Notes under the pieces: model-generated
Databases searched by the model: none
What the model saw: the letters and a program-made list of their open reading frames with translations, nothing else
Told to the model about the DNA's origin: nothing
Position numbers and translations under genes: made by a program
Part shown: positions 1-64,000 of the stretch, in pieces
Numbering within the stretch: the stretch's first letter is position 1
Layout: each line of letters opens with the position of its first letter
Source: Polaromonas sp. OV174
GTDB lineage: Bacteria > Pseudomonadota > Gammaproteobacteria > Burkholderiales > Burkholderiaceae_C
Direction of reading: 5' to 3'
DNA length: 64,000 nt
Assembly: GCF_900112285.1 (NCBI RefSeq)
Contig: NZ_FOKZ01000002.1
Span: 1 to 64,000 of the forward strand

Positions 1-10
1 CCTTAGAGGC

Positions 11-81
11 TTGTCCAACACCTGCCCTCAGGCCGTTGTCGTGTCTGGCGCTGTCGTGTCGCTCGGGCAGGTATCGGACAA
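11..81. repeat. imperfect inverted repeat downstream of the serine hydrolase
   Basis: Arms at 11-27 and 65-81 match at 15 of 17 positions, and both mismatches become G-T pairs if the minus strand folds. The 37-base centre holds a short direct repeat of TGTCGTGTC. It lies about 60 bases past the stop of the minus-strand serine hydrolase. It may be a transcription terminator (no T run is visible) or a degenerate integron attC-like site, because the minus strand carries GTTGGAC, which fits the GTTRRRY core. Confidence 0.45.
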
Positions 82-141
82 CCCTTAACCAAAGCTGTCT
101 TGTGGCCTTCCTGAAAGCAGACACTCAGAGAGTCAGCACAA

Positions 142-1128
142 TCAATCGTCAGACTTCTCAGGTTTCAGGGTTGCCAACAGGCGATTAACGACTTCTGCTT
201 CAGCAAAACCTTCGTCAGAGCCCTCACGAAAAACGGCGCAACTCGCCGTGTTAATACCGTAGGCGCAGCGGTAAACGGCCACTACGCTGCCGGGCCCAAC
301 TCCGGTGTGTCCACACAAAGTTAGACCCTTATCCACCACGCCTTGCATCAGGCCGAGACCATATCCCGGAGAAGTCCAAGGGCGCCCAGGAAGCGGTCCA
401 CCAAGAACACGTGCCATTTGCATCTCCTGCAGCAGCGAATCAGGCAAGAGGTATCCAGCCAGCAAGCGGTCCAAAAAAAGGGCAGCGCCCGAGAGAGGGC
501 CAACAAGCAAGCCGTGATAAACCCATTCTGGGTCATAAGTGGATGCGGCCCCCAGGCACACGCCGTCCAAGTCCGCTCGCGTCTTTGCGACGCGAACTCG
601 CGACACACCCAGCGGCACCAACGCTTGTTGCATCACCGCGGCCTCAAGCGTGAGGCCTGTCACACGTTCGATAAGCCTCGCTACGTACATGTAGCCGACG
701 TTCGAGTACCTCCAACCGACTCCAGGTGCATAACGCAACCTCGAAGCATCGAGGCGTTGCACCATTTCATCCGGCGGCCAAGGTGTATCGCCGCGAGCAA
801 CGGCAGCGTGGTATTCGACAAGCTCGCCATAGTCCGCCAGCCCGGCTTCATGTCTCAGTAGTTGACGAAGGGTGAACGGACCTTCAGGGACCGCGTCATC
901 GAGTCGAACCAACCCATCACGTACAAGTGACAGGGACACTGCCGATAGCACCGACTTCGTAAAGCTCCACCAGGGAACCACCGCATCGTGCTCTTCGTGC
1001 CGCACTAGGGAGCCATTCGATACGAGGGAGAAAAACATTGCAGAGTGCATTGAATGGGGAATCAGGTTGGCGCGTCGAAGATCCGCTGCTGGCCGATAGT
1101 ACCAATTCGCTCTGCCGTGTATCACCAT
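142..1128 (-). CDS. serine hydrolase, class C beta-lactamase/DD-peptidase fold (S12 family)
   Basis: Predicted serine hydrolase of the beta-lactamase-related superfamily, whose members cleave esters, amides or peptides through an acyl-enzyme. The sequence shows the SxxK nucleophile motif as SFTK, a YSN motif in the middle as the second catalytic element, and an HTG motif near the C-terminus in the place of KTG. No signal peptide is obvious, so it is probably cytoplasmic. The open frame can be extended to a TTG at 1245, but that would overlap the start of the divergent cyclase. The ATG at 1128 (328 aa) is preferred, though no good ribosome site is visible and the ATG at 1050 is also possible. 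The substrate cannot be told; true beta-lactamase activity is not implied. Confidence 0.75.
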   Translation of the reverse strand: MVIHGRANWYYRPAADLRRANLIPHSMHSAMFFSLVSNGSLVRHEEHDAVVPWWSFTKSVLSAVSLSLVRDGLVRLDDAVPEGPFTLRQLLRHEAGLADYGELVEYHAAVARGDTPWPPDEMVQRLDASRLRYAPGVGWRYSNVGYMYVARLIERVTGLTLEAAVMQQALVPLGVSRVRVAKTRADLDGVCLGAASTYDPEWVYHGLLVGPLSGAALFLDRLLAGYLLPDSLLQEMQMARVLGGPLPGRPWTSPGYGLGLMQGVVDKGLTLCGHTGVGPGSVVAVYRCAYGINTASCAVFREGSDEGFAEAEVVNRLLATLKPEKSDD

Positions 1129-1235
1129 TTGGCGCGTATTTTGAGCCAGCACATCAAGCCGCCCACCACGGATAGTTCGTGGAACTCTTATGAGTTGCCT
1201 ACGATCGTGTCTACAGTGAGAATGCCGGTTCAACC

Positions 1236-3428
1236 ATGTTTTCAAAACCGCAGCTTCACAAGCTTCCAGGGGTGCTATCCAACCTCGTAGCGGTATCGCT
1301 CGTCATCGCGCTTGCTGTCGGGGCTTTGATGTTGTGGCTGCTCAACCCGATTCCATTGCAAAACCTGCGGCTGGCACAGTTCGACCAGTTGCAGCGTTGG
1401 TATCCACGAGCCTATTCCCCGGCCGGCGTTCGCGTGGTGGACATTGACGAGGCCAGTCTGAGGGAGTTTGGACAGTGGCCCTGGCCCCGCACTCGTTTGG
1501 CAGAACTGGTGAACCGCCTGAAGGATGCCGGCGCCGCTGTGGTGGTGTTTGACGTACTGTTGGTCGAGCCTGACAGGACTTCTCCAGCCCCCATGGCGCG
1601 GCTTTGGAAGCATCCAGAAGTCAGCGCGCTCCTTGAAACCCTACCCGATCACGATCAGGTGCTGCAGCAAAGCTTGGCAGAGCAAAGCGTCGTTTTGGGC
1701 GCCAGTTTGTCAGGCAGCGGTCACAGTGCCGAGCCCGTGAATGGTTCAAGCCAAGCACCCCCTCCTTATCGGATCATCAACCGTGGCGGGAGTCACCCGG
1801 AACAGTGGTTGAATGCTTTCGATGCCATCGTGCTGCCACTGCCCAATCTGATGGCATCGGCCAAGGGAGTGGGGGCACTTAACTTCGCGTCCGATGCGGA
1901 TGGCGTGGTGCGCCGGGTACCCATGCTTTCCCGGCTTGGGAACGATATGGTTCCAAGCCTTAGCGCTGAAGCTTTGCGCGTGGCCAAAGGCACGCGCAAC
2001 TACCTGCTGCGCAGCAGTGAAGCCGGCGTCCAGGAGGTCCGCATTGGTGATCTGACCGTGCCTACCGACGCCAAGGCGGAAATTTGGCTGTACTACACCC
2101 GGCCCCAGCCTGATCGCTATGTTTCCGCTGCGCGGGTACTGGACAAGCAGGTCGGCAAGGAAAAGTTGGATGGGCACATTGTTCTGATTGGCAGTTCGGC
2201 CGCCGGACTGATGGACCTGCGCTTTAGCCCGATGGGCGATGTCATGCCGGGTGTGGAAGCCCACGCACTGGCTTTGGAGCAAATATTGCTTGGCGAACAT
2301 TTGCAGCGGCCCGCTTGGTTGGCTGGGCTGGAGGCGCTGGTGATTGTTTTGTTTGCCTTGGCGGCCGGCCTTTTTGCACTGGCTTCGTCTGCCCGGTCGG
2401 TGGTCATCGCGATGTTGATCGTTTTGGCTGTGATGGTCGCAGGGGCGTGTTATGCATTCGTTGCGCACCATCTCTTGCTCGATGCGATCTATCCCACCCT
2501 GGTTGCAGCCATCAGCTTTGCCTTGGGTGGCAGCATTCACCATTGGCTTACCGAACGAGAGCAGCGCTGGGTACGCGAGGCTTTTTCTCGCTATGTCTCG
2601 CCCAATCGGGTGGCGCATCTGGTCGCGCACCACGAGCAACTCCAACTGGGCGGGCAGCGTCAGGCCTGCAGCTTTGTCTTTACGGATCTGGCAGGCTTTA
2701 CCAGCATGATGGAAGCCGGTGATCCAGCGCAGGCCGTGACGCAGCTCAATGAATACCTGGATGGCATGCTCGCCATTATTTTCAAACACGACGGCACGCT
2801 GGACCGCATTGTGGGCGATGCGGTGGCCGTTCTTTTTTCCGCACCCGTCCCGCAGCCGGATCACCGTCAACGCGCGATGAACTGCGCACTCGAAATGGAC
2901 CGTTTTGCCACGGCGTATGCCATGCAGCTGCGAGCATCCGGAACCGCCTGGGGACACACCCGAATCGGGGTGCACACCGGAGAAGTCATTGTCGGAAATT
3001 TCGGCGGCAAGACACTGTTTGACTACCGGGCCTTGGGTGACCCGATCAACACCGCGTCACGCCTGGAGAGTGTCAACAAGCACTTGGGCACACGGGTTTG
3101 TGTGTCCAGGGCGATCCTGGACGGCTGCGTCGGGGTTCCTGCTCGCCTCGTTGGCTTCCTGGTGCTGCAAGGCAAGGTCCAGCCACTGGAGGTTTATGAG
3201 CCCTTGGCGGCCGCCAACGACGCATTGAGCGCGCCCGTCGCCGACTACGCGGCCGGCATGCGCTTGCTGCGCCCGCTGGACAATCAAGACCTGAACCATC
3301 CCAGCTTGGCACTGGCGCATTTCGAAGTGCTCTTTGAAAAATACCCGCACGACCCGCTGGTGAGCCTGCACTTGCAGCGCCTGCGATTTGGCGCCACAGA
3401 TGACCTCATCGTGATGCGCGAAAAATAA
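1236..3428 (+). CDS. CHASE2-domain adenylate/guanylate cyclase
   Basis: Membrane-bound class III nucleotide cyclase of 730 aa. An N-terminal transmembrane segment (about 15-36) is followed by an extracytoplasmic CHASE2 sensor domain (about 40-340), three transmembrane helices (about 355-440) and a C-terminal cyclase domain (about 475-650). Catalytic landmarks are visible: FTDLAGFT and GDAV carry the metal-binding aspartates, and NTASRLE carries the transition-state Asn/Arg pair. It should make cAMP (or cGMP) in response to a periplasmic signal; the signal is unknown. It converges on an OmpA-like/FecR gene pair, and CHASE2 cyclases are often found near FecR-domain genes. The divergent hydrolase frame overlaps its start only if its distal TTG is used. 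Confidence 0.9.
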   Translation: MFSKPQLHKLPGVLSNLVAVSLVIALAVGALMLWLLNPIPLQNLRLAQFDQLQRWYPRAYSPAGVRVVDIDEASLREFGQWPWPRTRLAELVNRLKDAGAAVVVFDVLLVEPDRTSPAPMARLWKHPEVSALLETLPDHDQVLQQSLAEQSVVLGASLSGSGHSAEPVNGSSQAPPPYRIINRGGSHPEQWLNAFDAIVLPLPNLMASAKGVGALNFASDADGVVRRVPMLSRLGNDMVPSLSAEALRVAKGTRNYLLRSSEAGVQEVRIGDLTVPTDAKAEIWLYYTRPQPDRYVSAARVLDKQVGKEKLDGHIVLIGSSAAGLMDLRFSPMGDVMPGVEAHALALEQILLGEHLQRPAWLAGLEALVIVLFALAAGLFALASSARSVVIAMLIVLAVMVAGACYAFVAHHLLLDAIYPTLVAAISFALGGSIHHWLTEREQRWVREAFSRYVSPNRVAHLVAHHEQLQLGGQRQACSFVFTDLAGFTSMMEAGDPAQAVTQLNEYLDGMLAIIFKHDGTLDRIVGDAVAVLFSAPVPQPDHRQRAMNCALEMDRFATAYAMQLRASGTAWGHTRIGVHTGEVIVGNFGGKTLFDYRALGDPINTASRLESVNKHLGTRVCVSRAILDGCVGVPARLVGFLVLQGKVQPLEVYEPLAAANDALSAPVADYAAGMRLLRPLDNQDLNHPSLALAHFEVLFEKYPHDPLVSLHLQRLRFGATDDLIVMREK

Positions 3429-3483
3429 AGCGCAAGGCCTTGTTCTTTCTTGTTCTCAGATGCCCCAGCGCATCCACGCCATT

Positions 3484-4089
3484 TCACCGTATCGTGATTT
3501 CAACGCGGCGGTTACGGGGTTCGGCCACGCCCATAGGGGTGGGAACCAACAGGTTTCGCAGCCCCTGCGATTCAATGGAGAGCTGGATGTTCTCCAGGCC
3601 CAATTGCTTCAATTGCTCTGCGATGGCCTCGGCGCGTTTGAGTCCAAGGACCTCGTTGGAAGAGGCTTTGTCCAAGGTGTCCGTATGCCCAATCACGGAA
3701 ATATCGGCAGTCGTCCGGGCGCGGGCGCGATCCAGGATGCGAGGCAACTCCCTTTGCGACTCGGCGGTTAATTTGTTGCTGCCCAGTTCAAAGAAAAGCA
3801 GGTAATGCTCCGGCAGTGGCGGTCGGGCTGCAATGGCCGCGCCAAAGTCCTGTTCAATTTGTGCCTGCGGAATAGCAAAAATATCTTTGCTGCCATCGAG
3901 CAAGACGCCTTGCCGGGCTTGCGAAATAACTTGCTCGCCGCGCTCACTCCTAACCATCACACTGCCCACCGTTCCGTCTGGATTCGGCAGCAAAACAATA
4001 TAGGAGTTTGGCGGACTGACACAGGCGGCCAGCAATGCGGCCATAGCCAAAACGGCTACCGCTCGCCCCATGGTGTTGAACCCATTCAC
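3484..4089 (-). CDS. OmpA-family lipoprotein
   Basis: Predicted outer-membrane lipoprotein of 201 aa with a C-terminal OmpA-like peptidoglycan-binding domain. The N-terminus has a short hydrophobic stretch ending in the lipobox LLAAC. The OmpA domain covers about residues 95-200 and includes the typical GHTDTLD and NRRVEI segments. It overlaps the upstream FecR-domain gene by GTGA: the start is a GTG at 4089 preceded by a GGAAG ribosome site, and an ATG six codons later would also leave a complete signal peptide. The overlap implies translational coupling and a joint role with the FecR-like protein at the cell envelope. Confidence 0.85.
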   Translation of the reverse strand: MNGFNTMGRAVAVLAMAALLAACVSPPNSYIVLLPNPDGTVGSVMVRSERGEQVISQARQGVLLDGSKDIFAIPQAQIEQDFGAAIAARPPLPEHYLLFFELGSNKLTAESQRELPRILDRARARTTADISVIGHTDTLDKASSNEVLGLKRAEAIAEQLKQLGLENIQLSIESQGLRNLLVPTPMGVAEPRNRRVEITIR

Positions 4090-4547
4090 TTGGCTTCTTC
4101 CACTTGCAAGAGAAACTGCGTGCCCCTGACGCCAATGATGCCCGAGGGGGTCTTGATGGTCACCGCTTCGGGCTTGAGTTTGGCAATGACGCCGGAAACA
4201 TAATTCAGCGTGCCTTTGCCCATTTGCGTTGCCAGCTTCAACTGCCCTTGTGCCGGCGCGTAAACGTATTCATCCACGGTCATCTCGGTATCAGGCCCAA
4301 ATGACATGACCGTGTTGTCCTTGAAGGTCACGCCAAGAGATGCCGCCGGCTGGGTCTTGATCAGGCTGCCAATCATGACGGCAGTCCCCAACTCTGCTTT
4401 GACACGCTGGCCCAGGGTCGTGATCCAGGCCTCACCGACAACGGTTTTGACATAAGCCACTGGCTCTGGCTGGGCCTGTGCCGGGCACGACAGAACGCTC
4501 AGGCCGCAGGCAAAAATCAAGCTCCAAAGACATGAATACAGCTTCAT
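4086..4547 (-). CDS. FecR-domain periplasmic protein
   Basis: Small exported protein of 153 aa. A signal peptide ends at AQA-QP, and the rest is a FecR-type domain containing the family features VGEAWITT, FKDNTVMSFGPDTEM and IIGVRGTQF. This stand-alone FecR domain is not the sigma-factor regulator of iron uptake: it lacks the N-terminal cytoplasmic and transmembrane parts. The start at 4547 is chosen because the signal peptide begins there and it is preceded by AGGAAGG. The gene sits head of a two-gene unit with the OmpA-like lipoprotein and next to a CHASE2 cyclase, so a shared envelope-sensing role is likely but unproven. Confidence 0.85.
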   Translation of the reverse strand: MKLYSCLWSLIFACGLSVLSCPAQAQPEPVAYVKTVVGEAWITTLGQRVKAELGTAVMIGSLIKTQPAASLGVTFKDNTVMSFGPDTEMTVDEYVYAPAQGQLKLATQMGKGTLNYVSGVIAKLKPEAVTIKTPSGIIGVRGTQFLLQVEEAK

Positions 4548-4956
4548 ACCTATTCCTTCCTGCGTCCCAAGGTAGGCGCTGAAATTCCATGGAAATGAGG
4601 GTGAGTTGATCCTGCCGCAGTGCCGCAAATGGACGTCTGCAGACAGAGAAAGTCGGAAAAATAAGTACAAGCAAGTTTTGTGCTAACAAAAAATCTTGTT
4701 TGCTGACAATATCTTGCAAAGGGAGTACCTTTCGTCTGTAAAAGAAAGCGACATGTTTTTCGAACCGGATATCGATTTCATAAAAGCTTACGCACGAAGT
4801 ACGCCTAGCCACTTTTAGTCTGGATAACGCCGCCCGCAGGCATCGCCTGTCGACCTTGATCAGGCGCACAGGCCTACAGCTTGAACGCCAGCGGCGCTTT
4901 CCCTCGGGCTTGTCAGCTTTTGCGTTGACGCAATTCGTTTGCTATAAGGACCGACT
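4548..4956. other. intergenic promoter region between fecR-like and acetyl-CoA hydrolase genes
   Basis: This 409-base divergent gap is clearly AT-richer than its surroundings between about 4650 and 4810, which fits promoters for both flanking genes. No -35/-10 pair is clear enough to call. A purine-rich ribosome site (AAGGA) precedes the start at 4957. No RNA gene or conserved ORF is seen. Confidence 0.5.
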
Positions 4957-6969
4957 ATGGATTCCAACAATCCGGGCACAGTCAATCCAGCCCATGGTTT
5001 GCCCGGCCCTGCCGACTCCATCAATCAACCTGCCGAAAATCTTTTTTCGCGCCTCAGCAAAAGCCTGCATGTCAAGCTGGGAGGCTCACCGAAAAAACCG
5101 GCCGATCCTTTCCCTGGTATCCCACCTTTGTTGCAGCCTTATGCCGACAAGGTCACGACGGCCCAACAAGCCGTCATGCAAGTTCACAGCGGCGACCATG
5201 TTTTTGTCGGTACGGCTTGCGCCACACCGCGCTCTTTGGTCGCCGCACTTGAAGCCCGTACGCCCCATCCGGTTGATGTGGAACTGGTGCACTTCCTGAC
5301 CGACCACGCCGTCCCCCACGACGCGGCGGGTCTGTGCATTTCCAACTACCGGCACCGTACTTTTTTTGTCGGGCAAGACATGCGTGCGGCCGTCAAGCAG
5401 GGCCTGGCTGAGTACGTCCCTATGTCAATTGCACGGGTGCCCGGCTTGATGGCGATAGGCCGCATTCCGGTCAACGTGGCGCTGATTCAGGTTTCACCAC
5501 CCGACGAATTCGGCTATGTCAACCTGGGCGTGTCGGTCGACATCACCCCTGCCGCGGTGGCCAAAGCGCGGGTGGTGATTGCCGAAGTCAATCCGGCCAT
5601 GCCCCGCTCCATGGGCGAATCGACTCTGCATATCAGCCAGATACACTACCTGGTTCCGGTAGACACACCCGTGATTGAGTTCGTTCACCACGCTGCGTCC
5701 GAGCAGGCCATGGAGCAGATTGCGCGCTACATCGGCGGCATCATTGAGGACGGCTCCACCCTGCAAATTGGCTTGGGCCGCATCACCAACGAGGCCCTCA
5801 AGTACCTGGTCGATCGGCAAGATATCGGCATCCACTCGGATGTGATCACCGATGCCATCATTCCCTTGCTAGAACGCGGCATCCTGACCGGGCGGCGCAA
5901 GAGCAACCAGACCGGAAAAATCGTCACCAGCTTCGCCATGGGTTCGCGCCGTTTGTATGACCTCATAGACCGCAACCCCCTGTTTTCCTTTCAGCCCATA
6001 GAGATGGTGTGCAACGCCGCCACGATTGCCGCGCAGCACCGCATGGTTTCGGTGACCCAGGCCTTCGCGGTGGATCTCACCGGCCAGGTCTGCACCGACC
6101 AACTGCAAGGCGACTTCTATAGCGGGGTCGAGGCCCAGGTAGAGTTTCTTGGCGGGGCCTCACTGTCTGAAGGCGGCAAGCCGATTATTTGCCTGACGTC
6201 GACAGAGGACGATGGCCAGACCTCGCGCATTCGGGCCGTATTGCGCCCCGGCGAGGGCGCCACCATTCCCCGCACCAGCGTGCATTACGTCATCACCGAA
6301 TTTGGAATTGCCTACTTGTTTGGCAAGTCCATTCGCGAACGCGCCGTGGCACTGATAGAAGTGGCGCACCCAAAGTTTCGTACGGAATTATTTGCAGAGG
6401 CCAAGGCACTGGGCTACCTGCCGCTAGGCCAGACGCTGCACAACATGCGCTCCTACGCCGTGGAAGAAGAGGCCAACGCTACGCTAAAGGACCAGCGCAA
6501 GGTGCTGCTGCGCCCCGCCACCTCGTCGGACGGCGAGGCAATTCGAACCCTGTTTCATGGCCTGCCCGAGCAAGACATCTACACCCGTTTTTTTCGCAAT
6601 GTGCGCGAACTCAACAGCCAGGACATGCAGCGCATGTGCAACCTCGATTTCGAGAGTGAAGTCGCCTTTGTCGCCGTCACCGGCCATCGCGAGAATCCAC
6701 AAATCGTGGGCCACAGCTGCTACGTCATTGATGCCTCCACCAATATTGCCGAAACGGCCTTCATGGTGCATCCCGAATGGCAGGGCTGCGGTCTGGGCTC
6801 GGCCTTGCAGGAACGCATGGTCCAGCATGCCAAGCGGCGCGGCGTGCGCGGTTTTTTGGCCGAGATCCTGCCAAGCAACGAGAAGATGATCCGCCTGGCG
6901 CGCAACGGATCACCGCAGGTCAGTACTTCCATGACTCGCGACACTGCCCGCGTCACCACGATCTTCTAA
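4957..6969 (+). CDS. bifunctional acetyl-CoA hydrolase/transferase and GNAT acetyltransferase
   Basis: A 670-aa fusion. Residues about 30-500 form an acetyl-CoA hydrolase/CoA-transferase domain (GTACATP near the start of the fold, VHYVITEFGIAYLFGKS near its end). Residues about 510-670 are a GNAT domain, with the acetyl-CoA-binding stretch WQGCGLGSAL. The family handles CoA transfer or hydrolysis with acetate or other short acyl-CoAs; the GNAT half could acetylate a protein, possibly as a regulatory device. The ATG at 4957 follows AAGGA. It is nine bases upstream of the cyclic-nucleotide-binding patatin gene, so both are probably co-transcribed. Confidence 0.85.
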   Translation: MDSNNPGTVNPAHGLPGPADSINQPAENLFSRLSKSLHVKLGGSPKKPADPFPGIPPLLQPYADKVTTAQQAVMQVHSGDHVFVGTACATPRSLVAALEARTPHPVDVELVHFLTDHAVPHDAAGLCISNYRHRTFFVGQDMRAAVKQGLAEYVPMSIARVPGLMAIGRIPVNVALIQVSPPDEFGYVNLGVSVDITPAAVAKARVVIAEVNPAMPRSMGESTLHISQIHYLVPVDTPVIEFVHHAASEQAMEQIARYIGGIIEDGSTLQIGLGRITNEALKYLVDRQDIGIHSDVITDAIIPLLERGILTGRRKSNQTGKIVTSFAMGSRRLYDLIDRNPLFSFQPIEMVCNAATIAAQHRMVSVTQAFAVDLTGQVCTDQLQGDFYSGVEAQVEFLGGASLSEGGKPIICLTSTEDDGQTSRIRAVLRPGEGATIPRTSVHYVITEFGIAYLFGKSIRERAVALIEVAHPKFRTELFAEAKALGYLPLGQTLHNMRSYAVEEEANATLKDQRKVLLRPATSSDGEAIRTLFHGLPEQDIYTRFFRNVRELNSQDMQRMCNLDFESEVAFVAVTGHRENPQIVGHSCYVIDASTNIAETAFMVHPEWQGCGLGSALQERMVQHAKRRGVRGFLAEILPSNEKMIRLARNGSPQVSTSMTRDTARVTTIF

Positions 6970-6978
6970 AAGCCCATC

Positions 6979-8847
6979 ATGTCCATGCCATGCAACTTTC
7001 CCGACGACGTGCTCAGGCAGCATTTGCAGACCATGCTGAGCGACATTGACCCGGCAGCCATGGACCTGCTGCACCGCAACCTGGAGTGGGTAGAGCTCGC
7101 TGCCGGTGAAGTCCTCATGGACCAGGGCGGCCCCGGTGACTCCATGTACCTCTCCATCAGCGGCCGCTTGCGCGCTTCGGTGCGCGATCAAGACGGCCAA
7201 GAGCGCATGGTGCGCGAGATGAGCCGCGGCGAAATCATTGGCGAGATGAGCCTCTACGTCGACGAGCCGCGCTCCGCCACGGTGGTGGCTATCCGTGACT
7301 CGGTGCTGGTGCGCCTGGCCAAGGCCGAGTTCACCAAGCTACTCGCCAGCAGCGCCCAGGTGTCGATTGCCCTGACGCGGCGCATCATCAAGCGCCTGGC
7401 CAGCGCCGGCACGCGTCCCGTGATCCCGCCACCCGTCACCATGGCGATGCTGCCCATTACCAGCGGCCTGGATGCCACCGACTTTGCCCGGCGCTTCGCC
7501 GCGCACCTGGGACGCATAGGCAAGGTCTGCATCGTGGATGCCGCCAGCGTTGACGCTGCCCTGCAGCAGCCCGGCCTGGCCCGCACCGCGATCACCGATA
7601 CAAGCGGTAGCCGTCGCATTGCCATCTATCTGGACCAGCTGGAGCTGGCTCACGAGTTCGTTTTGCTCGTGGGTGACGCCGACGCCAGCCCCTGGACCCA
7701 GCGCTGCAGTCGCCACAGCGACGAGATGCTGTTGTTGGCCGACGCAACTCACCCGCCCGATGTTCATGAGACCGAGGCGCTATGTCTTGCGCAGCGCAAC
7801 GACCGCAGCGACGCGGCGCAGATCCTGGTCTTGCTGCACCACGCCGACACACGCTGCCCCAGCGACACGCGGCGATGGCTGACGCGCCGCCCCGTAACGG
7901 ATCACGTGCATGTGCGATGCGGCCTGGACGGCGACATGGCCCGCCTGGCCCGCATCCAGAGCCGGACCGCGGTGGGGTTGGTGCTGGCCGGCGGCGGCGC
8001 CAAAGGTCTGGCCCACCTGGGTATGTACCGGGCGCTCCAGGAGCGAGGCATAGCGGTGGACTTTGTGGGCGGCACCAGCATAGGGGCTGTGATGGCCGCA
8101 ATGCTGGGGTCGGACAGACCCTTGGAAGAGCTGATGTCCATCGCGCGCAGGGCGTTTTCCGACAAGCCCACCAGTGACTTCAACCTGATCCCGCTGATCT
8201 CACTCATTCGCGGACGGCGCATGCGGAAAATTTTGCAGGTGGCGGTGAAAGATATTTTTGGCCATCCGGCGGATATCGAGGATGTCTGGAAAAACTACTT
8301 CTGCGTCGCCAGCAACTACACCCACGCCCGTGAACAGGTCATCACACAGGGCACCTTGCTCAAGTCGATTTTGGCCAGCATTGCCATACCCGGCGCGTTT
8401 CCGCCGGTGCTTGTCGGCGGTGAACTGCTTTGTGACGGCGGCACCTTCAACAACTTCCCGGCCGACATCATGCGTGGGCGCCGCGGGGTGGGAAAAGTCA
8501 TTGGGATGGATCTCGGTACACGCAAGCCACGCCTCTTCGCGCTGGAGGAGATGCCAGGCGGCTGGGCCCTGCTGCGTGATCGCTTGCGCCCGCGCACCAA
8601 GCGCCGATTCAAGCTGCCCTCCCTCATGGCCTATTTGCTGAACGTGACCATCATGTACAGCACTTCGCGCCAACGGGAATCCCAAAGACAGACCGATTTG
8701 TACTTCAACCCACCGCTTGAACGCGTGGGCATGTTGCAGTGGGACCGTTTCGACAGCATCACCCAGCAGGGCCACGCACACGCCTGCGAGGTGCTGGACG
8801 GCATGACCGAGGAACAACTGGGCGCCTTTCGCAATAACCCCCAATAA
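6979..8847 (+). CDS. cyclic nucleotide-binding domain/patatin-like phospholipase
   Basis: A 622-aa protein resembling the bacterial neuropathy-target-esterase/RssA group. An N-terminal cyclic-nucleotide-binding domain (about 15-130, with GEIIGEMSLYVDEPRSATV) is followed by a linker and a C-terminal patatin domain. The lipase oxyanion motif GGGAKG (about 340), nucleophile motif GTSIG (about 366) and the DGG of the Ser-Asp dyad (about 487) are all present, so the hydrolase should be active. It probably deacylates phospholipids or lysophospholipids under control of cAMP or a similar nucleotide. A membrane-bound cyclase is encoded a few kb upstream. Confidence 0.9.
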   Translation: MSMPCNFPDDVLRQHLQTMLSDIDPAAMDLLHRNLEWVELAAGEVLMDQGGPGDSMYLSISGRLRASVRDQDGQERMVREMSRGEIIGEMSLYVDEPRSATVVAIRDSVLVRLAKAEFTKLLASSAQVSIALTRRIIKRLASAGTRPVIPPPVTMAMLPITSGLDATDFARRFAAHLGRIGKVCIVDAASVDAALQQPGLARTAITDTSGSRRIAIYLDQLELAHEFVLLVGDADASPWTQRCSRHSDEMLLLADATHPPDVHETEALCLAQRNDRSDAAQILVLLHHADTRCPSDTRRWLTRRPVTDHVHVRCGLDGDMARLARIQSRTAVGLVLAGGGAKGLAHLGMYRALQERGIAVDFVGGTSIGAVMAAMLGSDRPLEELMSIARRAFSDKPTSDFNLIPLISLIRGRRMRKILQVAVKDIFGHPADIEDVWKNYFCVASNYTHAREQVITQGTLLKSILASIAIPGAFPPVLVGGELLCDGGTFNNFPADIMRGRRGVGKVIGMDLGTRKPRLFALEEMPGGWALLRDRLRPRTKRRFKLPSLMAYLLNVTIMYSTSRQRESQRQTDLYFNPPLERVGMLQWDRFDSITQQGHAHACEVLDGMTEEQLGAFRNNPQ

Positions 8848-8931
8848 AGCTCGGTAGCGCGTCCGAACTGGCCTTTCCGCCGCAAGGCCCCACACCAGCG
8901 CCGCCGCAGGCAAGGCACGACAATCCAAATC

Positions 8932-9960
8932 ATGAAAGCACTTCAAAACATCGCGCTGTCCATGCTCGACCTGGTCGCCGTCCGCGAAGGCGGTACGGTG
9001 GCCGATGCGCTGGCGATTTCTCTGCGCACCGCCCAGCATGCCGAGCGCTTGGGCTTTACCCGCTACTGGCTGGCCGAGCACCACAACATGCAGGGCATTG
9101 CCAGTTCGGCGACGGCTGTGCTGGTGGGCTATATCGCTGGCGGCACACGTACGCTGCGCGTGGGCTCGGGTGGCGTCATGCTGCCCAACCATGCGCCGCT
9201 GGTGGTGGCCGAGGCCTTTGGCACGCTGGCCGAGCTCTACCCCGGCCGCATTGACCTGGGCCTGGGCCGCGCACCCGGCACAGACCAGGCCACCATGCGG
9301 GCACTGCGGCGCGATCGCACCGAAACGGCCGATGATTTTCCGCAGGATGTGGCCGAGCTGCAGCGCCTGCTGGCGCCGGCTGAACCAAACCAGCGCCTGA
9401 TTGCCATGCCCGGCGCAGGCACCCAGGTGCCGATCTGGCTGCTAGGCTCCAGCCTGTTTTCGGCGCAGCTGGCAGCCGAGCGCGGCCTGCCCTACGCCTT
9501 TGCCTCGCACTTCGCGCCGCGCCTGTTGTTGCAGGCCCTGGCGCTGTACCGGCAACACTTCCGCCCTTCTGCCACCTTGGCCAAGCCCTATGTGATTGTT
9601 GGCGTGCCGCTGATTGCCGCGCCCACCGACGAGGAAGCCGAATACCTGGCCAGCAGCACCTACCAGCGCGTGCTGGGAATTCTGACGGGCGACAGGCGCG
9701 GACTGCAGCCGCCGGTGGAAAACTTCATGGCGCAACGCCACCCCCAGGAACGCGCCGCCATAGCCGATTTTCTGGCCGCCGCCGTGATTGGCGGCCCGCA
9801 GACGGTGCATGCCGGCCTGCTCGCGCTGGCCCAGGCAACCCAGGCCGACGAGTTCATGCTGGTCAGCGATGTGTTCGATCCGGCCTTGCGGCTTCGCTCG
9901 CTGGACATTGCAGCGGCTGCATGCGGCGTCTCAGCGCCAGCAACTTCATCTCACTCATGA
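8932..9960 (+). CDS. LLM-class flavin-dependent oxidoreductase
   Basis: A luciferase-like monooxygenase of 342 aa, expected to be a TIM-barrel enzyme using FMNH2 or F420-like cofactors; in proteobacteria FMN is likely. Family marks include the N-terminal [36 protein letters not shown] and [13 protein letters not shown]. These MsnO8-type members are widespread and their substrates mostly unknown. The stop overlaps the start of the next gene as ATGA, so the two are translationally coupled. Confidence 0.88.
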
Positions 9961-10646
9961 CGAGCCCTGCCTCAGCCATCACCGGCGAAGCCATCTCGCG
10001 CGACCGGCTGGAGGCCTGCATCGCCAGCGCCGCCAGCCCGCTGGTTTTCGAGCAATGCGACTTTGATGGCAGCGACCTGTCGCGACTGAAGCTGCACGGC
10101 ATCGAGTTCAAAAACTGCAGCTTTGCAGAAACCGCCTTCTACGCCGCGGATCTGTCGCAAGCATCCTGGCTGGGCTGCAGGGGGCGGCAAGCCAACTTCG
10201 AAGCGGTCGACCTGACGGACGCACAGTTCATCGACTGCGACCTCAACAACAGCGCATGGCGGCGGGCCAGACTGTCATCGGCCGCCTTCAAGGGCTGCAA
10301 GCTGACCGGGGCAAACTTTGAAGAAGTTGCATCACTGGGATTGACATTCGAAGACACCCTGCTCATCGGTGCCGATCTGCGCAAAATGTCTTTCCGAAAA
10401 ATGACACTGCGCCAGCTGGACCTGTCCGAAGCAGACCTCTCGGGCTGCGATTTTCGCGAGGCCGTGTTCGAAGGCGGCAGCCTGCGCCATGCCCACCTCA
10501 AGCTCACGCGCTTCGAAGGCGCCGACCTGCGCGAGGCGGAACTGGGCGGCTTGAAGCTGCTCGATACCAAAGCCTTCAAAGGTGCCACCGTTTCCTACCG
10601 GCAAGCCGCGCAGTTGCTGGGCGAGCTGGGGCTGAATGTGGCTTGA
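9957..10646 (+). CDS. pentapeptide-repeat protein
   Basis: A 229-aa protein made almost wholly of A(D/N)LXX-type pentapeptide repeats (for example [20 protein letters not shown]), which fold as a right-handed beta-helix. Two repeat blocks are separated near the middle, an arrangement also seen in Qnr/MfpA-type DNA mimics that protect gyrase, but the sequence alone does not show that activity. The ATG at 9957 overlaps the monooxygenase stop (ATGA); an in-frame ATG 12 codons upstream lies inside that gene and is less likely. Confidence 0.8.
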
Positions 10647-10657
10647 AGGCCGGGCAC

Positions 10658-12382
10658 TCAAGCCAGCCGCAAATCAGCCAAGGAATCGATAGCTGCCACT
10701 GTCGCCTCGGCAGCAGCACTGCCGACCACGGGTGCGTCAAAGCGCCACTTCAGTTGCACGCCACCGCCGGGCGTAGCCTCCAGTGCCGGGATGGCCGACA
10801 AGAGAAGACGCGTGTAGGCGTGTTGCGGCCGGTCGAAGATTTCATCGCGACTGCCCTGCTCCACAATTCGCCCTTCCTGCATCACGACCACCCGGTCCGC
10901 CACCTGCTCGACCACGCTGAGATCGTGGCTGACGAACATGCAGGCAAAGCCGTGGCGTTCCTGCAAGTCGGCAAAAAGATCCAGAATCTGCGCGCGCACC
11001 GTCATATCGAGCGCGGAAACGGGCTCGTCGGCAATGACGAACTTCGGCCGTCGCACCACGGCACGGGCAATGGCGATACGCTGGCGCTGCCCGCCCGACA
11101 ACTCATGCGCAAAGCGAGTCGTATAGCTCGCATCCAGGCCAACCTCGTCAAGCGCGGCGGCAATGCGCGATTGGCGCTGCGGTGCGGTAAGCCCTGAAAC
11201 CTGGCGCAAAGCCTCACCAATCAGGTCAGCCACAGTCATGCGCGGGTCCAGCGATGAATATGGATCCTGAAACACCATCTGGCAATTGAGCCGGTAATTG
11301 CGCAGAACGGCCACATCGCCCTCGCCCAGGCGCGTGCCCTCAAACAGTATCTCGCCGCCGCTGGGCGCGAGCAGGCCGGCAATGGCGCGGCCCAGTGTGG
11401 TCTTGCCGGAACCGCTGCCGCCGACCACTGCCACCACTTCACGCGGCCGGATTGTCAGATCAATGCCGTGCAAGGCACGCTTGCCGTGGCTTTTTTTACG
11501 GAAAAAGCCGCCGCGCGCGCCGTAATCGATCACCAACTTGCGCACTTCAACAATCGGCGCCGTTTCAGGCAGCGGACGCGCCGGCGCACGCCTGGGCAAG
11601 GCGGCCAGCAGCTTGCGGGTATAGGGGTGCTCGGGGCGCTGCAGCAGTTGCTCGGTCAATCCCTGCTCGACGATCACACCCTGGCGCATCACGATCATGC
11701 GGCGCGTATAGCGGGCCACCATGGACAAATCGTGACTGATCATCAGCACGGCGGTTTGGTGATCGCGTGCCAGTTCCACCATCAGCTCTATCACTTCTCG
11801 CTGCACCACGGCATCGAGCGCCGTGGTTGGCTCGTCTGCCAGCAACAGCGCGGGTTTGAGCAACATGACCGAGGCCAGCATGATGCGCTGACGCATGCCA
11901 CCAGAGAACTCGTGCGGATAGGCCTGCAGCGCCCGTTCTGCGTCCTTGATACCAACCCGGTGCAGCATCTCCATGACCAGGCGACGGCGCTCGACAGGGT
12001 CGAGCTTGCGATGGCGGATCAGCCCCTCCTCAAGTTGCCGGCCTATCTTCATGGCGGGATTGAGCGAGGTCATGGGCTCCTGAAACACCATGCCGACGCG
12101 ACCGCCGCGCAGAGCGCGCATGTCTGCAGGCGACATCGCGGCGATGTCACGCCCTTCAATTTCAATGCTTCCACCGGCGCGCCGTATCGCCGGTGGTTCC
12201 AGGCCCATGATGGCGCGGGCTGCCAGTGTCTTGCCGCTACCGGACTCGCCAACGATGCCCACCAGTTCACCGGGCTCCACCACAAAGCTGACGCCATCGA
12301 CGACACGCCGACCGCTGTGGCCGAGCTCCAGCACCAGATCCTGTACCCGCACCAAGGGGGGTGTTATACGGTTAGCCATCAT
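10658..12382 (-). CDS. peptide/oligopeptide ABC transporter, fused double ATP-binding protein (DppD-DppF type)
   Basis: A 574-aa cytoplasmic ATPase with two complete ABC domains. The first has Walker A GESGSGKT, signature SGGMRQR and Walker B LLADEPTTALD; the second has GGSGSGKT, LSGGQRQR and ADEPVSALD. Separate DppD and DppF subunits are fused here, as in GsiA. The start at 12382 (ATGATG after GAGGTG) overlaps the stop of the upstream permease gene. It powers the importer formed with the two permeases encoded just upstream. Confidence 0.92.
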   Translation of the reverse strand: MMANRITPPLVRVQDLVLELGHSGRRVVDGVSFVVEPGELVGIVGESGSGKTLAARAIMGLEPPAIRRAGGSIEIEGRDIAAMSPADMRALRGGRVGMVFQEPMTSLNPAMKIGRQLEEGLIRHRKLDPVERRRLVMEMLHRVGIKDAERALQAYPHEFSGGMRQRIMLASVMLLKPALLLADEPTTALDAVVQREVIELMVELARDHQTAVLMISHDLSMVARYTRRMIVMRQGVIVEQGLTEQLLQRPEHPYTRKLLAALPRRAPARPLPETAPIVEVRKLVIDYGARGGFFRKKSHGKRALHGIDLTIRPREVVAVVGGSGSGKTTLGRAIAGLLAPSGGEILFEGTRLGEGDVAVLRNYRLNCQMVFQDPYSSLDPRMTVADLIGEALRQVSGLTAPQRQSRIAAALDEVGLDASYTTRFAHELSGGQRQRIAIARAVVRRPKFVIADEPVSALDMTVRAQILDLFADLQERHGFACMFVSHDLSVVEQVADRVVVMQEGRIVEQGSRDEIFDRPQHAYTRLLLSAIPALEATPGGGVQLKWRFDAPVVGSAAAEATVAAIDSLADLRLA

Positions 12383-13209
12383 TGAACACCTCGCATGCGC
12401 GGATCGAAACGGTCGCGCAAGGCGTCCCCAAGCAGATTGATGCCCAGCAGCGTGATCGAAATGCAAGCCCCGGGCACAATGCCCAGCCACACGGCCTGTT
12501 CAAAGTAAGGGCGGCTGGCCGCCAGCATATTGCCCCAGGTCGGCGCCGGCGGCGGCACGCCCAGTCCGAGAAAGCTCAAGGCGCTTTCGGCGAGCAGCGC
12601 CCAACCGAACATCGACGTGGCCAGCACCGTGAGCGGCGCCATGCAGTTGGGCAGCACATGGCGCCACATCGTATAAATTTCGGAATTTCCCATGACGCGC
12701 GAAGCGTCAATGAACTCGCGCTCGCGCAGTGACAACACGCTACCGCGAACCACCCGCGTCACCGAGGGCGTGTAGGCGAAGGCCAGCGCGCCGACGATAC
12801 CGTAGAGGTTGGCACCGAACACCGCGAGCAGACCCAGCGCCAGCAAGATGCCGGGAAACGCCAGCAGCGCGTCATTGAATGTCATCACGATGCGGTCAAA
12901 GGCGCCGCGCAGAAAACCGGTCAGAACCCCCAGGGTGGCGCCGACCATGACCGCGCAGCTGACCGAGAGCAGGCTGATCCAGGCACTGGTCGCGGCCCCC
13001 AGCATGAGTCGGCTGACGACATCACGCCCGAATTCGTCAGTACCTAGCCAGTAGCTGGCGCTGGGCGGCGCCAATTTAACCGCAAAGTTGAGCGCCATAG
13101 GATCGTGCGGCGTCCAGAATGTGCCCAGTAGCGCCACCAGCAGCACGCTGGCTACGATCAGCCCCCCCAGCACGGCATTGGGCGCGAGCGCCCGTTTAAA
13201 GAGTTTCAT
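12379..13209 (-). CDS. peptide-type ABC transporter permease (DppC family)
   Basis: A 276-aa inner-membrane permease with about six transmembrane helices. The N-terminal OppC-type segment and the WLGTDEFGRDVVSRL stretch are diagnostic, and the EAA loop that contacts the ATPase is near the C-terminal third. It overlaps both neighbours by a few bases, so permeases and ATPase form one translation-coupled unit. Confidence 0.92.
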   Translation of the reverse strand: MKLFKRALAPNAVLGGLIVASVLLVALLGTFWTPHDPMALNFAVKLAPPSASYWLGTDEFGRDVVSRLMLGAATSAWISLLSVSCAVMVGATLGVLTGFLRGAFDRIVMTFNDALLAFPGILLALGLLAVFGANLYGIVGALAFAYTPSVTRVVRGSVLSLREREFIDASRVMGNSEIYTMWRHVLPNCMAPLTVLATSMFGWALLAESALSFLGLGVPPPAPTWGNMLAASRPYFEQAVWLGIVPGACISITLLGINLLGDALRDRFDPRMRGVQ

Positions 13210-14150
13210 TGTGCGGTAACCCTTGGATCGAATAGGGGATAGAGCAGATCGACAATCAGGTTGACCACCACGTACACAAAGGCGATGAAAAGCAGGCAGC
13301 CCTGAATCACCGGGTAGTCCCGGCCAAAAATCGAATCGACCAGCAGCCGGCCCAGACCCGGAATGGTGAAGACGGTTTCAACCACGGCGATACCGCCCAG
13401 CAGATTGCCCAACACCAGGCCCAGCAGCGTCCAGGTTGGCCCGAAACTGTTGCGCAGCGCATGCCGCCACATGACCTCCCCTTCGCTCAGACCCTTGGCG
13501 CGGGCGTGAGTGATGTAGTCAAGCCGCAGCACTTCAAGTGTGCTGGCGCGAGCCATACGCATCACGACGCCAATCTCGTGCAGGAACAGGGTCAGGATGG
13601 GCATCACCATGTAGAGCAAGGCCTTGCCCGGGTTGTCAGCGAAGGAAACATAGCCCACCACCGGCAACCAGCCCAGCTTGAGGCCAAAGAACAACAGGAT
13701 CAACAGGCCCAGCCAGAAGGTCGGTATGGACAGCAGCAAAGTCGATGCGCCCACCAGCGCCAAATCGGTCAGACTGTTTTGGCGCCAGGCGGCCAACATG
13801 CCGGCAGGCACGGCCACCAGCGCGGCCATCAGCACGGCGATCACCACCAGGCGGCCGCTGACAAGAAAACGGTCCCAGACCAGCGGTAACACTGGCTGCT
13901 GCGAGGTGATGGACTGACCTAGGTCGCCCCGCAAAATATTGCCAAACCAGATGCTGAACTGCTCCAGCAAGGGCTTGTCCAGCCCCAGCCGCTGCTGCAG
14001 GTCACCCAGCGCCTCGGGGGTAGCCAGGTCGCCTAGCATGAGTGAGGCCGGATCACCCGGCACCAGGCGTATCAGAACAAAGACGCTTACCGCCACGATG
14101 AACAGGGTCGGCAAGGCCGTCAGCAGCCGTTTTAGGATGAAGTGAAGCAC
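13206..14150 (-). CDS. peptide-type ABC transporter permease (DppB family)
   Basis: A 314-aa inner-membrane permease, with an N-terminal helix followed by the family sequence RLVPGDPASLMLG and about five more transmembrane segments. It pairs with the DppC-type permease, which begins at its stop codon. The 68 bases between it and the upstream fusion gene suggest one operon reading from 17776 to 10658. Confidence 0.92.
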   Translation of the reverse strand: MLHFILKRLLTALPTLFIVAVSVFVLIRLVPGDPASLMLGDLATPEALGDLQQRLGLDKPLLEQFSIWFGNILRGDLGQSITSQQPVLPLVWDRFLVSGRLVVIAVLMAALVAVPAGMLAAWRQNSLTDLALVGASTLLLSIPTFWLGLLILLFFGLKLGWLPVVGYVSFADNPGKALLYMVMPILTLFLHEIGVVMRMARASTLEVLRLDYITHARAKGLSEGEVMWRHALRNSFGPTWTLLGLVLGNLLGGIAVVETVFTIPGLGRLLVDSIFGRDYPVIQGCLLFIAFVYVVVNLIVDLLYPLFDPRVTAQ

Positions 14151-14218
14151 GCTGTGGTCCCGGTAGATAACTTCTTATGCGCGTTGGTAGGGGCAGGAGG
14201 TCGCAGCCGTCCTTCAGC

Positions 14219-16609
14219 TCACTTGCTGACCTTGACTTCCCACAGTCGCGGCTTGGAGGCAACCCATGGCGTGTAGCCCTGCAGCCTCTTGGTGTTGGCG
14301 GTGATGTCAACGTAGTTGTAAAGCATGATCATGGGCACGTCGGCCATGAAACGCTTGTGCAGGTCGTCGAAGATCTTGGAACGCTGGGCTGGGTTGGAGA
14401 TCGTGCTGGCCTGATCAATCAGCGCCAGAGCCTCGGGATTTTCCCAAACTTTGCGTGGTTGCCTGTCTTTAGGACCGGAAAACTGCTCATAGCTCAGCGC
14501 CGGGTCAAGTCGGGCCGAGTACGAAAAAGCCATCATCTGGTAGTTGCCCTTGTTATAGCGGTCCAACTGCGTGGCCCATTCGAGCACTTCGACCTCCACA
14601 TTGAGACCCACGGCCATCATCATTTGCTGGGAAATCAGCGCGATGTTGAAGCTGGGCCGTCCCGGGCGCTTGTTCGTGATCAGCTTGATCTTCTGGCCCT
14701 TGTAACCGGCTTCCTGCAAAAGCTTTTTGGCCAGAGCCAGATCGTGCTTGTAGCCTTGCCGCTGCGTTTCCGTATAAAACGGCGAGCTGGCATAAATCGC
14801 CGATGCATTGGGGCGGGTCAAGCCGTTCGAGGCAGCACTGGTGAGTTGGCGCACGTCCAGCGCGGCAGCAATGGCCTGGCGAATTTTCGGGTTGCCCAGC
14901 ACCGGGTCGCGGGTCTGAAACAGCAAGACTTCCTTGGCGCTGGTCGGCGTCGTCTTGACTTCCACACTAGGCACCCTGGACATCTCGAGCAGGTCGCTGT
15001 CCAGCAGCTGAACGGCATCCACCGCGCCCGACAGTAGCGCGGCCTTGGTGGTCGCCGGGTCCGGGATCACCATGAACTTGACGGCGCTGACCATAGGGCG
15101 CTTGGCCCCGAGGTAGCCGTCAGGTGCCTTGCCGGCCGGTGACACATAGCCGTCAAAACGGTTGAGCAAAACATACTCACCGCGCTTCCACTCGCCCAGA
15201 GTGAACGGGCCGGTGCCTATGGGCGCTTTAAAGCTGCCATCAGGATTCACCGAATCCTTGTGAATCACGCCGGCCATGGCGCAGTCGGTGCGCGCCAGGG
15301 AATCCAGGAACAGCGCATTAGGCTTGTTGATGCGCATCACCACCGTCTGCGGATTCGGTGCCGTCACCGACTCGACCTTCAGCCCGCTGCGACCGTCGAA
15401 CTCGCTCAGGCAGCGCCAGTCAGTTTTGGGGTCCATATAACGGTTCCAGCTCCACAGCACATCTGCCGACGTCAGGGCCATGCCATTGTGAAACTTGACA
15501 CCCCGGCGCAGTGTGAAGGTATAGGTCAGGCCATCGGGCGACATCACCATCTTTTCTGCCAGCAACGGGCCCACGGCGCCGTCCTCACGCAGTGCGACCA
15601 GGCCCTCCACCAGATGCAGCATCACGGTATCGGTGTTGTCATCGCGGTTGACACCGGGGTTGATGCTGCGAATGTCGGCGTTGAGCGCAACATTGACCGT
15701 CTGCGCGGCCAGCGGCCCGGCCGCAGCGGCTCGGCCTGCGCGCAGTTTTTTCAAGGATGCGGCAATAAACGTTTTCATCTCGCCCAGGCAGTTGATGCCG
15801 TCGTGCGCCACCTCGGGAACGATGTCGAGTTGCGCCTGGACTCCTGCGGCTAGCAGCGTTCGCTGCAAGGTCGCCAGGCGATCGGGTCGGGTGCGGCCGG
15901 CGTCGTTGGCGCCCGGCATCCAGTGACGGCCGCCCTCGCTATGGGTGATTTCCCAGGTCTCCCGGTCGGCGCCCCCCACCACCAACTGAACCGGGACGCG
16001 CCGCAAGGCATCCAGGTCCAGGCCTATGCCGAAGATCTGCTGCATGTCGGCCACGCCAACCCACCAGTTGCGATCGGTATCCAGCAAGGTCACCGATCCA
16101 GGTGCTCCTACACTGCTGGCCCAAAGCCGCCCGGGATGCAAATAGGTGAAGCGGTTGACGAACTGCCCGCCGCCGGAATAACCAGCCAGAGCGAAGCGAT
16201 TGAAAGTGGTGCCGTACTTGGCGCCGACCTCCTCCACCATGCCCAGGAGCACCTCGTCATAGCGGATGTCGCCTTCGCGCAGCTGCTTGAAGCCGTCGCG
16301 GTTGCCGTCGCCCAGAACGCCGACAGGAAACAACGGGCACAGCACCGCACAATAGTTCCAGCGGCCAAACTCCGCCAGGGCGTCGCGGTACTTGATGAAG
16401 GTACGCCCCGTGCCATGCACCATCACCAGCAGTTCGGGCGGCTCATCGCGCTCCAGCATGTCGCTGGGCATATACAGGCAATAGCTGAAACGGGGGTCTT
16501 TGGCATAGGCAAAGACGGTGGTCTCGTTCATGTCATACATGAGCTTGCCACGCTCGCCGGGATCGCCCGCCACGGGAAGTTCGGCTGCAGAAGGAGTCGC
16601 TTGATTCAT
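14219..16609 (-). CDS. alpha/beta-hydrolase fused to an ABC transporter substrate-binding domain (SBP_bac_5)
   Basis: A 796-aa composite. Residues about 25-290 look like an esterase/polyhydroxybutyrate-depolymerase-like alpha/beta hydrolase (MVHGTGR oxyanion region, nucleophile elbow GYSGGG, a late VAHDG histidine). Residues about 304-796 are a complete peptide/nickel-type substrate-binding protein. The joint around residues 278-304 resembles the damaged tail of a signal peptide (RAAAAGPLAAQ before TVNVAL). There is no signal peptide at the N-terminus, so the binding domain would stay in the cytoplasm unless translation restarts at the internal ATG at 15778, which lacks a good ribosome site. 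It lies in the operon where the periplasmic binding protein would be expected. Confidence 0.8.
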   Translation of the reverse strand: MNQATPSAAELPVAGDPGERGKLMYDMNETTVFAYAKDPRFSYCLYMPSDMLERDEPPELLVMVHGTGRTFIKYRDALAEFGRWNYCAVLCPLFPVGVLGDGNRDGFKQLREGDIRYDEVLLGMVEEVGAKYGTTFNRFALAGYSGGGQFVNRFTYLHPGRLWASSVGAPGSVTLLDTDRNWWVGVADMQQIFGIGLDLDALRRVPVQLVVGGADRETWEITHSEGGRHWMPGANDAGRTRPDRLATLQRTLLAAGVQAQLDIVPEVAHDGINCLGEMKTFIAASLKKLRAGRAAAAGPLAAQTVNVALNADIRSINPGVNRDDNTDTVMLHLVEGLVALREDGAVGPLLAEKMVMSPDGLTYTFTLRRGVKFHNGMALTSADVLWSWNRYMDPKTDWRCLSEFDGRSGLKVESVTAPNPQTVVMRINKPNALFLDSLARTDCAMAGVIHKDSVNPDGSFKAPIGTGPFTLGEWKRGEYVLLNRFDGYVSPAGKAPDGYLGAKRPMVSAVKFMVIPDPATTKAALLSGAVDAVQLLDSDLLEMSRVPSVEVKTTPTSAKEVLLFQTRDPVLGNPKIRQAIAAALDVRQLTSAASNGLTRPNASAIYASSPFYTETQRQGYKHDLALAKKLLQEAGYKGQKIKLITNKRPGRPSFNIALISQQMMMAVGLNVEVEVLEWATQLDRYNKGNYQMMAFSYSARLDPALSYEQFSGPKDRQPRKVWENPEALALIDQASTISNPAQRSKIFDDLHKRFMADVPMIMLYNYVDITANTKRLQGYTPWVASKPRLWEVKVSK

Positions 16610-16624
16610 GATTTTCCTGCGGCC

Positions 16625-17776
16625 TCAGGCCAAAACGGGAGCGGCTGCTGCACTGAAAGAGCGGTCCATCTTCAGCGAATAGGTCGCGAACTTGCGGTTG
16701 AGTGCCGGCAGTGGCGCGACTTCAAGATGGCCCAGAGCGGGATCCATCAGGATCATGGCGACCGTCGCGCTGAGATTGCTCTCCTCCGTATCGCGCGGCG
16801 GGCGGCAAACCGACCAGGGCGTTGCGAAGTCATCAAAAAATGCTTCACGCAGGTGATCCAGGGTCAGTTGGCCCCGTGCCCTTTCCAGAATCTGGCGTAC
16901 CCGGAAGTCCCGGTACAGCGAGTCGGGTGAGCTGGCGATGCCGAGGTCGCGGAGTTTGCCAAGCGCAACCTGGCTTTGCCAGTGATTCGAATGCACCACG
17001 ATGTCCCGCTCGGGATAGATCAGAAAGCTCTCGTCGGGCGCACACTCGATGTCCAATGCGAAGCCGTCGGCATGGCTGATCATCAGGTTGTTCGAGCCTG
17101 ATTTTGGCGTGCAATAGACCGTCTTCAAGGCCTGCGCCACATGCTCGGTTTCCAGGATTTTTCGGCGCAACAGTGCCAGCGGCACCCCCACCTGGCTGTA
17201 GTCCCGGTCCGAGCTGAGGTAATTGGCCGTGACCGCGATACCGGCGGAATTCAGACCGCAGCGCGCCAGTCCACCTGCCTCGGTAAAGGTCAAGATATCC
17301 GGTCCGTCTTCACGCCGGATTTTCAGCACCACGCCGGTGGTGGCGCATTCGGCCTTCCAGTCCCAGTTCTGGCCGTGCAGCAGCCGGCCACTCGCCGTCA
17401 CCTCGGGCAGCAGCACCGCGCCGGTACAGCCGTCAGGTTCGCGATCGGCTCGCTGGGCGTCGGCCTGCAGCTTGCCCAGGCGCAGGATTTCGGTGCGCGC
17501 ATTGATCAGGACGATGTCAGCCAGATCCAGATTGGCGCCTTCCGCGATGCCCCGCATCTCCTCCACATAAAGGGGATCGAACTCGTCGATGCTGGGCAAA
17601 AAGGTATTGACCAGCTGGCGAATGGCGTCGCTGGTCAGTGACATCGCACCGAGCTGTGAGGCATAGAGATCGACACTGCGACGAATTCTCACGGCGGCCT
17701 TCTGGCCGTATTGGCGGCCACGCTCCCGTGCATCACCAGACAGTTCTATGAGGGGAAATAGTTCAACAGGGTTCAT
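16625..17776 (-). CDS. C45-family NTN hydrolase (acyl-CoA:6-APA acyltransferase-like)
   Basis: A 383-aa homologue of the autoproteolytic peptidase C45/acyltransferase family. The DGCTG segment supplies the cysteine that would become the N-terminal nucleophile after self-cleavage (GC bond), and the following GQNWDW is the usual family sequence. N-terminal GDARERGRQYG is also typical. Relatives cleave or transfer acyl groups on amides such as penicillin or N-acyl amino acids. First gene of the transporter operon, so the imported compound may be an N-acylated peptide or amino acid; this is inference. Confidence 0.82.
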   Translation of the reverse strand: MNPVELFPLIELSGDARERGRQYGQKAAVRIRRSVDLYASQLGAMSLTSDAIRQLVNTFLPSIDEFDPLYVEEMRGIAEGANLDLADIVLINARTEILRLGKLQADAQRADREPDGCTGAVLLPEVTASGRLLHGQNWDWKAECATTGVVLKIRREDGPDILTFTEAGGLARCGLNSAGIAVTANYLSSDRDYSQVGVPLALLRRKILETEHVAQALKTVYCTPKSGSNNLMISHADGFALDIECAPDESFLIYPERDIVVHSNHWQSQVALGKLRDLGIASSPDSLYRDFRVRQILERARGQLTLDHLREAFFDDFATPWSVCRPPRDTEESNLSATVAMILMDPALGHLEVAPLPALNRKFATYSLKMDRSFSAAAAPVLA

Positions 17777-18038
17777 GGCTGAGATTCAGTAGTGTGGTTC
17801 TGGAAGGCCGTGGCCGAATGGCTGCTTATTTGATGACAGCACTGCATGGCACCAGTGATCGGTTTCAAAGTGACGCTTTTCATGGCCTTAAATAATTGCC
17901 TCAATGTATTATTCAGCGATACATCGGTTTAATCAATAAAACAAATGCCATCCTAGGGTTTCCACCGAAGCATCTGTGGCATGAGTGAACACGACGAAAC
18001 AACAGCGACAATTGCGCCCTCATTGCTAAGGATTCACT

Positions 18039-18830
18039 TTGGACTACACCGTTGCCGCCGTAGATGAAGCCATCAATTTGCTGCTTCTTGTGGCCGCCGA
18101 TCCCGGTCTGGGCGTCACGGAAATCGCCAGGCGCGCTGGCATTACCAAGGCACGCGCGTTTCGCCTGCTGACCACGCTGGAGCAACGCGACCTCGTCAAA
18201 CGCCACGGCGATTACGCGTCCTATTACTTAAGCTTTCAGGCCTTGCGCCTGGGTGCGGCGGCGCAAGATCAAATCGATCTGGCCAGGCACGCCAAGGAGG
18301 CGCTAGAGGCCTTGGGCGCCACCTTCAACGAGGGCGTGGTGGTTCGTATCCGCGACGGACTGGAAACCGTCTGTGTAGCGCGCTGGGAGTCGACGCAATC
18401 GCTGCGCGTCCCAGGCCAGATCGGCGATCGGCGCTCGCTGCAGGCAGGCGCGCCCAGCAAGCTGCTGCTGGCCTATGCGCCACAAGAGGTGCTTGACGCC
18501 ATACTGGCCTCCGATCGCACGCGCTTCACGGAGAGCACACCGGTGTCAGATAGCGAGCTGCTGCAAGCGCTCGCCAAGGTCAGGGAGCAGGATTACGCCA
18601 TTTCCATCGGCGAGCGCGTTGCCGACACAGCCGCGATCGCCGTTCCCATACGCGACAACAGCGGCGGCGTGATCGCCTCACTGAGCATCACGACGCCGGT
18701 CACCCGCATGACCAAGGACAGGATTGCCCGCTATCTGCAAGAGCTTCAGCTGCGAGCCGGAGAAATTTCGAAGGCGCTGGGCTACAGGCCCGAAAGGCTT
18801 GACCCGTCTGCGGAAAAGCGGGGCACCTAA
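18039..18830 (+). CDS. IclR-family transcriptional regulator
   Basis: A 263-aa regulator with an N-terminal winged helix-turn-helix (about 18-75, GVTEIARRAGITKARAFRLL) and a C-terminal IclR effector-binding domain (about 85-250). The start is a TTG at 18039 with an AAGGA ribosome site six bases upstream; no ATG fits. It is divergent from the hydrolase/transporter operon across a 262-base gap and is its likely regulator. Confidence 0.9.
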   Translation: MDYTVAAVDEAINLLLLVAADPGLGVTEIARRAGITKARAFRLLTTLEQRDLVKRHGDYASYYLSFQALRLGAAAQDQIDLARHAKEALEALGATFNEGVVVRIRDGLETVCVARWESTQSLRVPGQIGDRRSLQAGAPSKLLLAYAPQEVLDAILASDRTRFTESTPVSDSELLQALAKVREQDYAISIGERVADTAAIAVPIRDNSGGVIASLSITTPVTRMTKDRIARYLQELQLRAGEISKALGYRPERLDPSAEKRGT

Positions 18831-18901
18831 ACGCCGGTATCAGGCAGGCCCGGAGTTTAAGTGGCGGTCACCAGCGATCGCTGGCAAACACGGCCCCTGG
18901 C

Positions 18902-20482
18902 TCAATGCGCCCCCGCCGCCGCATCCGCGCTGCTGGCGTCTGCGCGCGCAGGCCGCGTCAGATAGACCAGCGGAATCAGCAGCAGAAAAATCAATGCCGA
19001 GACGTAGAACACATCGTTGGCCGCCAGCATGTAGGCCTGCTGATCGACCAGGCGGTTGATGCTGCCCAGCGCCTGATCGGGCGTCAGGCCGGCACTGGCC
19101 AGGCCTGACAAAGCGCTGCTGGTAGCCGTGCTGCCCTGGTTGACGTACTCACTGATTTGCGCGTGATGCATGGCGGCGCGATCTTGCCAGATGGTGGTGG
19201 CAATCGAGGTGCCAAACGAGCCCGCCGTGATGCGCAAGAAATTGGACAGACCCGAGGCCGCCGGGATCTTGTCATGCGATAGCCCGGACAGCGTGATGGT
19301 GACCAGCGGGATGAAAAAGCAGGCCGTGGCCACGCCCTGGATGATGGTCGGAATCAGGATGGTGCCGAAATCAGCCTGGGTGTTGAAGTTGGAGCGCATC
19401 CAGAGCACCAGCGCAAACACCACGAAAGAAAATGCCGCAAAGCGGCGCGGGTCCACCTTGGTAATGTTCTTGCCCACCAGCGGCGCCAGCAATATGGCCA
19501 TGACGCCCACCGGCGCCATGACCATTCCGGCCTGGGTGGCGGTGTAGCCCATGTATTGCTGCAGCCACAGCGGCAGCAACACCACGTTGCCAAAAAACAA
19601 ACCGTAACCGACAGCGGTGGCCACCGCCCCGGCCCAGAAATTGCGCCGTTTGAACAGCGTCAGATCCACCACCGGGTGTTCTTCGGTCAGCTCCCAGATG
19701 ACGAAAGCCACCAGTCCGACCAGTGCGACGATGGCCAGCGCCACCACCTCGCCGGAATGAAACCAGTCCAGCTCCTGGCCCTTGTCCAGCATGATCTGCA
19801 GCGCGCCCACCCAGATCACCAACAGCGCCAGTCCGACCGAGTCGATCGGCAGCTGGCGGGTGACGCTTTCGCGCTTGTGAAAAATGCTCCAGGTGATGAA
19901 GGCCGCGCCGAAACCAATGGGAATGTTGATGTAGAAAATCCAGGGCCAGGAAATGTTGTCGGTGATCCAGCCGCCCAGCAGCGGCCCCATGACGGGCGCC
20001 ACCAGCGTGGTCATGGACCAGAAGGCCATCGCCGTTCCCGCCATCGCTTTCGGGTAACTCGACAACAGCAGCGCCTGCGACAGGGGAATCATGGGCCCGG
20101 CCACCAGGCCTTGCAGCACGCGGAAAAAAATCAGCGTGGTCATGTTGGGCGCCAGGCCACACAACCAGGAAGTGATCACAAACAGAATGACGCTGGTGGT
20201 GAACAGGCGAACCTGGCCAAAGCGCTGCGACAGCCAGCCCGTCAGCGGCACGGCAATTGCGTTGGCCACGCCAAAGCTGGTGATGACCCAGACGCCCTGG
20301 TTGGGGCTGACGCCCAGGTCACCGGCAATGGCGGGCAGCGAGACGTTGGCAATCGACGAGTCGAGCACGTTCATGAAGGTCGCGGCCGACAGCGCCAGCG
20401 TGCCCCAAAGGCGCGCCGAACCCGTCAAAGGCGGCGGCGGCGCGTAGGCCGCAGCGGGTTCAGAGGCAGTAGCAGAAGCCAT
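18902..20482 (-). CDS. DHA2-family MFS multidrug efflux transporter (EmrB-like)
   Basis: A 526-aa inner-membrane proton antiporter with about 14 transmembrane helices. Motif C-like GPMIPLSQALLLSSYP, the ATFMNVLDSSIANVSLPAIAG first helix region and GPLLGGWI are typical of EmrB/QacA. The ATG at 20482 is preferred to an upstream TTG. Third partner of a tripartite pump with the adaptor and outer-membrane channel encoded upstream in the same operon. Confidence 0.92.
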   Translation of the reverse strand: MASATASEPAAAYAPPPPLTGSARLWGTLALSAATFMNVLDSSIANVSLPAIAGDLGVSPNQGVWVITSFGVANAIAVPLTGWLSQRFGQVRLFTTSVILFVITSWLCGLAPNMTTLIFFRVLQGLVAGPMIPLSQALLLSSYPKAMAGTAMAFWSMTTLVAPVMGPLLGGWITDNISWPWIFYINIPIGFGAAFITWSIFHKRESVTRQLPIDSVGLALLVIWVGALQIMLDKGQELDWFHSGEVVALAIVALVGLVAFVIWELTEEHPVVDLTLFKRRNFWAGAVATAVGYGLFFGNVVLLPLWLQQYMGYTATQAGMVMAPVGVMAILLAPLVGKNITKVDPRRFAAFSFVVFALVLWMRSNFNTQADFGTILIPTIIQGVATACFFIPLVTITLSGLSHDKIPAASGLSNFLRITAGSFGTSIATTIWQDRAAMHHAQISEYVNQGSTATSSALSGLASAGLTPDQALGSINRLVDQQAYMLAANDVFYVSALIFLLLIPLVYLTRPARADASSADAAAGAH

Positions 20483-20596
20483 GGGATACCTGAAAGAAAG
20501 AAGCGAAAAGAACGGAAAGCGCGTCAAAAACCAGGGCAACAGGAAGATCGATGTCGCAGCGCGGATCTACACCTGTGCCTGGGCTTGCCGCTAAAC

Positions 20597-21868
20597 CTAT
20601 GGCGCGGCTTTCGCCGCCGTTGGCGCAGCAGCAGCGGCGCTGGCCAGCAGGGGTTTGAAGGCCTTGCCTGCATTGGCCGCGATCACGCGGCGCACATCCG
20701 CATCGCCGCCATCGTTGGTGGCGGCATAGGCCTGGCTGTCGGCCTGCGCGGCGCTGCGCGGGGCCTCGGCCAGGGCGATACCGTCCTTGTTGCTGATGTC
20801 GACTTCAGCGTCCATCGACAAGCCCACCCGCAGCGGGTGCGCGGCCAGCGCCTTGGCATCCAGCGCGATGCGAACCGGCACGCGCTGCACCACCTTGATC
20901 CAGTTGCCGGTGGCGTTTTGCGCCGGCAGCAGCGAAAACGCCGCGCCTGTGCCCACGCCCAGCCCGACCACCGTGCCGGGGTACTCGACCTTTTTGCCAT
21001 ACAGGTCGGCCAGCAGCTTGGCCGGCTGGCCAATGCGGATGTTGCGCAGCTGGACTTCCTTGAAGTTGGCATCGACCCAGACCTGGTTGAGCGGGATGAT
21101 GGCCATCATGGGCGCGCCGGCGGCCACGCGCTGGCCCAGTTGCACCGTGCGCTTGGCCACATAGCCATCGACCGGTGCCACCAGGGCGGTGCGCTGCGTG
21201 GCCAGATAGGCTTCACGCACCTTGGCCGCTGCCACCAGCACGCTGGGGTGCTGCTCTATGCTGGTGCCGTCAGTCAGGGCCTGGTTGCTGCTGAGCTGCT
21301 CGCGCGCCGCCACCACGCCGGCCTGGGCAGCGGCCAGTGCGCTTTTTGCATTGGCCAGTTGCGTCTGCGCGTGGTTGAGTTCCTCCTTGGACACGGCGCC
21401 GTTGCCGGTGAGCGACTGGCGGCGGTTCAGGTCGTCGCTGGCACGGGCAATGTCGCTCTGGGCCTTGACCACGTCGGCGTCGCGCAGCGTGATTTGCGCG
21501 GCCAGCGTGCCGTTGTTGGCATACAGGGTGCGCACCTGGCGCACCGCCTGGGCCAGCGCCGCCTCGGCCTGGTCCAGCGCCACCTTGGCGTCGGCCGGGT
21601 CGAGCTGCACCAGCGGCTGGCCGGCTTTCACGAAATCGGTGTCGTCGGCCATGATGGCGGTGACGGTGCCGCCGATCTGCGGCGTGATCTGGATCACATT
21701 GCCCTGCACATAGGCGTTGTCGGTGGACTCGTAATGGCTGGCCACCAGGTATTCATAGGCGGCCCAGCCCAGGCCGGCCACGACGACGACCGCCGCCAGC
21801 GCGGTCAGCGCCTTCTTGCGTTTGGGGTTGCCGGGTGCGCGGGAGTCAGTGGTTTGGGGAGTGTTCAT
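20597..21868 (-). CDS. HlyD-family periplasmic adaptor (EmrA-like)
   Basis: A 423-aa membrane-fusion protein with one N-terminal transmembrane anchor (about 20-42), a biotinyl-lipoyl-like half-motif (STDNAYVQGNVIQITPQIGG), a coiled-coil hairpin (about 100-200) and a beta-barrel domain. The C-terminal 80 residues are Ala-rich and longer than in EmrA. It links the EmrB-like pump to the outer-membrane channel. Confidence 0.92.
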   Translation of the reverse strand: MNTPQTTDSRAPGNPKRKKALTALAAVVVVAGLGWAAYEYLVASHYESTDNAYVQGNVIQITPQIGGTVTAIMADDTDFVKAGQPLVQLDPADAKVALDQAEAALAQAVRQVRTLYANNGTLAAQITLRDADVVKAQSDIARASDDLNRRQSLTGNGAVSKEELNHAQTQLANAKSALAAAQAGVVAAREQLSSNQALTDGTSIEQHPSVLVAAAKVREAYLATQRTALVAPVDGYVAKRTVQLGQRVAAGAPMMAIIPLNQVWVDANFKEVQLRNIRIGQPAKLLADLYGKKVEYPGTVVGLGVGTGAAFSLLPAQNATGNWIKVVQRVPVRIALDAKALAAHPLRVGLSMDAEVDISNKDGIALAEAPRSAAQADSQAYAATNDGGDADVRRVIAANAGKAFKPLLASAAAAAPTAAKAAP

Positions 21869-21938
21869 GATGGCGGTTCGACGTTGATGTGTTTGTTGTG
21901 GTCGGGGAGTGAATGCAGGGGGCGGTCTTAAGCTGCCT

Positions 21939-23552
21939 TTAGTGGCTTGGCGCCGCAGAATTCAAGGGAAAAAGGCCTGTAGCCCTTGTACTTCCTGCGC
22001 TGGCAGCTACTTTTTCAGGAGCAGCCAGAGGCAAGGTGGCGGTCCCGGCCTGCGCCGTGTAGCCGCCGCCCAGCGCGCGAATCAGCGCCACCTGGGTGTC
22101 CAGGGCGCGACTGGCCAGGTCCACCGCCAGACGGCGCTGGGCCAGCACGCTGGTTTCAGCCGTCAGCACATTGAGGTAGTTGCCCAGGCCGGCCTGGTAG
22201 CGCTGCACGGCAATCTCATAAGCGCCCTCGGCGGCTTCCTGGGCCGCCACTTGCTGGGTTTGCTGGCGAACGATGGCTTGCGAGGATGCGACCTGGTCGG
22301 CCACGTCGCGCACGGCGTCAATCACGGCGGCGTTATAGCTTTCCACGGCGGCATCCAGATCGGCGGTTTTGCCGCGCAGATTGGCGCGCAGCCGGCCGGC
22401 ATCGAAAATCGGCAGGCGCAAGGCCGGACCCACGCCCCACTGCTGGCTGCCCGTGTTCAGCAGCTGGCCCAGGCCTATGCTGGAAAAACCGGCAAAGGCG
22501 ACCAGGTTGATGTTGGGATAGAACTGCATTTTGGCGTTCACCACGTCTTTGGCGGATGCCTCGACGCGCCAGCGCGCGGCGGCAATATCGGCGCGGCGGC
22601 CCAGCAAATCGGCCGGTAGGCTGCTGACGGAAGCGACGCTGTTGATGGCACTCAGCGCCGGCAGATTCTTGGCGACATCGCCATTGGGCTGACCCATCAA
22701 GGCGGCCAGCGCGTTGCGCGTCAGCGTCATCTGCTCCTGCAGGCTTTCCAGCTGCAGTCGCGCCTCGGGCAGGCCGCCCTCGCTTTGGCGCAATTCCAGC
22801 CGGGTATCCAGGCCGGCGCGCACGCGGTCTTGCACCAGCTTGAGGGTTTCCTCGCGCTGCGCCAGGGTACGGCGCGCCACCAGCGTCTGCTCATTCAGGC
22901 GCAGCAGCTGGAAATAGCTGCGCGCCACCTGGCTGGCCAGCAGCACGCGGGCGGCTTGGGCATCGGCCTCGGCGGCATGCACACTGCCCAGGGCGGCGTC
23001 CAGCGCGGCGCGGTTTTTTCCAAAAAAATCAAGCTCCCAGCTGGCGTTGAGCTGCGCCGTTCCGCTTTCCTGAATGGAGCCGGCCAGCGGCGGCGGCACC
23101 GCACCGTTGGCGGTGTAGCGCTGGCGCGTCAGGTCGAGCTGGCCGTTAAGCTGCGGCAGCGTCGCCGCGTTGGCCACTTCGGTCACGGCTTGCGCCCGCG
23201 CCAACCGGGCCTGCGCCAGCTTCAGGCTGGGGCTGCTTTGCAGCGCCTGGTCTATCAGGCCGTTGAGTTGCGCGTCGCCAAAGCCCTGCCACCAGTCGGC
23301 GGCAACAGACGCTTGCGGCTGCGCAGCCGCCTCGGTCTTCAGGCCCAGCGAGGGCGCATCGCGCAGGCTGGCCTGCGGCGCGATGCCCGACATGTCGGCG
23401 CAGCCGCTGACGATCAAGCCCACCGCCAGCAAGCTGGCCACGCTAACAAGAGTCATGCGGAACGAAGCACGCCACAGCGGCAGCGACTCTGGCGCGCGCC
23501 CGGCTGCTGCCATGGCGACTAGCGTTTGAGGGGTGTTGGTTTGATGGGTCAT
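21939..23552 (-). CDS. outer-membrane efflux lipoprotein (NodT/OprM family)
   Basis: A 537-aa outer-membrane channel with two OEP repeats. The hydrophobic segment ending in the lipobox LIVSGC predicts a lipoprotein, although the N-terminal region before it is unusually long (about 50 residues). The ATG at 23552 overlaps the marR stop. The last ~25 codons coincide with a short interspersed repeat (21967-22016), so the C-terminal tail is probably not ancestral. Works with the EmrAB-like proteins encoded downstream. Confidence 0.9.
   Translation of the reverse strand: MTHQTNTPQTLVAMAAAGRAPESLPLWRASFRMTLVSVASLLAVGLIVSGCADMSGIAPQASLRDAPSLGLKTEAAAQPQASVAADWWQGFGDAQLNGLIDQALQSSPSLKLAQARLARAQAVTEVANAATLPQLNGQLDLTRQRYTANGAVPPPLAGSIQESGTAQLNASWELDFFGKNRAALDAALGSVHAAEADAQAARVLLASQVARSYFQLLRLNEQTLVARRTLAQREETLKLVQDRVRAGLDTRLELRQSEGGLPEARLQLESLQEQMTLTRNALAALMGQPNGDVAKNLPALSAINSVASVSSLPADLLGRRADIAAARWRVEASAKDVVNAKMQFYPNINLVAFAGFSSIGLGQLLNTGSQQWGVGPALRLPIFDAGRLRANLRGKTADLDAAVESYNAAVIDAVRDVADQVASSQAIVRQQTQQVAAQEAAEGAYEIAVQRYQAGLGNYLNVLTAETSVLAQRRLAVDLASRALDTQVALIRALGGGYTAQAGTATLPLAAPEKVAASAGSTRATGLFPLNSAAPSH
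21967..22016 (-). repeat. short interspersed repeat inside the outer-membrane channel gene
   Basis: On the minus strand this reads AGTAGCTGCCAGCGCAGGA and continues with ACAAGGGCTACAGGCC. The same stem and spacer pattern is seen at 53230, 54811 and 45936. Here it lies in frame in the 3' end of a coding sequence. Confidence 0.6.
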
Positions 23553-24073
23553 TTTTTTTCTGCCGAGGCTTGAAGGGTTTGCGCGGTTTCCAGCATGCGG
23601 CGCAAATAGCTTTTGAGGGTTTGCCATTCTTCGACCGAAAAACCGGCCAGGTGAGCGTTCTGCACGCGGCTGAGGATGGCGGGAATTTCTTTGGCGGCGT
23701 CGCGCCCCTCGGGCGTCAGTTCAAGATTGACGACACGCCTGTCCTCTGAGGAACGAATCCGGCGGCACAAGCCCTTGGCCTCCAGCCGGTCCAGCAGCCG
23801 GGTCATGGAGCCGGCATCGAGCTGGCATTCACGCGCCAGCTCGGCGACGGTGGAAGCACGACCCAGGTAGAGCTTGAGCATGGGCACCCATTGGGCATTG
23901 GTCAGGCCGCTGGGCTCAAGCTCTCTCGCCACCTGTTGCGCCACGCTGCTCAGGATCTGGCGCATCAGGTAGCCGGTGCTCTGACCCGCGTCGTAAGCGT
24001 CTGCGCAATAAAACTCGGGCAATCCGCAGGCGGAAACCTCCGTGGATTCTGGTGGGGTGAGCTTGGATTTCAT
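23549..24073 (-). CDS. MarR-family transcriptional regulator of the efflux operon
   Basis: A 174-aa MarR regulator. The winged helix spans about residues 65-130 (STVAELARECQLDAGSMTRLL recognition region, SSEDRRVVNLELTPEG wing). The start is ATG 24073, directly below a strong promoter, leaving a leader of only two or three bases. The downstream channel gene starts within its stop codon, so repressor and pump are made together. A palindrome at 24096-24108 covers the promoter, indicating autorepression relieved by a pump substrate. Confidence 0.9.
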   Translation of the reverse strand: MKSKLTPPESTEVSACGLPEFYCADAYDAGQSTGYLMRQILSSVAQQVARELEPSGLTNAQWVPMLKLYLGRASTVAELARECQLDAGSMTRLLDRLEAKGLCRRIRSSEDRRVVNLELTPEGRDAAKEIPAILSRVQNAHLAGFSVEEWQTLKSYLRRMLETAQTLQASAEKK

Positions 24074-24081
24074 GGGCGTCG

Positions 24082-24110
24082 ATATTAACTGCCTAGACAA
24101 TCATTGTCAA
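24082..24110 (-). promoter_or_regulatory. sigma-70 promoter of the marR-efflux operon
   Basis: The minus strand reads TTGACA (24110-24105), a 17-base spacer and TAATAT (24087-24082), almost the full consensus. Transcription should begin near 24075, only two or three bases before the marR ATG, so the message is probably leaderless. Confidence 0.8.
24096..24108. promoter_or_regulatory. palindromic MarR-type operator
   Basis: GACAAT-C-ATTGTC is a perfect palindrome around one central base. It overlaps the -35 hexamer and the spacer of the marR promoter and lies in the divergent gap to the ABC exporter gene. Size and position fit a MarR dimer site. Confidence 0.65.
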
Positions 24111-24163
24111 GGCTGTTTTTGCACAGGCAAACTCTCAGCCTGGTTTTTGACTAAACTCCCCGG

Positions 24164-25948
24164 ATGGCAAGCACTTCAATTTCCTCAAGCCCCAAGGGCT
24201 CTCCCCGCTCACTCTCAGGCTTGCTGCCCTTTCTGCGGCCCTACCGGGGCCGGATTGCGCTGGCAATGCTGTTCCTGGTGATGGCGGCCGTCGCCACGCT
24301 GGTGTTTCCGCTGGCGCTGCGCGGCTTGATTGACGGCGGCCTGGGCGCTGCCGACAAGGGCGAAAAACTGCTGGCGTTGCGCCATCATTTTTTCGAGCTG
24401 TTCGGCGTGGCGGCGGCGCTTGGCCTGTTTTCGGCCGGCCGCTTTTACCTGGTGAGCTGGCTCGGCGAGCGGGTGACGGCCGATCTGCGCAACGCGGTGT
24501 ATTCACATGTGCTGCGGCAAAGCCCGGAGTTTTTCGAGACCACGCAAACCGGCGAGGTCTTGAGCCGCCTGACCGGCGACACTACGCTGGTGCAAACCGT
24601 GGTCGGCTCGTCGCTGAGCATGGGCCTGCGCAACGCTGTGATGGGCGTGGGCGCGCTTGGCATGCTGGTGGTCACCAATCCCTATTTGATGGTGCAGGTG
24701 CTGGGCGGGCTGGTGTTGATCGTGGCGCCCTCGGTATGGTTTGGCCGGCGCGTGCGCAAACTCTCGCGCGCCAGCCAGGATCGCATCGCCGACTCCAGCG
24801 CGATTGCCGCCGAGGTGCTCAACGCCATTCCCGTGGTGCAAAGCTACACCGCCGAAGCCCGGGAGGCCGCGCGCTTTGACGCCTCGACGACCAATGCTTT
24901 CAACACCGCCGTGCGCCGCACCAAGGCGCGCTCGGTGCTGGTGGCCTTCATCATCATTGCCACCTCGGCGGCGCTGCTGTGGGGCTTGTACCAGGGCACG
25001 CAGGCGGTGATGCGCGGCGAGATCACGGCCGGTCACCTGGGGCAGACCGTGGTTTACGTGATCATTCTGGCCAGCGCCTCGGCGGTGCTGGGTGAGGTCT
25101 ATGGCGACTTGCTGCGCGCCGCGGGCGCCACCGAGCGGTTGATGGAGCTGCTGGCCAGCCGCTCTCCCGTGGTTTCACCATCAAATCCGGTTCCAGCCCA
25201 GATAACACGGGCGGGAAGCGCTATTGAATTTGAAGCAGTGACGTTTCATTACCCGTCGCGCCCAACGCAGCCGGCCCTGATCGACTTCAGCTTGAACGTG
25301 CGGCCCGGAGAAACCGTCGCCATCGTCGGGCCCAGCGGCGCCGGCAAGAGCACCGTGTTCCAGCTCTTGCTGCGCTATTACGATCCGGGCTCGGGGCAGA
25401 TAGCGCTGGACGGCGTGGTGACCCGCGACATGGCGCTGCAAGACCTGCGCCAGCGCATAGGCATCGTGCCGCAGGATGCGGTGATTTTCTCCACCAGCGC
25501 GCTGGAAAACATACGCTACGGCAAGCCCGAAGCCAGCGACGAGGAGGTCAGGGCCGCCGCGCAAGCAGCCTTTGCCCATGAATTCATCAGCGCCCTGCCT
25601 GAAGGCTATGCCACTTTTCTGGGCGAGCGCGGCGTGCGGCTTTCGGGTGGCCAGCGCCAGCGCATTGCGATTGCCCGCGCCATGCTGAAAAACCCACCGC
25701 TGCTGCTGCTGGATGAGGCCACCAGCGCGCTCGATGCCGAGAGCGAACGCATGGTGCAGGCGGCGCTGGAGTCGGCCATGAAGGGCCGCACCACGCTGGT
25801 GATTGCCCACCGCCTGGCCACCGTACAAAAGGCCGACCGCATTCTGGTGCTGGACCACGGCCGGCTGGTGGAACAGGGAACGCACACCGAGCTGGTCAAT
25901 CGCGGTGGCATTTATGCCCGGCTGGCGGCGCTGCAGTTCGAGATCTGA
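24164..25948 (+). CDS. ABC exporter, fused membrane and ATPase domains (MsbA/lipid exporter-like)
   Basis: A 594-aa half-transporter that would act as a homodimer. Six transmembrane helices fill about residues 25-320; the nucleotide-binding domain (about 350-594) has Walker A GPSGAGKST, signature RLSGGQRQR, Walker B LLLLDEATSALD and the H-loop VIAHR. It most resembles type IV exporters of lipids or drugs. Divergent from marR and separated from it by the operator region. The linker between the two domains contains a short interspersed repeat (25178-25236), which is still in frame. Confidence 0.9.
   Translation: MASTSISSSPKGSPRSLSGLLPFLRPYRGRIALAMLFLVMAAVATLVFPLALRGLIDGGLGAADKGEKLLALRHHFFELFGVAAALGLFSAGRFYLVSWLGERVTADLRNAVYSHVLRQSPEFFETTQTGEVLSRLTGDTTLVQTVVGSSLSMGLRNAVMGVGALGMLVVTNPYLMVQVLGGLVLIVAPSVWFGRRVRKLSRASQDRIADSSAIAAEVLNAIPVVQSYTAEAREAARFDASTTNAFNTAVRRTKARSVLVAFIIIATSAALLWGLYQGTQAVMRGEITAGHLGQTVVYVIILASASAVLGEVYGDLLRAAGATERLMELLASRSPVVSPSNPVPAQITRAGSAIEFEAVTFHYPSRPTQPALIDFSLNVRPGETVAIVGPSGAGKSTVFQLLLRYYDPGSGQIALDGVVTRDMALQDLRQRIGIVPQDAVIFSTSALENIRYGKPEASDEEVRAAAQAAFAHEFISALPEGYATFLGERGVRLSGGQRQRIAIARAMLKNPPLLLLDEATSALDAESERMVQAALESAMKGRTTLVIAHRLATVQKADRILVLDHGRLVEQGTHTELVNRGGIYARLAALQFEI
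25178..25236 (-). repeat. short interspersed repeat inside the ABC exporter linker
   Basis: The minus strand reads AAATTCAATAGCGCTTCCCG followed by CCCGTGTTATCTGGGCTGG. This closely parallels 44144-44185 (AATTTAATAGCG, then GCCCGTCAAACCTGGGCTG). It falls between the membrane and ATPase domains, a tolerant place for an insertion. Confidence 0.6.
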
Positions 25949-26077
25949 AGGCCTCCGCTTACAGCGAAAATCCATGGTTATGCGTTAAATGCATAAAAAC
26001 AAATCAAGCTAGCCTTGGACAGTTTGCGGGCAGAAGCCTAAGCTGCATACCTTGATTGTCCACAAGGAGTTTTATTC

Positions 26078-27388
26078 ATGTCGCAAGCTTCCGGCCCCGC
26101 TGCCGCCCCAGGCTCCCATCCACTGCCCTCCTATCTTCAGGCCGACCAACTCGGGCCCTGGGGCAACTATCTGCAGCAAGTCGATCGGGTCATCCCGCAC
26201 CTGGGCAGTCTGGCGCGCTGGGCCGAAACCCTGAAGCGCCCCAAACGAATCTTGGTTGTGGACGTGCCGATTCACATGGACGACGGCACCATCGCCCACT
26301 TTGAGGGCTACCGCGTGCAGCACAACGTCTCACGCGGCCCCGGCAAGGGCGGCGTGCGTTTTCACCAGGACGTGACGCTGTCGGAAGTGATGGCGCTGTC
26401 GGCCTGGATGTCGATCAAGAATGCCGCGGTCAACGTACCCTACGGCGGCGCCAAGGGCGGCATTCGCGTGGACCCGAAAAAGCTGTCGCGCGGCGAGCTC
26501 GAGCGCATGACGCGCCGCTACACCAGCGAGATTGGCATCATCATCGGCCCCAACAAGGACATTCCGGCGCCCGACGTCAACACCAATGAGCAGATCATGG
26601 CCTGGATGATGGACACCTATTCCATGAACACCGGCTCCACCTCCACCGGCGTGGTGACCGGCAAGCCGGTCGATCTGGGTGGTTCGCTGGGTCGGCGCGA
26701 AGCCACAGGCCGCGGCGTCTTCACCGTGGGCGTTGAAGCCGCCAAACACATTGGCATGGACGTCAGCACCGCACGAGTCGCGGTGCAGGGCTTTGGCAAT
26801 GTCGGCGGCATCGCCGGCAAGCTGTTTGCCGAAACCGGCGCCCGCGTGGTCGCCGTGCAAGACCATGGAGGCAGCATTTACCGCGAAGCCGGGCTGGACG
26901 TTCCGGCCCTGCTCAGGCATGTGGCCGAAAACGGCAGCGTGAAGGGTTTTGCCGAGGCAGAAGTGATCGCCGATGACAAGTTCTGGGAAGTCGACTGCGA
27001 CATCCTGATTCCCGCGGCGCTGGAGCAGCAAATCACCAAAGACAACGCCGGGCGCATCAAGGCGCGCATGATCATCGAAGGCGCCAACGGCCCGACCACG
27101 CCAGAAGCCGACGACATTTTGCAAGAGCGCAATGTGCTGGTGCTGCCGGACGTGATCGCCAACGCCGGTGGCGTTACGGTCAGCTATTTTGAATGGGTGC
27201 AGGACTTTTCCAGCTTTTTCTGGGACGAGGCCGAAATCAATGCGCGCCTGGTGCGCATCATGAAAGAGGCTTTTGCCGGCGTCTGGCAAGTCGCGCAAGA
27301 TCACAAGGTCACCCTGCGCACCGCCACCTTTATCGTGGCTTGCAAGCGCATCTTGCATACCCGCGAACTGCGCGGCCTTTACCCTTGA
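26078..27388 (+). CDS. gdhA: glutamate dehydrogenase (Glu/Leu/Phe/Val dehydrogenase family)
   Basis: A 436-aa oxidoreductase interconverting glutamate and 2-oxoglutarate plus ammonia. The catalytic-lysine segment PYGGAKGGI, the dimerisation domain and the Rossmann motif GFGNVGG are all visible. The length fits the hexameric NAD- or NADP-linked group; the cofactor cannot be told with confidence. The start follows AAGGAG. A perfect terminator lies just after the stop. An inverted repeat TTATGC-N7-GCATAA (25978-25996) is upstream, of unknown meaning. Confidence 0.93.
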
Positions 27389-27423
27389 TGAGCCAACAGC
27401 CCAGCTTGGGCTGATGGTGTGAA

Positions 27424-27452
27424 AAAACAGGCTGCCACGGGCAGCCTGTTTT
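27424..27452. terminator. bidirectional intrinsic terminator after gdhA
   Basis: A perfect 13-base-pair stem (AAAACAGGCTGCC and its complement) encloses a three-base loop. It has an A run on one side and a T run on the other, so it can serve both gdhA and the convergent DUF1178 gene ending at 27454. Confidence 0.9.
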
Positions 27453-27453
27453 G

Positions 27454-27969
27454 TTATTGCAGGGTTTCCTTGAGGGCCGGCAGCATTGGCAAGGGCATGA
27501 CCTCTATGCCTTCTTCCAGCAGTTCCACGGCCTCCCTGGCTGTGGTTTGGCCGCGAATACCGCGGGCCTCAAGCTCACCGTAATGCATGCGGCGTGCCTC
27601 CTCGGCAAAGCGCTCGCCAACGTCTTCGGTATTGGCCACGACCTGGCGCAAGGCAGCAAGAAAGGCGGCCTGCGCCGCAGGACTGGAGCCGCCCGAAGCA
27701 GCCATCACGGTATCGGTCACGGGTGCAGCAGGCGCTGGCGCGGCTGAACGCCTATCCAGGTCTTTCTGCTCATGCTTGCCTGTGCTGCCGGGATTTTGGT
27801 GATTGCCCAGATTGAGCCGAGGCGCGCTGGGCAATTTGTGAATGCCTTTGTCGGCGCACAAGGGGCATTCAATCAGGCCGCGCGCCAGCTGCGACTGAAA
27901 ATCATCCTCGGACGCAAACCAGCCTTCAAACGAATGCTGGTGGGAACACTGAAGATTCAGAACTTTCAT
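27454..27969 (-). CDS. DUF1178 family protein
   Basis: A 171-aa conserved protein of unknown function. The N-terminus MKVLNLQCSHQHSFEGWFAS and the later IECPLCADKGIHKLPSAPRLN form a likely zinc-binding pair of Cys/His clusters, as in other DUF1178 proteins. The start at 27969 is set by this conserved beginning. Last gene of the nuo-linked cluster. Confidence 0.88.
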   Translation of the reverse strand: MKVLNLQCSHQHSFEGWFASEDDFQSQLARGLIECPLCADKGIHKLPSAPRLNLGNHQNPGSTGKHEQKDLDRRSAAPAPAAPVTDTVMAASGGSSPAAQAAFLAALRQVVANTEDVGERFAEEARRMHYGELEARGIRGQTTAREAVELLEEGIEVMPLPMLPALKETLQ

Positions 27970-27991
27970 GACAGCATGATTGTCGCGCCAA

Positions 27992-28606
27992 TTACGGCGC
28001 GGCGACCTGCCAGTCAAGCTGCCAGGCGCCCGACATCACGTTTTGCAGCCACAGCGCGCCAGTCAAAGTCTTGGAGTCAGTCACCCGGCCGCTGCCACAC
28101 CAGGCCAGCAGTTCAGCCGGACTGGCGGCGAACACGTCCAGGAACTCGCCGGCATCCAGCTTGCGCTCGCCCAGCGTCAGGCCGCGCGCAAACCAGATAT
28201 CTATAAATTCGGTGGAGTAGGAAATCACCGGATGCAGCACGCCGGCCTTGGCCCATTCGCGTGCGCTATAGCCGGTTTCTTCCAGCAGTTCGCGTTGCGC
28301 GCAGGCCAGCGAAGCCTCGCCAGCATCCAGCTTGCCGGCCGGAAACTCGATCATGACGGCTTGCACCGGATAGCGGTATTGGCGTTCCAGCACCAGCCGA
28401 CCATCGTCGAGCTGGGCCACGATCATGACCGCGCCCGGGTGAATCACATATTCGCGCGTGGCCTGGCTGCCATCGGGCAAGCCCACGGTATCGCGCCAAA
28501 CATGAAGGAAATGTCCCTTCAGCAGCGCTTCGGAGCTGACACGGGTTTCAAGCAAATGGCCGTCGGCCAGGCTCTCTTCCCCGTCAGAAGCGCACACTGG
28601 CTTCAT
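27992..28606 (-). CDS. NUDIX hydrolase (ADP-ribose pyrophosphatase-like)
   Basis: A 204-aa hydrolase with a full Nudix box: Gly, then Glu six residues on, then RELLEETGY. The length, N-terminal beta-strand part and downstream proline-rich IEFPAGKLDAGE context fit NudF-type ADP-ribose diphosphatase. The start ATG overlaps the stop of the DUF2818 gene. It belongs to the tail of the nuo operon and may help clear NAD breakdown products; that link is inference. Confidence 0.88.
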   Translation of the reverse strand: MKPVCASDGEESLADGHLLETRVSSEALLKGHFLHVWRDTVGLPDGSQATREYVIHPGAVMIVAQLDDGRLVLERQYRYPVQAVMIEFPAGKLDAGEASLACAQRELLEETGYSAREWAKAGVLHPVISYSTEFIDIWFARGLTLGERKLDAGEFLDVFAASPAELLAWCGSGRVTDSKTLTGALWLQNVMSGAWQLDWQVAAP

Positions 28607-28905
28607 GCCCGGGGCTTGAACAGATAACGGTAGGTGAAACCAGGAAAGGCAAAGGTCAGGAACAGCGTGCCGGTGATGGCATAAAACTCCCAACCCTGAG
28701 GGGCGATTTGCCCGAGGCTGCGCTCAAGGTAAAGCCCAATCCCGCCGACCACAAAATACCAGACGACCAGCTCGACCAGCCGCAGCGCCAAATTCTTGGG
28801 CTTGTTGAGTGCCACGACGACGAAAAGGCGGTTGCTGATAAAGGGCAGATTGGCGGCCAGCAAGGCCAGCAACACCACCAGCCACACGAAACCAGTCTGA
28901 GTCAT
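28603..28905 (-). CDS. DUF2818 family membrane protein
   Basis: A 100-aa protein with three predicted transmembrane helices (about 5-22, 38-58 and 70-92). DUF2818 proteins are commonly encoded right after nuoN in betaproteobacteria, which makes a role in complex I assembly or function plausible but unproven. It starts eight bases after nuoN and overlaps the NUDIX gene. Confidence 0.85.
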   Translation of the reverse strand: MTQTGFVWLVVLLALLAANLPFISNRLFVVVALNKPKNLALRLVELVVWYFVVGGIGLYLERSLGQIAPQGWEFYAITGTLFLTFAFPGFTYRYLFKPRA

Positions 28906-28912
28906 AGGACGC

Positions 28913-30415
28913 TTAGCTTCCCAGAGACTTGACGATGCTGCTGATGGCTTGCGCACACAGGGTCATCAGGCCGCCAGGCGCAATGCCAAGAATCAGCAGC
29001 AGCGCGCCATTGACGCTCAGCACGACCTTGACGTCTGCCGGTGCCGAGATCGGCTGGGCATTATGGCTATGTGGCGCATCGAAATACATCACCTTGATCA
29101 CGCGCAGGTAGTAGAAGGCGCCAATCAGCGACATCAAGACCGCAAAAACGGCAAGAACGATGTAACTGGTTTGCTGCGAAGAAATCAAGGCCTGCAGCAC
29201 CGACAACTTGGCATAGAAACCCACCAAGGGCGGCAAGCCGGCCAGCGAGAACATGGCCATGGCCATGACGCCGGCATACAGCGGGCTGCGCTGATTGAGG
29301 CCGGCCAGGTCGGTGATCTCTTCGGACTCATGCCCTGCACGAGCCAGCAGCAAAATGATGCCAAAGGCAGCCAGTGTGGTCAGCACATAGGTCAGGGCGT
29401 AGAACATCGCCGCGCCGTAGGCCGATTCGGTATTGAGCTGATTGCCGTTGACGACACCGGCCAGCAGGCCAAGCAGCAGGAAGCCCATTTGCGAAATCGT
29501 TGAGAACGCCAGCATGCGCTTGAGGTTGGACTGGGCCACCGCCGCCAGATTACCGACCAGCAGAGAGCCAATGGCCATCAGCGCCAGCATCTGCTGCCAG
29601 TCAATCGCCAGCGGCAGCATGCCTTCAACCAGCAAGCGAATGCAAATCGCAAAGGCGGCCAGTTGTGGTGCACCGCCAATCAGCAGCGTAACGGCCGTAG
29701 GCGCGCCCTGGTAGACGTCGGGCAACCACATGTGAAAAGGCACGGCACCCAGTTTGAAGGCCAGGCCGGCGACGATGAACACCAGACCAAACACCAGCAC
29801 CTGATGCTTGACCTGACGGCTGGCAATGGCGTTGAACACTTCATTGATATCCAGGGAGCCGGTCGCGCCGTAGAGCATGGACAAGCCATAAAGCAAGAAG
29901 CCGGAGGCCAGCGCACCCAGCACAAAGTACTTCATGGCCGCTTCCGTTGCGGTAGCGTTGTCACGGCGCAAGGCCACCAGTGCGTAACTGGACAGCGTCA
30001 GCAATTCCAGGCCCATGTAGAGCACCAGGAAGTTGTGACCTGAAATCATCACGAACATGCCCAGCAAGGCAAACAGGCTCAGGGTGAAGAACTCACCGCC
30101 GCGCAACATGTCCCGATCGGCCGCATAAGGCCGGCCATACACCAGCGTGACCATCAGGGCGATGCTGGAAAAACATTTGAGCCAGCTGCCCATGGGGTCG
30201 ACGACAACCATGTTGCCAAAGCCATAAAAGGTCTTGTCGCCCAGCGCATAGCAGGCTTCCAGAGCAGCTACTGCGGCCAGGGTCAGCAGGGACAGCACAT
30301 AAGTGCTGGTACGGCGCGGCGTTTTCACGCTCAAATCCGTGAGCGCAATGACGCAGGCCATCACCAATAGGACGATCTCGGGGAAAACCGCGATCCAACT
30401 GAGTTTGTCAATCAT
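28913..30415 (-). CDS. nuoN: NADH-quinone oxidoreductase subunit N
   Basis: A 500-aa antiporter-like proton-channel subunit of complex I, with about 14 transmembrane helices. Conserved intramembrane residues lie in [23 protein letters not shown] and in [20 protein letters not shown]. Last of the fourteen nuo genes, 23 bases after nuoM. Confidence 0.96.
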
Positions 30416-30438
30416 CTGAATTCTTTGGATAGGTTGCG

Positions 30439-31914
30439 TCAGTTCAGTTTCGAGATGGCCATGTGCTTGAGCAAGTCAGCCACCGAGGTGTCCATCACGT
30501 CGGTAAATGGCTTGGGATAAATGCCCATGTACAAGACGGCAATGGCCAGCAAGGCAAGTGTCAGGAACTCGCGGGCGTTGATGTCTTTCAGCGCCTTGAC
30601 CTCGTCATTGGCCACCGGACCCAGATAGACCCGTTTGTACATCCACAAGGTGTAGGCGGCGCCAAAAATCAGTGCCGTGGCGGCGCCAAGACCGATCCAG
30701 AAATTGAATTTCACGCCACCCAGAATCACCATCCATTCGCCGACAAAACCGGCGGTTGCTGGCAAACCGCAATTGGCCATGGCAAACAGCAGGGCAAAGG
30801 CGGCAAACTTGGGCATGGTGTTGACCACGCCACCGTAACTGGCGATTTCGCGTGAGTGAACACGGTCGTAAAGCACGCCAATGCACAGGAACATGGCCGC
30901 GGAGACAAAGCCGTGGGCAATCATTTGCACGATACCGCCCGAAACGCCTAGGTCATTGAAGATGAAGAAGCCCAGCGTCACAAAACCCATGTGTGCCACC
31001 GAGGAATAGGCCACCAGTTTCTTCATGTCCTGCTGCACCAGCGCGACCATGCCCACATAGATCACGGCGATCAGCGACAGGGCAATCATCAGCCAGGCCC
31101 ATTCATGGGAAGCATCCGGGGCAATCGGCATCGAGAAGCGCAGGAAACCGTAAGCCCCAAGCTTGAGCATGATGGCGGCCAGCACGGCAGAGCCGCCGGT
31201 AGGCGCTTCCACGTGCACGTCGGGCAGCCAGGTGTGGACCGGCCACATCGGCACCTTGACGGCAAAGGCCGCAAAGAAGGCAAAGAACAACAAGGTTTGC
31301 ACCGTGCCGCCCAAAGGCAGTTTATGCCAGCTCAGAATGTCAAAACTGCCACCCGACTTGTTGTACAGGAAGATCAGCGCCACCAGCAGCATCAATGAGC
31401 CCAGCAAGGTGTAGAGGAAAAACTTGAAGGCCGCGTAAATTTTGTTAGGCCCGCCCCAGATACCAATGATCAGGTACATCGGAATCAGCGTGGCCTCGAA
31501 GAACACGTAGAACAAAATACCGTCCAGCGCACTGAACACACCAATCATCAGACCGCTGAGGATCAGGAAGGAGGCCATGTACTGGTTGACACGCGTGGTG
31601 ATCGATTCCCAGCTGGCAATGATGACCACCACGTTGATAAAGGCCGTCAGCAACACGAACCACAGCGAGATGCCATCCACGCCGAGGTGGTAATTGACAT
31701 TGAAACGCTGGATCCAGCTGCTTTTCTCGACAAACTGCATGGCCGAGGTGCCCAGCTGAAAGCCGTCATACAAGGGCAAGGTCACCAGCAAGCTGACGAC
31801 AGCACCCACCAGAGCGATCCAGCGCACGCTGCGTGCCTGTTCGTCCCGGCCCAGGGCCAATAAAACCACGCCAAAAATAATCGGCGTCCATATGGCAAGG
31901 CTCAACAATCCCAT
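30439..31914 (-). CDS. nuoM: NADH-quinone oxidoreductase subunit M
   Basis: A 491-aa membrane antiporter-like subunit, about 14 helices. The family sequence [30 protein letters not shown] contains the channel lysine and the broken helix. The [14 protein letters not shown] helix carries the conserved glutamate. It acts in proton pumping. Confidence 0.96.
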
Positions 31915-31944
31915 TTTTGCTCTTCCTTCTTCTTGTAGATTGTT

Positions 31945-33981
31945 TTAGCGATTGAGCCAGACGAAATACGTCATCAAAACAAACACGCCGATGATCATGC
32001 CGAAAGCATAGTGATAGATATAGCCCGACTGCAGACGACGAACGATGCTGGAGATCCAGCCCACCAGCTTCCAGGAGCCATTAACCAAGGCACCGTCGAT
32101 CAATTTCTGATCGCCACCCTTCCACAGAAGCGTACCCAGAGCGCGCGTGCCGCGGGCCAGCACGTTCTCATTGAACCAGTCGAGGTAGTACTTGTTCTCC
32201 AGCAGCGTGTAAAGAGGCTGCGCCATGCGTTTGATAGCCGCAGGCAGCGCCGGGTTGACCATGTACATGTAGTACGAAACGGCGACTCCAGCCAGCGCCA
32301 GCCAGAAAGGCGCCGTCGACAAGCCGTGCAAGGCCATCTGGACCGGGCCATGGAAAGCCTTGGCCAGCTCTTCCATGGCGGGATGGCGCTCAAGATTGAC
32401 GAAGATGGCGTCTTTGAAAAACTCGCCGAACAGCATGGGCTGAATCGTCATGAAACCAATGAGCACAGAGGGAATGGCCAGCAGTATCAGAGGCACCGTC
32501 ACCACCCATGGCGACTCGTGCGGTGGCTGATGATCATCATGGTGATGATGAGGATCGGGCTCTTCACTTGCATCGTGGTGATGCGCGTCAGGATTGTCGT
32601 CAAATCGCTCCTTGCCGTGAAAGACCAGGAAGTACAGACGGAATGAATAAAACGCCGTGACGAAAACACCCGCCAATACCGCGAAATGTGCAAAGCCGCT
32701 GCCCCACAAATGACTCTCGGCCACTGCTTCAATGATGCTGTCCTTGGAATAAAAACCAGCGAACAGCGGCGTGCCCATCAGCGCCAAAGAGCCCAGCAGG
32801 AAAGTAATCCAGGTGATAGGCATGTACTTGCGCACGCCGCCCATCCAGCGGATGTCCTGATTGTGGTGCATGCCGATGATGACCGAGCCGGCACCCAGAA
32901 ACAGCAGCGCCTTGAAAAAAGCATGCGTCATCAGGTGAAAGACAGCCACGGAGTAGGCAGATGCGCCCAGCGCAACCGTCATGTAGCCCAGCTGCGACAA
33001 GGTGGAGTAAGCAATCACGCGCTTGATGTCGTTCTGGATGATGCCGAGAAAACCCATGAACAGCGCCGTGATGGCGCCTATCACCATGATGAAGCTCAGG
33101 GCCGTGTCACTCAGCTCAAACAGCGGCGACATACGCGCCACCATGAAGATGCCGGCGGTCACCATGGTCGCCGCATGAATCAACGCAGAAATGGGGGTCG
33201 GGCCTTCCATGGAATCGGGCAACCACACATGCAGCGGAAACTGGGCCGACTTGCCCATGGCGCCAATGAACAGGCAAATGCAGATCACCGTCACCAGCAT
33301 CCAGCCGGTGCCGGGGAAAGCCAGTTTGGACAGTTCGTCCGCCTTGGCAAAGGCTTCGCCGTAATTGAGCGTACCGGCGTAAGCGGCGATCAGGCCAATG
33401 CCAAGGATGAAGCCAAAGTCGCCCACCCGGTTGACCAGAAAGGCCTTCATGTTGGCGAAAATCGCCGTAGGCTTGTTGAACCAGAAACCGATCAGCAGAT
33501 AGGACACTAGGCCAACCGCTTCCCAACCAAAGAACAACTGCAGCATGTTGTTGCTCATCACCAGCATCAGCATGGAGAAGGTAAACAGCGAGATGTAGGC
33601 GAAGAAACGGTTATAGCCTTCGTCTTCCTCCATATAGCCAATGGTGTAGATATGCACCATCAGCGACACGAAGGTGACCACGCACATCATCATGGCGGTC
33701 AGGCCATCGACCAGAAAACCGACTTCCATTTTCAAACCGCCCACCACCATCCAGGTGTAAAGCGTTTCGTTGAAGCGCGCGCCATCCACCACGACACTTT
33801 GCAGCGTCATGGCCGAGATGATGAAAGCCACCAGCACACCCAGAATGGTGAGGGAGTGCGACAGGCGTTTACCTATCCAGTTGCCACCAAACGATGTGCC
33901 GAGAATACCGGCAAGCAGTGCGCCGGCCAGTGGGGCCAGCGGAACGGCCAGCAGGGCCGAGGCAGAAAGGGTTTGACTCAT
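31945..33981 (-). CDS. nuoL: NADH-quinone oxidoreductase subunit L
   Basis: A 678-aa distal antiporter-like subunit with the long lateral helix at the C-terminus. KSAQFPLHVWLPDSMEGPTPISALIHAATMV is the family sequence. A His/Asp-rich loop (about residues 455-485, HHHH and several HH pairs) sits between two helices and may bind metal. The start ATG 33981 is taken because an upstream extension would run into nuoK. Confidence 0.96.
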   Translation of the reverse strand: MSQTLSASALLAVPLAPLAGALLAGILGTSFGGNWIGKRLSHSLTILGVLVAFIISAMTLQSVVVDGARFNETLYTWMVVGGLKMEVGFLVDGLTAMMMCVVTFVSLMVHIYTIGYMEEDEGYNRFFAYISLFTFSMLMLVMSNNMLQLFFGWEAVGLVSYLLIGFWFNKPTAIFANMKAFLVNRVGDFGFILGIGLIAAYAGTLNYGEAFAKADELSKLAFPGTGWMLVTVICICLFIGAMGKSAQFPLHVWLPDSMEGPTPISALIHAATMVTAGIFMVARMSPLFELSDTALSFIMVIGAITALFMGFLGIIQNDIKRVIAYSTLSQLGYMTVALGASAYSVAVFHLMTHAFFKALLFLGAGSVIIGMHHNQDIRWMGGVRKYMPITWITFLLGSLALMGTPLFAGFYSKDSIIEAVAESHLWGSGFAHFAVLAGVFVTAFYSFRLYFLVFHGKERFDDNPDAHHHDASEEPDPHHHHDDHQPPHESPWVVTVPLILLAIPSVLIGFMTIQPMLFGEFFKDAIFVNLERHPAMEELAKAFHGPVQMALHGLSTAPFWLALAGVAVSYYMYMVNPALPAAIKRMAQPLYTLLENKYYLDWFNENVLARGTRALGTLLWKGGDQKLIDGALVNGSWKLVGWISSIVRRLQSGYIYHYAFGMIIGVFVLMTYFVWLNR

Positions 33982-33988
33982 CTTTTTA

Positions 33989-34297
33989 TTAACCCTGGAG
34001 CGTGTTGAGTTCGTCGACGTTGATGCTGGACTTGTTACGGAACAGCAGCACCAAAATGGCCAGTCCAATAGCGGACTCGGCCGCCGCGACGGTCAGGATG
34101 AAGAACACAAATACCTGACCAGCCATATCGTTCAGATAGTAGGAAAAGGCCACGAAATTCATGTTGACTGCCAGCAGCATGAGTTCAATCGCCATGAGCA
34201 GGACAATCAGATTTTTTCGGTTTAGAAAAATCCCGATGATGGACAAGGCAAAAAGCATGGCGCCCAGCGAAAGAAAATGACCCAGCGTGAGCATCAT
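33989..34297 (-). CDS. nuoK: NADH-quinone oxidoreductase subunit K
   Basis: A 102-aa subunit with three transmembrane helices. The conserved membrane glutamates are in [11 protein letters not shown] and [13 protein letters not shown]. Its start overlaps the nuoJ stop. Confidence 0.96.
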
Positions 34298-34938
34298 GCT
34301 TGTTTCTCCTCGACCGAAGCCACTGCCACGGGTGCTGCGACCACTGATTTCATCTTGACCAGGCGGACACGATCTGCCGCCTTGACTCGGACCTGATCTG
34401 CAGGGTTGACACTCTTGGAGTCCTTGCGTTGACGCAGGGTCAGCGCGATAGCGGCAATGATGGCCACCAGCAGAATCACGGCCGCAATTTCAAGCGGATA
34501 TACATACTCGGAGTAAAGCAGCTTGCCCAACTCCTTGGTATTGGAAACCTGCTCGCCCAATGAGCCGGCTGCCGAAGCCAGCTTGGGCGGCTCACGAAAG
34601 CCGCCCATCAGCACATAGGACATTTCCAGCGCAATGATGGCGCCCACAGAACCGGCCAGCGGAAAATGTTTCCAGAAGCCCTTGCGCACACTGTCCATAT
34701 TGATGTCCAGCATCATCACCACAAAGAGAAACAGCACCATCACCGCGCCCACGTAGACCAACACCAGCGTGATGGCCAGAAACTCGGCTTTAAGCAAGAT
34801 CCAGACGGCGGCCGCCTGGAAAAATGCCAGCACCAGGAAAAGCGCGGCATGCACCGGATTACGTGCCGTGATCACCCGGAAGGCTGCAAACAGCAGCACC
34901 GCGGCGAAGACATAAAAAAGACCTGTTTTAGCGTCCAT
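34294..34938 (-). CDS. nuoJ: NADH-quinone oxidoreductase subunit J
   Basis: A 214-aa membrane subunit with five helices and a charged C-terminal tail of about 45 residues. [15 protein letters not shown] and [17 protein letters not shown] are typical; the latter contains the pi-bulge region that changes during turnover. Confidence 0.95.
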
Positions 34939-34982
34939 ATCGTGGTGGATTCTTTCTTGTGCGAACTACTTGGCGGCGAGGA

Positions 34983-35480
34983 TCAACGGTATTTGGCGTC
35001 TGCCGCGCGGTTGGCGGCAATCTCGCCCTCATAACGGTCGCCGACCGCCAGCAGCATTTCTTTGGTGAAATACAGGTCGCCACGTTTTTCACCGTGGTAT
35101 TCGAAAATATGGGTTTCGACGATCGAATCGACCGGGCAACTCTCTTCGCAAAAACCGCAAAAAATGCACTTGGTCAAGTCAATGTCATAGCGCGAGGTGC
35201 GACGGCTGCCGTCCTCTCGTACATCAGACTCGATGGTGATGGCCATGGCCGGGCACACCGCCTCGCAGAGCTTGCAGGCAATGCAGCGCTCTTCGCCATT
35301 CTCATAGCGACGCAATGCATGCAGCCCTCGAAAGCGCGGGCTGAGCGGTGTTTTTTCTTCGGGAAACTGAACCGTGATCTTGCGGCTGAACATGTACTTG
35401 CCGGTCAGGGCCATGCCCTTGAACAGCTCGGTCAACATGAAGCTAGAAACAAAATCCTTGACGGAGGCAACTGCAGACAT
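34983..35480 (-). CDS. nuoI: NADH-quinone oxidoreductase subunit I
   Basis: A 165-aa peripheral subunit with two ferredoxin-type [4Fe-4S] motifs, [12 protein letters not shown] and [12 protein letters not shown], corresponding to clusters N6a and N6b. These pass electrons from NuoG to NuoB. Confidence 0.97.
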
Positions 35481-35490
35481 GACTTTTCGC

Positions 35491-36570
35491 CTATTTCCAG
35501 ATGTTGTATGAGGTCTGCATCCAGGCCCCGACGACGACCAGCCAGACCAGGGTCACGGGGATGAATATCTTCCAGCCCAGACGCATGATTTGGTCGTAAC
35601 GGAAGCGCGGGAAGGTGGCGCGCACCCACAGAAAGGTCGTAACGACCACAAAGGTCTTGATGCCCAGCCAGATCCAGCCGGGAATCCAGTTGAACAGTGC
35701 GCTGTCAATCGGAGACAGCCAGCCACCCAGGAACAGGAGAACGCACAGCACCGACATCAAAATCATGTTGGCGTACTCGGCCAGGAAGAACATGGCAAAG
35801 GACATGCCGGAGTACTCGACCATGTGGCCGGCTACGATCTCGGACTCACCCTCCACCACGTCGAACGGGTGGCGATTGGTTTCGGCGAGGCTGGAGATGA
35901 AATACACCACAAAAATTGGCAACAGGGGCAGCCAGTTCCAGGACAGGAAATTCAGCCCCTTGTCAGCGGCCATGCCGCTGGCCTGACCCATGACGATATC
36001 GGTCATATTCAGGCTACCCGACACCATGAGCACCACCACCAGGCAAAAGCCCATGGCAATTTCGTAACTCACCATCTGAGCCGAGGCCCGCATGGCACCC
36101 AAAAAGGCGTACTTGGAATTCGAGGCCCAGCCGGCGATGATGACGCCGTAGACTTCCATCGAGGTGATGGCCATCAGGAACAACAGACCAGCGTTAAGGT
36201 TGGACAGCGCCACTTCAGGTCCAAAAGGAATCACCGCCCAGGCCGCCAGGGCCGGCATGATGGTCATGATGGGACCCAGCACGAACAAACCCTTGCTGGC
36301 GGCCGTAGGAATGATGATTTCCTTGGTCAGCAGTTTGAGTGCATCGGCAATCGGCTGTAGCAAACCAGAAGGACCAATGCGATTGGGGCCCAAGCGGATC
36401 TGCGTAAAGCCAATGGCCTTGCGTTCCCACAGCGTGAGGTAGGCGACGCAACCCATCAGCGGCAGCAGCACGCAGACGATCTTGATGAGAACCCACAGCA
36501 CCGGCCAGACCGTTGCCGGCCAGATACCGCCCATCAAACCCTGGCCGAAAGCGTAAATCGTATCAATCAT
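35491..36570 (-). CDS. nuoH: NADH-quinone oxidoreductase subunit H
   Basis: A 359-aa membrane subunit that forms part of the quinone site, with eight helices. The segments [23 protein letters not shown] and [19 protein letters not shown] are diagnostic. Its start overlaps the nuoG stop by ATGA. Confidence 0.97.
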
Positions 36571-38711
36571 GCGGCCACTCCTTCGAGGCTTGCAGCTTGC
36601 CGGGCATCTGCCGTCAACTGCAGCGATGTCGCACGCCTGACCAGACCGTCGAGCTGGTAAATACTGGCCACGGCGGGTGCCGGACCGGCCTGGGCAGACA
36701 ACACGATGGTGGCCTGGCTCGCATTGCTCAAACGGTCTGCCGGCACTTGAGCCGCATCCGCGCCCGGGATCTGCTTGAGCACGTCCTGTGAGGATTCGAA
36801 ATCAAAACCGGGCAAGTCCAGCAGATTGGCCAGAACGCGCAAGACCTTCCAGGCCGGCCGCGTCTCTGCCAATGGTTTGACGACCGCATGAAAGCCCTGA
36901 ACGCGGCCTTCTGCATTGACAAACGTGCCAGAAGTTTCGGAAAAGGGAGCGATGGGCAAGAGCACATCGCTAAAACTCATATTGGCCTTGAAGGGGCTCA
37001 GGGTGACGACCATCTGGGCGGCATTGAGCGAAGTCTTGGCCTTGGCACCTGGTGCCGAATCAAACTCGGGCTCATTATTCAGCAGGATGACTGCTTTCAG
37101 TTTGCCATCCAGCATCTGGCCGGCGTTCAAGCCCTTGTCGCCCGGCAAGGCACCGGCCAATTGCGCGCCTACGGTGTTGGCGGCTTCGGTCAGATAACCC
37201 ACGGAGGCACCGGTTTGCGCACCAATCCAGTTGGCCAGAGCCAGCAGGCTGGATGCATTGGCGTGGTGAGCTGCGGCATTGCCCAGCAAGATGGCTTTGC
37301 GCTCACCGCCCAGCAGTGAAGTGGCAATCGCCTTGGCTGCATTGCTGGCCTGCCCCGTTGCCGGTGCGGACACGCCCTTCTCTGCCGCAATCGCTACGGC
37401 CACATCGGCCAGCATTTGCGCCCAGGCTTCGGGTGCTGCCAGCAAGGTGTTGGCAACCGGCATCGCCCACGCGTCTGCGGAGCTCAATTCAACTACTGAA
37501 TTGATAGCATTCAGCGCACAGCCCTTCCGGACAGACTGCCGAATTCGTTGCGCAAACAGCGGATGGTCCTTGCGCAGATTGGAACCAACTATCAGTACGC
37601 GCTGCAGTTGTGACAGCGAGGCAATGGAAGTGCCCAACCAGCGCACAGCGGTCGAATTGGCAAACTCGGCGTTGCGCAGGCGGTAGTCGATGTTCTCGCT
37701 GCCCAGGCCGCGCATCAGGGCGCCTGCCAGGTGCAACTCTTCCAGCGTACTATGCGGACTGACCAAGGTACCCACGCTGTCGGCACCGTGATCGGCCTTG
37801 ATCTGCTTCAGGCCATTGGCGACATATTCGAGCGCGGTTTGCCAGTCGACGGTTTTCCACTCGCCGCCCTGCTTGAGCATGGGATTTAGCAGGCGCTCAT
37901 CGCTATTCAGCGCTTCGTAAGAGAAGCGGTCGCGGTCAGCGATCCAGCATTCGTTGACGTCTTCGTTTTCCAACGGCACCACGCGCATGACCTTGTTGTT
38001 CTTGACCTGGACAATCAGGTTGGCACCGGTCGAATCGTGCGGGCTGACCGATTTGCGGCGCGACAGCTCCCAGGTACGGGCGCTGTAGCGGAAAGGCTTG
38101 CTGGTCAGTGCTCCGACCGGGCAGATGTCGATCATGTTGCCCGACAGTTCGGAGTCCACCGACATGCCAACAAAGGTCTCAATCTCGGCATGTTCGCCGC
38201 GGTGCGACATGCCCAACTCCATCACGCCAGCGACTTCCTGGCCGAAGCGGACGCAACGAGTGCAGTGAATGCAGCGGCTCATTTCCTCCATGGAAATCAG
38301 TGGGCCGACGTCCTTGTGGAACACGACACGCTTTTCTTCTTCGTAGCGGGATTCGCCAGCACCATAACCCACGGCCAGATCCTGCAACTGACACTCGCCA
38401 CCTTGATCGCAAATCGGGCAATCCAGCGGATGATTGATGAGCAGGAACTCCATCACGCCCTTTTGGGCCTTGATGGCTTTGTCATTCTTGGTGCGCACGA
38501 TCATGCCCTGCGTCACAGGCGTGGCGCAGGCCGGCATGGGCTTGGGCGCCTTTTCCACATCCACGAGGCACATGCGGCAGTTGGCCGCAATGCTCAGCTT
38601 CTTGTGGTAACAAAAATGCGGAATATAGGTGCCGGCCTTTTCGGCCGCATGCATCACCGTGCTGCCTTCGAGCACTTCCACCTTTTGGCCGTCGAGTTCT
38701 ATTTCAACCAT
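36567..38711 (-). CDS. nuoG: NADH-quinone oxidoreductase subunit G
   Basis: A 714-aa iron-sulfur subunit. The N-terminal [2Fe-2S] site ([17 protein letters not shown]), the His-ligated [4Fe-4S] region ([18 protein letters not shown]) and [10 protein letters not shown] cluster are visible, followed by a molybdopterin-oxidoreductase-like domain without a pterin role. The start at 38711 is the conserved MVEIELDG; a TTG upstream lies in the nuoF stop. Codons near 37493-37508 include a repeat-like palindrome. Confidence 0.96.
37493..37508. repeat. repeat-like palindrome core within nuoG
   Basis: CTACTGAATTGATAGC resembles the stem of the short interspersed repeats at 53230 and 54811. The rest of the element is not recognisable here, so this may be a remnant or a coincidence. 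Confidence 0.3.
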
Positions 38712-38728
38712 ATGTTTCTTTTCGCCCT

Positions 38729-40138
38729 TCAAGCCTGCGTGGCCACGTGCCCAGCGGCCTGCGAAGCTGAGGCTTGAGGAATGTTTTTCTGGATCATGGC
38801 TTCAAACTCATGACGGTAGTGCTTGATCATGGCCCGCACCGGCATGGCCGCTGCATCGCCCAGCGCGCAAATCGTGCGGCCCTGGATGTTGTCGGCCACA
38901 GAGTTCAGCAAGTCCATATCGTTGGCCCGCCCTTCGCCTTTGTGAATGCGATCCACGACACGCCACAACCAGCCTGTTCCTTCACGGCAAGGCGTGCACT
39001 GACCGCAGGACTCGTGCATGTAAAAGTAGGAGAGGCGCTTGAGCGACTCGACCATGCAACGGGTGTCGTCCATCACGATCACGGCCCCCGAGCCCAGCAT
39101 GGAGCCGGCCTTGGCGATCGAGTCGTAGTCCATGGTGCAGTCCATCATGATGGCGGCCGGCAACACGGGCGACGACGAGCCGCCGGGAATGACGGCCTTG
39201 AGCGTGCGCCCCTTGCGAACACCACCAGCGAGCTCCAGCAACTTGGCAAACGGCGTGCCCATGGGCACTTCATAGTTGCCCGGCAACTCAACGTCGCCAG
39301 AAACCGAATAAATCTTGGTGCCACCGTTATTGGGCTTGCCGCATTCCAGATAGGCCTGGCCACCGTTGCGGATGATCCAGGGCACGGCGGCAAAGGTTTC
39401 GGTGTTATTGATGGTGGTGGGCTTGCCGTACAGGCCAAAGCTTGCCGGAAATGGCGGCTTGAAGCGCGGCTGGCCTTTTTTGCCTTCCAGCGACTCCAGC
39501 AAACCGGTCTCTTCACCGCAAATGTAAGCGCCAAAACCGTGCGCCGCATGCAACTGGAACGTGAAACCACTGCCCAGAATGTTGTCGCCGAGCAGACCGG
39601 CGGCACGCGCCTCATCCAGTGCGGCTTCAAAGCGCTGATAGGTGGCGAAGATTTCGCCGTGAATGTAGTTGTAACCCACGCTGATGCCCATGGCATAAGC
39701 CGCAATCGCCATACCCTCGATCACGCTGTGCGGGTTGTACTGCATGATGTCGCGGTCCTTGCAGGTGCCCGGCTCGCCTTCATCGGAGTTGCAGACCAGG
39801 TATTTTTGGCCTGGGAACTGGCGCGGCATGAAGCTCCACTTCAAGCCGGTCGGAAAACCCGCACCGCCACGGCCGCGCAAGCCGCCGGCTTTGACCTCGG
39901 CAATCACCTGGTCAGGCGTCATGCCTTCGCCGCCGTCTTGGCCCAGGATCTTGCGCAGGGCCTGGTAGCCACCACGGGCTTGATAGTCCGCTAGGTGCCA
40001 GTTGCTGCCATCCAGATTGGCGAGGATTTGGGGACTAATGTGCCGGCCGTGAAAGCAGGTCTGCACCCCGGTGGCGGCAAATTGCGACAGCACGCCCTGC
40101 GCTGCTGCGTTGTGATTGGATTGCGATGCGAGCGTCAT
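38729..40138 (-). CDS. nuoF: NADH-quinone oxidoreductase subunit F
   Basis: A 469-aa subunit that binds NADH and FMN and starts electron transfer. [13 protein letters not shown] is the glycine-rich NADH/FMN loop, and [15 protein letters not shown] holds three ligands of cluster N3. The start ATG at 40138 follows GAGGCGAAG and is three bases after nuoE; the longer open frame upstream is not used. Confidence 0.97.
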
Positions 40139-40140
40139 GT

Positions 40141-40641
40141 TTACTTCGCCTCGGCGGATTTGAGACCATCGATGAGCTGGTCCAGTTTTTCGTTGCTCAT
40201 GAAGCTGCACATGGTGACGTCGTTGACCAGCATCACCGGTGAATCCGCGCAAGCGCCCAGGCATTCGGATTGCTGCAGCGTGAAAAGGCCATCCGCAGTG
40301 GTCTCGCCCATGGCAATACCCAGCTTGTGCTCCAGATGCTTGAGCGCCTTGGCGCCATCGCGCAGCTGGCATGGCAGGTTGGTACAAACGTTGAGCTTGT
40401 ACTTGCCCACCGCCTGCTGGTTGTACATGTTGTAGAAGGTGGTGACTTCATGCACGGCAATCGGCGCCATGCCCAGGTAGTCGGCCACAAGCTGCTCGCT
40501 CTGGGCGCTGACAAAACCCTGCTCCTGCTGCACGATGGTGAGGCAGGCCATGACGGCCGACTGCTTTTGGTCCGCAGGATATTTGGCGACTTCGCGGTCG
40601 AAACGCGCTTTGGTTTGTTCAGAAATCATGGGGGAAGTCAT
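40141..40641 (-). CDS. nuoE: NADH-quinone oxidoreductase subunit E
   Basis: A 166-aa thioredoxin-like subunit with the [2Fe-2S] cluster N1a, bound by CTNLPC and CLGAC. A second in-frame ATG four codons later is possible. Confidence 0.96.
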
Positions 40642-40646
40642 GCGGT

Positions 40647-41900
40647 TTAGCGGTCAATTTCACCGAAAACAATGTCCATCGTGCCGATCACGGCAACGGC
40701 GTCGGCAATCATGTGGCCACGCGACATTTCATCCATGGCAGCCAGATGCGGAAAGCCTGGCGGACGAATCTTCAGGCGATAAGGCTTGTTGGCACCATCG
40801 CTGACGATGTAAATACCGAACTCACCCTTGGGATGCTCAACGGCGGCATAAGCCTCGCCTTCGGGCACGTGAAAACCTTCAGTGAAGAGCTTGAAATGGT
40901 GAATCAGCTCTTCCATGTTGGACTTCATGGATTCGCGATCGGGCGCCGCAATCTTGTGATTGCTGGTGATCACCGGGCCGGGGTTGACACGCAACCAGTC
41001 GACGCACTGCTTGATGATGCGATTGGACTGGCGCATCTCCCCGATGCGAACCAGATAACGGTCGTAGCAGTCGCCGGTCTTGCCCACAGGGATATCGAAA
41101 TCCATGTGTTCATAGACTTCGTAAGGCTGCTGCTTGCGCAAATCCCAGGCGAAACCCGAGCCCCTCAGCATGGGTCCGGTGAAACCGAGATTGAGTGCAC
41201 GCTCGGGCGACACCACGCCAACACCAACCGTGCGCTGCTTCCAGATGCGGTTGTCGGTCAGCAAGGTTTCGTATTCGTCAACCATCTTGGGGAAACGCTT
41301 GACAAAATCATCGATGAAATCAAGCAAGGAGCCCTGGCGGTTTTCGTTCAGCGCGTCAATGGCCTTGGCATTCTTGATCTTGCTGACCTTGTACTGCGGC
41401 ATGCTGTCAGGCAGGTCGCGGTAGACGCCGCCCGGACGGAAGTAGGCCGCGTGCATGCGCGCGCCTGATACCGCCTCATACATGTCAAACAGCGTCTCGC
41501 GCTCGCGAAAGCAGTAAATCAAAATATTCATCGCACCGCAATCAATGCCGTGCGCACCCAGCCACAGCAAGTGATTCAGCAGGCGCGTGATCTCCGAAAA
41601 CATCACACGAATGTATTGCGCACGAATCGGCACATCAACACCGGTCAGCTTCTCGATCGCCAAGCAGTAAGCGTGCTCGTTAGACATCATCGAGACATAG
41701 TCCAGCCTATCCATATAGGGCAAGGACTGGATGTAGGTCTTGCTTTCGGCCAGTTTTTCGGTGGCGCGATGCAACAGGCCGATATGCGGATCGGCGCGCT
41801 GGATCACTTCACCATCGAGCTCCAGCACCAGACGCAAAACACCGTGTGCGGCCGGATGCTGCGGTCCAAAATTAAGGGTGTAGTTTTTGATTTCAGCCAT
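40647..41900 (-). CDS. nuoD: NADH-quinone oxidoreductase subunit D
   Basis: A 417-aa 49-kDa-type subunit that forms the quinone pocket with Nuo[22 protein letters not shown] is the conserved beginning, and the end [12 protein letters not shown] is the normal family terminus. It is separate from nuoC, not fused as in enterobacteria. Confidence 0.97.
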
Positions 41901-41923
41901 GTCGTATCTCTTGCCGGGACCGC

Positions 41924-42535
41924 TTACTGCAGGCCGCCGTAGTTGTCTTCACGGATCACGCGCGGCGTGATCTCGCGGGTTTCGATGGTGACGGGCTGGT
42001 AAATCACGCGCTTTTGTTCTGGGTCGTAACGCATTTCCACATGGCCCGTGGTCGGGAAATCCTTGCGGAAGGGGTGACCGATGAAACCGTAGTCGGTCAG
42101 GATGCGGCGCAGGTCGTTATGACCTTCAAAAACAATACCGAACAGGTCAAAGGCTTCACGCTCGAACCAGTTCACGGAATTCCAGATGCCATTGAGCGAA
42201 TCGACGACGGGGAAATCGTCATCAGGACAAAACACCTTGAGCCTTACACGCTGATTCAGACTGACCGACAACAGATGCGAGACCACGCAATAGCGCAAGC
42301 CGTCGTACTGGCCGTCCCTGTACTCGGAGTAGTCAACGCCGCAAAGGTCAATCAGTTGCTCGAACTTGCAGCCCGGAGCATCACGCAACAGGGTTGCCGC
42401 CGCCAGGTAATCGGTGGCAGCGACGACGACCGTCACTTCACCGAGCGCTATCTTGACGCTTTTAGCGTTGGAGCCCAACACGGCAGCAATGGTTTCAGCA
42501 AGCTGCGCCATGGAAACAGGAGGAGATGACAGCAT
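41924..42535 (-). CDS. nuoC: NADH-quinone oxidoreductase subunit C
   Basis: A 203-aa 30-kDa-type subunit. [18 protein letters not shown] and [20 protein letters not shown] are family signatures. The ATG at 42535 shares one base with the nuoB stop and follows GAGGG. Confidence 0.96.
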
Positions 42536-43014
42536 CAGGCCCTCGCAATCGTGTTGGTGCGGCGAATTTTTTGCTGCAACTGGATGATGCCGTACAGCAA
42601 AGCCTCGGCGGTGGGCGGGCAACCAGGCACATAGACATCCACCGGCACGATGCGGTCACAACCGCGCACCACGGAATAACTGTAATGGTAGTAACCGCCG
42701 CCATTGGCACACGAACCCATGGAGATCACCCAACGCGGCTCGGCCATCTGGTCGTAGACCTTGCGCAGCGCCGGACCCATCTTGTTGCACAGCGTGCCGG
42801 CGACGATCATGAGGTCGGACTGGCGCGGGCTGGGACGAAACAGCATGCCGAAACGGTCGATGTCATAACGTGCCGCACCGGCATGCATCATCTCAACCGC
42901 ACAGCAAGCCAGACCAAAAGTCATGGGCCAGAGCGAACCGGTTTTGGCCCAATTAACCACCGAGTCGTAACCCGTGGTCATGAAACCTTCTTTGAAAACA
43001 CCTTCAAGCGACAT
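42535..43014 (-). CDS. nuoB: NADH-quinone oxidoreductase subunit B
   Basis: A 159-aa subunit with the terminal [4Fe-4S] cluster N2, bound by the tandem cysteines in [11 protein letters not shown] and two later cysteines (including [14 protein letters not shown]). It hands electrons to quinone. Confidence 0.97.
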
Positions 43015-43052
43015 ACCCGTACCTTTGTGGCAAAAACCTCAGGAGGTTTTTC

Positions 43053-43412
43053 TTATTCCCAGTCCAGCGCACCCTTTTTCCACTCGTAGACGAAGCCCAC
43101 GACCAGAATGCCCAGGAAAATCATGACCGACCAAAAACCCACCGCGCCGATTTCCTTGAGCGCAACGGCCCAAGGGAAAAGAAACGCGATTTCAAGGTCA
43201 AAAAGAATGAACAGGATGGCGACCAGGTAGTAGCGCACATCGAACTTCATGCGGGCATCTTCGAAAGCCTCGAAGCCGCACTCATAAGGGGAATTTTTTT
43301 CGCTATCGGGCCGCACTGGGCCTAACAGACGCCCCAGGACCTGGGGCAAAACACCGACACCGATACCAACCAGAATAAATAGAAAGACAGGAAGGTATTG
43401 ATCGAGGTTCAT
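43053..43412 (-). CDS. nuoA: NADH-quinone oxidoreductase subunit A
   Basis: A 119-aa membrane subunit with three helices. The loop [32 protein letters not shown] is diagnostic. First gene of the nuo operon; the promoter should lie in the 112-base gap to the tRNA gene. Confidence 0.96.
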
Positions 43413-43483
43413 CTTGGACTCAACTTCTGGAAGGCGGCTTATGCAGCATGCTTACATAGCTTGTACCAGTTTGCCGCTTGGAG

Positions 43484-43511
43484 CGGTAGCATCGCCGGAG
43501 CGTTGCTACCG
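43484..43511. repeat. hairpin between tRNA-Leu and nuoA
   Basis: CGGTAGCA and TGCTACCG are eight-base perfect arms, and the inside holds CGC-CGGA-GCG, so a long stem with one mismatch forms. There is no T run. It may be a processing signal or a 5' leader structure of the nuo message. Confidence 0.5.
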
Positions 43512-43521
43512 ATGCTTTATC

Positions 43522-43606
43522 TGGTGCGGACGGCGAGACTCGAACTCGCACAGCTTTCGCCACTACCCCCTCAAGATAGCGTGTCTACCAATTTCACCAC
43601 GTCCGC
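43522..43606 (-). tRNA. tRNA-Leu (anticodon GAG)
   Basis: The minus strand reads GCGGACGTGGTGAAATTGG through GTCCGCACCA. The acceptor arm pairs GCGGACG with CGTCCGC, the anticodon stem CTATC/GGTAG (one G-T pair) carries the loop TTGAGGG with anticodon GAG, a long variable arm marks class II, and GTTCGAGTC is the T loop. The CCA end is encoded. It lies between secG and nuoA as in related genomes. Confidence 0.96.
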
Positions 43607-43689
43607 GATGTTTAACTGTCCGGATGGCATGAGGAAACTTTTCAGTTTTTTAGCTTTCCGAACAATCTCAGAGTTTACCCTGAAACTCA

Positions 43690-43711
43690 GTCGCTTCCAG
43701 CTGAAAGCGAC
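43690..43711. repeat. hairpin just downstream of secG
   Basis: GTCGCTTCC-AGCT-GAAAGCGAC forms a nine-base-pair stem with one G-T pair and a four-base loop. No T run follows, so it may be a processing or stabilising structure between secG and tRNA-Leu rather than a terminator. Confidence 0.45.
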
Positions 43712-43723
43712 AGCTTTATATGC

Positions 43724-44134
43724 TTATTTCGTCGGAATTTGCGCAGCACCGGATGCAGCGACTGCTGGCGGCACAGGAACCGCAGAAGCAGCGGCGGCTG
43801 GCGCCGTCGTTCCCGGGATTTGTGCCGCGCCGGAAGCAGCGCTTGCGGGCGCCGTGACTGCCACACCCTCCAGCACACTGGAGCTGGTGCGCGGCTGCGC
43901 ACTGCCAAAGTAGGCCAACATCAAGGTGCAGGCAAAAAACAAGGCCGCCAAAATGCCAGTGGTGCGAGACAGGAAATTGGCACTACCGCTGGCACCAAAC
44001 AGACTGCCCGAGCCGCCACTACCAAATGCCGCCCCCATATCGGCACCCTTGCCATGCTGCACCAAAATCAGGCCAATCATGCCCAGCGCCGACAGCATTT
44101 GCACAGCGAGAACAATGGTCAAAACAACGTTCAT
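43724..44134 (-). CDS. secG: preprotein translocase subunit SecG
   Basis: A 136-aa inner-membrane protein with two transmembrane helices (about 3-22 and 55-75). The first helix region and GSGGSGSLFGASGSANFLSR loop are family-typical. The Ala/Pro-rich C-terminal tail after residue 80 is longer than in E. coli and includes a repeated AASGAAQIP. It supports SecYE-dependent export. Confidence 0.94.
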   Translation of the reverse strand: MNVVLTIVLAVQMLSALGMIGLILVQHGKGADMGAAFGSGGSGSLFGASGSANFLSRTTGILAALFFACTLMLAYFGSAQPRTSSSVLEGVAVTAPASAASGAAQIPGTTAPAAAASAVPVPPAVAASGAAQIPTK

Positions 44135-44143
44135 ACTTACTCC

Positions 44144-44185
44144 TAATTTAATAGCGTTATGCGCCCGTCAAACCTGGGCTGCAGC
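44144..44185. repeat. short interspersed repeat between secG and tpiA
   Basis: AATTTAATAGCG followed by GCCCGTCAAACCTGGGCTG resembles 25178-25236. It overlaps the last codons of tpiA. Confidence 0.55.
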
Positions 44186-44926
44186 AATAATTTTCAAAAA
44201 ATCCTGGGCTTTGAGCGAAGCACCGCCTATCAGGCCACCGTCGATATCGGGCTGCGCCAGCAGTGAAGCCGCATTGACGGCATTCATGCTGCCGCCATAC
44301 AGAATTTTCACACGCGCCGACTGGTCAGTTGCCGCCTTGAGCTGAGCCCGCAACACCGCATGAACCGCCTGCGCCTCTTCTGGTGAGGCGGTCTTGCCCG
44401 TCCCTATGGCCCACACCGGCTCGTAAGCCAGCACGATCTCGCTGATGCAGTGACCATTGCCGTGAATCACGGCGGCCAGCTGACGCTTGACCACCTCTTC
44501 GGTGCGACCCGCTTCGCGTTCGGTCAGTGTTTCGCCAATGCAGACGATAGGCGTGACGCCAGCGGCCAGCGCCGCCTTGGCTTTCTCCGCCACCAGCAGA
44601 TCGGTTTCACCATGGTATTGACGGCGCTCCGAATGACCGACGATGACGTAGCAGCAACCCAGGTCCTTCAACATGCCCGCGCCAAGCTCGCCGGTGTAAG
44701 CACCGGATGCATGCGCCGACACATCCTGTGCGCCCACCTCTACGCATGACAGCGCAGCCTGGGCCGCTTTCAGCGCCTGCACTTGCGCCAGGTAAGGCGC
44801 CGGTACACACACGGCGACGTCGCAAGACGGTTGGCTGGTCAGCCCTTGCGCCAGCTCCGTGAGCAAGACCTCATTGGCAGCCAGGCTGCCATTCATTTTC
44901 CAGTTACCTGCAATCAGTTTCTTCAT
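44168..44926 (-). CDS. tpiA: triosephosphate isomerase
   Basis: A 252-aa glycolytic enzyme interconverting dihydroxyacetone phosphate and glyceraldehyde 3-phosphate. Catalytic features: GNWKMNG (Lys), IVGHSERR (His), [11 protein letters not shown] (Glu and loop 6). Its last codons overlap a short repeat. Twelve bases downstream of the quinone oxidoreductase gene. Confidence 0.97.
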
Positions 44927-44938
44927 CTTGCTTGCCAG

Positions 44939-45925
44939 TTACCAGGTTAAGACGATTTTTCCGACATGCTGATTGGATTCCATCAGCGTGTGGGCCTTAG
45001 CCGCATCGGCGGCTGCAAAAGTGCTGTGGATTACCGGCTTGATGGCCGCGCTGGCCAATAGCGGCCAGACCCTGTCCTTGAGCGCCTTGGCAATCGCCGT
45101 CTTGAATTCAATCGAGCGAGGGCGCAGGGTTGAACCGGTCACCGTCAGTCGCTTGCGCAGCACCAGACCGGCATTGATTTCAGCCTTGATGCCGCCCTGT
45201 AAGCCGATGATGACCAGACGGCCATCCTCGGCCAGGCATTCGACTTCACGCGCCACATAGCTGCCGGCAACCATGTCCAGAATGACATCCACACCGCGAC
45301 CATTGGTCAGCGCCTTGAGCTCGGCGACAAAGTCCGAGCTCTTGTAGTTGATGGCATGATCGGCCCCCAGGGCCAGACAGGCGGCGCACTTGTCATCACT
45401 GCCCGCCGTCACCAGCACGGTTGCGCCCAGCGCCTTGGCCATTTGAATAGCCGTGACGCCTATGCCGCTGGAGCCACCCTGGATCAACAGGGTTTCACCG
45501 GCCTGCAGGCGAGCCCGATCAAAGACATTGCTCCAGACCGTGAAGAAAGTTTCCGGCAAGGAAGCCGCCTCCACATCGCTCAAGCCTGCCGGCACCGGCA
45601 AGCATTGACCGACAGGCGCCACGCACAGTTCGGCGTAGCCGCCGCCCGCTACCAGGGCGCAAACCCGGTCGCCAATCTTAAAACCAGCCGCAGCCATGGC
45701 CTGCGCATCGCCAGAGACGATTTCGCCCGCAACTTCCAGACCGGGAATGTCAGACGCACCGGCCGGCACCGGATAGTTACCGGTACGCTGCAGCACGTCG
45801 GGACGGTTCACGCCCGAGGCAGCAACGCGTATCAACACCTCACCAAGACCCTCAATCGGAGCCGGACGCTCGCCCAAGCGCAGCACGTCAGGCGCGCCAA
45901 ATGCGGTAATTTCAATAACGTTCAT
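44939..45925 (-). CDS. NAD(P)H-quinone oxidoreductase (zinc-type alcohol dehydrogenase-like, PIG3/QorA group)
   Basis: A 328-aa medium-chain dehydrogenase without the structural or catalytic zinc ligands of true alcohol dehydrogenases. The family pattern NRPDVLQRTGNYPVPAG near residue 40 and the NADPH-binding GGSSGIGVTAIQMAKALGA are visible. Expected to reduce quinones using NADPH. Confidence 0.9.
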   Translation of the reverse strand: MNVIEITAFGAPDVLRLGERPAPIEGLGEVLIRVAASGVNRPDVLQRTGNYPVPAGASDIPGLEVAGEIVSGDAQAMAAAGFKIGDRVCALVAGGGYAELCVAPVGQCLPVPAGLSDVEAASLPETFFTVWSNVFDRARLQAGETLLIQGGSSGIGVTAIQMAKALGATVLVTAGSDDKCAACLALGADHAINYKSSDFVAELKALTNGRGVDVILDMVAGSYVAREVECLAEDGRLVIIGLQGGIKAEINAGLVLRKRLTVTGSTLRPRSIEFKTAIAKALKDRVWPLLASAAIKPVIHSTFAAADAAKAHTLMESNQHVGKIVLTW

Positions 45926-45935
45926 GGCTTATTTC

Positions 45936-45999
45936 AAATCATTTGTGCCGCCAGCGCCCATTTGACGAGCGCCAGCAGCTACAAAATCAATAGCAAATA
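45936..45999 (-). repeat. short interspersed repeat between the quinone oxidoreductase and pnp
   Basis: The palindromic core GCTACAAAATCAATAGC (45978-45994) is followed, on the minus strand, by AGCTGCTGGCGCTCGTC and GGGCGCTGGCGGC. Same family as 53230-53296. Confidence 0.6.
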
Positions 46000-46003
46000 A
46001 AAA

Positions 46004-48127
46004 TCAACCGCGATCCTGGTCTTGATTCTGCGAAGGACGGTCCAGCAACACCTTCATGGACAGCTTGACGCGGCCCTTTTCGTCGGTTTCCAGAACCTTG
46101 ACCTTGACGATCTGGCCTTCGCTCAGGTAGTCGGTGACCTTCTCCACGCGCTCGTGGGCGATCTGACTGATGTGCAGCAGACCGTCTTTGCCGGGCATCA
46201 GGTTAACCAGTGCACCGAAGTCCAGAATCTTGGTGATGGCGCCTTCGTAGACCTTGCCAATTTCAACTTCAGCGGTGATCTCCGCGATGCGGCGCTTGGC
46301 TTCATCAGCCTTGGCGCTGTCGTTGGATGCGATGGTGATGGTGCCATCTTCCTCGATGTTGATCTGGGTGCCAGTTTCTTCGGTCAGCGCACGAATGACG
46401 GCGCCGCCCTTGCCGATCACGTCACGGATCTTTTCCGGATTGATCTTCATCACGTAGAGGCGCGGCGCGAAGTCAGAGACTTCGGCATTGGCCTGGCCCA
46501 TGGCTTCCTGCATCTTGCCCAGGATGTGCATGCGAGCTTCCTTGGCTTGAGCCAGAGCGACTTGCATGATTTCCTTGGTGATGCCCTGGATCTTGATGTC
46601 CATCTGCAGCGCGGTGATACCAAAGGTGGTACCGGCAACCTTGAAGTCCATGTCGCCCAGATGATCTTCGTCACCCAGGATGTCGGTCAGCACGGCGAAG
46701 CGGTTGTCTTCCTTGATCAGGCCCATGGCGATACCGGCCACGTGGGCTTTCATCGGCACACCGGCGTCCATCAGCGACAGGCAGCCGCCGCAGACCGAAG
46801 CCATCGACGAGGAGCCGTTGGACTCGGTGATTTCCGACACCACACGCATGGTGTAAGGGAACTCTTCTTTCGAAGGCAGCACGGCGATCAGCGCGCGCTT
46901 GGCCAGACGGCCGTGACCGATTTCGCGGCGTTTTGGCGAGCCAACACGGCCGGTTTCGCCGGTGGCGAACGGAGGCATGTTGTAGTGCAGCATGAAGCGG
47001 TCTTCGTAGTCGCCGCTCAATGCGTCGATGCGCTGCGCGTCGCGCTCGGTACCCAACGTGGTCACCACCAGTGCCTGGGTTTCGCCACGCGTGAACAGGG
47101 CCGAACCGTGGGTACGGGGCAGCACGCTGTTGCGGATTTCAATCGCACGCACGGTGCGGGTGTCGCGGCCGTCGATGCGTGGCTCGCCGGCCAGGATCTG
47201 GCTACGAACGATTTTGGCCTCGATGTCGAACAACATGCCCTCAACGGCGACGCCGTCAAACGCCACGCCGTCGGCCTTGAGCGCGCTCATGACTTCGGCC
47301 GTCACCACGCGGCAAGCTTGCGTACGAGCTTGCTTGGCGCGGATCTGGTAAGCGGCTTGCAGCTTGGCGCCGGCCAGTTCATTGACCTTGGCGATCAGCG
47401 GCAGGTCTTTGGCGGGTGCTTCCCAGGCCCAGACCGGTTTGCCGGCGTCACGAACGAGTTCGTGGATCGCGTTGATGGCGATATTGCCCTGCTCATGGCC
47501 AAACACCACGGCGCCGAGCATGATTTCTTCGGACAGTTGCTGGGCTTCAGACTCGACCATCAGCACGGCGGCTTCGGTGCCGGCCACGACCAGGTCCATC
47601 TTCGACTCTTTGAGCTGGGTCTTACCGGGGTTCAGCACGTACTGACCGTCGATGTAAGCCACGCGTGCGGCGCCGATAGGGCCGTTGAACGGGATGCCGG
47701 AAATCGACAGCGCGGCGCTCGAAGCGATCAGCGCGGGAATGTCGCCTTCAACTTCAGGGTTCAGCGACAGCACGTGAATCACGACCTGCACTTCGTTGAA
47801 GAAGCCTTCGGGGAACAACGGACGAATCGGGCGATCGATCAGGCGCGAGGTCAGCGTTTCGAATTCGCTGGGGCGGCCTTCGCGCTTGAAGAAGCTGCCG
47901 GGAATGCGGCCGGCGGCATAGGTTTTCTCAAGGTAATCAACGGTCAACGGAAAGAAATCCTGGCCGGGCTTGGCATCGGTCTTGGCAACCACGGTGGCCA
48001 GCACCACGGTGCCGTCCATGTCAACGATGACGGCACCGCTGGCTTGACGGGCGACTTCGCCGGTCTCCATCGTGACCTTGTGCTGGCCCCACTGGAAGGA
48101 CTTGGTGACTTTATTGAAAATGCTCAT
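46004..48127 (-). CDS. pnp: polyribonucleotide nucleotidyltransferase (PNPase)
   Basis: A 707-aa trimeric 3'-5' exoribonuclease. Two RNase PH-like domains are followed by KH ([20 protein letters not shown]) and S1 ([18 protein letters not shown]) RNA-binding domains. The second of two near-adjacent ATGs (48127, MSIFNKV) is chosen because it matches the family start and has GGAG at suitable spacing. Downstream of rpsO as in most proteobacteria; a leader hairpin lies upstream. Confidence 0.97.
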
Positions 48128-48238
48128 ATTCATTACTCCACTTGTTTTTCAGACACCCATGAGGCGTCGGATTAAGCACTAGATTCGCACATTAGGCAGC
48201 GCAAGGAGCCCGGAGTGACGGCAGACTGAACACGATGC

Positions 48239-48281
48239 CATTCCACAAAACACCTGAACTCAGGACTTTTCTTGTGGAATG
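48239..48281 (-). promoter_or_regulatory. long hairpin in the pnp leader
   Basis: Ten-base perfect arms CATTCCACAA and TTGTGGAATG enclose an inner stem CCTG-CAGG. It lies between the rpsO terminator and pnp. In enterobacteria a leader duplex here is cut by RNase III and used by PNPase for autocontrol; the same role is inferred. Confidence 0.55.
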
Positions 48282-48316
48282 ACACAGCGCGTGCTCGTTT
48301 TGCCTTGCTCCGAAGT

Positions 48317-48350
48317 AAAAAACGCCTGAGCTAGTGAACTAACTCAGGCG
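48317..48350 (-). terminator. intrinsic terminator after rpsO
   Basis: On the minus strand a 12-base-pair stem (CGCCTGAGTTAG with one G-T pair) and loop TTCA are followed by six T. It separates rpsO from pnp. Confidence 0.88.
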
Positions 48351-48370
48351 CTTCCTATTGGGTTTAGCGA

Positions 48371-48637
48371 TTACTTACGCAGGCCAAGCTTGGCAATCAG
48401 CGCGATGTAACGGGCCGCATCTTTGGACTTCAGGTAGTCCAGCAGCTTGCGGCGACGGCTCACCATGCGCAGCAGGCCACGGCGACCGTGGTGATCTTTG
48501 GCATGGGTCTTGAAATGGGGGGTCAGTTCATTGATGCGGCCGGTCAGCAGACCAACCTGAACTTCTGGACTACCGGTATCCGTAGCGGAACGGGCGTTGT
48601 CCTTGACGATTTCGGCTTTGATTGATTTTGCAATCAT
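48371..48637 (-). CDS. rpsO: 30S ribosomal protein S15
   Basis: An 88-aa primary 16S-rRNA-binding protein. [19 protein letters not shown] and [21 protein letters not shown] are universal S15 features. Followed by an intrinsic terminator and pnp. Confidence 0.97.
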
Positions 48638-48774
48638 GTATTTTCCTCTTGCACCAAGTGCACTTGCGAGCGAAGCAGTGTTCCCACTATTGGGATTTGA
48701 CCGCTTTCGTCGTGTTATCTGCCAGTCGCGCCGTACTCTTGCGAGTAGCCGCCACTGTCACGCAGAACCATGAA

Positions 48775-49962
48775 TTATAGCTCAAGCCAATGCCTGAGCC
48801 TGGCCACGCCCTGCTCCAGCCTGGCCACGTCCCGGCTGGCAAAACACCAGCGCAGCCAGCCCTGTGCCGCCGGAGTTGGATTGACCATGAAGGCGTTGCC
48901 GGGCGCCAACCCCAGCCCGGCCTCGACCACCAGCCGCTTGGCGGTGTCCAGCGAATCGCCAAAACGGCTTTGGTCGGCCAGCCGGAAGAAGGCATACATA
49001 CCGCCCCGGGCGGACGCGACCTCCACCCCCGGCACGGCTTGCAGCAAAGGCACCAGCGTGTCGCGGCAGGTTTTCAGATGTGCCACCAGCGGCGGCGTGA
49101 CATCATCGGTTCTTTGCAAGGCAACCAGGCCGGCGCGCTGAATAAACACCGGCGCGCAGGAGGTGTTGAACTCGACCAGCTTGCCCATGTGTGGCGTCAT
49201 GCTGGGCGGCATCACCAGCCAGCCCAGGCGCCAGCCGGTCATCAAAAAACTCTTGGAAAAGCTGTGCACCACCACCAGCCTGTCCTCGGGGGCGGCGATA
49301 CCCAGAAAGCTGGGCGCGCAACCATTGGGCGTGGCTTCAAAGTACAGGCGCTCATAGACCTCATCGGCCAGAATCCAGGTCCCGGTGCTGCGGCAATGCG
49401 CCAGCAGGGTTTCCTGCTCGGCCCGACTCAAGGTCCAACCGGTCGGGTTGTTGGGCGCATTGACGATCAACAACCTGGTTTTTACCGTGATGGAAGCCAG
49501 CAGCTCGTCCATATCGAGTTGCCACTGCCCGGCCACGGGCTTGAGGCTGACGCATTTGACCGTCGCCCCCATGATGGCGGGCTGCGCCGTCAGATTGGGC
49601 CAGACCGGCGTCACGGCCACCACCTCGTCGCCGGCATTCACCAGCGCCTGCACCGCCAGCATCAGGGCATTGACGCCGCCCGAGGTGACGGCAATGCGCT
49701 CGGCCCCAATCGGCGCCGCGCCCGGACAACGCAAGGCGCTGGCGTAGTGAGCAATCGCCTCGCGCAACTCGGGCAGTCCCAGGTTGTGCGCATAAAAAGT
49801 CTCTCCCTGGCGCAGCGACGCCATGGCGGCCTCGCGAATGAATTCCGGCGTCACCTCATCGCTCTCGCCAAACCAGAACTTGAGCACGTCGTTGCGCCCC
49901 ATGCCGGCATTGGCCACCTGGCGGATCATGGATTCTTCAAGATTCAAAACAACCTGTCTCAT
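48775..49962 (-). CDS. pyridoxal-phosphate aminotransferase, class I/II
   Basis: A 395-aa fold-type I aminotransferase. The cofactor-binding pieces are NAPNNPTGW, ADEVYERLYF and the Schiff-base lysine in SFSKSFLMTGWRLGW. The substrate is not clear; an aspartate- or aromatic-type enzyme is likely. Confidence 0.88.
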   Translation of the reverse strand: MRQVVLNLEESMIRQVANAGMGRNDVLKFWFGESDEVTPEFIREAAMASLRQGETFYAHNLGLPELREAIAHYASALRCPGAAPIGAERIAVTSGGVNALMLAVQALVNAGDEVVAVTPVWPNLTAQPAIMGATVKCVSLKPVAGQWQLDMDELLASITVKTRLLIVNAPNNPTGWTLSRAEQETLLAHCRSTGTWILADEVYERLYFEATPNGCAPSFLGIAAPEDRLVVVHSFSKSFLMTGWRLGWLVMPPSMTPHMGKLVEFNTSCAPVFIQRAGLVALQRTDDVTPPLVAHLKTCRDTLVPLLQAVPGVEVASARGGMYAFFRLADQSRFGDSLDTAKRLVVEAGLGLAPGNAFMVNPTPAAQGWLRWCFASRDVARLEQGVARLRHWLEL

Positions 49963-49997
49963 GCCTGTGGCCTTTCAGTGATGAGCTTATCGATGAC

Positions 49998-51263
49998 TCA
50001 GGGTCTGACCATATTGCAGCTGGTGGGCTGCTCCGCGCGCTGCGGCGCAATGGTTTTGATGACGCGAAAACCGTAGCCCGAACCTTCGACATCAAACTTG
50101 ACGCCGGGCGCGCCCTGCTTGCCCATCATGGCCACCTCCAGCGGTTGCTGGAACTGATGATCGGCGGCGCGCATGCTGCCCTGGAAACCGGAAAACTTCA
50201 CCACGGCACGCTCCATCTGCGCCGCCACGGCAGCAGCTTCGGTCGCGCCGGCCTTCTCTATGCTCTGGGCCAGGGCTTCTATCATCAGCTGCATGCGCAT
50301 GTGCACGTAATCATCCTGCGGCTTGGGGAAACGCTGGCGGAAGGACTGATAAAAGGCCTCGGATGCCGCGCCCGGGGCATTGGGGAACCAGTCGGCCACG
50401 GCAATCACCTTGCCGACACCGGCATCGCCCAGCGCCGCTGGCACGCCCAACGCGTTGCCGTAAAAGGTGTAGAACTTGCCTTCGTAGCCAACCTCTTTCG
50501 CGGCCTTGATGAGCAGGGTCAGGTCATTTCCCCAGTTGCCCGTCAGCACGGCTTGCGCACCGCTGGACTTGATCTTGACGGCGTAGGGAATGAAGTCCTT
50601 CACGCGCCCCAGCGCATGCAACTCGTCACCGACGATTTGCACGTCCGGGCGTTGCACGCCTATCTGTTTGCGCGCCTCGCGCAGCACGGCCTGGCCAAAA
50701 CTGTAGTCCTGGCCTATCAGGTACACCTTTTTCAGTGCCTTGTCGTCCTTGAGCACCTCCATCAGGGCGGCCATGCGCATGTCGGCATGGGCATCAAATC
50801 GGAAATGCCAGTAGCTGCATTTTTCGTTGGTCAGTATGGGGTCGACCGCCGAGTAGTTGAGGAACAGCACACGCTTGCCCGGCTCGCGCTCGTTGTGCTT
50901 GTTGATGGCATCGATCAGCGCCGCCGCCACCGACGAAGAGTTGCCCTGGGCAATGATGTTCACGCCATCGTCAATCGCCGAGCGCAAGGCCGCCAGCGCT
51001 TCCTCGTTCTGACCCTTGTTGTCATAGCGCTCTATCAGCAGATTGCGCGCGCCAGCGGGGAGCTTGACACCGCCGCGCGCATTGACGCGCTCGGTCGCCC
51101 ACACCAGGTTGCGAAACACCGCCTCGCCGGTATTGGCAAACGGCCCCGACAGGCTTTCGATGAGTGCAATGCGCAGGGGTGGCGAACTGGCTGGCTGAGC
51201 CTGTACGGCCAGCGCCAGACCCAGGCCCAGGACCGCGAAGGTGTATTTGAAAAGTTTTTTCAT
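49998..51263 (-). CDS. branched-chain amino acid-type ABC transporter substrate-binding protein
   Basis: A 421-aa periplasmic protein with a clear Sec signal peptide (cleavage after QAQ, about residue 23) and a LivJ-like type I binding fold (Peripla_BP_6). No permease or ATPase genes for it are nearby, so it is an orphan or partners elsewhere. Substrate unknown. Confidence 0.85.
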   Translation of the reverse strand: MKKLFKYTFAVLGLGLALAVQAQPASSPPLRIALIESLSGPFANTGEAVFRNLVWATERVNARGGVKLPAGARNLLIERYDNKGQNEEALAALRSAIDDGVNIIAQGNSSSVAAALIDAINKHNEREPGKRVLFLNYSAVDPILTNEKCSYWHFRFDAHADMRMAALMEVLKDDKALKKVYLIGQDYSFGQAVLREARKQIGVQRPDVQIVGDELHALGRVKDFIPYAVKIKSSGAQAVLTGNWGNDLTLLIKAAKEVGYEGKFYTFYGNALGVPAALGDAGVGKVIAVADWFPNAPGAASEAFYQSFRQRFPKPQDDYVHMRMQLMIEALAQSIEKAGATEAAAVAAQMERAVVKFSGFQGSMRAADHQFQQPLEVAMMGKQGAPGVKFDVEGSGYGFRVIKTIAPQRAEQPTSCNMVRP

Positions 51264-51343
51264 GAAATGGCAGATTTCGTTTTGGGTTGCCGGATCAGGC
51301 CAAGCCTCAAGCCGGCGGCGATGAGGTCTAGCGTGTCAAGCGT

Positions 51344-52405
51344 TCAGCCGGCCAAGGCCGGCTCGCGCTGCAGCTCGGCCAGATTCCAGCGCGGCTTCAC
51401 GTCAAAGGTATAGCCCTTTTGCAGCACTTGCAGATTCACCAGCCCGGCCTGCAGTCGCATGCCGGCGGCCAGCGCAATCATGGCGCCGTTGTCGGTGCAG
51501 AACTCCAGTTCGGGGTAATGCACGCGAATACCGCGCTGCTTGCAAGCGGCGTTGAGCTGGCCGCGCAGCAAGGCATTAGCCCCTACGCCACCGGCCACCA
51601 CCAGGCGCTTGAGCCCGGTTTGCGACATGGCGGCCAGTGTTTTTTTGACCAGCACCTCGACGATGGCGGCCTGCGTGGACGCGGCCAGGTCGGCCTTGCG
51701 GCTGTCCAGCTCGGCGCCCAGCTTTTTGGCCTGCGTCAGCACCGCCGTTTTCAGGCCGGCGAATGAAAAATCCAGATTGCCACTGTGCAGCAAGGGCCTG
51801 GGCAGCTTGAATGCCGCGCCGTCACCGCCAAGCGCCAGCTTGGACAGATGCGGCCCGCCGGGATAAGGCAGGCCCATCAGCTTGGCCGACTTGTCAAAAG
51901 CCTCGCCAGCCGCGTCGTCAATGGTTTCGCCCAGCAGCTCATAGCTGCCGACACGGTCAACCCGCATCAGCTGGGTGTGGCCGCCCGACACCAGCAGCGC
52001 CACAAAGGGAAACTCCGGCGGATCGGCGCTCAAAAACGGCGACAGCAAATGCCCCTCCAGGTGGTGCACACCCATCACCGGTTTACCCAGGCTGGCGGCC
52101 AGCGAGCAGGCCACGCCCGCGCCCACCAGCAAGGCACCGGCCAGGCCGGGTCCGCGCGTGTAGGCAATCACATCCACCTCGGCCAGCGAGCGCTGCGCGC
52201 CTTGCATGACCTCCCGCGTCAGCGGCAGCACACGCCGGATATGGTCGCGGCTGGCCAGCTCGGGCACCACGCCGCCGTAGGCCTGGTGCATGTCAATCTG
52301 GCTAAACAGCGCGTGCGACAGCAAGCGCGGCACGTTCTGACCACTGGCATCGACCAGCGCCACGCCGGTTTCATCACAACTCGATTCAATTCCTAGGACT
52401 AGCAT
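51344..52405 (-). CDS. tsaD: tRNA N6-adenosine threonylcarbamoyltransferase
   Basis: A 353-aa Kae1/TsaD protein that transfers threonylcarbamoyl to A37 of ANN-decoding tRNAs. [10 protein letters not shown], metal-binding HHLEGH and SGGHTQL are diagnostic. The start at 52405 is the conserved MLVLGIESS, giving a normal length. Divergent from the ANTAR gene. Confidence 0.96.
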
Positions 52406-52508
52406 CGCCCAAGTGTAAGGTTTGAGCGAATCACCCCGAAATGTGGGCAATAGCACCAGACCAACAAGACCAGCCAATGGTCAGGCGCGAATCTTGCTTT
52501 TTCGGTGT

Positions 52509-53141
52509 ATGAACTCCCCCCACTCCCTGCGCCTGGTCGTGATTGCGCCCGATCTGGTCGACCCCGACAGCGGGGACGAGGCTGCCCTGGCGCTGAGGGA
52601 ACGCTCGCGCCAGTTGCGCATTGGCCTGCTGCAAGGCGGCTTCAACCTGATCGCCACGCTGCCGGCCGACACCTTTTTATGCCAGCGGCTGGCGCAGCTG
52701 CAGCCCGACATGATCATTGTCGATGCCGAAAGCGACGCCCGCGATTCGCTTGAACATGTGGTGATGGCGACGCGCGACGCGCGCCGCCCCATAGTGCTGT
52801 TTACCCACGACGACGACAGCCGCCACGTCAGGGACGCCGCGGCGGCCGGCGTTTGCGCCTATATCGTGGCCGGGCTGGAGCCGCTGCGCATACGCCCGGT
52901 GCTGGACCTGGCGATGGCGCGCTTCGAGCAAGAGCAGGGCCTGCGCCGCGAACTGGCCGATGCCCAAAGCCAGCTGAAAGAGCGCAAGCTGATAGACCGG
53001 GCCAAGGGCCTGCTGATGCAGCGCCAGGGCCTGTCGGAACCGGCTGCCTACGAAAAGCTGCGCAAGGCCGCCATGGACAAGGGCCTGCGGATGGGCGAGG
53101 TGGCGCAGCGCATGCTGGACATGGCCGAGCTGCTGGGCTAG
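52509..53141 (+). CDS. ANTAR-domain RNA-binding antiterminator (NasT-like)
   Basis: A 210-aa response-regulator-like protein. The N-terminal receiver-like domain (about 8-130) retains the phospho-acceptor-type Asp in IIVDAES but has no Lys in the usual C-terminal place (YIVAGL). The C-terminal ANTAR domain (about 150-207; LIDRAKGLLMQRQGLSEPAAYEKL) binds paired hexaloop hairpins in RNA. It precedes the nrtABC leader, which contains such hairpins, so it is predicted to prevent termination there and before nirB. The usual partner sensor NasS is not in the window. The ATG at 52509 fits the domain start. Confidence 0.85.
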   Translation: MNSPHSLRLVVIAPDLVDPDSGDEAALALRERSRQLRIGLLQGGFNLIATLPADTFLCQRLAQLQPDMIIVDAESDARDSLEHVVMATRDARRPIVLFTHDDDSRHVRDAAAAGVCAYIVAGLEPLRIRPVLDLAMARFEQEQGLRRELADAQSQLKERKLIDRAKGLLMQRQGLSEPAAYEKLRKAAMDKGLRMGEVAQRMLDMAELLG

Positions 53142-53171
53142 GCCCACTCTGAAGCCGCCGAAATGGTGCGG

Positions 53172-53188
53172 CGCACAAAGACGGTGCA
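53172..53188. promoter_or_regulatory. candidate NtrC binding site upstream of nrtA
   Basis: GCAC-N7-GTGC has the spacing of the NtrC consensus TGCACC-N5-GGTGCA and agrees at 10 of its 12 defined bases. It lies about 135 bases upstream of the sigma-54 -24 element, a normal enhancer distance. Confidence 0.5.
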
Positions 53189-53229
53189 GCACACAAAAAT
53201 CCGGCACGACACCGGCCCTACCGCCTTTC

Positions 53230-53296
53230 GCTATAAATTAAATAGCTGCCTGCGCTTACCCACCAAGGGCCAGAGCCCTATTTCATTAAAAATCAG
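53230..53296 (+). repeat. short interspersed repeat upstream of nrtA
   Basis: A palindromic core GCTATAAATTAAATAGC (53230-53246) is followed by TGCCTGCGCTTACCCACC and AAGGGCCAGAGCCCTATTT. This is the fullest copy in the window and the reference for the others. Confidence 0.7.
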
Positions 53297-53321
53297 AAGG
53301 CAAAGCAGCCAGCAAAGACAT

Positions 53322-53337
53322 TGGCACAGCTTTTGCA
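53322..53337 (+). promoter_or_regulatory. sigma-54 promoter of nrtABC
   Basis: TGGCAC-N5-TTGCA with GG and GC exactly ten bases apart matches the -24/-12 consensus. Transcription should start near 53348, just before the first leader hairpin. It implies activation by NtrC under nitrogen limitation. Confidence 0.85.
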
Positions 53338-53351
53338 CTGCATTAAGCACC

Positions 53352-53401
53352 GGCCCTGCACTTCAACGGCGAAGTGCAGGGCCTCAAGAACAAAGGCGTT
53401 C
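53352..53401 (+). ncRNA. ANTAR-responsive dual-hairpin leader of nrtA
   Basis: Hairpin 1 has a perfect 13-base-pair stem (53352-53364 with 53371-53383) and loop AACGGC. Hairpin 2 is GAAC-AAAGGC-GTTC (53388-53401). Both are six-base loops with A first and G fourth, the known ANTAR recognition pattern. The loop and 3' arm of hairpin 2 are also the 5' arm of the terminator, so binding should block termination. Confidence 0.8.
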
Positions 53402-53459
53402 GCACCCTGCCCTCACGACTCTCTCGTGCTGGCCCGGGGCTAGCGCCTTTTTTGTTTTT
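53392..53459 (+). terminator. regulated intrinsic terminator in the nrtA leader
   Basis: AAAGGCG (53392-53398) pairs with CGCCTTT (53444-53450), extended by an imperfect inner stem including CACGA/TCGTG, and is followed by TTTTTTGTTTTT. It ends 26 bases before the nrtA start. Confidence 0.8.
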
Positions 53460-53484
53460 CTCTTCACTTTCTGGAGTCGCTGAC

Positions 53485-54729
53485 ATGAGCCATCTGCTGA
53501 AATCCTCCTTGAGCCGCCGCAGCGTGCTGCAAGCCGCCGCCGTCGGTGCCGTCGGCATCAGCCCGGCGCTGCGCGCCGCCGTTTACGCCCAGGGCTCGGA
53601 CGCGCCGGAAAAAAAGGAGGTCAGGATAGGCTTCATTCCGCTGACCGACTGCGCTTCGGTGGTCATGGCCTCGGTACTGGGCATAGACAAAAAATACGGC
53701 GTGAGCATCATCCCGACCAAGGAAGCCAGCTGGGCCGGCGTACGCGACAAGCTGGTCAACGGCGAGCTCGACTTTGCCCACGTGCTCTACGGCCTGATGT
53801 ATGGCGTGCATCTGGGCACCGCCGGCCCGAAAAAAGACATGGCCGTGCTGATGAATCTGAACCACAATGGCCAGGCCATCACGCTGAGCAAACAACTGGC
53901 CGACAAAGGCGCGGTCGATGGCGCGGGTCTGGCCAAACTGATGGCCAGCGTCAAACGCGAATACACCTTCGCCCAGACCTTCCCCACCGGCACCCACGCC
54001 ATGTGGCTTTACTACTGGCTGGCCGCCCACGGCATCAACCCGATGAGCGACGCCAAGGTCATCACCGTGCCGCCGCCGCAAATGGTCGCCAACATGCGCA
54101 TAGGCAATATGGACGGTTTCTGCGTCGGTGAGCCCTGGGGCCAGCGCGCCATCATGGATGGCATAGGCATCACCGCCGCCACCACGCAAGAGATCTGGAA
54201 AGATCACCCGGAAAAAGTGCTGGGCACCACCGCCGAATTCACCCAGAAATACCCCAACACCACCCGCGCCGTGACCGCCGCCATTCTGGAGGCCGGCCAA
54301 TGGATTGACGCCAGCCTGGCCAACAAGAACAAGATGGCCGAAACCATCGCCGGCAAGGCCTACGTCAACACCAGCGTGGACGCCATCAACCAGCGCATCC
54401 TGGGCCGCTACCAAAACGGGCTGGGCAAAACCTGGGACGACTCCAACCACATGAAGTTCTTCAACGACGGCGCGGTGAACTTCCCCTACCTGTCCGACGG
54501 CATGTGGTTTTTGACGCAGCACAAGCGCTGGGGCCTGCTGAAAGAGCACCCCGACTACCTGGCCGTGGCCAAGCAGATCAACAAGATAGATATCTACAAG
54601 CAAGCCGCGACGGCCGCCAAGGTCAGCCTGCCCAAGGACGCCATGCGCACAACCAAGCTGATGGACGGCACGGTCTGGGACGGCAAGGAGCCGAAAAAGT
54701 ATGCCGACAGCTTCAAGCTTCGCGCCTGA
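53485..54729 (+). CDS. nrtA: nitrate ABC transporter substrate-binding protein
   Basis: A 414-aa binding protein of the NrtA/CmpA/NasF family. The signal peptide has a twin-arginine motif (SRRSVLQ), so export is probably via Tat. Family features follow the cleavage site near residue 35 (IGFIPLTDCASVVMAS; later FCVGEPWGQRA). The start at 53485 is chosen for its GGAG site and signal peptide; the longer open frame runs through the leader terminator. First gene of nrtABC. Confidence 0.92.
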   Translation: MSHLLKSSLSRRSVLQAAAVGAVGISPALRAAVYAQGSDAPEKKEVRIGFIPLTDCASVVMASVLGIDKKYGVSIIPTKEASWAGVRDKLVNGELDFAHVLYGLMYGVHLGTAGPKKDMAVLMNLNHNGQAITLSKQLADKGAVDGAGLAKLMASVKREYTFAQTFPTGTHAMWLYYWLAAHGINPMSDAKVITVPPPQMVANMRIGNMDGFCVGEPWGQRAIMDGIGITAATTQEIWKDHPEKVLGTTAEFTQKYPNTTRAVTAAILEAGQWIDASLANKNKMAETIAGKAYVNTSVDAINQRILGRYQNGLGKTWDDSNHMKFFNDGAVNFPYLSDGMWFLTQHKRWGLLKEHPDYLAVAKQINKIDIYKQAATAAKVSLPKDAMRTTKLMDGTVWDGKEPKKYADSFKLRA

Positions 54730-54774
54730 AACGCTCTGGAAATTTCATTGCACCCCACTTGAAGAGGTCACACC

Positions 54775-55689
54775 ATGGTCAGTGCCGTTTTTCACAGCCC
54801 GCCCGAATCCGCTACAAATTCAGTAGCTACTCACGCTCACCCAGAAAGCGCTGCAGCCATACAAAGCATAAAGAAAACGCCTACTCAGAGCGTCCGGCCG
54901 CCTTGGGATGCGTCCTTTGTCTGGCAGCGCCTGCTGCCGCCCCTGCTAGGCCTGGGCCTGCTGCTGCTGGTCTGGGCACTGCTGTCCATGGGCACGGGCG
55001 CCCGCATTCCCTCGCCCCAAGACACCTTCTGGCAGGCGGTAAAACTCTTTAGCGATCCGTTTTATCGCAACGGCCCCAACGACCAGGGCGTGGGCTGGAA
55101 TGTGCTGGCCTCGCTGCAGCGCGTCGCCCTGGGCTTTGGCCTGGCGGCGCTAGTCGGCATTCCGGCCGGCTTTCTGATTGGCCGCTTCACGTTTTTGAGC
55201 CGCATGGTCAACCCGCTGATCAGCCTGCTGCGCCCGGTCTCGCCGCTGGCCTGGCTGCCGATTGGCCTGCTGGTCTTCAAGGGCGCGAATCCGGCGGCGA
55301 TCTGGACCATCTTCATCTGCTCGATCTGGCCCATGATCATCAACACCGCCGCGGGCGTGCAGCGCGTGCCGCAGGACTACATGAACGTGGCGCGCGTGCT
55401 CAACCTGTCGGAATGGAAGATCATCACCAAAATTCTCTTCCCCTCCGTGCTGCCCTACATGCTGACCGGCGTGCGCCTGGCCGTCGGCACCGCCTGGCTG
55501 GTGATCGTGGCCGCCGAAATGCTGACCGGCGGCGTCGGCATAGGCTTTTGGGTCTGGGACGAGTGGAACAACCTCAACGTCATGAACATCATCATCGCGA
55601 TTTTTGTCATAGGCATCGTCGGTCTGGTGCTGGAGTTCGCGCTGATCCGGCTGGCCACGGCCTTTACGTTTGAAGAGGTGAAAGCATGA
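54775..55689 (+). CDS. nrtB: nitrate ABC transporter permease
   Basis: A 304-aa inner-membrane permease with about six helices and the EAA loop near residue 210 (ARVLNLSEWKIITKILFPSVLPYMLTG). The first ~45 residues are hydrophilic and unusual: codons at 54811-54875 coincide with a short interspersed repeat. The start has GAGGT upstream. It overlaps nrtC. Confidence 0.92.
   Translation: MVSAVFHSPPESATNSVATHAHPESAAAIQSIKKTPTQSVRPPWDASFVWQRLLPPLLGLGLLLLVWALLSMGTGARIPSPQDTFWQAVKLFSDPFYRNGPNDQGVGWNVLASLQRVALGFGLAALVGIPAGFLIGRFTFLSRMVNPLISLLRPVSPLAWLPIGLLVFKGANPAAIWTIFICSIWPMIINTAAGVQRVPQDYMNVARVLNLSEWKIITKILFPSVLPYMLTGVRLAVGTAWLVIVAAEMLTGGVGIGFWVWDEWNNLNVMNIIIAIFVIGIVGLVLEFALIRLATAFTFEEVKA
54811..54875 (+). 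repeat. short interspersed repeat inside the 5' end of nrtB
   Basis: The palindromic core GCTACAAATTCAGTAGC (54811-54827) is followed by a sequence parallel to that at 53247-53296. It lies in frame within nrtB and encodes about residues 13-34. Confidence 0.65.
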
Positions 55690-56498
55690 ACGCGTCCCTT
55701 TCCACCAAATACATAGACATACAGGGCGTGGCCCAGACCTTCCCAACCAAGAAGGGGCCGTTCTGCGCCTTGCAAAACATCAACCTGACGGTGGCCAGGG
55801 GCGAATTCGTCGCGCTGATAGGCCATTCGGGCTGCGGCAAATCCACCCTGCTCAACCTGATGGCCGGCTTGACCCTGCCGACCCAGGGCGTGCTGCTGTG
55901 CGCCAACCGCGAAATCGCCGGCCCCGGCCCGGAGCGCGCCGTGGTGTTTCAAAACCACTCCCTGCTGCCCTGGCTGAGCTGCTTTGAAAACGTCTATCTG
56001 GCGGTGGAACGCGTCTTTGCGGCGACGGAAAACAAGGCCCAGCTCAGGGCCCGCACCGATGCGGCGCTGGCCATGGTCGGCCTGGGTGCCGCTGCGCAAA
56101 AGCGCCCGGGCGAAATCTCTGGCGGCATGAAGCAGCGCGTCGGCATTGCCAGAGCGCTGGCCATGGAGCCCAAGGTATTGCTGCTGGACGAGCCCTTCGG
56201 CGCACTCGACGCGCTGACCCGCGCCAAGCTGCAGGACGAGTTGCTGCAAATCGTCGCCAAGACCCACAGCACGGTGGTGATGGTGACGCACGATGTCGAT
56301 GAAGCCGTACTGCTCAGCGACAAGATCGTGATGCTGAGCAACGGCCCAGCCGCCACGATTGGCGAACTGCTGGCGGTGGACTTGCCAAGGCCGCGCGACC
56401 GGGTGGCGCTGGCCGACAGTGCGCCCTACCAGCGCTACCGCAAGGCGGTGATGGATTTTTTATACACGCGCCAGACGCATGTGGAGAAAACGGCCTGA
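55686..56498 (+). CDS. nrtC: nitrate ABC transporter ATP-binding protein
   Basis: A 270-aa ABC ATPase with Walker A GHSGCGKST, signature SGGMKQRVGIARAL and Walker B VLLLDEPFGALD. It lacks the extra C-terminal binding-protein-like domain of cyanobacterial NrtC and is closer to NrtD/NasD in size. Start overlaps nrtB (ATGA). Confidence 0.92.
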   Translation: MNASLSTKYIDIQGVAQTFPTKKGPFCALQNINLTVARGEFVALIGHSGCGKSTLLNLMAGLTLPTQGVLLCANREIAGPGPERAVVFQNHSLLPWLSCFENVYLAVERVFAATENKAQLRARTDAALAMVGLGAAAQKRPGEISGGMKQRVGIARALAMEPKVLLLDEPFGALDALTRAKLQDELLQIVAKTHSTVVMVTHDVDEAVLLSDKIVMLSNGPAATIGELLAVDLPRPRDRVALADSAPYQRYRKAVMDFLYTRQTHVEKTA

Positions 56499-56522
56499 AG
56501 CGATAAGCAGCGGGCAGCGCGA

Positions 56523-56963
56523 TCAGCCGCGATGGCCGGTGATGTAGTGCTCCAGCTGTTCGATGACGAATTTCTGCTCGGAGATGATGTCTTTGACCAG
56601 GTCGCCTATGGAAATCAGGCCCAGCAGCTTGCCGTCTTCAACCACCGGCAGATGGCGCAGCCGGTTTTCGGTCATCAGAGCCATGCAGTGCTCGCTGGTT
56701 TCCGTGGGCCCGACAAACATCACCGCGCTGGTCATGACATCGCGCACCAGCGTTGCCGCCGAGGTGCGGCCCAGCAGGGCAATCTTGCGGGCATAGTCAC
56801 GCTCGGTCAGGATGCCGACGATGGCGCCGTTTTCCATCACCAGCAAGGCGCCAATGCCCTTGTCGGCCATGCGCTGGAGCGCATCGAAGACCGAGGCCGT
56901 GGGCGCGATGCTATGCACGGCGGAGTCAGTTTTGGACTTCAGAATGTCGGTGACAGCGGTCAT
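56523..56963 (-). CDS. CBS-domain pair protein
   Basis: A 146-aa cytoplasmic protein of two CBS domains (about 10-65 and 80-140), which usually bind adenine nucleotides. GALLVMENGAIVGILTERDYARKI and RHLPVVEDGKLLGLISIGDLVK are typical. The start follows CAGGAGG. Convergent with nrtC, 24 bases away. Target unknown. Confidence 0.9.
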   Translation of the reverse strand: MTAVTDILKSKTDSAVHSIAPTASVFDALQRMADKGIGALLVMENGAIVGILTERDYARKIALLGRTSAATLVRDVMTSAVMFVGPTETSEHCMALMTENRLRHLPVVEDGKLLGLISIGDLVKDIISEQKFVIEQLEHYITGHRG

Positions 56964-57303
56964 GAGAGGCCTCCTGAAGAAAAGTCGCACACCTGACAGA
57001 GTGTGTGCCCATAAGCCCCTGCAATGCAACAGGCACAAAGCAGCTCAAGGCCAGATAACTCGGTCAGGCCAATGGTGTTTACCAGTCTATACAATTAGGG
57101 TTAACCATTAACATGAGCCCTGCCCACCCTGCAGGTGCTTGTTGTCAGCGCATGATCTGCGCGCCCTGCGACCGTCCCAGCGCCACACGCGACTTGGGGA
57201 CCGGCCCTTTTGGTCCACCACACCATCTTGATCAGGTGAGCCTCGCGCCCTAGCCGCGCGCCGGTCAGCGAGCGCCACCACCCTTTTTTTGAGGATATTC
57301 ACC
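56964..57303. other. divergent intergenic region between CBS and BASS genes
   Basis: This 340-base gap holds promoters for both genes, but no convincing -35/-10 pair is visible. GGTTAACC near 57098-57105 is a perfect palindrome next to a second TTAAC. No gene or RNA is seen. Confidence 0.5.
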
Positions 57304-58281
57304 ATGCAGGCTATCGCTCGCCTGAGCCGTTTCGTTGGCAACACCTTTGCCATCTGGGTGCTGCTGTTTGCCGTACTCGCCTTTTTCGCCCCCGCCCAGT
57401 TCAAGTGGATTGGCCCATACATTGTGCCGCTGCTGGGCCTGATCATGTTCGGCATGGGCCTGACGCTGTCCAAGGACGATTTCAAGGAAGTCGTCAAACG
57501 CCCGGTCGATGTGGCCATTGGCGTGGCCGGCCAGTTCGTCATCATGCCGGCGCTGGCCTGGATCCTGAGCAAGGCACTGCAACTGCCGCCCGAAATTGCG
57601 GTTGGCGTGATTCTGGTCGGCTGCTGCCCGGGTGGCACGGCCTCCAACGTCATGACTTTTCTGGCGCGCGGCGACGTGGCGCTGTCGGTCGCCGTGACCT
57701 CGGTCACCACGCTGCTGGCGCCCATCGTGACGCCAGCGCTGATCTACCTGCTGGCCAGCCAGTGGCTGGAGGTCAGCGCCGGCGCCATGTTCTGGTCCAT
57801 CGTTCAGGTGGTGGTGCTGCCGATTGCCTTCGGCGTGCTGGCGCAGTCGCTGCTGCGTGACAAGGTCAAGGCCTGCGTGGCGGTGTTGCCGCTGGTTTCC
57901 GTGGTGGCCATTGTTGCCATCGTGGCCGCCGTGGTGGCCGGCAACCAGGCGCGCATTGCCAGCAGCGGACTGATGATTTTTGCCGTGGTCGTGCTGCACA
58001 ACGGCCTGGGCCTGCTGCTGGGCTACTGGCTGGCCAAGCTGAGCGGCATGAGCGTGTCCAAGCGCAAGGCGATTTCGATTGAAGTCGGCATGCAGAACTC
58101 CGGCCTGGGCGTGGCGCTGGCCACCGCTCACTTCTCGCCGCTGGCCGCCGTGCCCAGCGCCATTTTCAGCGTCTGGCACAACATCTCCGGCCCGCTGGTG
58201 GCTACGCTGTTCCAGCGCTTCAGGAATGAGGACGCGGCGGACGACGCAGCCGCGGCGAGCCCGCTTCCAAGCAAGCCCTGA
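57304..58281 (+). CDS. bile acid:sodium symporter family transporter (BASS)
   Basis: A 325-aa membrane protein with about nine or ten helices. [18 protein letters not shown] and [28 protein letters not shown] are family features; the latter contains a sodium-site crossover. Bacterial members move varied organic anions, so the substrate is open. The ATG at 57304 follows GAGGA. A strong terminator follows the gene. Confidence 0.92.
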
Positions 58282-58302
58282 TAGCCCCGTCGCGATCAAA
58301 AC

Positions 58303-58337
58303 AAAAGCCTCCAGCGCATGCACTGGAGGCTTTTTTT
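58303..58337 (+). terminator. intrinsic terminator after the BASS gene
   Basis: A 12-base-pair perfect stem (AAAAGCCTCCAG) with an eight-base loop is followed by a run of seven T. Confidence 0.92.
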
Positions 58338-58823
58338 CATGCCCGACCGGCGGGATTACTTAGAGAGCCCAACAAGGTTGGCCGATGTTAGAGAACCCAG
58401 GCGCAAACTTCGATCCACGGGTCGTTTGTTGGCTGCGCCTTGAGCACGACACGCCAGACTGTCCAACCTTTTGCTGCTCCCAGATTGGAAGTCCGCCTCA
58501 GACTGAAGGCGGCTGTAGAACACTCCGAATTGGTCGCTTTATTCCTGACATTGACGTCGGCCGATTGGGTGTCGGCAATGTGGCGACGATTTTGCCTGCC
58601 GGAACACCTGCAACCGGCCATGAGCAGCCGCTCGACGAAGGCAGCTTTGCGGTGTTCTCCTCTGCTGATTGCATCCATCGAGCTGCGTACGGCACCGCCC
58701 TCGGACAGGTAACATGCGTGCCACCTGCATGCTGTGACCGCGCTGACACCTTGCTTGATCGCGGCCCACGATGTGCTCAGTGCTCACCGATGCAATCAAG
58801 GCCTACTACTTTTGAGGATCAGC
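58338..58823. other. 486-base gap without a supported gene
   Basis: Several frames are open here on both strands, but none shows a recognisable domain or a convincing ribosome site, and base composition differs from neighbouring genes. It may hold decayed mobile or repeated DNA. A GAGGA site at the end belongs to the HEPN gene. Confidence 0.5.
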
Positions 58824-59654
58824 ATGTCCTACCCGATGCATATCCTAGTCAACGACTTCGCAATCAGAAGCTTCCGTGAGACCGCAGACAAGGACTACAT
58901 TACTGCACGGATGGCTTATCGAGCGCGGCTGATTCAGCCGTTCCGGTGGTCGGCCCTGCACTGCCTGGAGAAGTACGTCAAAGGCATTCTTTTACTCAAT
59001 CGCGTGGATGCCAAAAATTTAGGACACAGCGTGCTTCCCGGAATCGAGAGGATGAAGCAGCACGGCAAGTTCGAACTCGATCTCAGTCCCGATACTGCCA
59101 AGTTCATCAAGAATCTCGAAGACGATGGAGCAGAGGATCGGTACTACTTGGTCTCATACGACATTGAGCCGTTCGACATTGCCCGATTCGACCGCGCAGT
59201 TTGGGAACTCAGAAGGTACTGCCAGCCGCTGGACTACGACACCGTTGACATGAACGGCAAGACGGTGAACTTGCTGACCGATGAGCTTGATCGCGTTCAT
59301 CGGGCGAAGGCGAAGCACGAAAAGGGGACGTGCGTCATGGGAGGCATCCTGGAAAAGATCGTCGAAAAGAAGGATCACCCAGCACGTGAAGCACTGATCT
59401 GGAACAACCTGTTCTTCGGTCCGTCACGACGCACGGGCGTGAAGATGCGACCGGATTGGGAAGCAGGCAACTCGCCGTTCTTCCTGCATCCCGAGATCAT
59501 CGATGAGGTGGTCAAGTACGTGAACATCCCGAAGGACATCGCCGAGGGCGTGCGCCAGTTCGCGAAGCAGAAAGCGGCCGAGAAGGCAAAGGCAGAACAG
59601 GATGCAAAGAAGGCAGCGAAGCCCGCAGTCAAACAGTCGGAAAATACAGATTAA
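58824..59654 (+). CDS. HEPN-domain protein
   Basis: A 276-aa cytoplasmic protein. Residues about 18-130 look like a HEPN domain: DKDYITARMAYRARL, then RWSALH (R41-x4-H46, the RNase-type Rx4-6H motif) within the helix ending EKYVKGILLLN. The residue after Arg is Trp, where active RNases usually have a polar one, so activity is uncertain. The rest is unassigned and the tail is Lys/Ala-rich (QKAAEKAKAEQ). No MNT nucleotidyltransferase partner is next to it. The ATG at 58824 has GAGGA upstream. Confidence 0.7.
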   Translation: MSYPMHILVNDFAIRSFRETADKDYITARMAYRARLIQPFRWSALHCLEKYVKGILLLNRVDAKNLGHSVLPGIERMKQHGKFELDLSPDTAKFIKNLEDDGAEDRYYLVSYDIEPFDIARFDRAVWELRRYCQPLDYDTVDMNGKTVNLLTDELDRVHRAKAKHEKGTCVMGGILEKIVEKKDHPAREALIWNNLFFGPSRRTGVKMRPDWEAGNSPFFLHPEIIDEVVKYVNIPKDIAEGVRQFAKQKAAEKAKAEQDAKKAAKPAVKQSENTD

Positions 59655-60113
59655 AGGGAAGCCAGAACGGCTCCTTCAACGACAGCAGTTCGACTTTCGT
59701 ACGGCCGCTAAGGGTCGTCAAGAGCCAGTCATGAACGAACGTTGACGGGAAATCATTGGGTTGCCGATAAGCCGACATCGACGATCGGCAGCAAGCGCTG
59801 TATAACGGAAGTCGGTTTCAGGCTGTCAACAGTCTTCGTAGTGCCTACCCGACACCTTCTCTTCGTTGCCCATGGTGTGGTCACCAGCGGTAGCGACGCC
59901 CGCCGCAGACCAACGGCAAGGCTGAGCAGTTCATCCAGTCAGCGCTGCGCGAGTGGCCAATGGTTTTACTTACCAGCATTCCAGCGAGCGAACAGCTGCC
60001 CGGGATCACTGGAGTCATCACGACAACTGGCACCATCCACACCAAGGCATCGGAGGTGTCGCACCCAGGTCCCGACTCAATCACTCTCGAAATAGCCTCT
60101 TGGCTCTTCACAA
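59655..60113. other. gap without a supported gene; contains one copy of a palindromic repeat
   Basis: No conserved product can be read here. A 25-base element at 59764-59788 has inverted ends (CCGAT/ATCGG) and recurs at 62390-62414. Confidence 0.5.
59764..59788. repeat. 25-base repeat, copy 1
   Basis: CCGAT, then AAGCCGACATCGACG, then ATCGG. It agrees with the copy at 62390-62414 at 22 of 25 bases, same orientation; the end arms have changed together, so pairing is kept. Confidence 0.6.
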
Positions 60114-60807
60114 CTAGTGCAACTCGCTCTTGTGGCTGTCAAGCGGCATGATGAAGGAGTTGTGCTGCCACAGGGTGGGAAAAGAGCTGGAGTCGTTGGG
60201 GTCAAGAGAGTCATGGTGGTCGTCACCGTTTGGCGTCTGGCCGCTGTCGCGGGTCTTGCGCTGACGCGTCAGGGATTCGCGCAGGCTGGTACTGGCAGAA
60301 ATGATGGCAGCTTGGTTACGCTCATTTTCACGGTCCTGCGGCACGAATGCCATGTCACCCAAGAACTCACGGCGCATGTCATCCACGCTAGGCAGATCGG
60401 CCGCGTCCATCACGATGTAGGCGATAAAACAAAGAAGCCTGCGACGTCCACGCAACCGATGACCCGACCGTCGGCGGTGGTGGTGATGGTGAAGGTGCAA
60501 TACAAGCCGCTGAGCAGTTCAAACCAGTGCAGACCGAGGTCCTTCGTGATCGGCAGCGGAAGCGCGTCACAGGCATCTTGACCATCACCGAATGGTCCGG
60601 AAAGGCCAAGCTGAGCCAGCGCCAGACCTTGCGTTCCTCGTTACTGGCGACCAGTCGCTGGCGCAAAGGCCAGTGTTTGGGAATGCGGCGACGCATGCGT
60701 GCGGTCCGCCGCAGCCACCAGGCGTGAACCAGGGCGCCAAGGCCTGCGCCCATCAGCAGGGCTATGCCGCCCAGTGTTAGCCCAAGACCGTTTGAATAAC
60801 TGCTCAT
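60114..60807 (-). pseudogene. frameshifted membrane-anchored conserved protein
   Basis: Three consecutive minus-strand frames together read as one protein. Frame 1 (from ATG 60807) gives an N-terminal transmembrane helix and NEERKVWRWLSLAFPDHSVMVK then MPVTRF. A one-base shift near 60552 continues it as LPITKDLGLHWFELLSGLYC through GCVDVAG. A further shift near 60430 continues as FIAYIVMDAADLPSVDD and MRREFLGDM to the stop at 60114. Sequence between GCVDVAG and FIAYIV looks shortened. Product unknown; related intact proteins occur in Comamonadaceae, from memory. Sequencing error could explain one shift but probably not both. Confidence 0.6.
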
Positions 60808-61164
60808 CACCGTCCGTCTTTAAATTTGAAACCAAGAGCAACAAAAAGCAATGTAGAAATCTGTGAGAAATTCCCGAGAAAGCGGCCAAATGAGCGCCTT
60901 GCCTGTTGGCGCGGACCAGAATTTGATCGGGAGCGACAATCTCAAAGTGGCCACCCCCAGACTCAGATTGGCCATAGCCAGCCATAGAAACCGACGTTGC
61001 GGATGGCTCATTCCCGGGTCGGCACATCGCCAAGAAATTGTTCAATTCAGCGCTGGCGCACACAGAATAAGGATTTCTCCCCAGTTTTGCGCCCTGCTGG
61101 AAAGTCTCGATCAAGATACAAGAAGTCACAATGGTCTAAATGCACTATTGACTTAGGAGCGCTG
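60808..61164. other. intergenic region upstream of the LuxR-family gene
   Basis: This 357-base stretch between divergent genes holds no recognisable product. It should contain the regulator's promoter. The ribosome site AGGAG at 61155-61159 precedes the ATG at 61165. Confidence 0.5.
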
Positions 61165-62154
61165 ATGAACAACGACATGAGCATGCCTGCGGACTTCAAC
61201 ACATTGCTGTTGCGGCTCTATCGGTTGTCGGAAGAACTACCCATCCAGCACTTTCAGGATGCGGTGTTGACTCAAATCAAGCAGGTATTGCCGTTTGATT
61301 CATCCATGTGGGGCACGGCTACGACCACGCCTGAAGGCATAGCTATCCACACCGTGCATCTGCACGAAAAGTCTCCCGATATGCTGCTGGCGTACGAGCC
61401 TCTCAAACACCAGGATAGTGCTGCGGCCACGGTGTTTGGCAAGTCCCACGTGACCCGGACCTTCCATGCGCAGAGCTGGTTCAGTGACCCGGGAACACGC
61501 GAGCTGCGGGATTTCTTGCGACGTTTCGAACATGAAAACATCTTCATTGCGGCCGACAGCAACCCCCAGACCAACTTTGTCCACTGGATCAGCCTATATC
61601 GGGCCGATAAGGAGGCCCACTGCACAGAGGGCGAACGCCTGCTCTTGGCTCAACTGGCTCCACATGTGATGCAAGCACTGGCGTTTAACCGCGTTATGCA
61701 TCTGGGTCATCTGGAGGCTGCGGACAAAGCCATGTCGCCGCATGGCTCCGCGATAGCCGATATGCACGGTGTGCTGTACCACTCCAATGCTCAGTTCAAG
61801 GACTTGGTGCAAGCCGAATGGAATGACTGGAGCGGGCCTCTATTGCCAGCAGTCCTGATGGACGCCCTGTCTTCAGGCCATGAGCGCTTTATGGGCCAGA
61901 CTATTGTGGTGCGGCAGTACGTCGAGCATGGTTTACTTTTCCTGAAAGCCCGATCGCGTTGCCTGGCGGATCTACTCACCCTGCGCGAATGGACGATTGC
62001 GCGGCTGATTGCCAAGGGTGAGAGCCATAAGGAGATCGCCCAGGCGCTGAACCGCTCTCCGGCGACTGTGCGAAACCAGATCCAAGTCATTTACGAAAAA
62101 CTGCAAATTGGCAACATCGCCATGCTGATCGAGGCACTGCGGCGGGCAGAGTAA
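61165..62154 (+). CDS. LuxR-family helix-turn-helix regulator
   Basis: A 329-aa regulator. The C-terminal 65 residues are a LuxR/GerE DNA-binding domain (LTLREWTIARLIAKGESHKEIAQALNRSPATVRNQIQ). The N-terminal 250 residues are an undefined sensor region; no acyl-homoserine-lactone pocket or receiver is recognisable. The start at 61165 has AGGAG at good spacing. No obvious target gene adjoins it. Confidence 0.85.
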   Translation: MNNDMSMPADFNTLLLRLYRLSEELPIQHFQDAVLTQIKQVLPFDSSMWGTATTTPEGIAIHTVHLHEKSPDMLLAYEPLKHQDSAAATVFGKSHVTRTFHAQSWFSDPGTRELRDFLRRFEHENIFIAADSNPQTNFVHWISLYRADKEAHCTEGERLLLAQLAPHVMQALAFNRVMHLGHLEAADKAMSPHGSAIADMHGVLYHSNAQFKDLVQAEWNDWSGPLLPAVLMDALSSGHERFMGQTIVVRQYVEHGLLFLKARSRCLADLLTLREWTIARLIAKGESHKEIAQALNRSPATVRNQIQVIYEKLQIGNIAMLIEALRRAE

Positions 62155-62811
62155 GACTGTACCGCGCCGTGGTGACACTGCTTCTGACTTCTCGGCTGCA
62201 CCTGCAGCTGGGCGAGGTATCGCCGAGTTGGTCGTTCATCCGACTGGGCCGTTGCCGGTAAGTTTCTGGGTCACCCTGCACCCTGATCGTACTTTGGCAT
62301 CTCACGACGCATGACTCACGCGCGCTTTCAATATGGATTCCGAGAGTCCCACTATCAGCAAAGCGTTCCTGGCGTCAGCGATTGGATCTCCGGTAAGCCG
62401 ACAACGACGACCGGTTGAATCTGCCCTGCAGAGCGGGCAGTCGATTTCACGCGGCGACAGACCGCAACGGGTCGCGTGTGGGCAAGCGCACCTTCGACCC
62501 CGATAGTCGACATCGACACTGCGCATTCGCCTGGCAATGCTCGTCCACATGCGTGGCGTGAGGATGACCTCGGGCCGTCAAGGCGCCCATTTACACGCTA
62601 AAAATGCAACCGCTGAAACGCGGTTTCCCCCCAAAAATTCAGCAAAGCACGATGGCCGCTGAATCCGATGCCAGAAACCAGAAAAGCGCAATGACGACAT
62701 GGACTTGCGTTGTGGGTTGTTCTCACCACGCCGTTTCTTGTTGGTTTCTCTAAGAGCCTGTCTACCGGGCGGCCTGACATGCACAACTTCAAGGCACCGG
62801 TGCCAGCATCA
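62155..62811. other. long non-coding gap upstream of the nirB control region
   Basis: No supported gene. It includes the second 25-base repeat (62390-62414) and a lower-GC part around 62580-62760 with short open frames that carry no recognisable domain. It may be decayed mobile DNA. Confidence 0.5.
62390..62414. repeat. 25-base repeat, copy 2
   Basis: CCGGT, then AAGCCGACAACGACG, then ACCGG. Compared with copy 1, the ends changed from CCGAT/ATCGG to CCGGT/ACCGG, so the stem is preserved. Confidence 0.6.
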
Positions 62812-62828
62812 TGCACCAAGGCCGTTCG
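62812..62828. promoter_or_regulatory. weak candidate NtrC half-site upstream of nirB
   Basis: TGCACC-N5-CGTTCG has a perfect left half and a poor right half of the NtrC consensus. It lies about 120 bases before the sigma-54 promoter, a distance like that of the nrtA site. Confidence 0.25.
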
Positions 62829-62850
62829 CGCCGCAGCACCGGATAACTCA

Positions 62851-62884
62851 CATTTTGATAGCTGCCTGCGCCCGACCAGAAAGG
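62851..62884 (+). repeat. partial short interspersed repeat upstream of nirB
   Basis: TTTTGATAGCTGCCTGCGC followed by CCGACCAGAAAGG matches the middle of the element at 53230-53296. The left arm of the core is missing. Confidence 0.5.
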
Positions 62885-62929
62885 TAAACAAGCACATGTC
62901 ATCTTTCAACTCCGCTTGAACCCGCCAGC

Positions 62930-62946
62930 TGGCACAGCGCTTGCAT
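62930..62946 (+). promoter_or_regulatory. sigma-54 promoter of nirB
   Basis: TGGCACAGCGCTTGCAT fits the -24/-12 consensus with GG and GC ten bases apart. It is nearly identical to the nrtA promoter. The start should be near 62956. Confidence 0.88.
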
Positions 62947-62976
62947 GGAGGCTGGCACGGCCAGGAATGGCCGCAT

Positions 62977-63023
62977 GCGGGCCCGGTGCAATGGCGCATT
63001 AGGCCCGCAGGACGATGGCGTCC
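62977..63023 (+). ncRNA. ANTAR-responsive dual-hairpin leader of nirB
   Basis: Hairpin 1 has a seven-base outer stem (62977-62983 with 63002-63008) and an inner TGC/GCA stem closing the loop AATGGC. Hairpin 2 is GGAC-GATGGC-GTCC (63010-63023). Loop 1 has A1 and G4; loop 2 keeps G4 but starts with G. An extra small hairpin CGGCC-AGGAAT-GGCCG (62958-62973) lies at the very 5' end. Hairpin 2 overlaps the terminator's 5' arm. Confidence 0.7.
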
Positions 63024-63074
63024 CCACGGATGTGCTGGCCTCAGGCCCTGGCAACCCGTGCGGACGCTTTTTTT
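63018..63074 (+). terminator. regulated intrinsic terminator in the nirB leader
   Basis: GCGTCC (63018-63023) pairs with GGACGC (63062-63067), extended by CACGG/CCGTG and an inner GGCC-TCA-GGCC hairpin, followed by seven T and, after a G, five more T. It ends about 30 bases before the nirB start. Confidence 0.85.
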
Positions 63075-63111
63075 GTTTTTGCGAACTGCCGAATCGGATA
63101 GAGGGGTCATG

Positions 63112-64000
63112 ATGAAAAAATCCAGACTGGTGATGATTGGCAACGGCATGGCCGGTGTGCGCGCCCTTGAAGAACTGCTGAAAATCGCGCCCGAGCTCTA
63201 CGACATCACGGTGTTCGGCGCCGAGCCGCATCCCAACTACAACCGCATCCTGCTGTCGCCGGTACTGGCCGGCGAACAGACGCTGGAAGAAATCGTGCTC
63301 AACGACTGGTCCTGGTACACAGCCAATGGCATCACCCTGCACGCCGGCTGGACCGTCACCGAAGTGGACCGGGTGCGCCGCTTGGTGCATGCGCAGAACG
63401 CGAGCGGGCAAACCATCAGCGCCGAGTACGACCGGCTGCTGATGGCGACCGGCTCCAGCCCCTTCATCCTGCCGATTCCCGGCAAGGACTTGCCTGGCGT
63501 GCTGGCCTACCGCGACATCGCCGACACGCAGGCCATGATTGATGCCGCCGCCGTTTACCGGCATGCCGTCGTCATAGGCGGCGGCCTGCTCGGACTGGAG
63601 GCCGCCAACGGCTTGATGAAGCGCGGCATGGAGGTGACCGTGGTGCATGTCGGCGACTGGCTGATGGAGCGCCAGCTCGATGACGTGGCGGGCAAGCTGC
63701 TGCAAAAATCCCTGGCCGAGCGCGGCATGAAATTCCTGATCGGTGCGCAAACCCAGGCCTTGCTGGCCGGAGAGGACGGTCGCGTCAAGGCGGTCAGCTT
63801 CAAGGACGGTACAGAGGTGCCCGCCGACCTGGTCTGCATGGCCGTCGGCATACGCCCCAACACGGCGCTGGCCGAAAAAATGCGCCTGCACGTCAACCGC
63901 GGCATCGTGGTCAACGACACGCTGCAGACGACCACCGACGCACGCATTTATGCGGTGGGCGAATGCGCTGCGCACCGCGGCATAGCTTATGGCCTGGTGG
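63112..64000 (+). CDS. nirB: nitrite reductase [NAD(P)H] large subunit, N-terminal part (cut by window end)
   Basis: The first 296 codons of an open frame that runs off the window. The start is ATGATG at 63109-63114 after GAGGGG; the second ATG is taken. The FAD-binding beginning VMIGNGMAGVRALEELL, the YNRILLSPVLAGE segment and the NAD-binding stretch VVIGGGLLGLEAANGL are typical of assimilatory NirB. The sirohaem and Fe-S half is beyond the edge. The enzyme reduces nitrite to ammonium, completing the pathway that starts with the nitrate importer. Confidence 0.92.
   Translation, partial: MKKSRLVMIGNGMAGVRALEELLKIAPELYDITVFGAEPHPNYNRILLSPVLAGEQTLEEIVLNDWSWYTANGITLHAGWTVTEVDRVRRLVHAQNASGQTISAEYDRLLMATGSSPFILPIPGKDLPGVLAYRDIADTQAMIDAAAVYRHAVVIGGGLLGLEAANGLMKRGMEVTVVHVGDWLMERQLDDVAGKLLQKSLAERGMKFLIGAQTQALLAGEDGRVKAVSFKDGTEVPADLVCMAVGIRPNTALAEKMRLHVNRGIVVNDTLQTTTDARIYAVGECAAHRGIAYGLV

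Follow-up and report, generated by a model that had tools for sequence, protein, structure and literature searches.

The DNA from 53322 to 53484 of the window, by which we mean the whole 64,000-nucleotide stretch of Polaromonas sp. OV174 that was analyzed, is the leader of the nrtABC operon and belongs to a known class of RNA switches, the NasT/P11 leaders. It combines a sigma-54 promoter, two hairpins with six-base loops (P1 and P2) and an intrinsic terminator (Table 1). We hold with high confidence that, as a whole, this is an nrtABC leader started by sigma-54 and NtrC and controlled through antitermination by NasT.

Table 1. Features of the two leaders and of the neighboring genes, in window coordinates.
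Feature	Positions	Strand	Remarks
nasT, ANTAR regulator	52509-53141	+	Pfam ANTAR (PF03861) 7.8e-20; start codon by eye
NtrC-like enhancer site CGCAC-N7-GTGCA	53172-53188	+	9/10 half-site letters
Sigma-54 promoter -24/-12, TGGCACAGCTTTTGCA	53322-53337	+	exact match; GG-N10-GC; TGGCAC-N5-TTGCA
P1, 13 bp hairpin	53352-53383	+	arms 53352-53364/53371-53383; hexaloop AACGGC (A1, G4) 53365-53370
Terminator, intrinsic	53386-53459	+	5' arm = loop and 3' arm of P2; terminator 3' arm CGCC + T-run 53444-53459
P2, GAAC-AAAGGC-GTTC	53388-53401	+	predicted antiterminator; arms 53388-53391/53398-53401; loop AAAGGC (A1, G4) 53392-53397
nrtA, nitrate-binding protein	53485-54729	+	PF13379 343.7 bits; 2g29 NrtA E 5.4e-79
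nrtB, nitrate ABC permease	54775-55689	+	TIGR01183 252.8 bits, cut-off 209.05
nrtC, nitrate ABC ATPase	55686-56498	+	TIGR01184 328.1 bits, cut-off 291.8
Second leader, before nirB	62930-63079 (end about)	+	new in this analysis
Second-leader sigma-54 site	62930-62945	+	exact match
Second-leader 5' hairpin P0	62958-62973	+	GGAA tetraloop
Second-leader P1 loop AATGGC	62990-62995	+	
Second-leader P2, GGAC-GATGGC-GTCC	63010-63023	+	loop position 1 = G
Second-leader terminator	to about 63079	+	
nirB, nitrite reductase large subunit	63112-63999	+	TIGR02374 349.4 bits; runs off window

All elements named in the original prediction were recovered: the GG-N10-GC promoter as an exact sigma-54 site, the 13-base-pair hairpin with loop AACGGC and the second hairpin GAAC-AAAGGC-GTTC by direct reading, and the shared 5' arm in that the terminator is made from P2's own bases. 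Both loops have six bases with A at position 1 and G at position 4, as in ANTAR dual hairpins, and the terminator ends 25 nt 5' of the nrtA start codon. When 53340-53500 (161 nt) was folded an energy of -70.8 kcal/mol was obtained, which none of 200 shuffles equalled; this z-score of -6.29, together with covariation over 74 leaders, rules out a chance origin of the structure.

For comparison, 80 loci around relatives of nasT were collected, the nearest named ones, judged by NasT, being Polaromonas spp. A mechanical scan requiring sigma-54 site, P2 and terminator found all three together in 69 of the 80 loci, and this first pass gave no leader in 11 of 81 sources (window counted). A wider set of 80 further stretches was added, nearly every one from a different genus of the family. 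From 122 called leaders 113 were kept; removing redundancy left 87, of which 83 allowed P1 to be scored and 74 were aligned; L091 (a copy of L073) and L060, L112, L149 and L143, where the script had picked a wrong hairpin, were left out. The aligned leaders, two of them from the window, were selected for at least four pairs in each of P2 and P1 and for A1 and G4 in the P1 loop. Selection therefore accounts in part for the full pairing of P2, for the P1 pairs nearest the loop and for the letters of the loops, whereas the outer P1 pairs were left free. The results showed 87.5% of the P1/P2 cells paired (64.2% when shuffled) and a covariation score of 0.620, compared with 0.198 for shuffles, which related sequences easily beat, and 0.10-0.21 when partners were slid by 1-3 columns. 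In P1 both sides changed at 9 of 10 pairs, with 297 such cells vs 113 in shuffles, and the slid-partner control, together with the six kinds of pair seen at most positions of P1, makes chance pairing untenable. Of the four P2 pairs two are invariant, one has changes on a single side and one covaries (GC/AU), a near-invariance that is expected since the same bases serve both folds. The leader thus covaries in the manner of an ANTAR dual-hairpin leader, and the anticipated covariation of the two hexaloop hairpins in relatives stood for P1 and, at one pair in four, only in part for P2.

We followed the competition between the two folds by growing the RNA from 53347 in 6-nt steps. With the RNA ending anywhere from 53406 to 53442 the best fold contained P2, and at 53448 the terminator was better; in the full-length RNA the terminator fold led the P2-forced fold by 12.3 kcal/mol. 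The proposed competition survived this test. P2 and terminator exclude each other in both leaders of the window. Across the 87 leaders P2 was within the optimal early fold in 66 and absent in 21, the nirB leader of the window included, and 85 ended in the terminator fold, a count that gives no independent support because a complementary 3' arm was required at collection. The mutual exclusion had been called unusually explicit. It is instead typical, since the arrangement is shared by 69/80 related loci and the overlap of P2 and terminator is described in passages of Ramesh 2012 (PMC3369931).

These data fit a switch of the following kind. Under nitrogen limitation NtrC-P, about 150 bp upstream, would activate the sigma-54 RNA polymerase and transcription would start at about 53347. 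If NasT is absent, the growing RNA would form P1 and briefly P2, until P2 gives way to the invading terminator and the polymerase stops near 53459. Active NasT, with nitrate or nitrite as the likely signal, would hold P1 and P2 through their A1/G4 hexaloops, whereby the terminator would be blocked and nrtABC transcribed, and the nirB leader would be driven likewise by NtrC/sigma-54 and NasT. That nitrate lets transcription pass the terminator, as originally proposed, is probable. Such a leader would place nitrate uptake and reduction behind a two-input gate, open when nitrogen is short and nitrate is present.

The candidate for the ANTAR protein that binds the leader is NasT, whose gene lies directly upstream, ends 180 bp before the promoter and gives the sole ANTAR match in the genome. 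NasT found the chains 1s8n, 6wsh, 4akk (nitrate regulatory protein) and 1qo0 (AmiR) by phmmer, and the 1s8n and 6wsh matches span both domains, as in a NasT-type protein with a pseudo-receiver; a receiver domain gave no Pfam match in NasT. An ANTAR protein is present in 100/120 genomes of the family. The same leader type was also seen behind NIT-ANTAR (NasR-type) genes, L130, L158 and L152 being examples, and so appears to work with either regulator; the larger-regulator loci are of the NasR type, with NIT and ANTAR domains in 8/8 scanned. At the other end of the operon a gene for a protein with two CBS domains (56523-57038, minus strand) is convergent to nrtC.

NasS is the partner of NasT in Pseudomonas and was not found in the Polaromonas genome here. 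A search of the genome for a separate, signal-less PF13379 protein gave only NrtA at about 345 bits, which carries a Tat signal, SRRSVLQ (by eye and by script), and a next match of 63.1 bits; as a benchmark, Paracoccus NasS scores 180.2 bits and a signal-less Burkholderia cenocepacia protein beside nasT 285. The known switching route for NasT is therefore missing. In Paracoccus, according to passages in PMC3795266, NasS is a cytoplasmic NrtA relative that frees NasT on binding nitrate, and NasT binds the nasA leader RNA with nitrate. The system described here is like the NasS-NasT systems of Paracoccus and Bradyrhizobium in its NasT-type ANTAR protein and nitrate-gene targets, but no cytoplasmic NasS was found, and what occupies its place is a Tat-exported relative. 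Either NasT works without a sensor, or the exported nitrate-binding protein also does the sensing; NrtA is the best sensor candidate.

To see how binding proteins accompany the regulator we used a family set of 80 stretches chosen for a PF13379 protein near an ANTAR gene; three more places of this sort (G114, G115 and G118), and all genomes lacking the neighbor, lie outside the set. There was no NasT hit in 5/80, and the L125 protein was called signal-less by script and Tat-like by eye. The nrtA genes of L028 and L069 were out of frame and not used; their frames are broken between signal and core (from L028:12106 and L069:9825 on), through sequencing error or a real break. The nasT-adjacent nrtA orthologue was exported in 53/55 NasT-type loci and signal-less in 2/55, and in both of the latter, as in L071 of the nearer set, a different Tat-exported binding protein follows it. 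The first-type binding protein was kept in all 55 NasT-type loci and missing in 4/20 NIT-ANTAR loci, which hold solely another type. A rule that NasT is always accompanied by this first type was nevertheless too strong and fails across the order.

Signal-less nasT-adjacent NrtA orthologues were seen in L071, L073, L137 (the first protein at 277.5 bits for PF13379), L216 and L222-L227; in other Burkholderiales a signal-less orthologue is found in L216, L222-L227 and L171. The proteins of L216, L224, L225 and L227 retain a mature start, GSDAPEK or GTDKPEI, and in L222 and L225 a NarK-type transporter is next (292.9 and 289.6 bits, below the 311.7 cut-off). In a tree the signal-less proteins formed two groups (3 + 8 = 11 rows, with L200 counted as exported for its Tat motif) among exported ones of a Burkholderiales clade; the method was quick and the branches long, which leaves the unity of the second group unsure and does not separate loss from gain. 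The three of the nearer group share the NrtA stretches SWA.VRDKL, NGQ, GTH and HPEK. By their sequences, these orthologues in two related groups look like NasS.

Tat substrates fold before export. The sole close family member being Tat-exported, and the signal-less orthologues being NasS-like, we propose, tentatively and with the odds somewhat against it, that the NrtA precursor binds nitrate in the cytoplasm and holds or releases NasT as NasS does. Tat export would then remove the inhibitor in step with transport, and where a second Tat-exported binding protein or NarK does the importing, the gene would lose its signal peptide and become a dedicated NasS, more than once. Other genomes of the order complicate this. 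NasT stands beside another Tat-exported type in G206 and G124 and beside a further type in G207, G166 and G236, and in G225, G243, G240, G204 and G121 the PF13379 protein is elsewhere in the genome; such cases count against NrtA as the sensor. Among 22 genomes checked, two (G249 and G187) have NasT and no PF13379 protein at E 1e-30, and these speak against the sensor role as a general rule. They would fit a sensor-free NasT, always active once made, with NtrC/sigma-54 alone regulating. In G249 (L203) nasT sits with a NarK-type gene (295.1 bits, under the cut-off) and nirB (876.8 bits), the absence of NasS in the genome examined here fits as well, and passages in PMC3795266 and PMC4724949 report that nasS mutants elsewhere express nitrate genes without nitrate. 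The G187 case is weakened by a transposase gene (PF13701) next to nasT on its downstream side, since nitrate genes may not be the targets of this NasT. A terminator kept with strong P1 covariation in many lineages would be pointless if always overridden, and we regard a NasT without any sensor as rather unlikely.

The window holds a second leader, before nirB, which was absent from the original prediction (Table 1); the notion that the leader is unique in the genome was thereby rejected, at least two being present. The TIGR02374 match of nirB covers 288/794 positions and is below the whole-protein cut-off since the gene is truncated by the window. Our own RNA model, in whose training set both leaders belonged, gave 59.1 bits for the nrtABC leader, 40.2 for the nirB leader and 16.2 for the next match in the genome (150/3040 candidates scored).

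The nirB leader has an additional 5' hairpin, P0, and the leader at 53322-53484 has the plain two-hairpin form. Searching 23-34 nt before the P1 loop, we found a P0 of at least four pairs 5' of P1 in 45/83 leaders, at 23-33 nt (26-30 in 40 of them); 29 leaders were too short and nine had no P0. The P0 loop has A1 and G4 in 33/45, with 20 different hexamers, against 5.9% of same-size hairpins elsewhere in the loci and 5.2% in shuffled leaders. It is these letters that constitute the evidence, since the stems were selected for at least four pairs and the loops were unselected. Among the other 12, seven are GNRA or UUCG tetraloops, the nirB leader of the window included. An ANTAR-type P0 loop is present in 12/14 leaders with G1 in the P2 loop vs 21/69 others (Fisher 0.00018, relatedness ignored). 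Tandem hairpins with P0 about 28 nt from P1 were seen in leaders of L010-L169, e.g. at L050:8861 and L137:1063. Relatives whose P0 loop is of the ANTAR type likely have a triple ANTAR site.

The leader matches P11 (RF00625), which Rfam classes as a Gene and describes as an sRNA, and passages in PMC12080996, citing Marogi 2024, describe P11 as an sRNA that regulates the P. aeruginosa nirB/nirD/nasC operon. The terminated leader could on this basis be mainly a trans-acting small RNA, with its place before nrtA secondary. Control of an operon is equally compatible with a cis leader, though, and both copies in the window precede nitrate genes with hairpins and overlapping terminator intact, which makes a mainly trans-acting role improbable.

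Regarding the cis-acting leader and its start, TGGCAC-N5-TTGCW occurs without mismatch at just two sites in the 64 kb, 53322 and 62930, each before an ANTAR leader. A NtrC-like site with at least 9/10 letters lies upstream of 44/87 leaders, compared with 1-5/87 at other spacings and 1.0% in shuffles; CGCAC-N7-GTGCA at 53172-53188 matches the NtrC consensus. The nirB leader's site has 8/10 letters, and window-wide there were 2 matches vs 5.6 expected, i.e. no over-representation. A -24/-12 element and a NtrC site together make this a putative sigma-54/NtrC promoter by sequence match, and the genome encodes one RpoN and one NtrC above cut-off. The suggestion that nitrogen starvation starts transcription gains from the conserved NtrC-like site and from the presence of rpoN and ntrC. 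That the sigma-54 match is accidental and transcription enters the leader by reading through from nasT is hardly credible: sites with at most one mismatch do occur at chance level in the window (7 vs 5.1 expected), but both exact sites precede leaders, the site recurs before hairpins in 69/80 related loci (in a scan that required it), the P1 loop falls 42-44 nt after the promoter GG in 23 of the 40 leader rows without P0, and NtrC-like sites lie upstream of leaders. In Acidovorax citrulli, passages in PMC10052978 report that a strain deleted for ntrC failed to grow on nitrate, with 'nasS' lowered and nasT raised. These effects fit a promoter lying after nasT and before the gene of the binding protein, provided that this gene is the 'nasS' of those passages, which leave its identity unstated.

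With respect to known RNA classes, the whole P11 model aligned to the leader at 30.6 bits (E 2.3e-4), below its gathering threshold of 70, and narK RNA (RF03032) at 26.4 bits (E 0.021), below its threshold of 43.2; at an open threshold both matches take in the promoter block. The nirB leader matched P11 weakly (14.1 bits, E 0.56). Of 17 relatives scanned, one reached gathering level, with narK RNA at 43.3 bits (L241:5496-5565), where our own model places a leader too; the other 16 gave no such match, and five had none even at E 0.01. P11 RNA of the P. aeruginosa nitrite/nitrate reductase operon shares with the leader the GGCACA-N-TGC promoter block, the P1 loop AACG.. and the P2/terminator arm GGACAAAGGCGUC, and differs in the score below gathering and in that the leader here precedes nrtABC. 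narK RNA shares the promoter block, P1 with CAACGGCG and ACAAAG.CGU, but its model stops short of the terminator. We conclude that P11 and narK RNA are probably one device, the NasT leader, which would tie two orphan-named Rfam RNAs to one regulatory device in Burkholderiales. A literature search found no paper joining P11, ANTAR and Rfam, which does not by itself show absence from print.

ANTAR dual-hairpin antiterminators (EutV, NasR, AmiR) were defined in 2012 (Ramesh 2012, PMC3369931), and according to passages of that work its hits were screened for a terminator overlapping P2. The leader described here is alike in having two hairpins with A1/G4 loops; compared with the antiterminators in those passages, it has a sigma-54 promoter in front and, in many relatives, a third hairpin.
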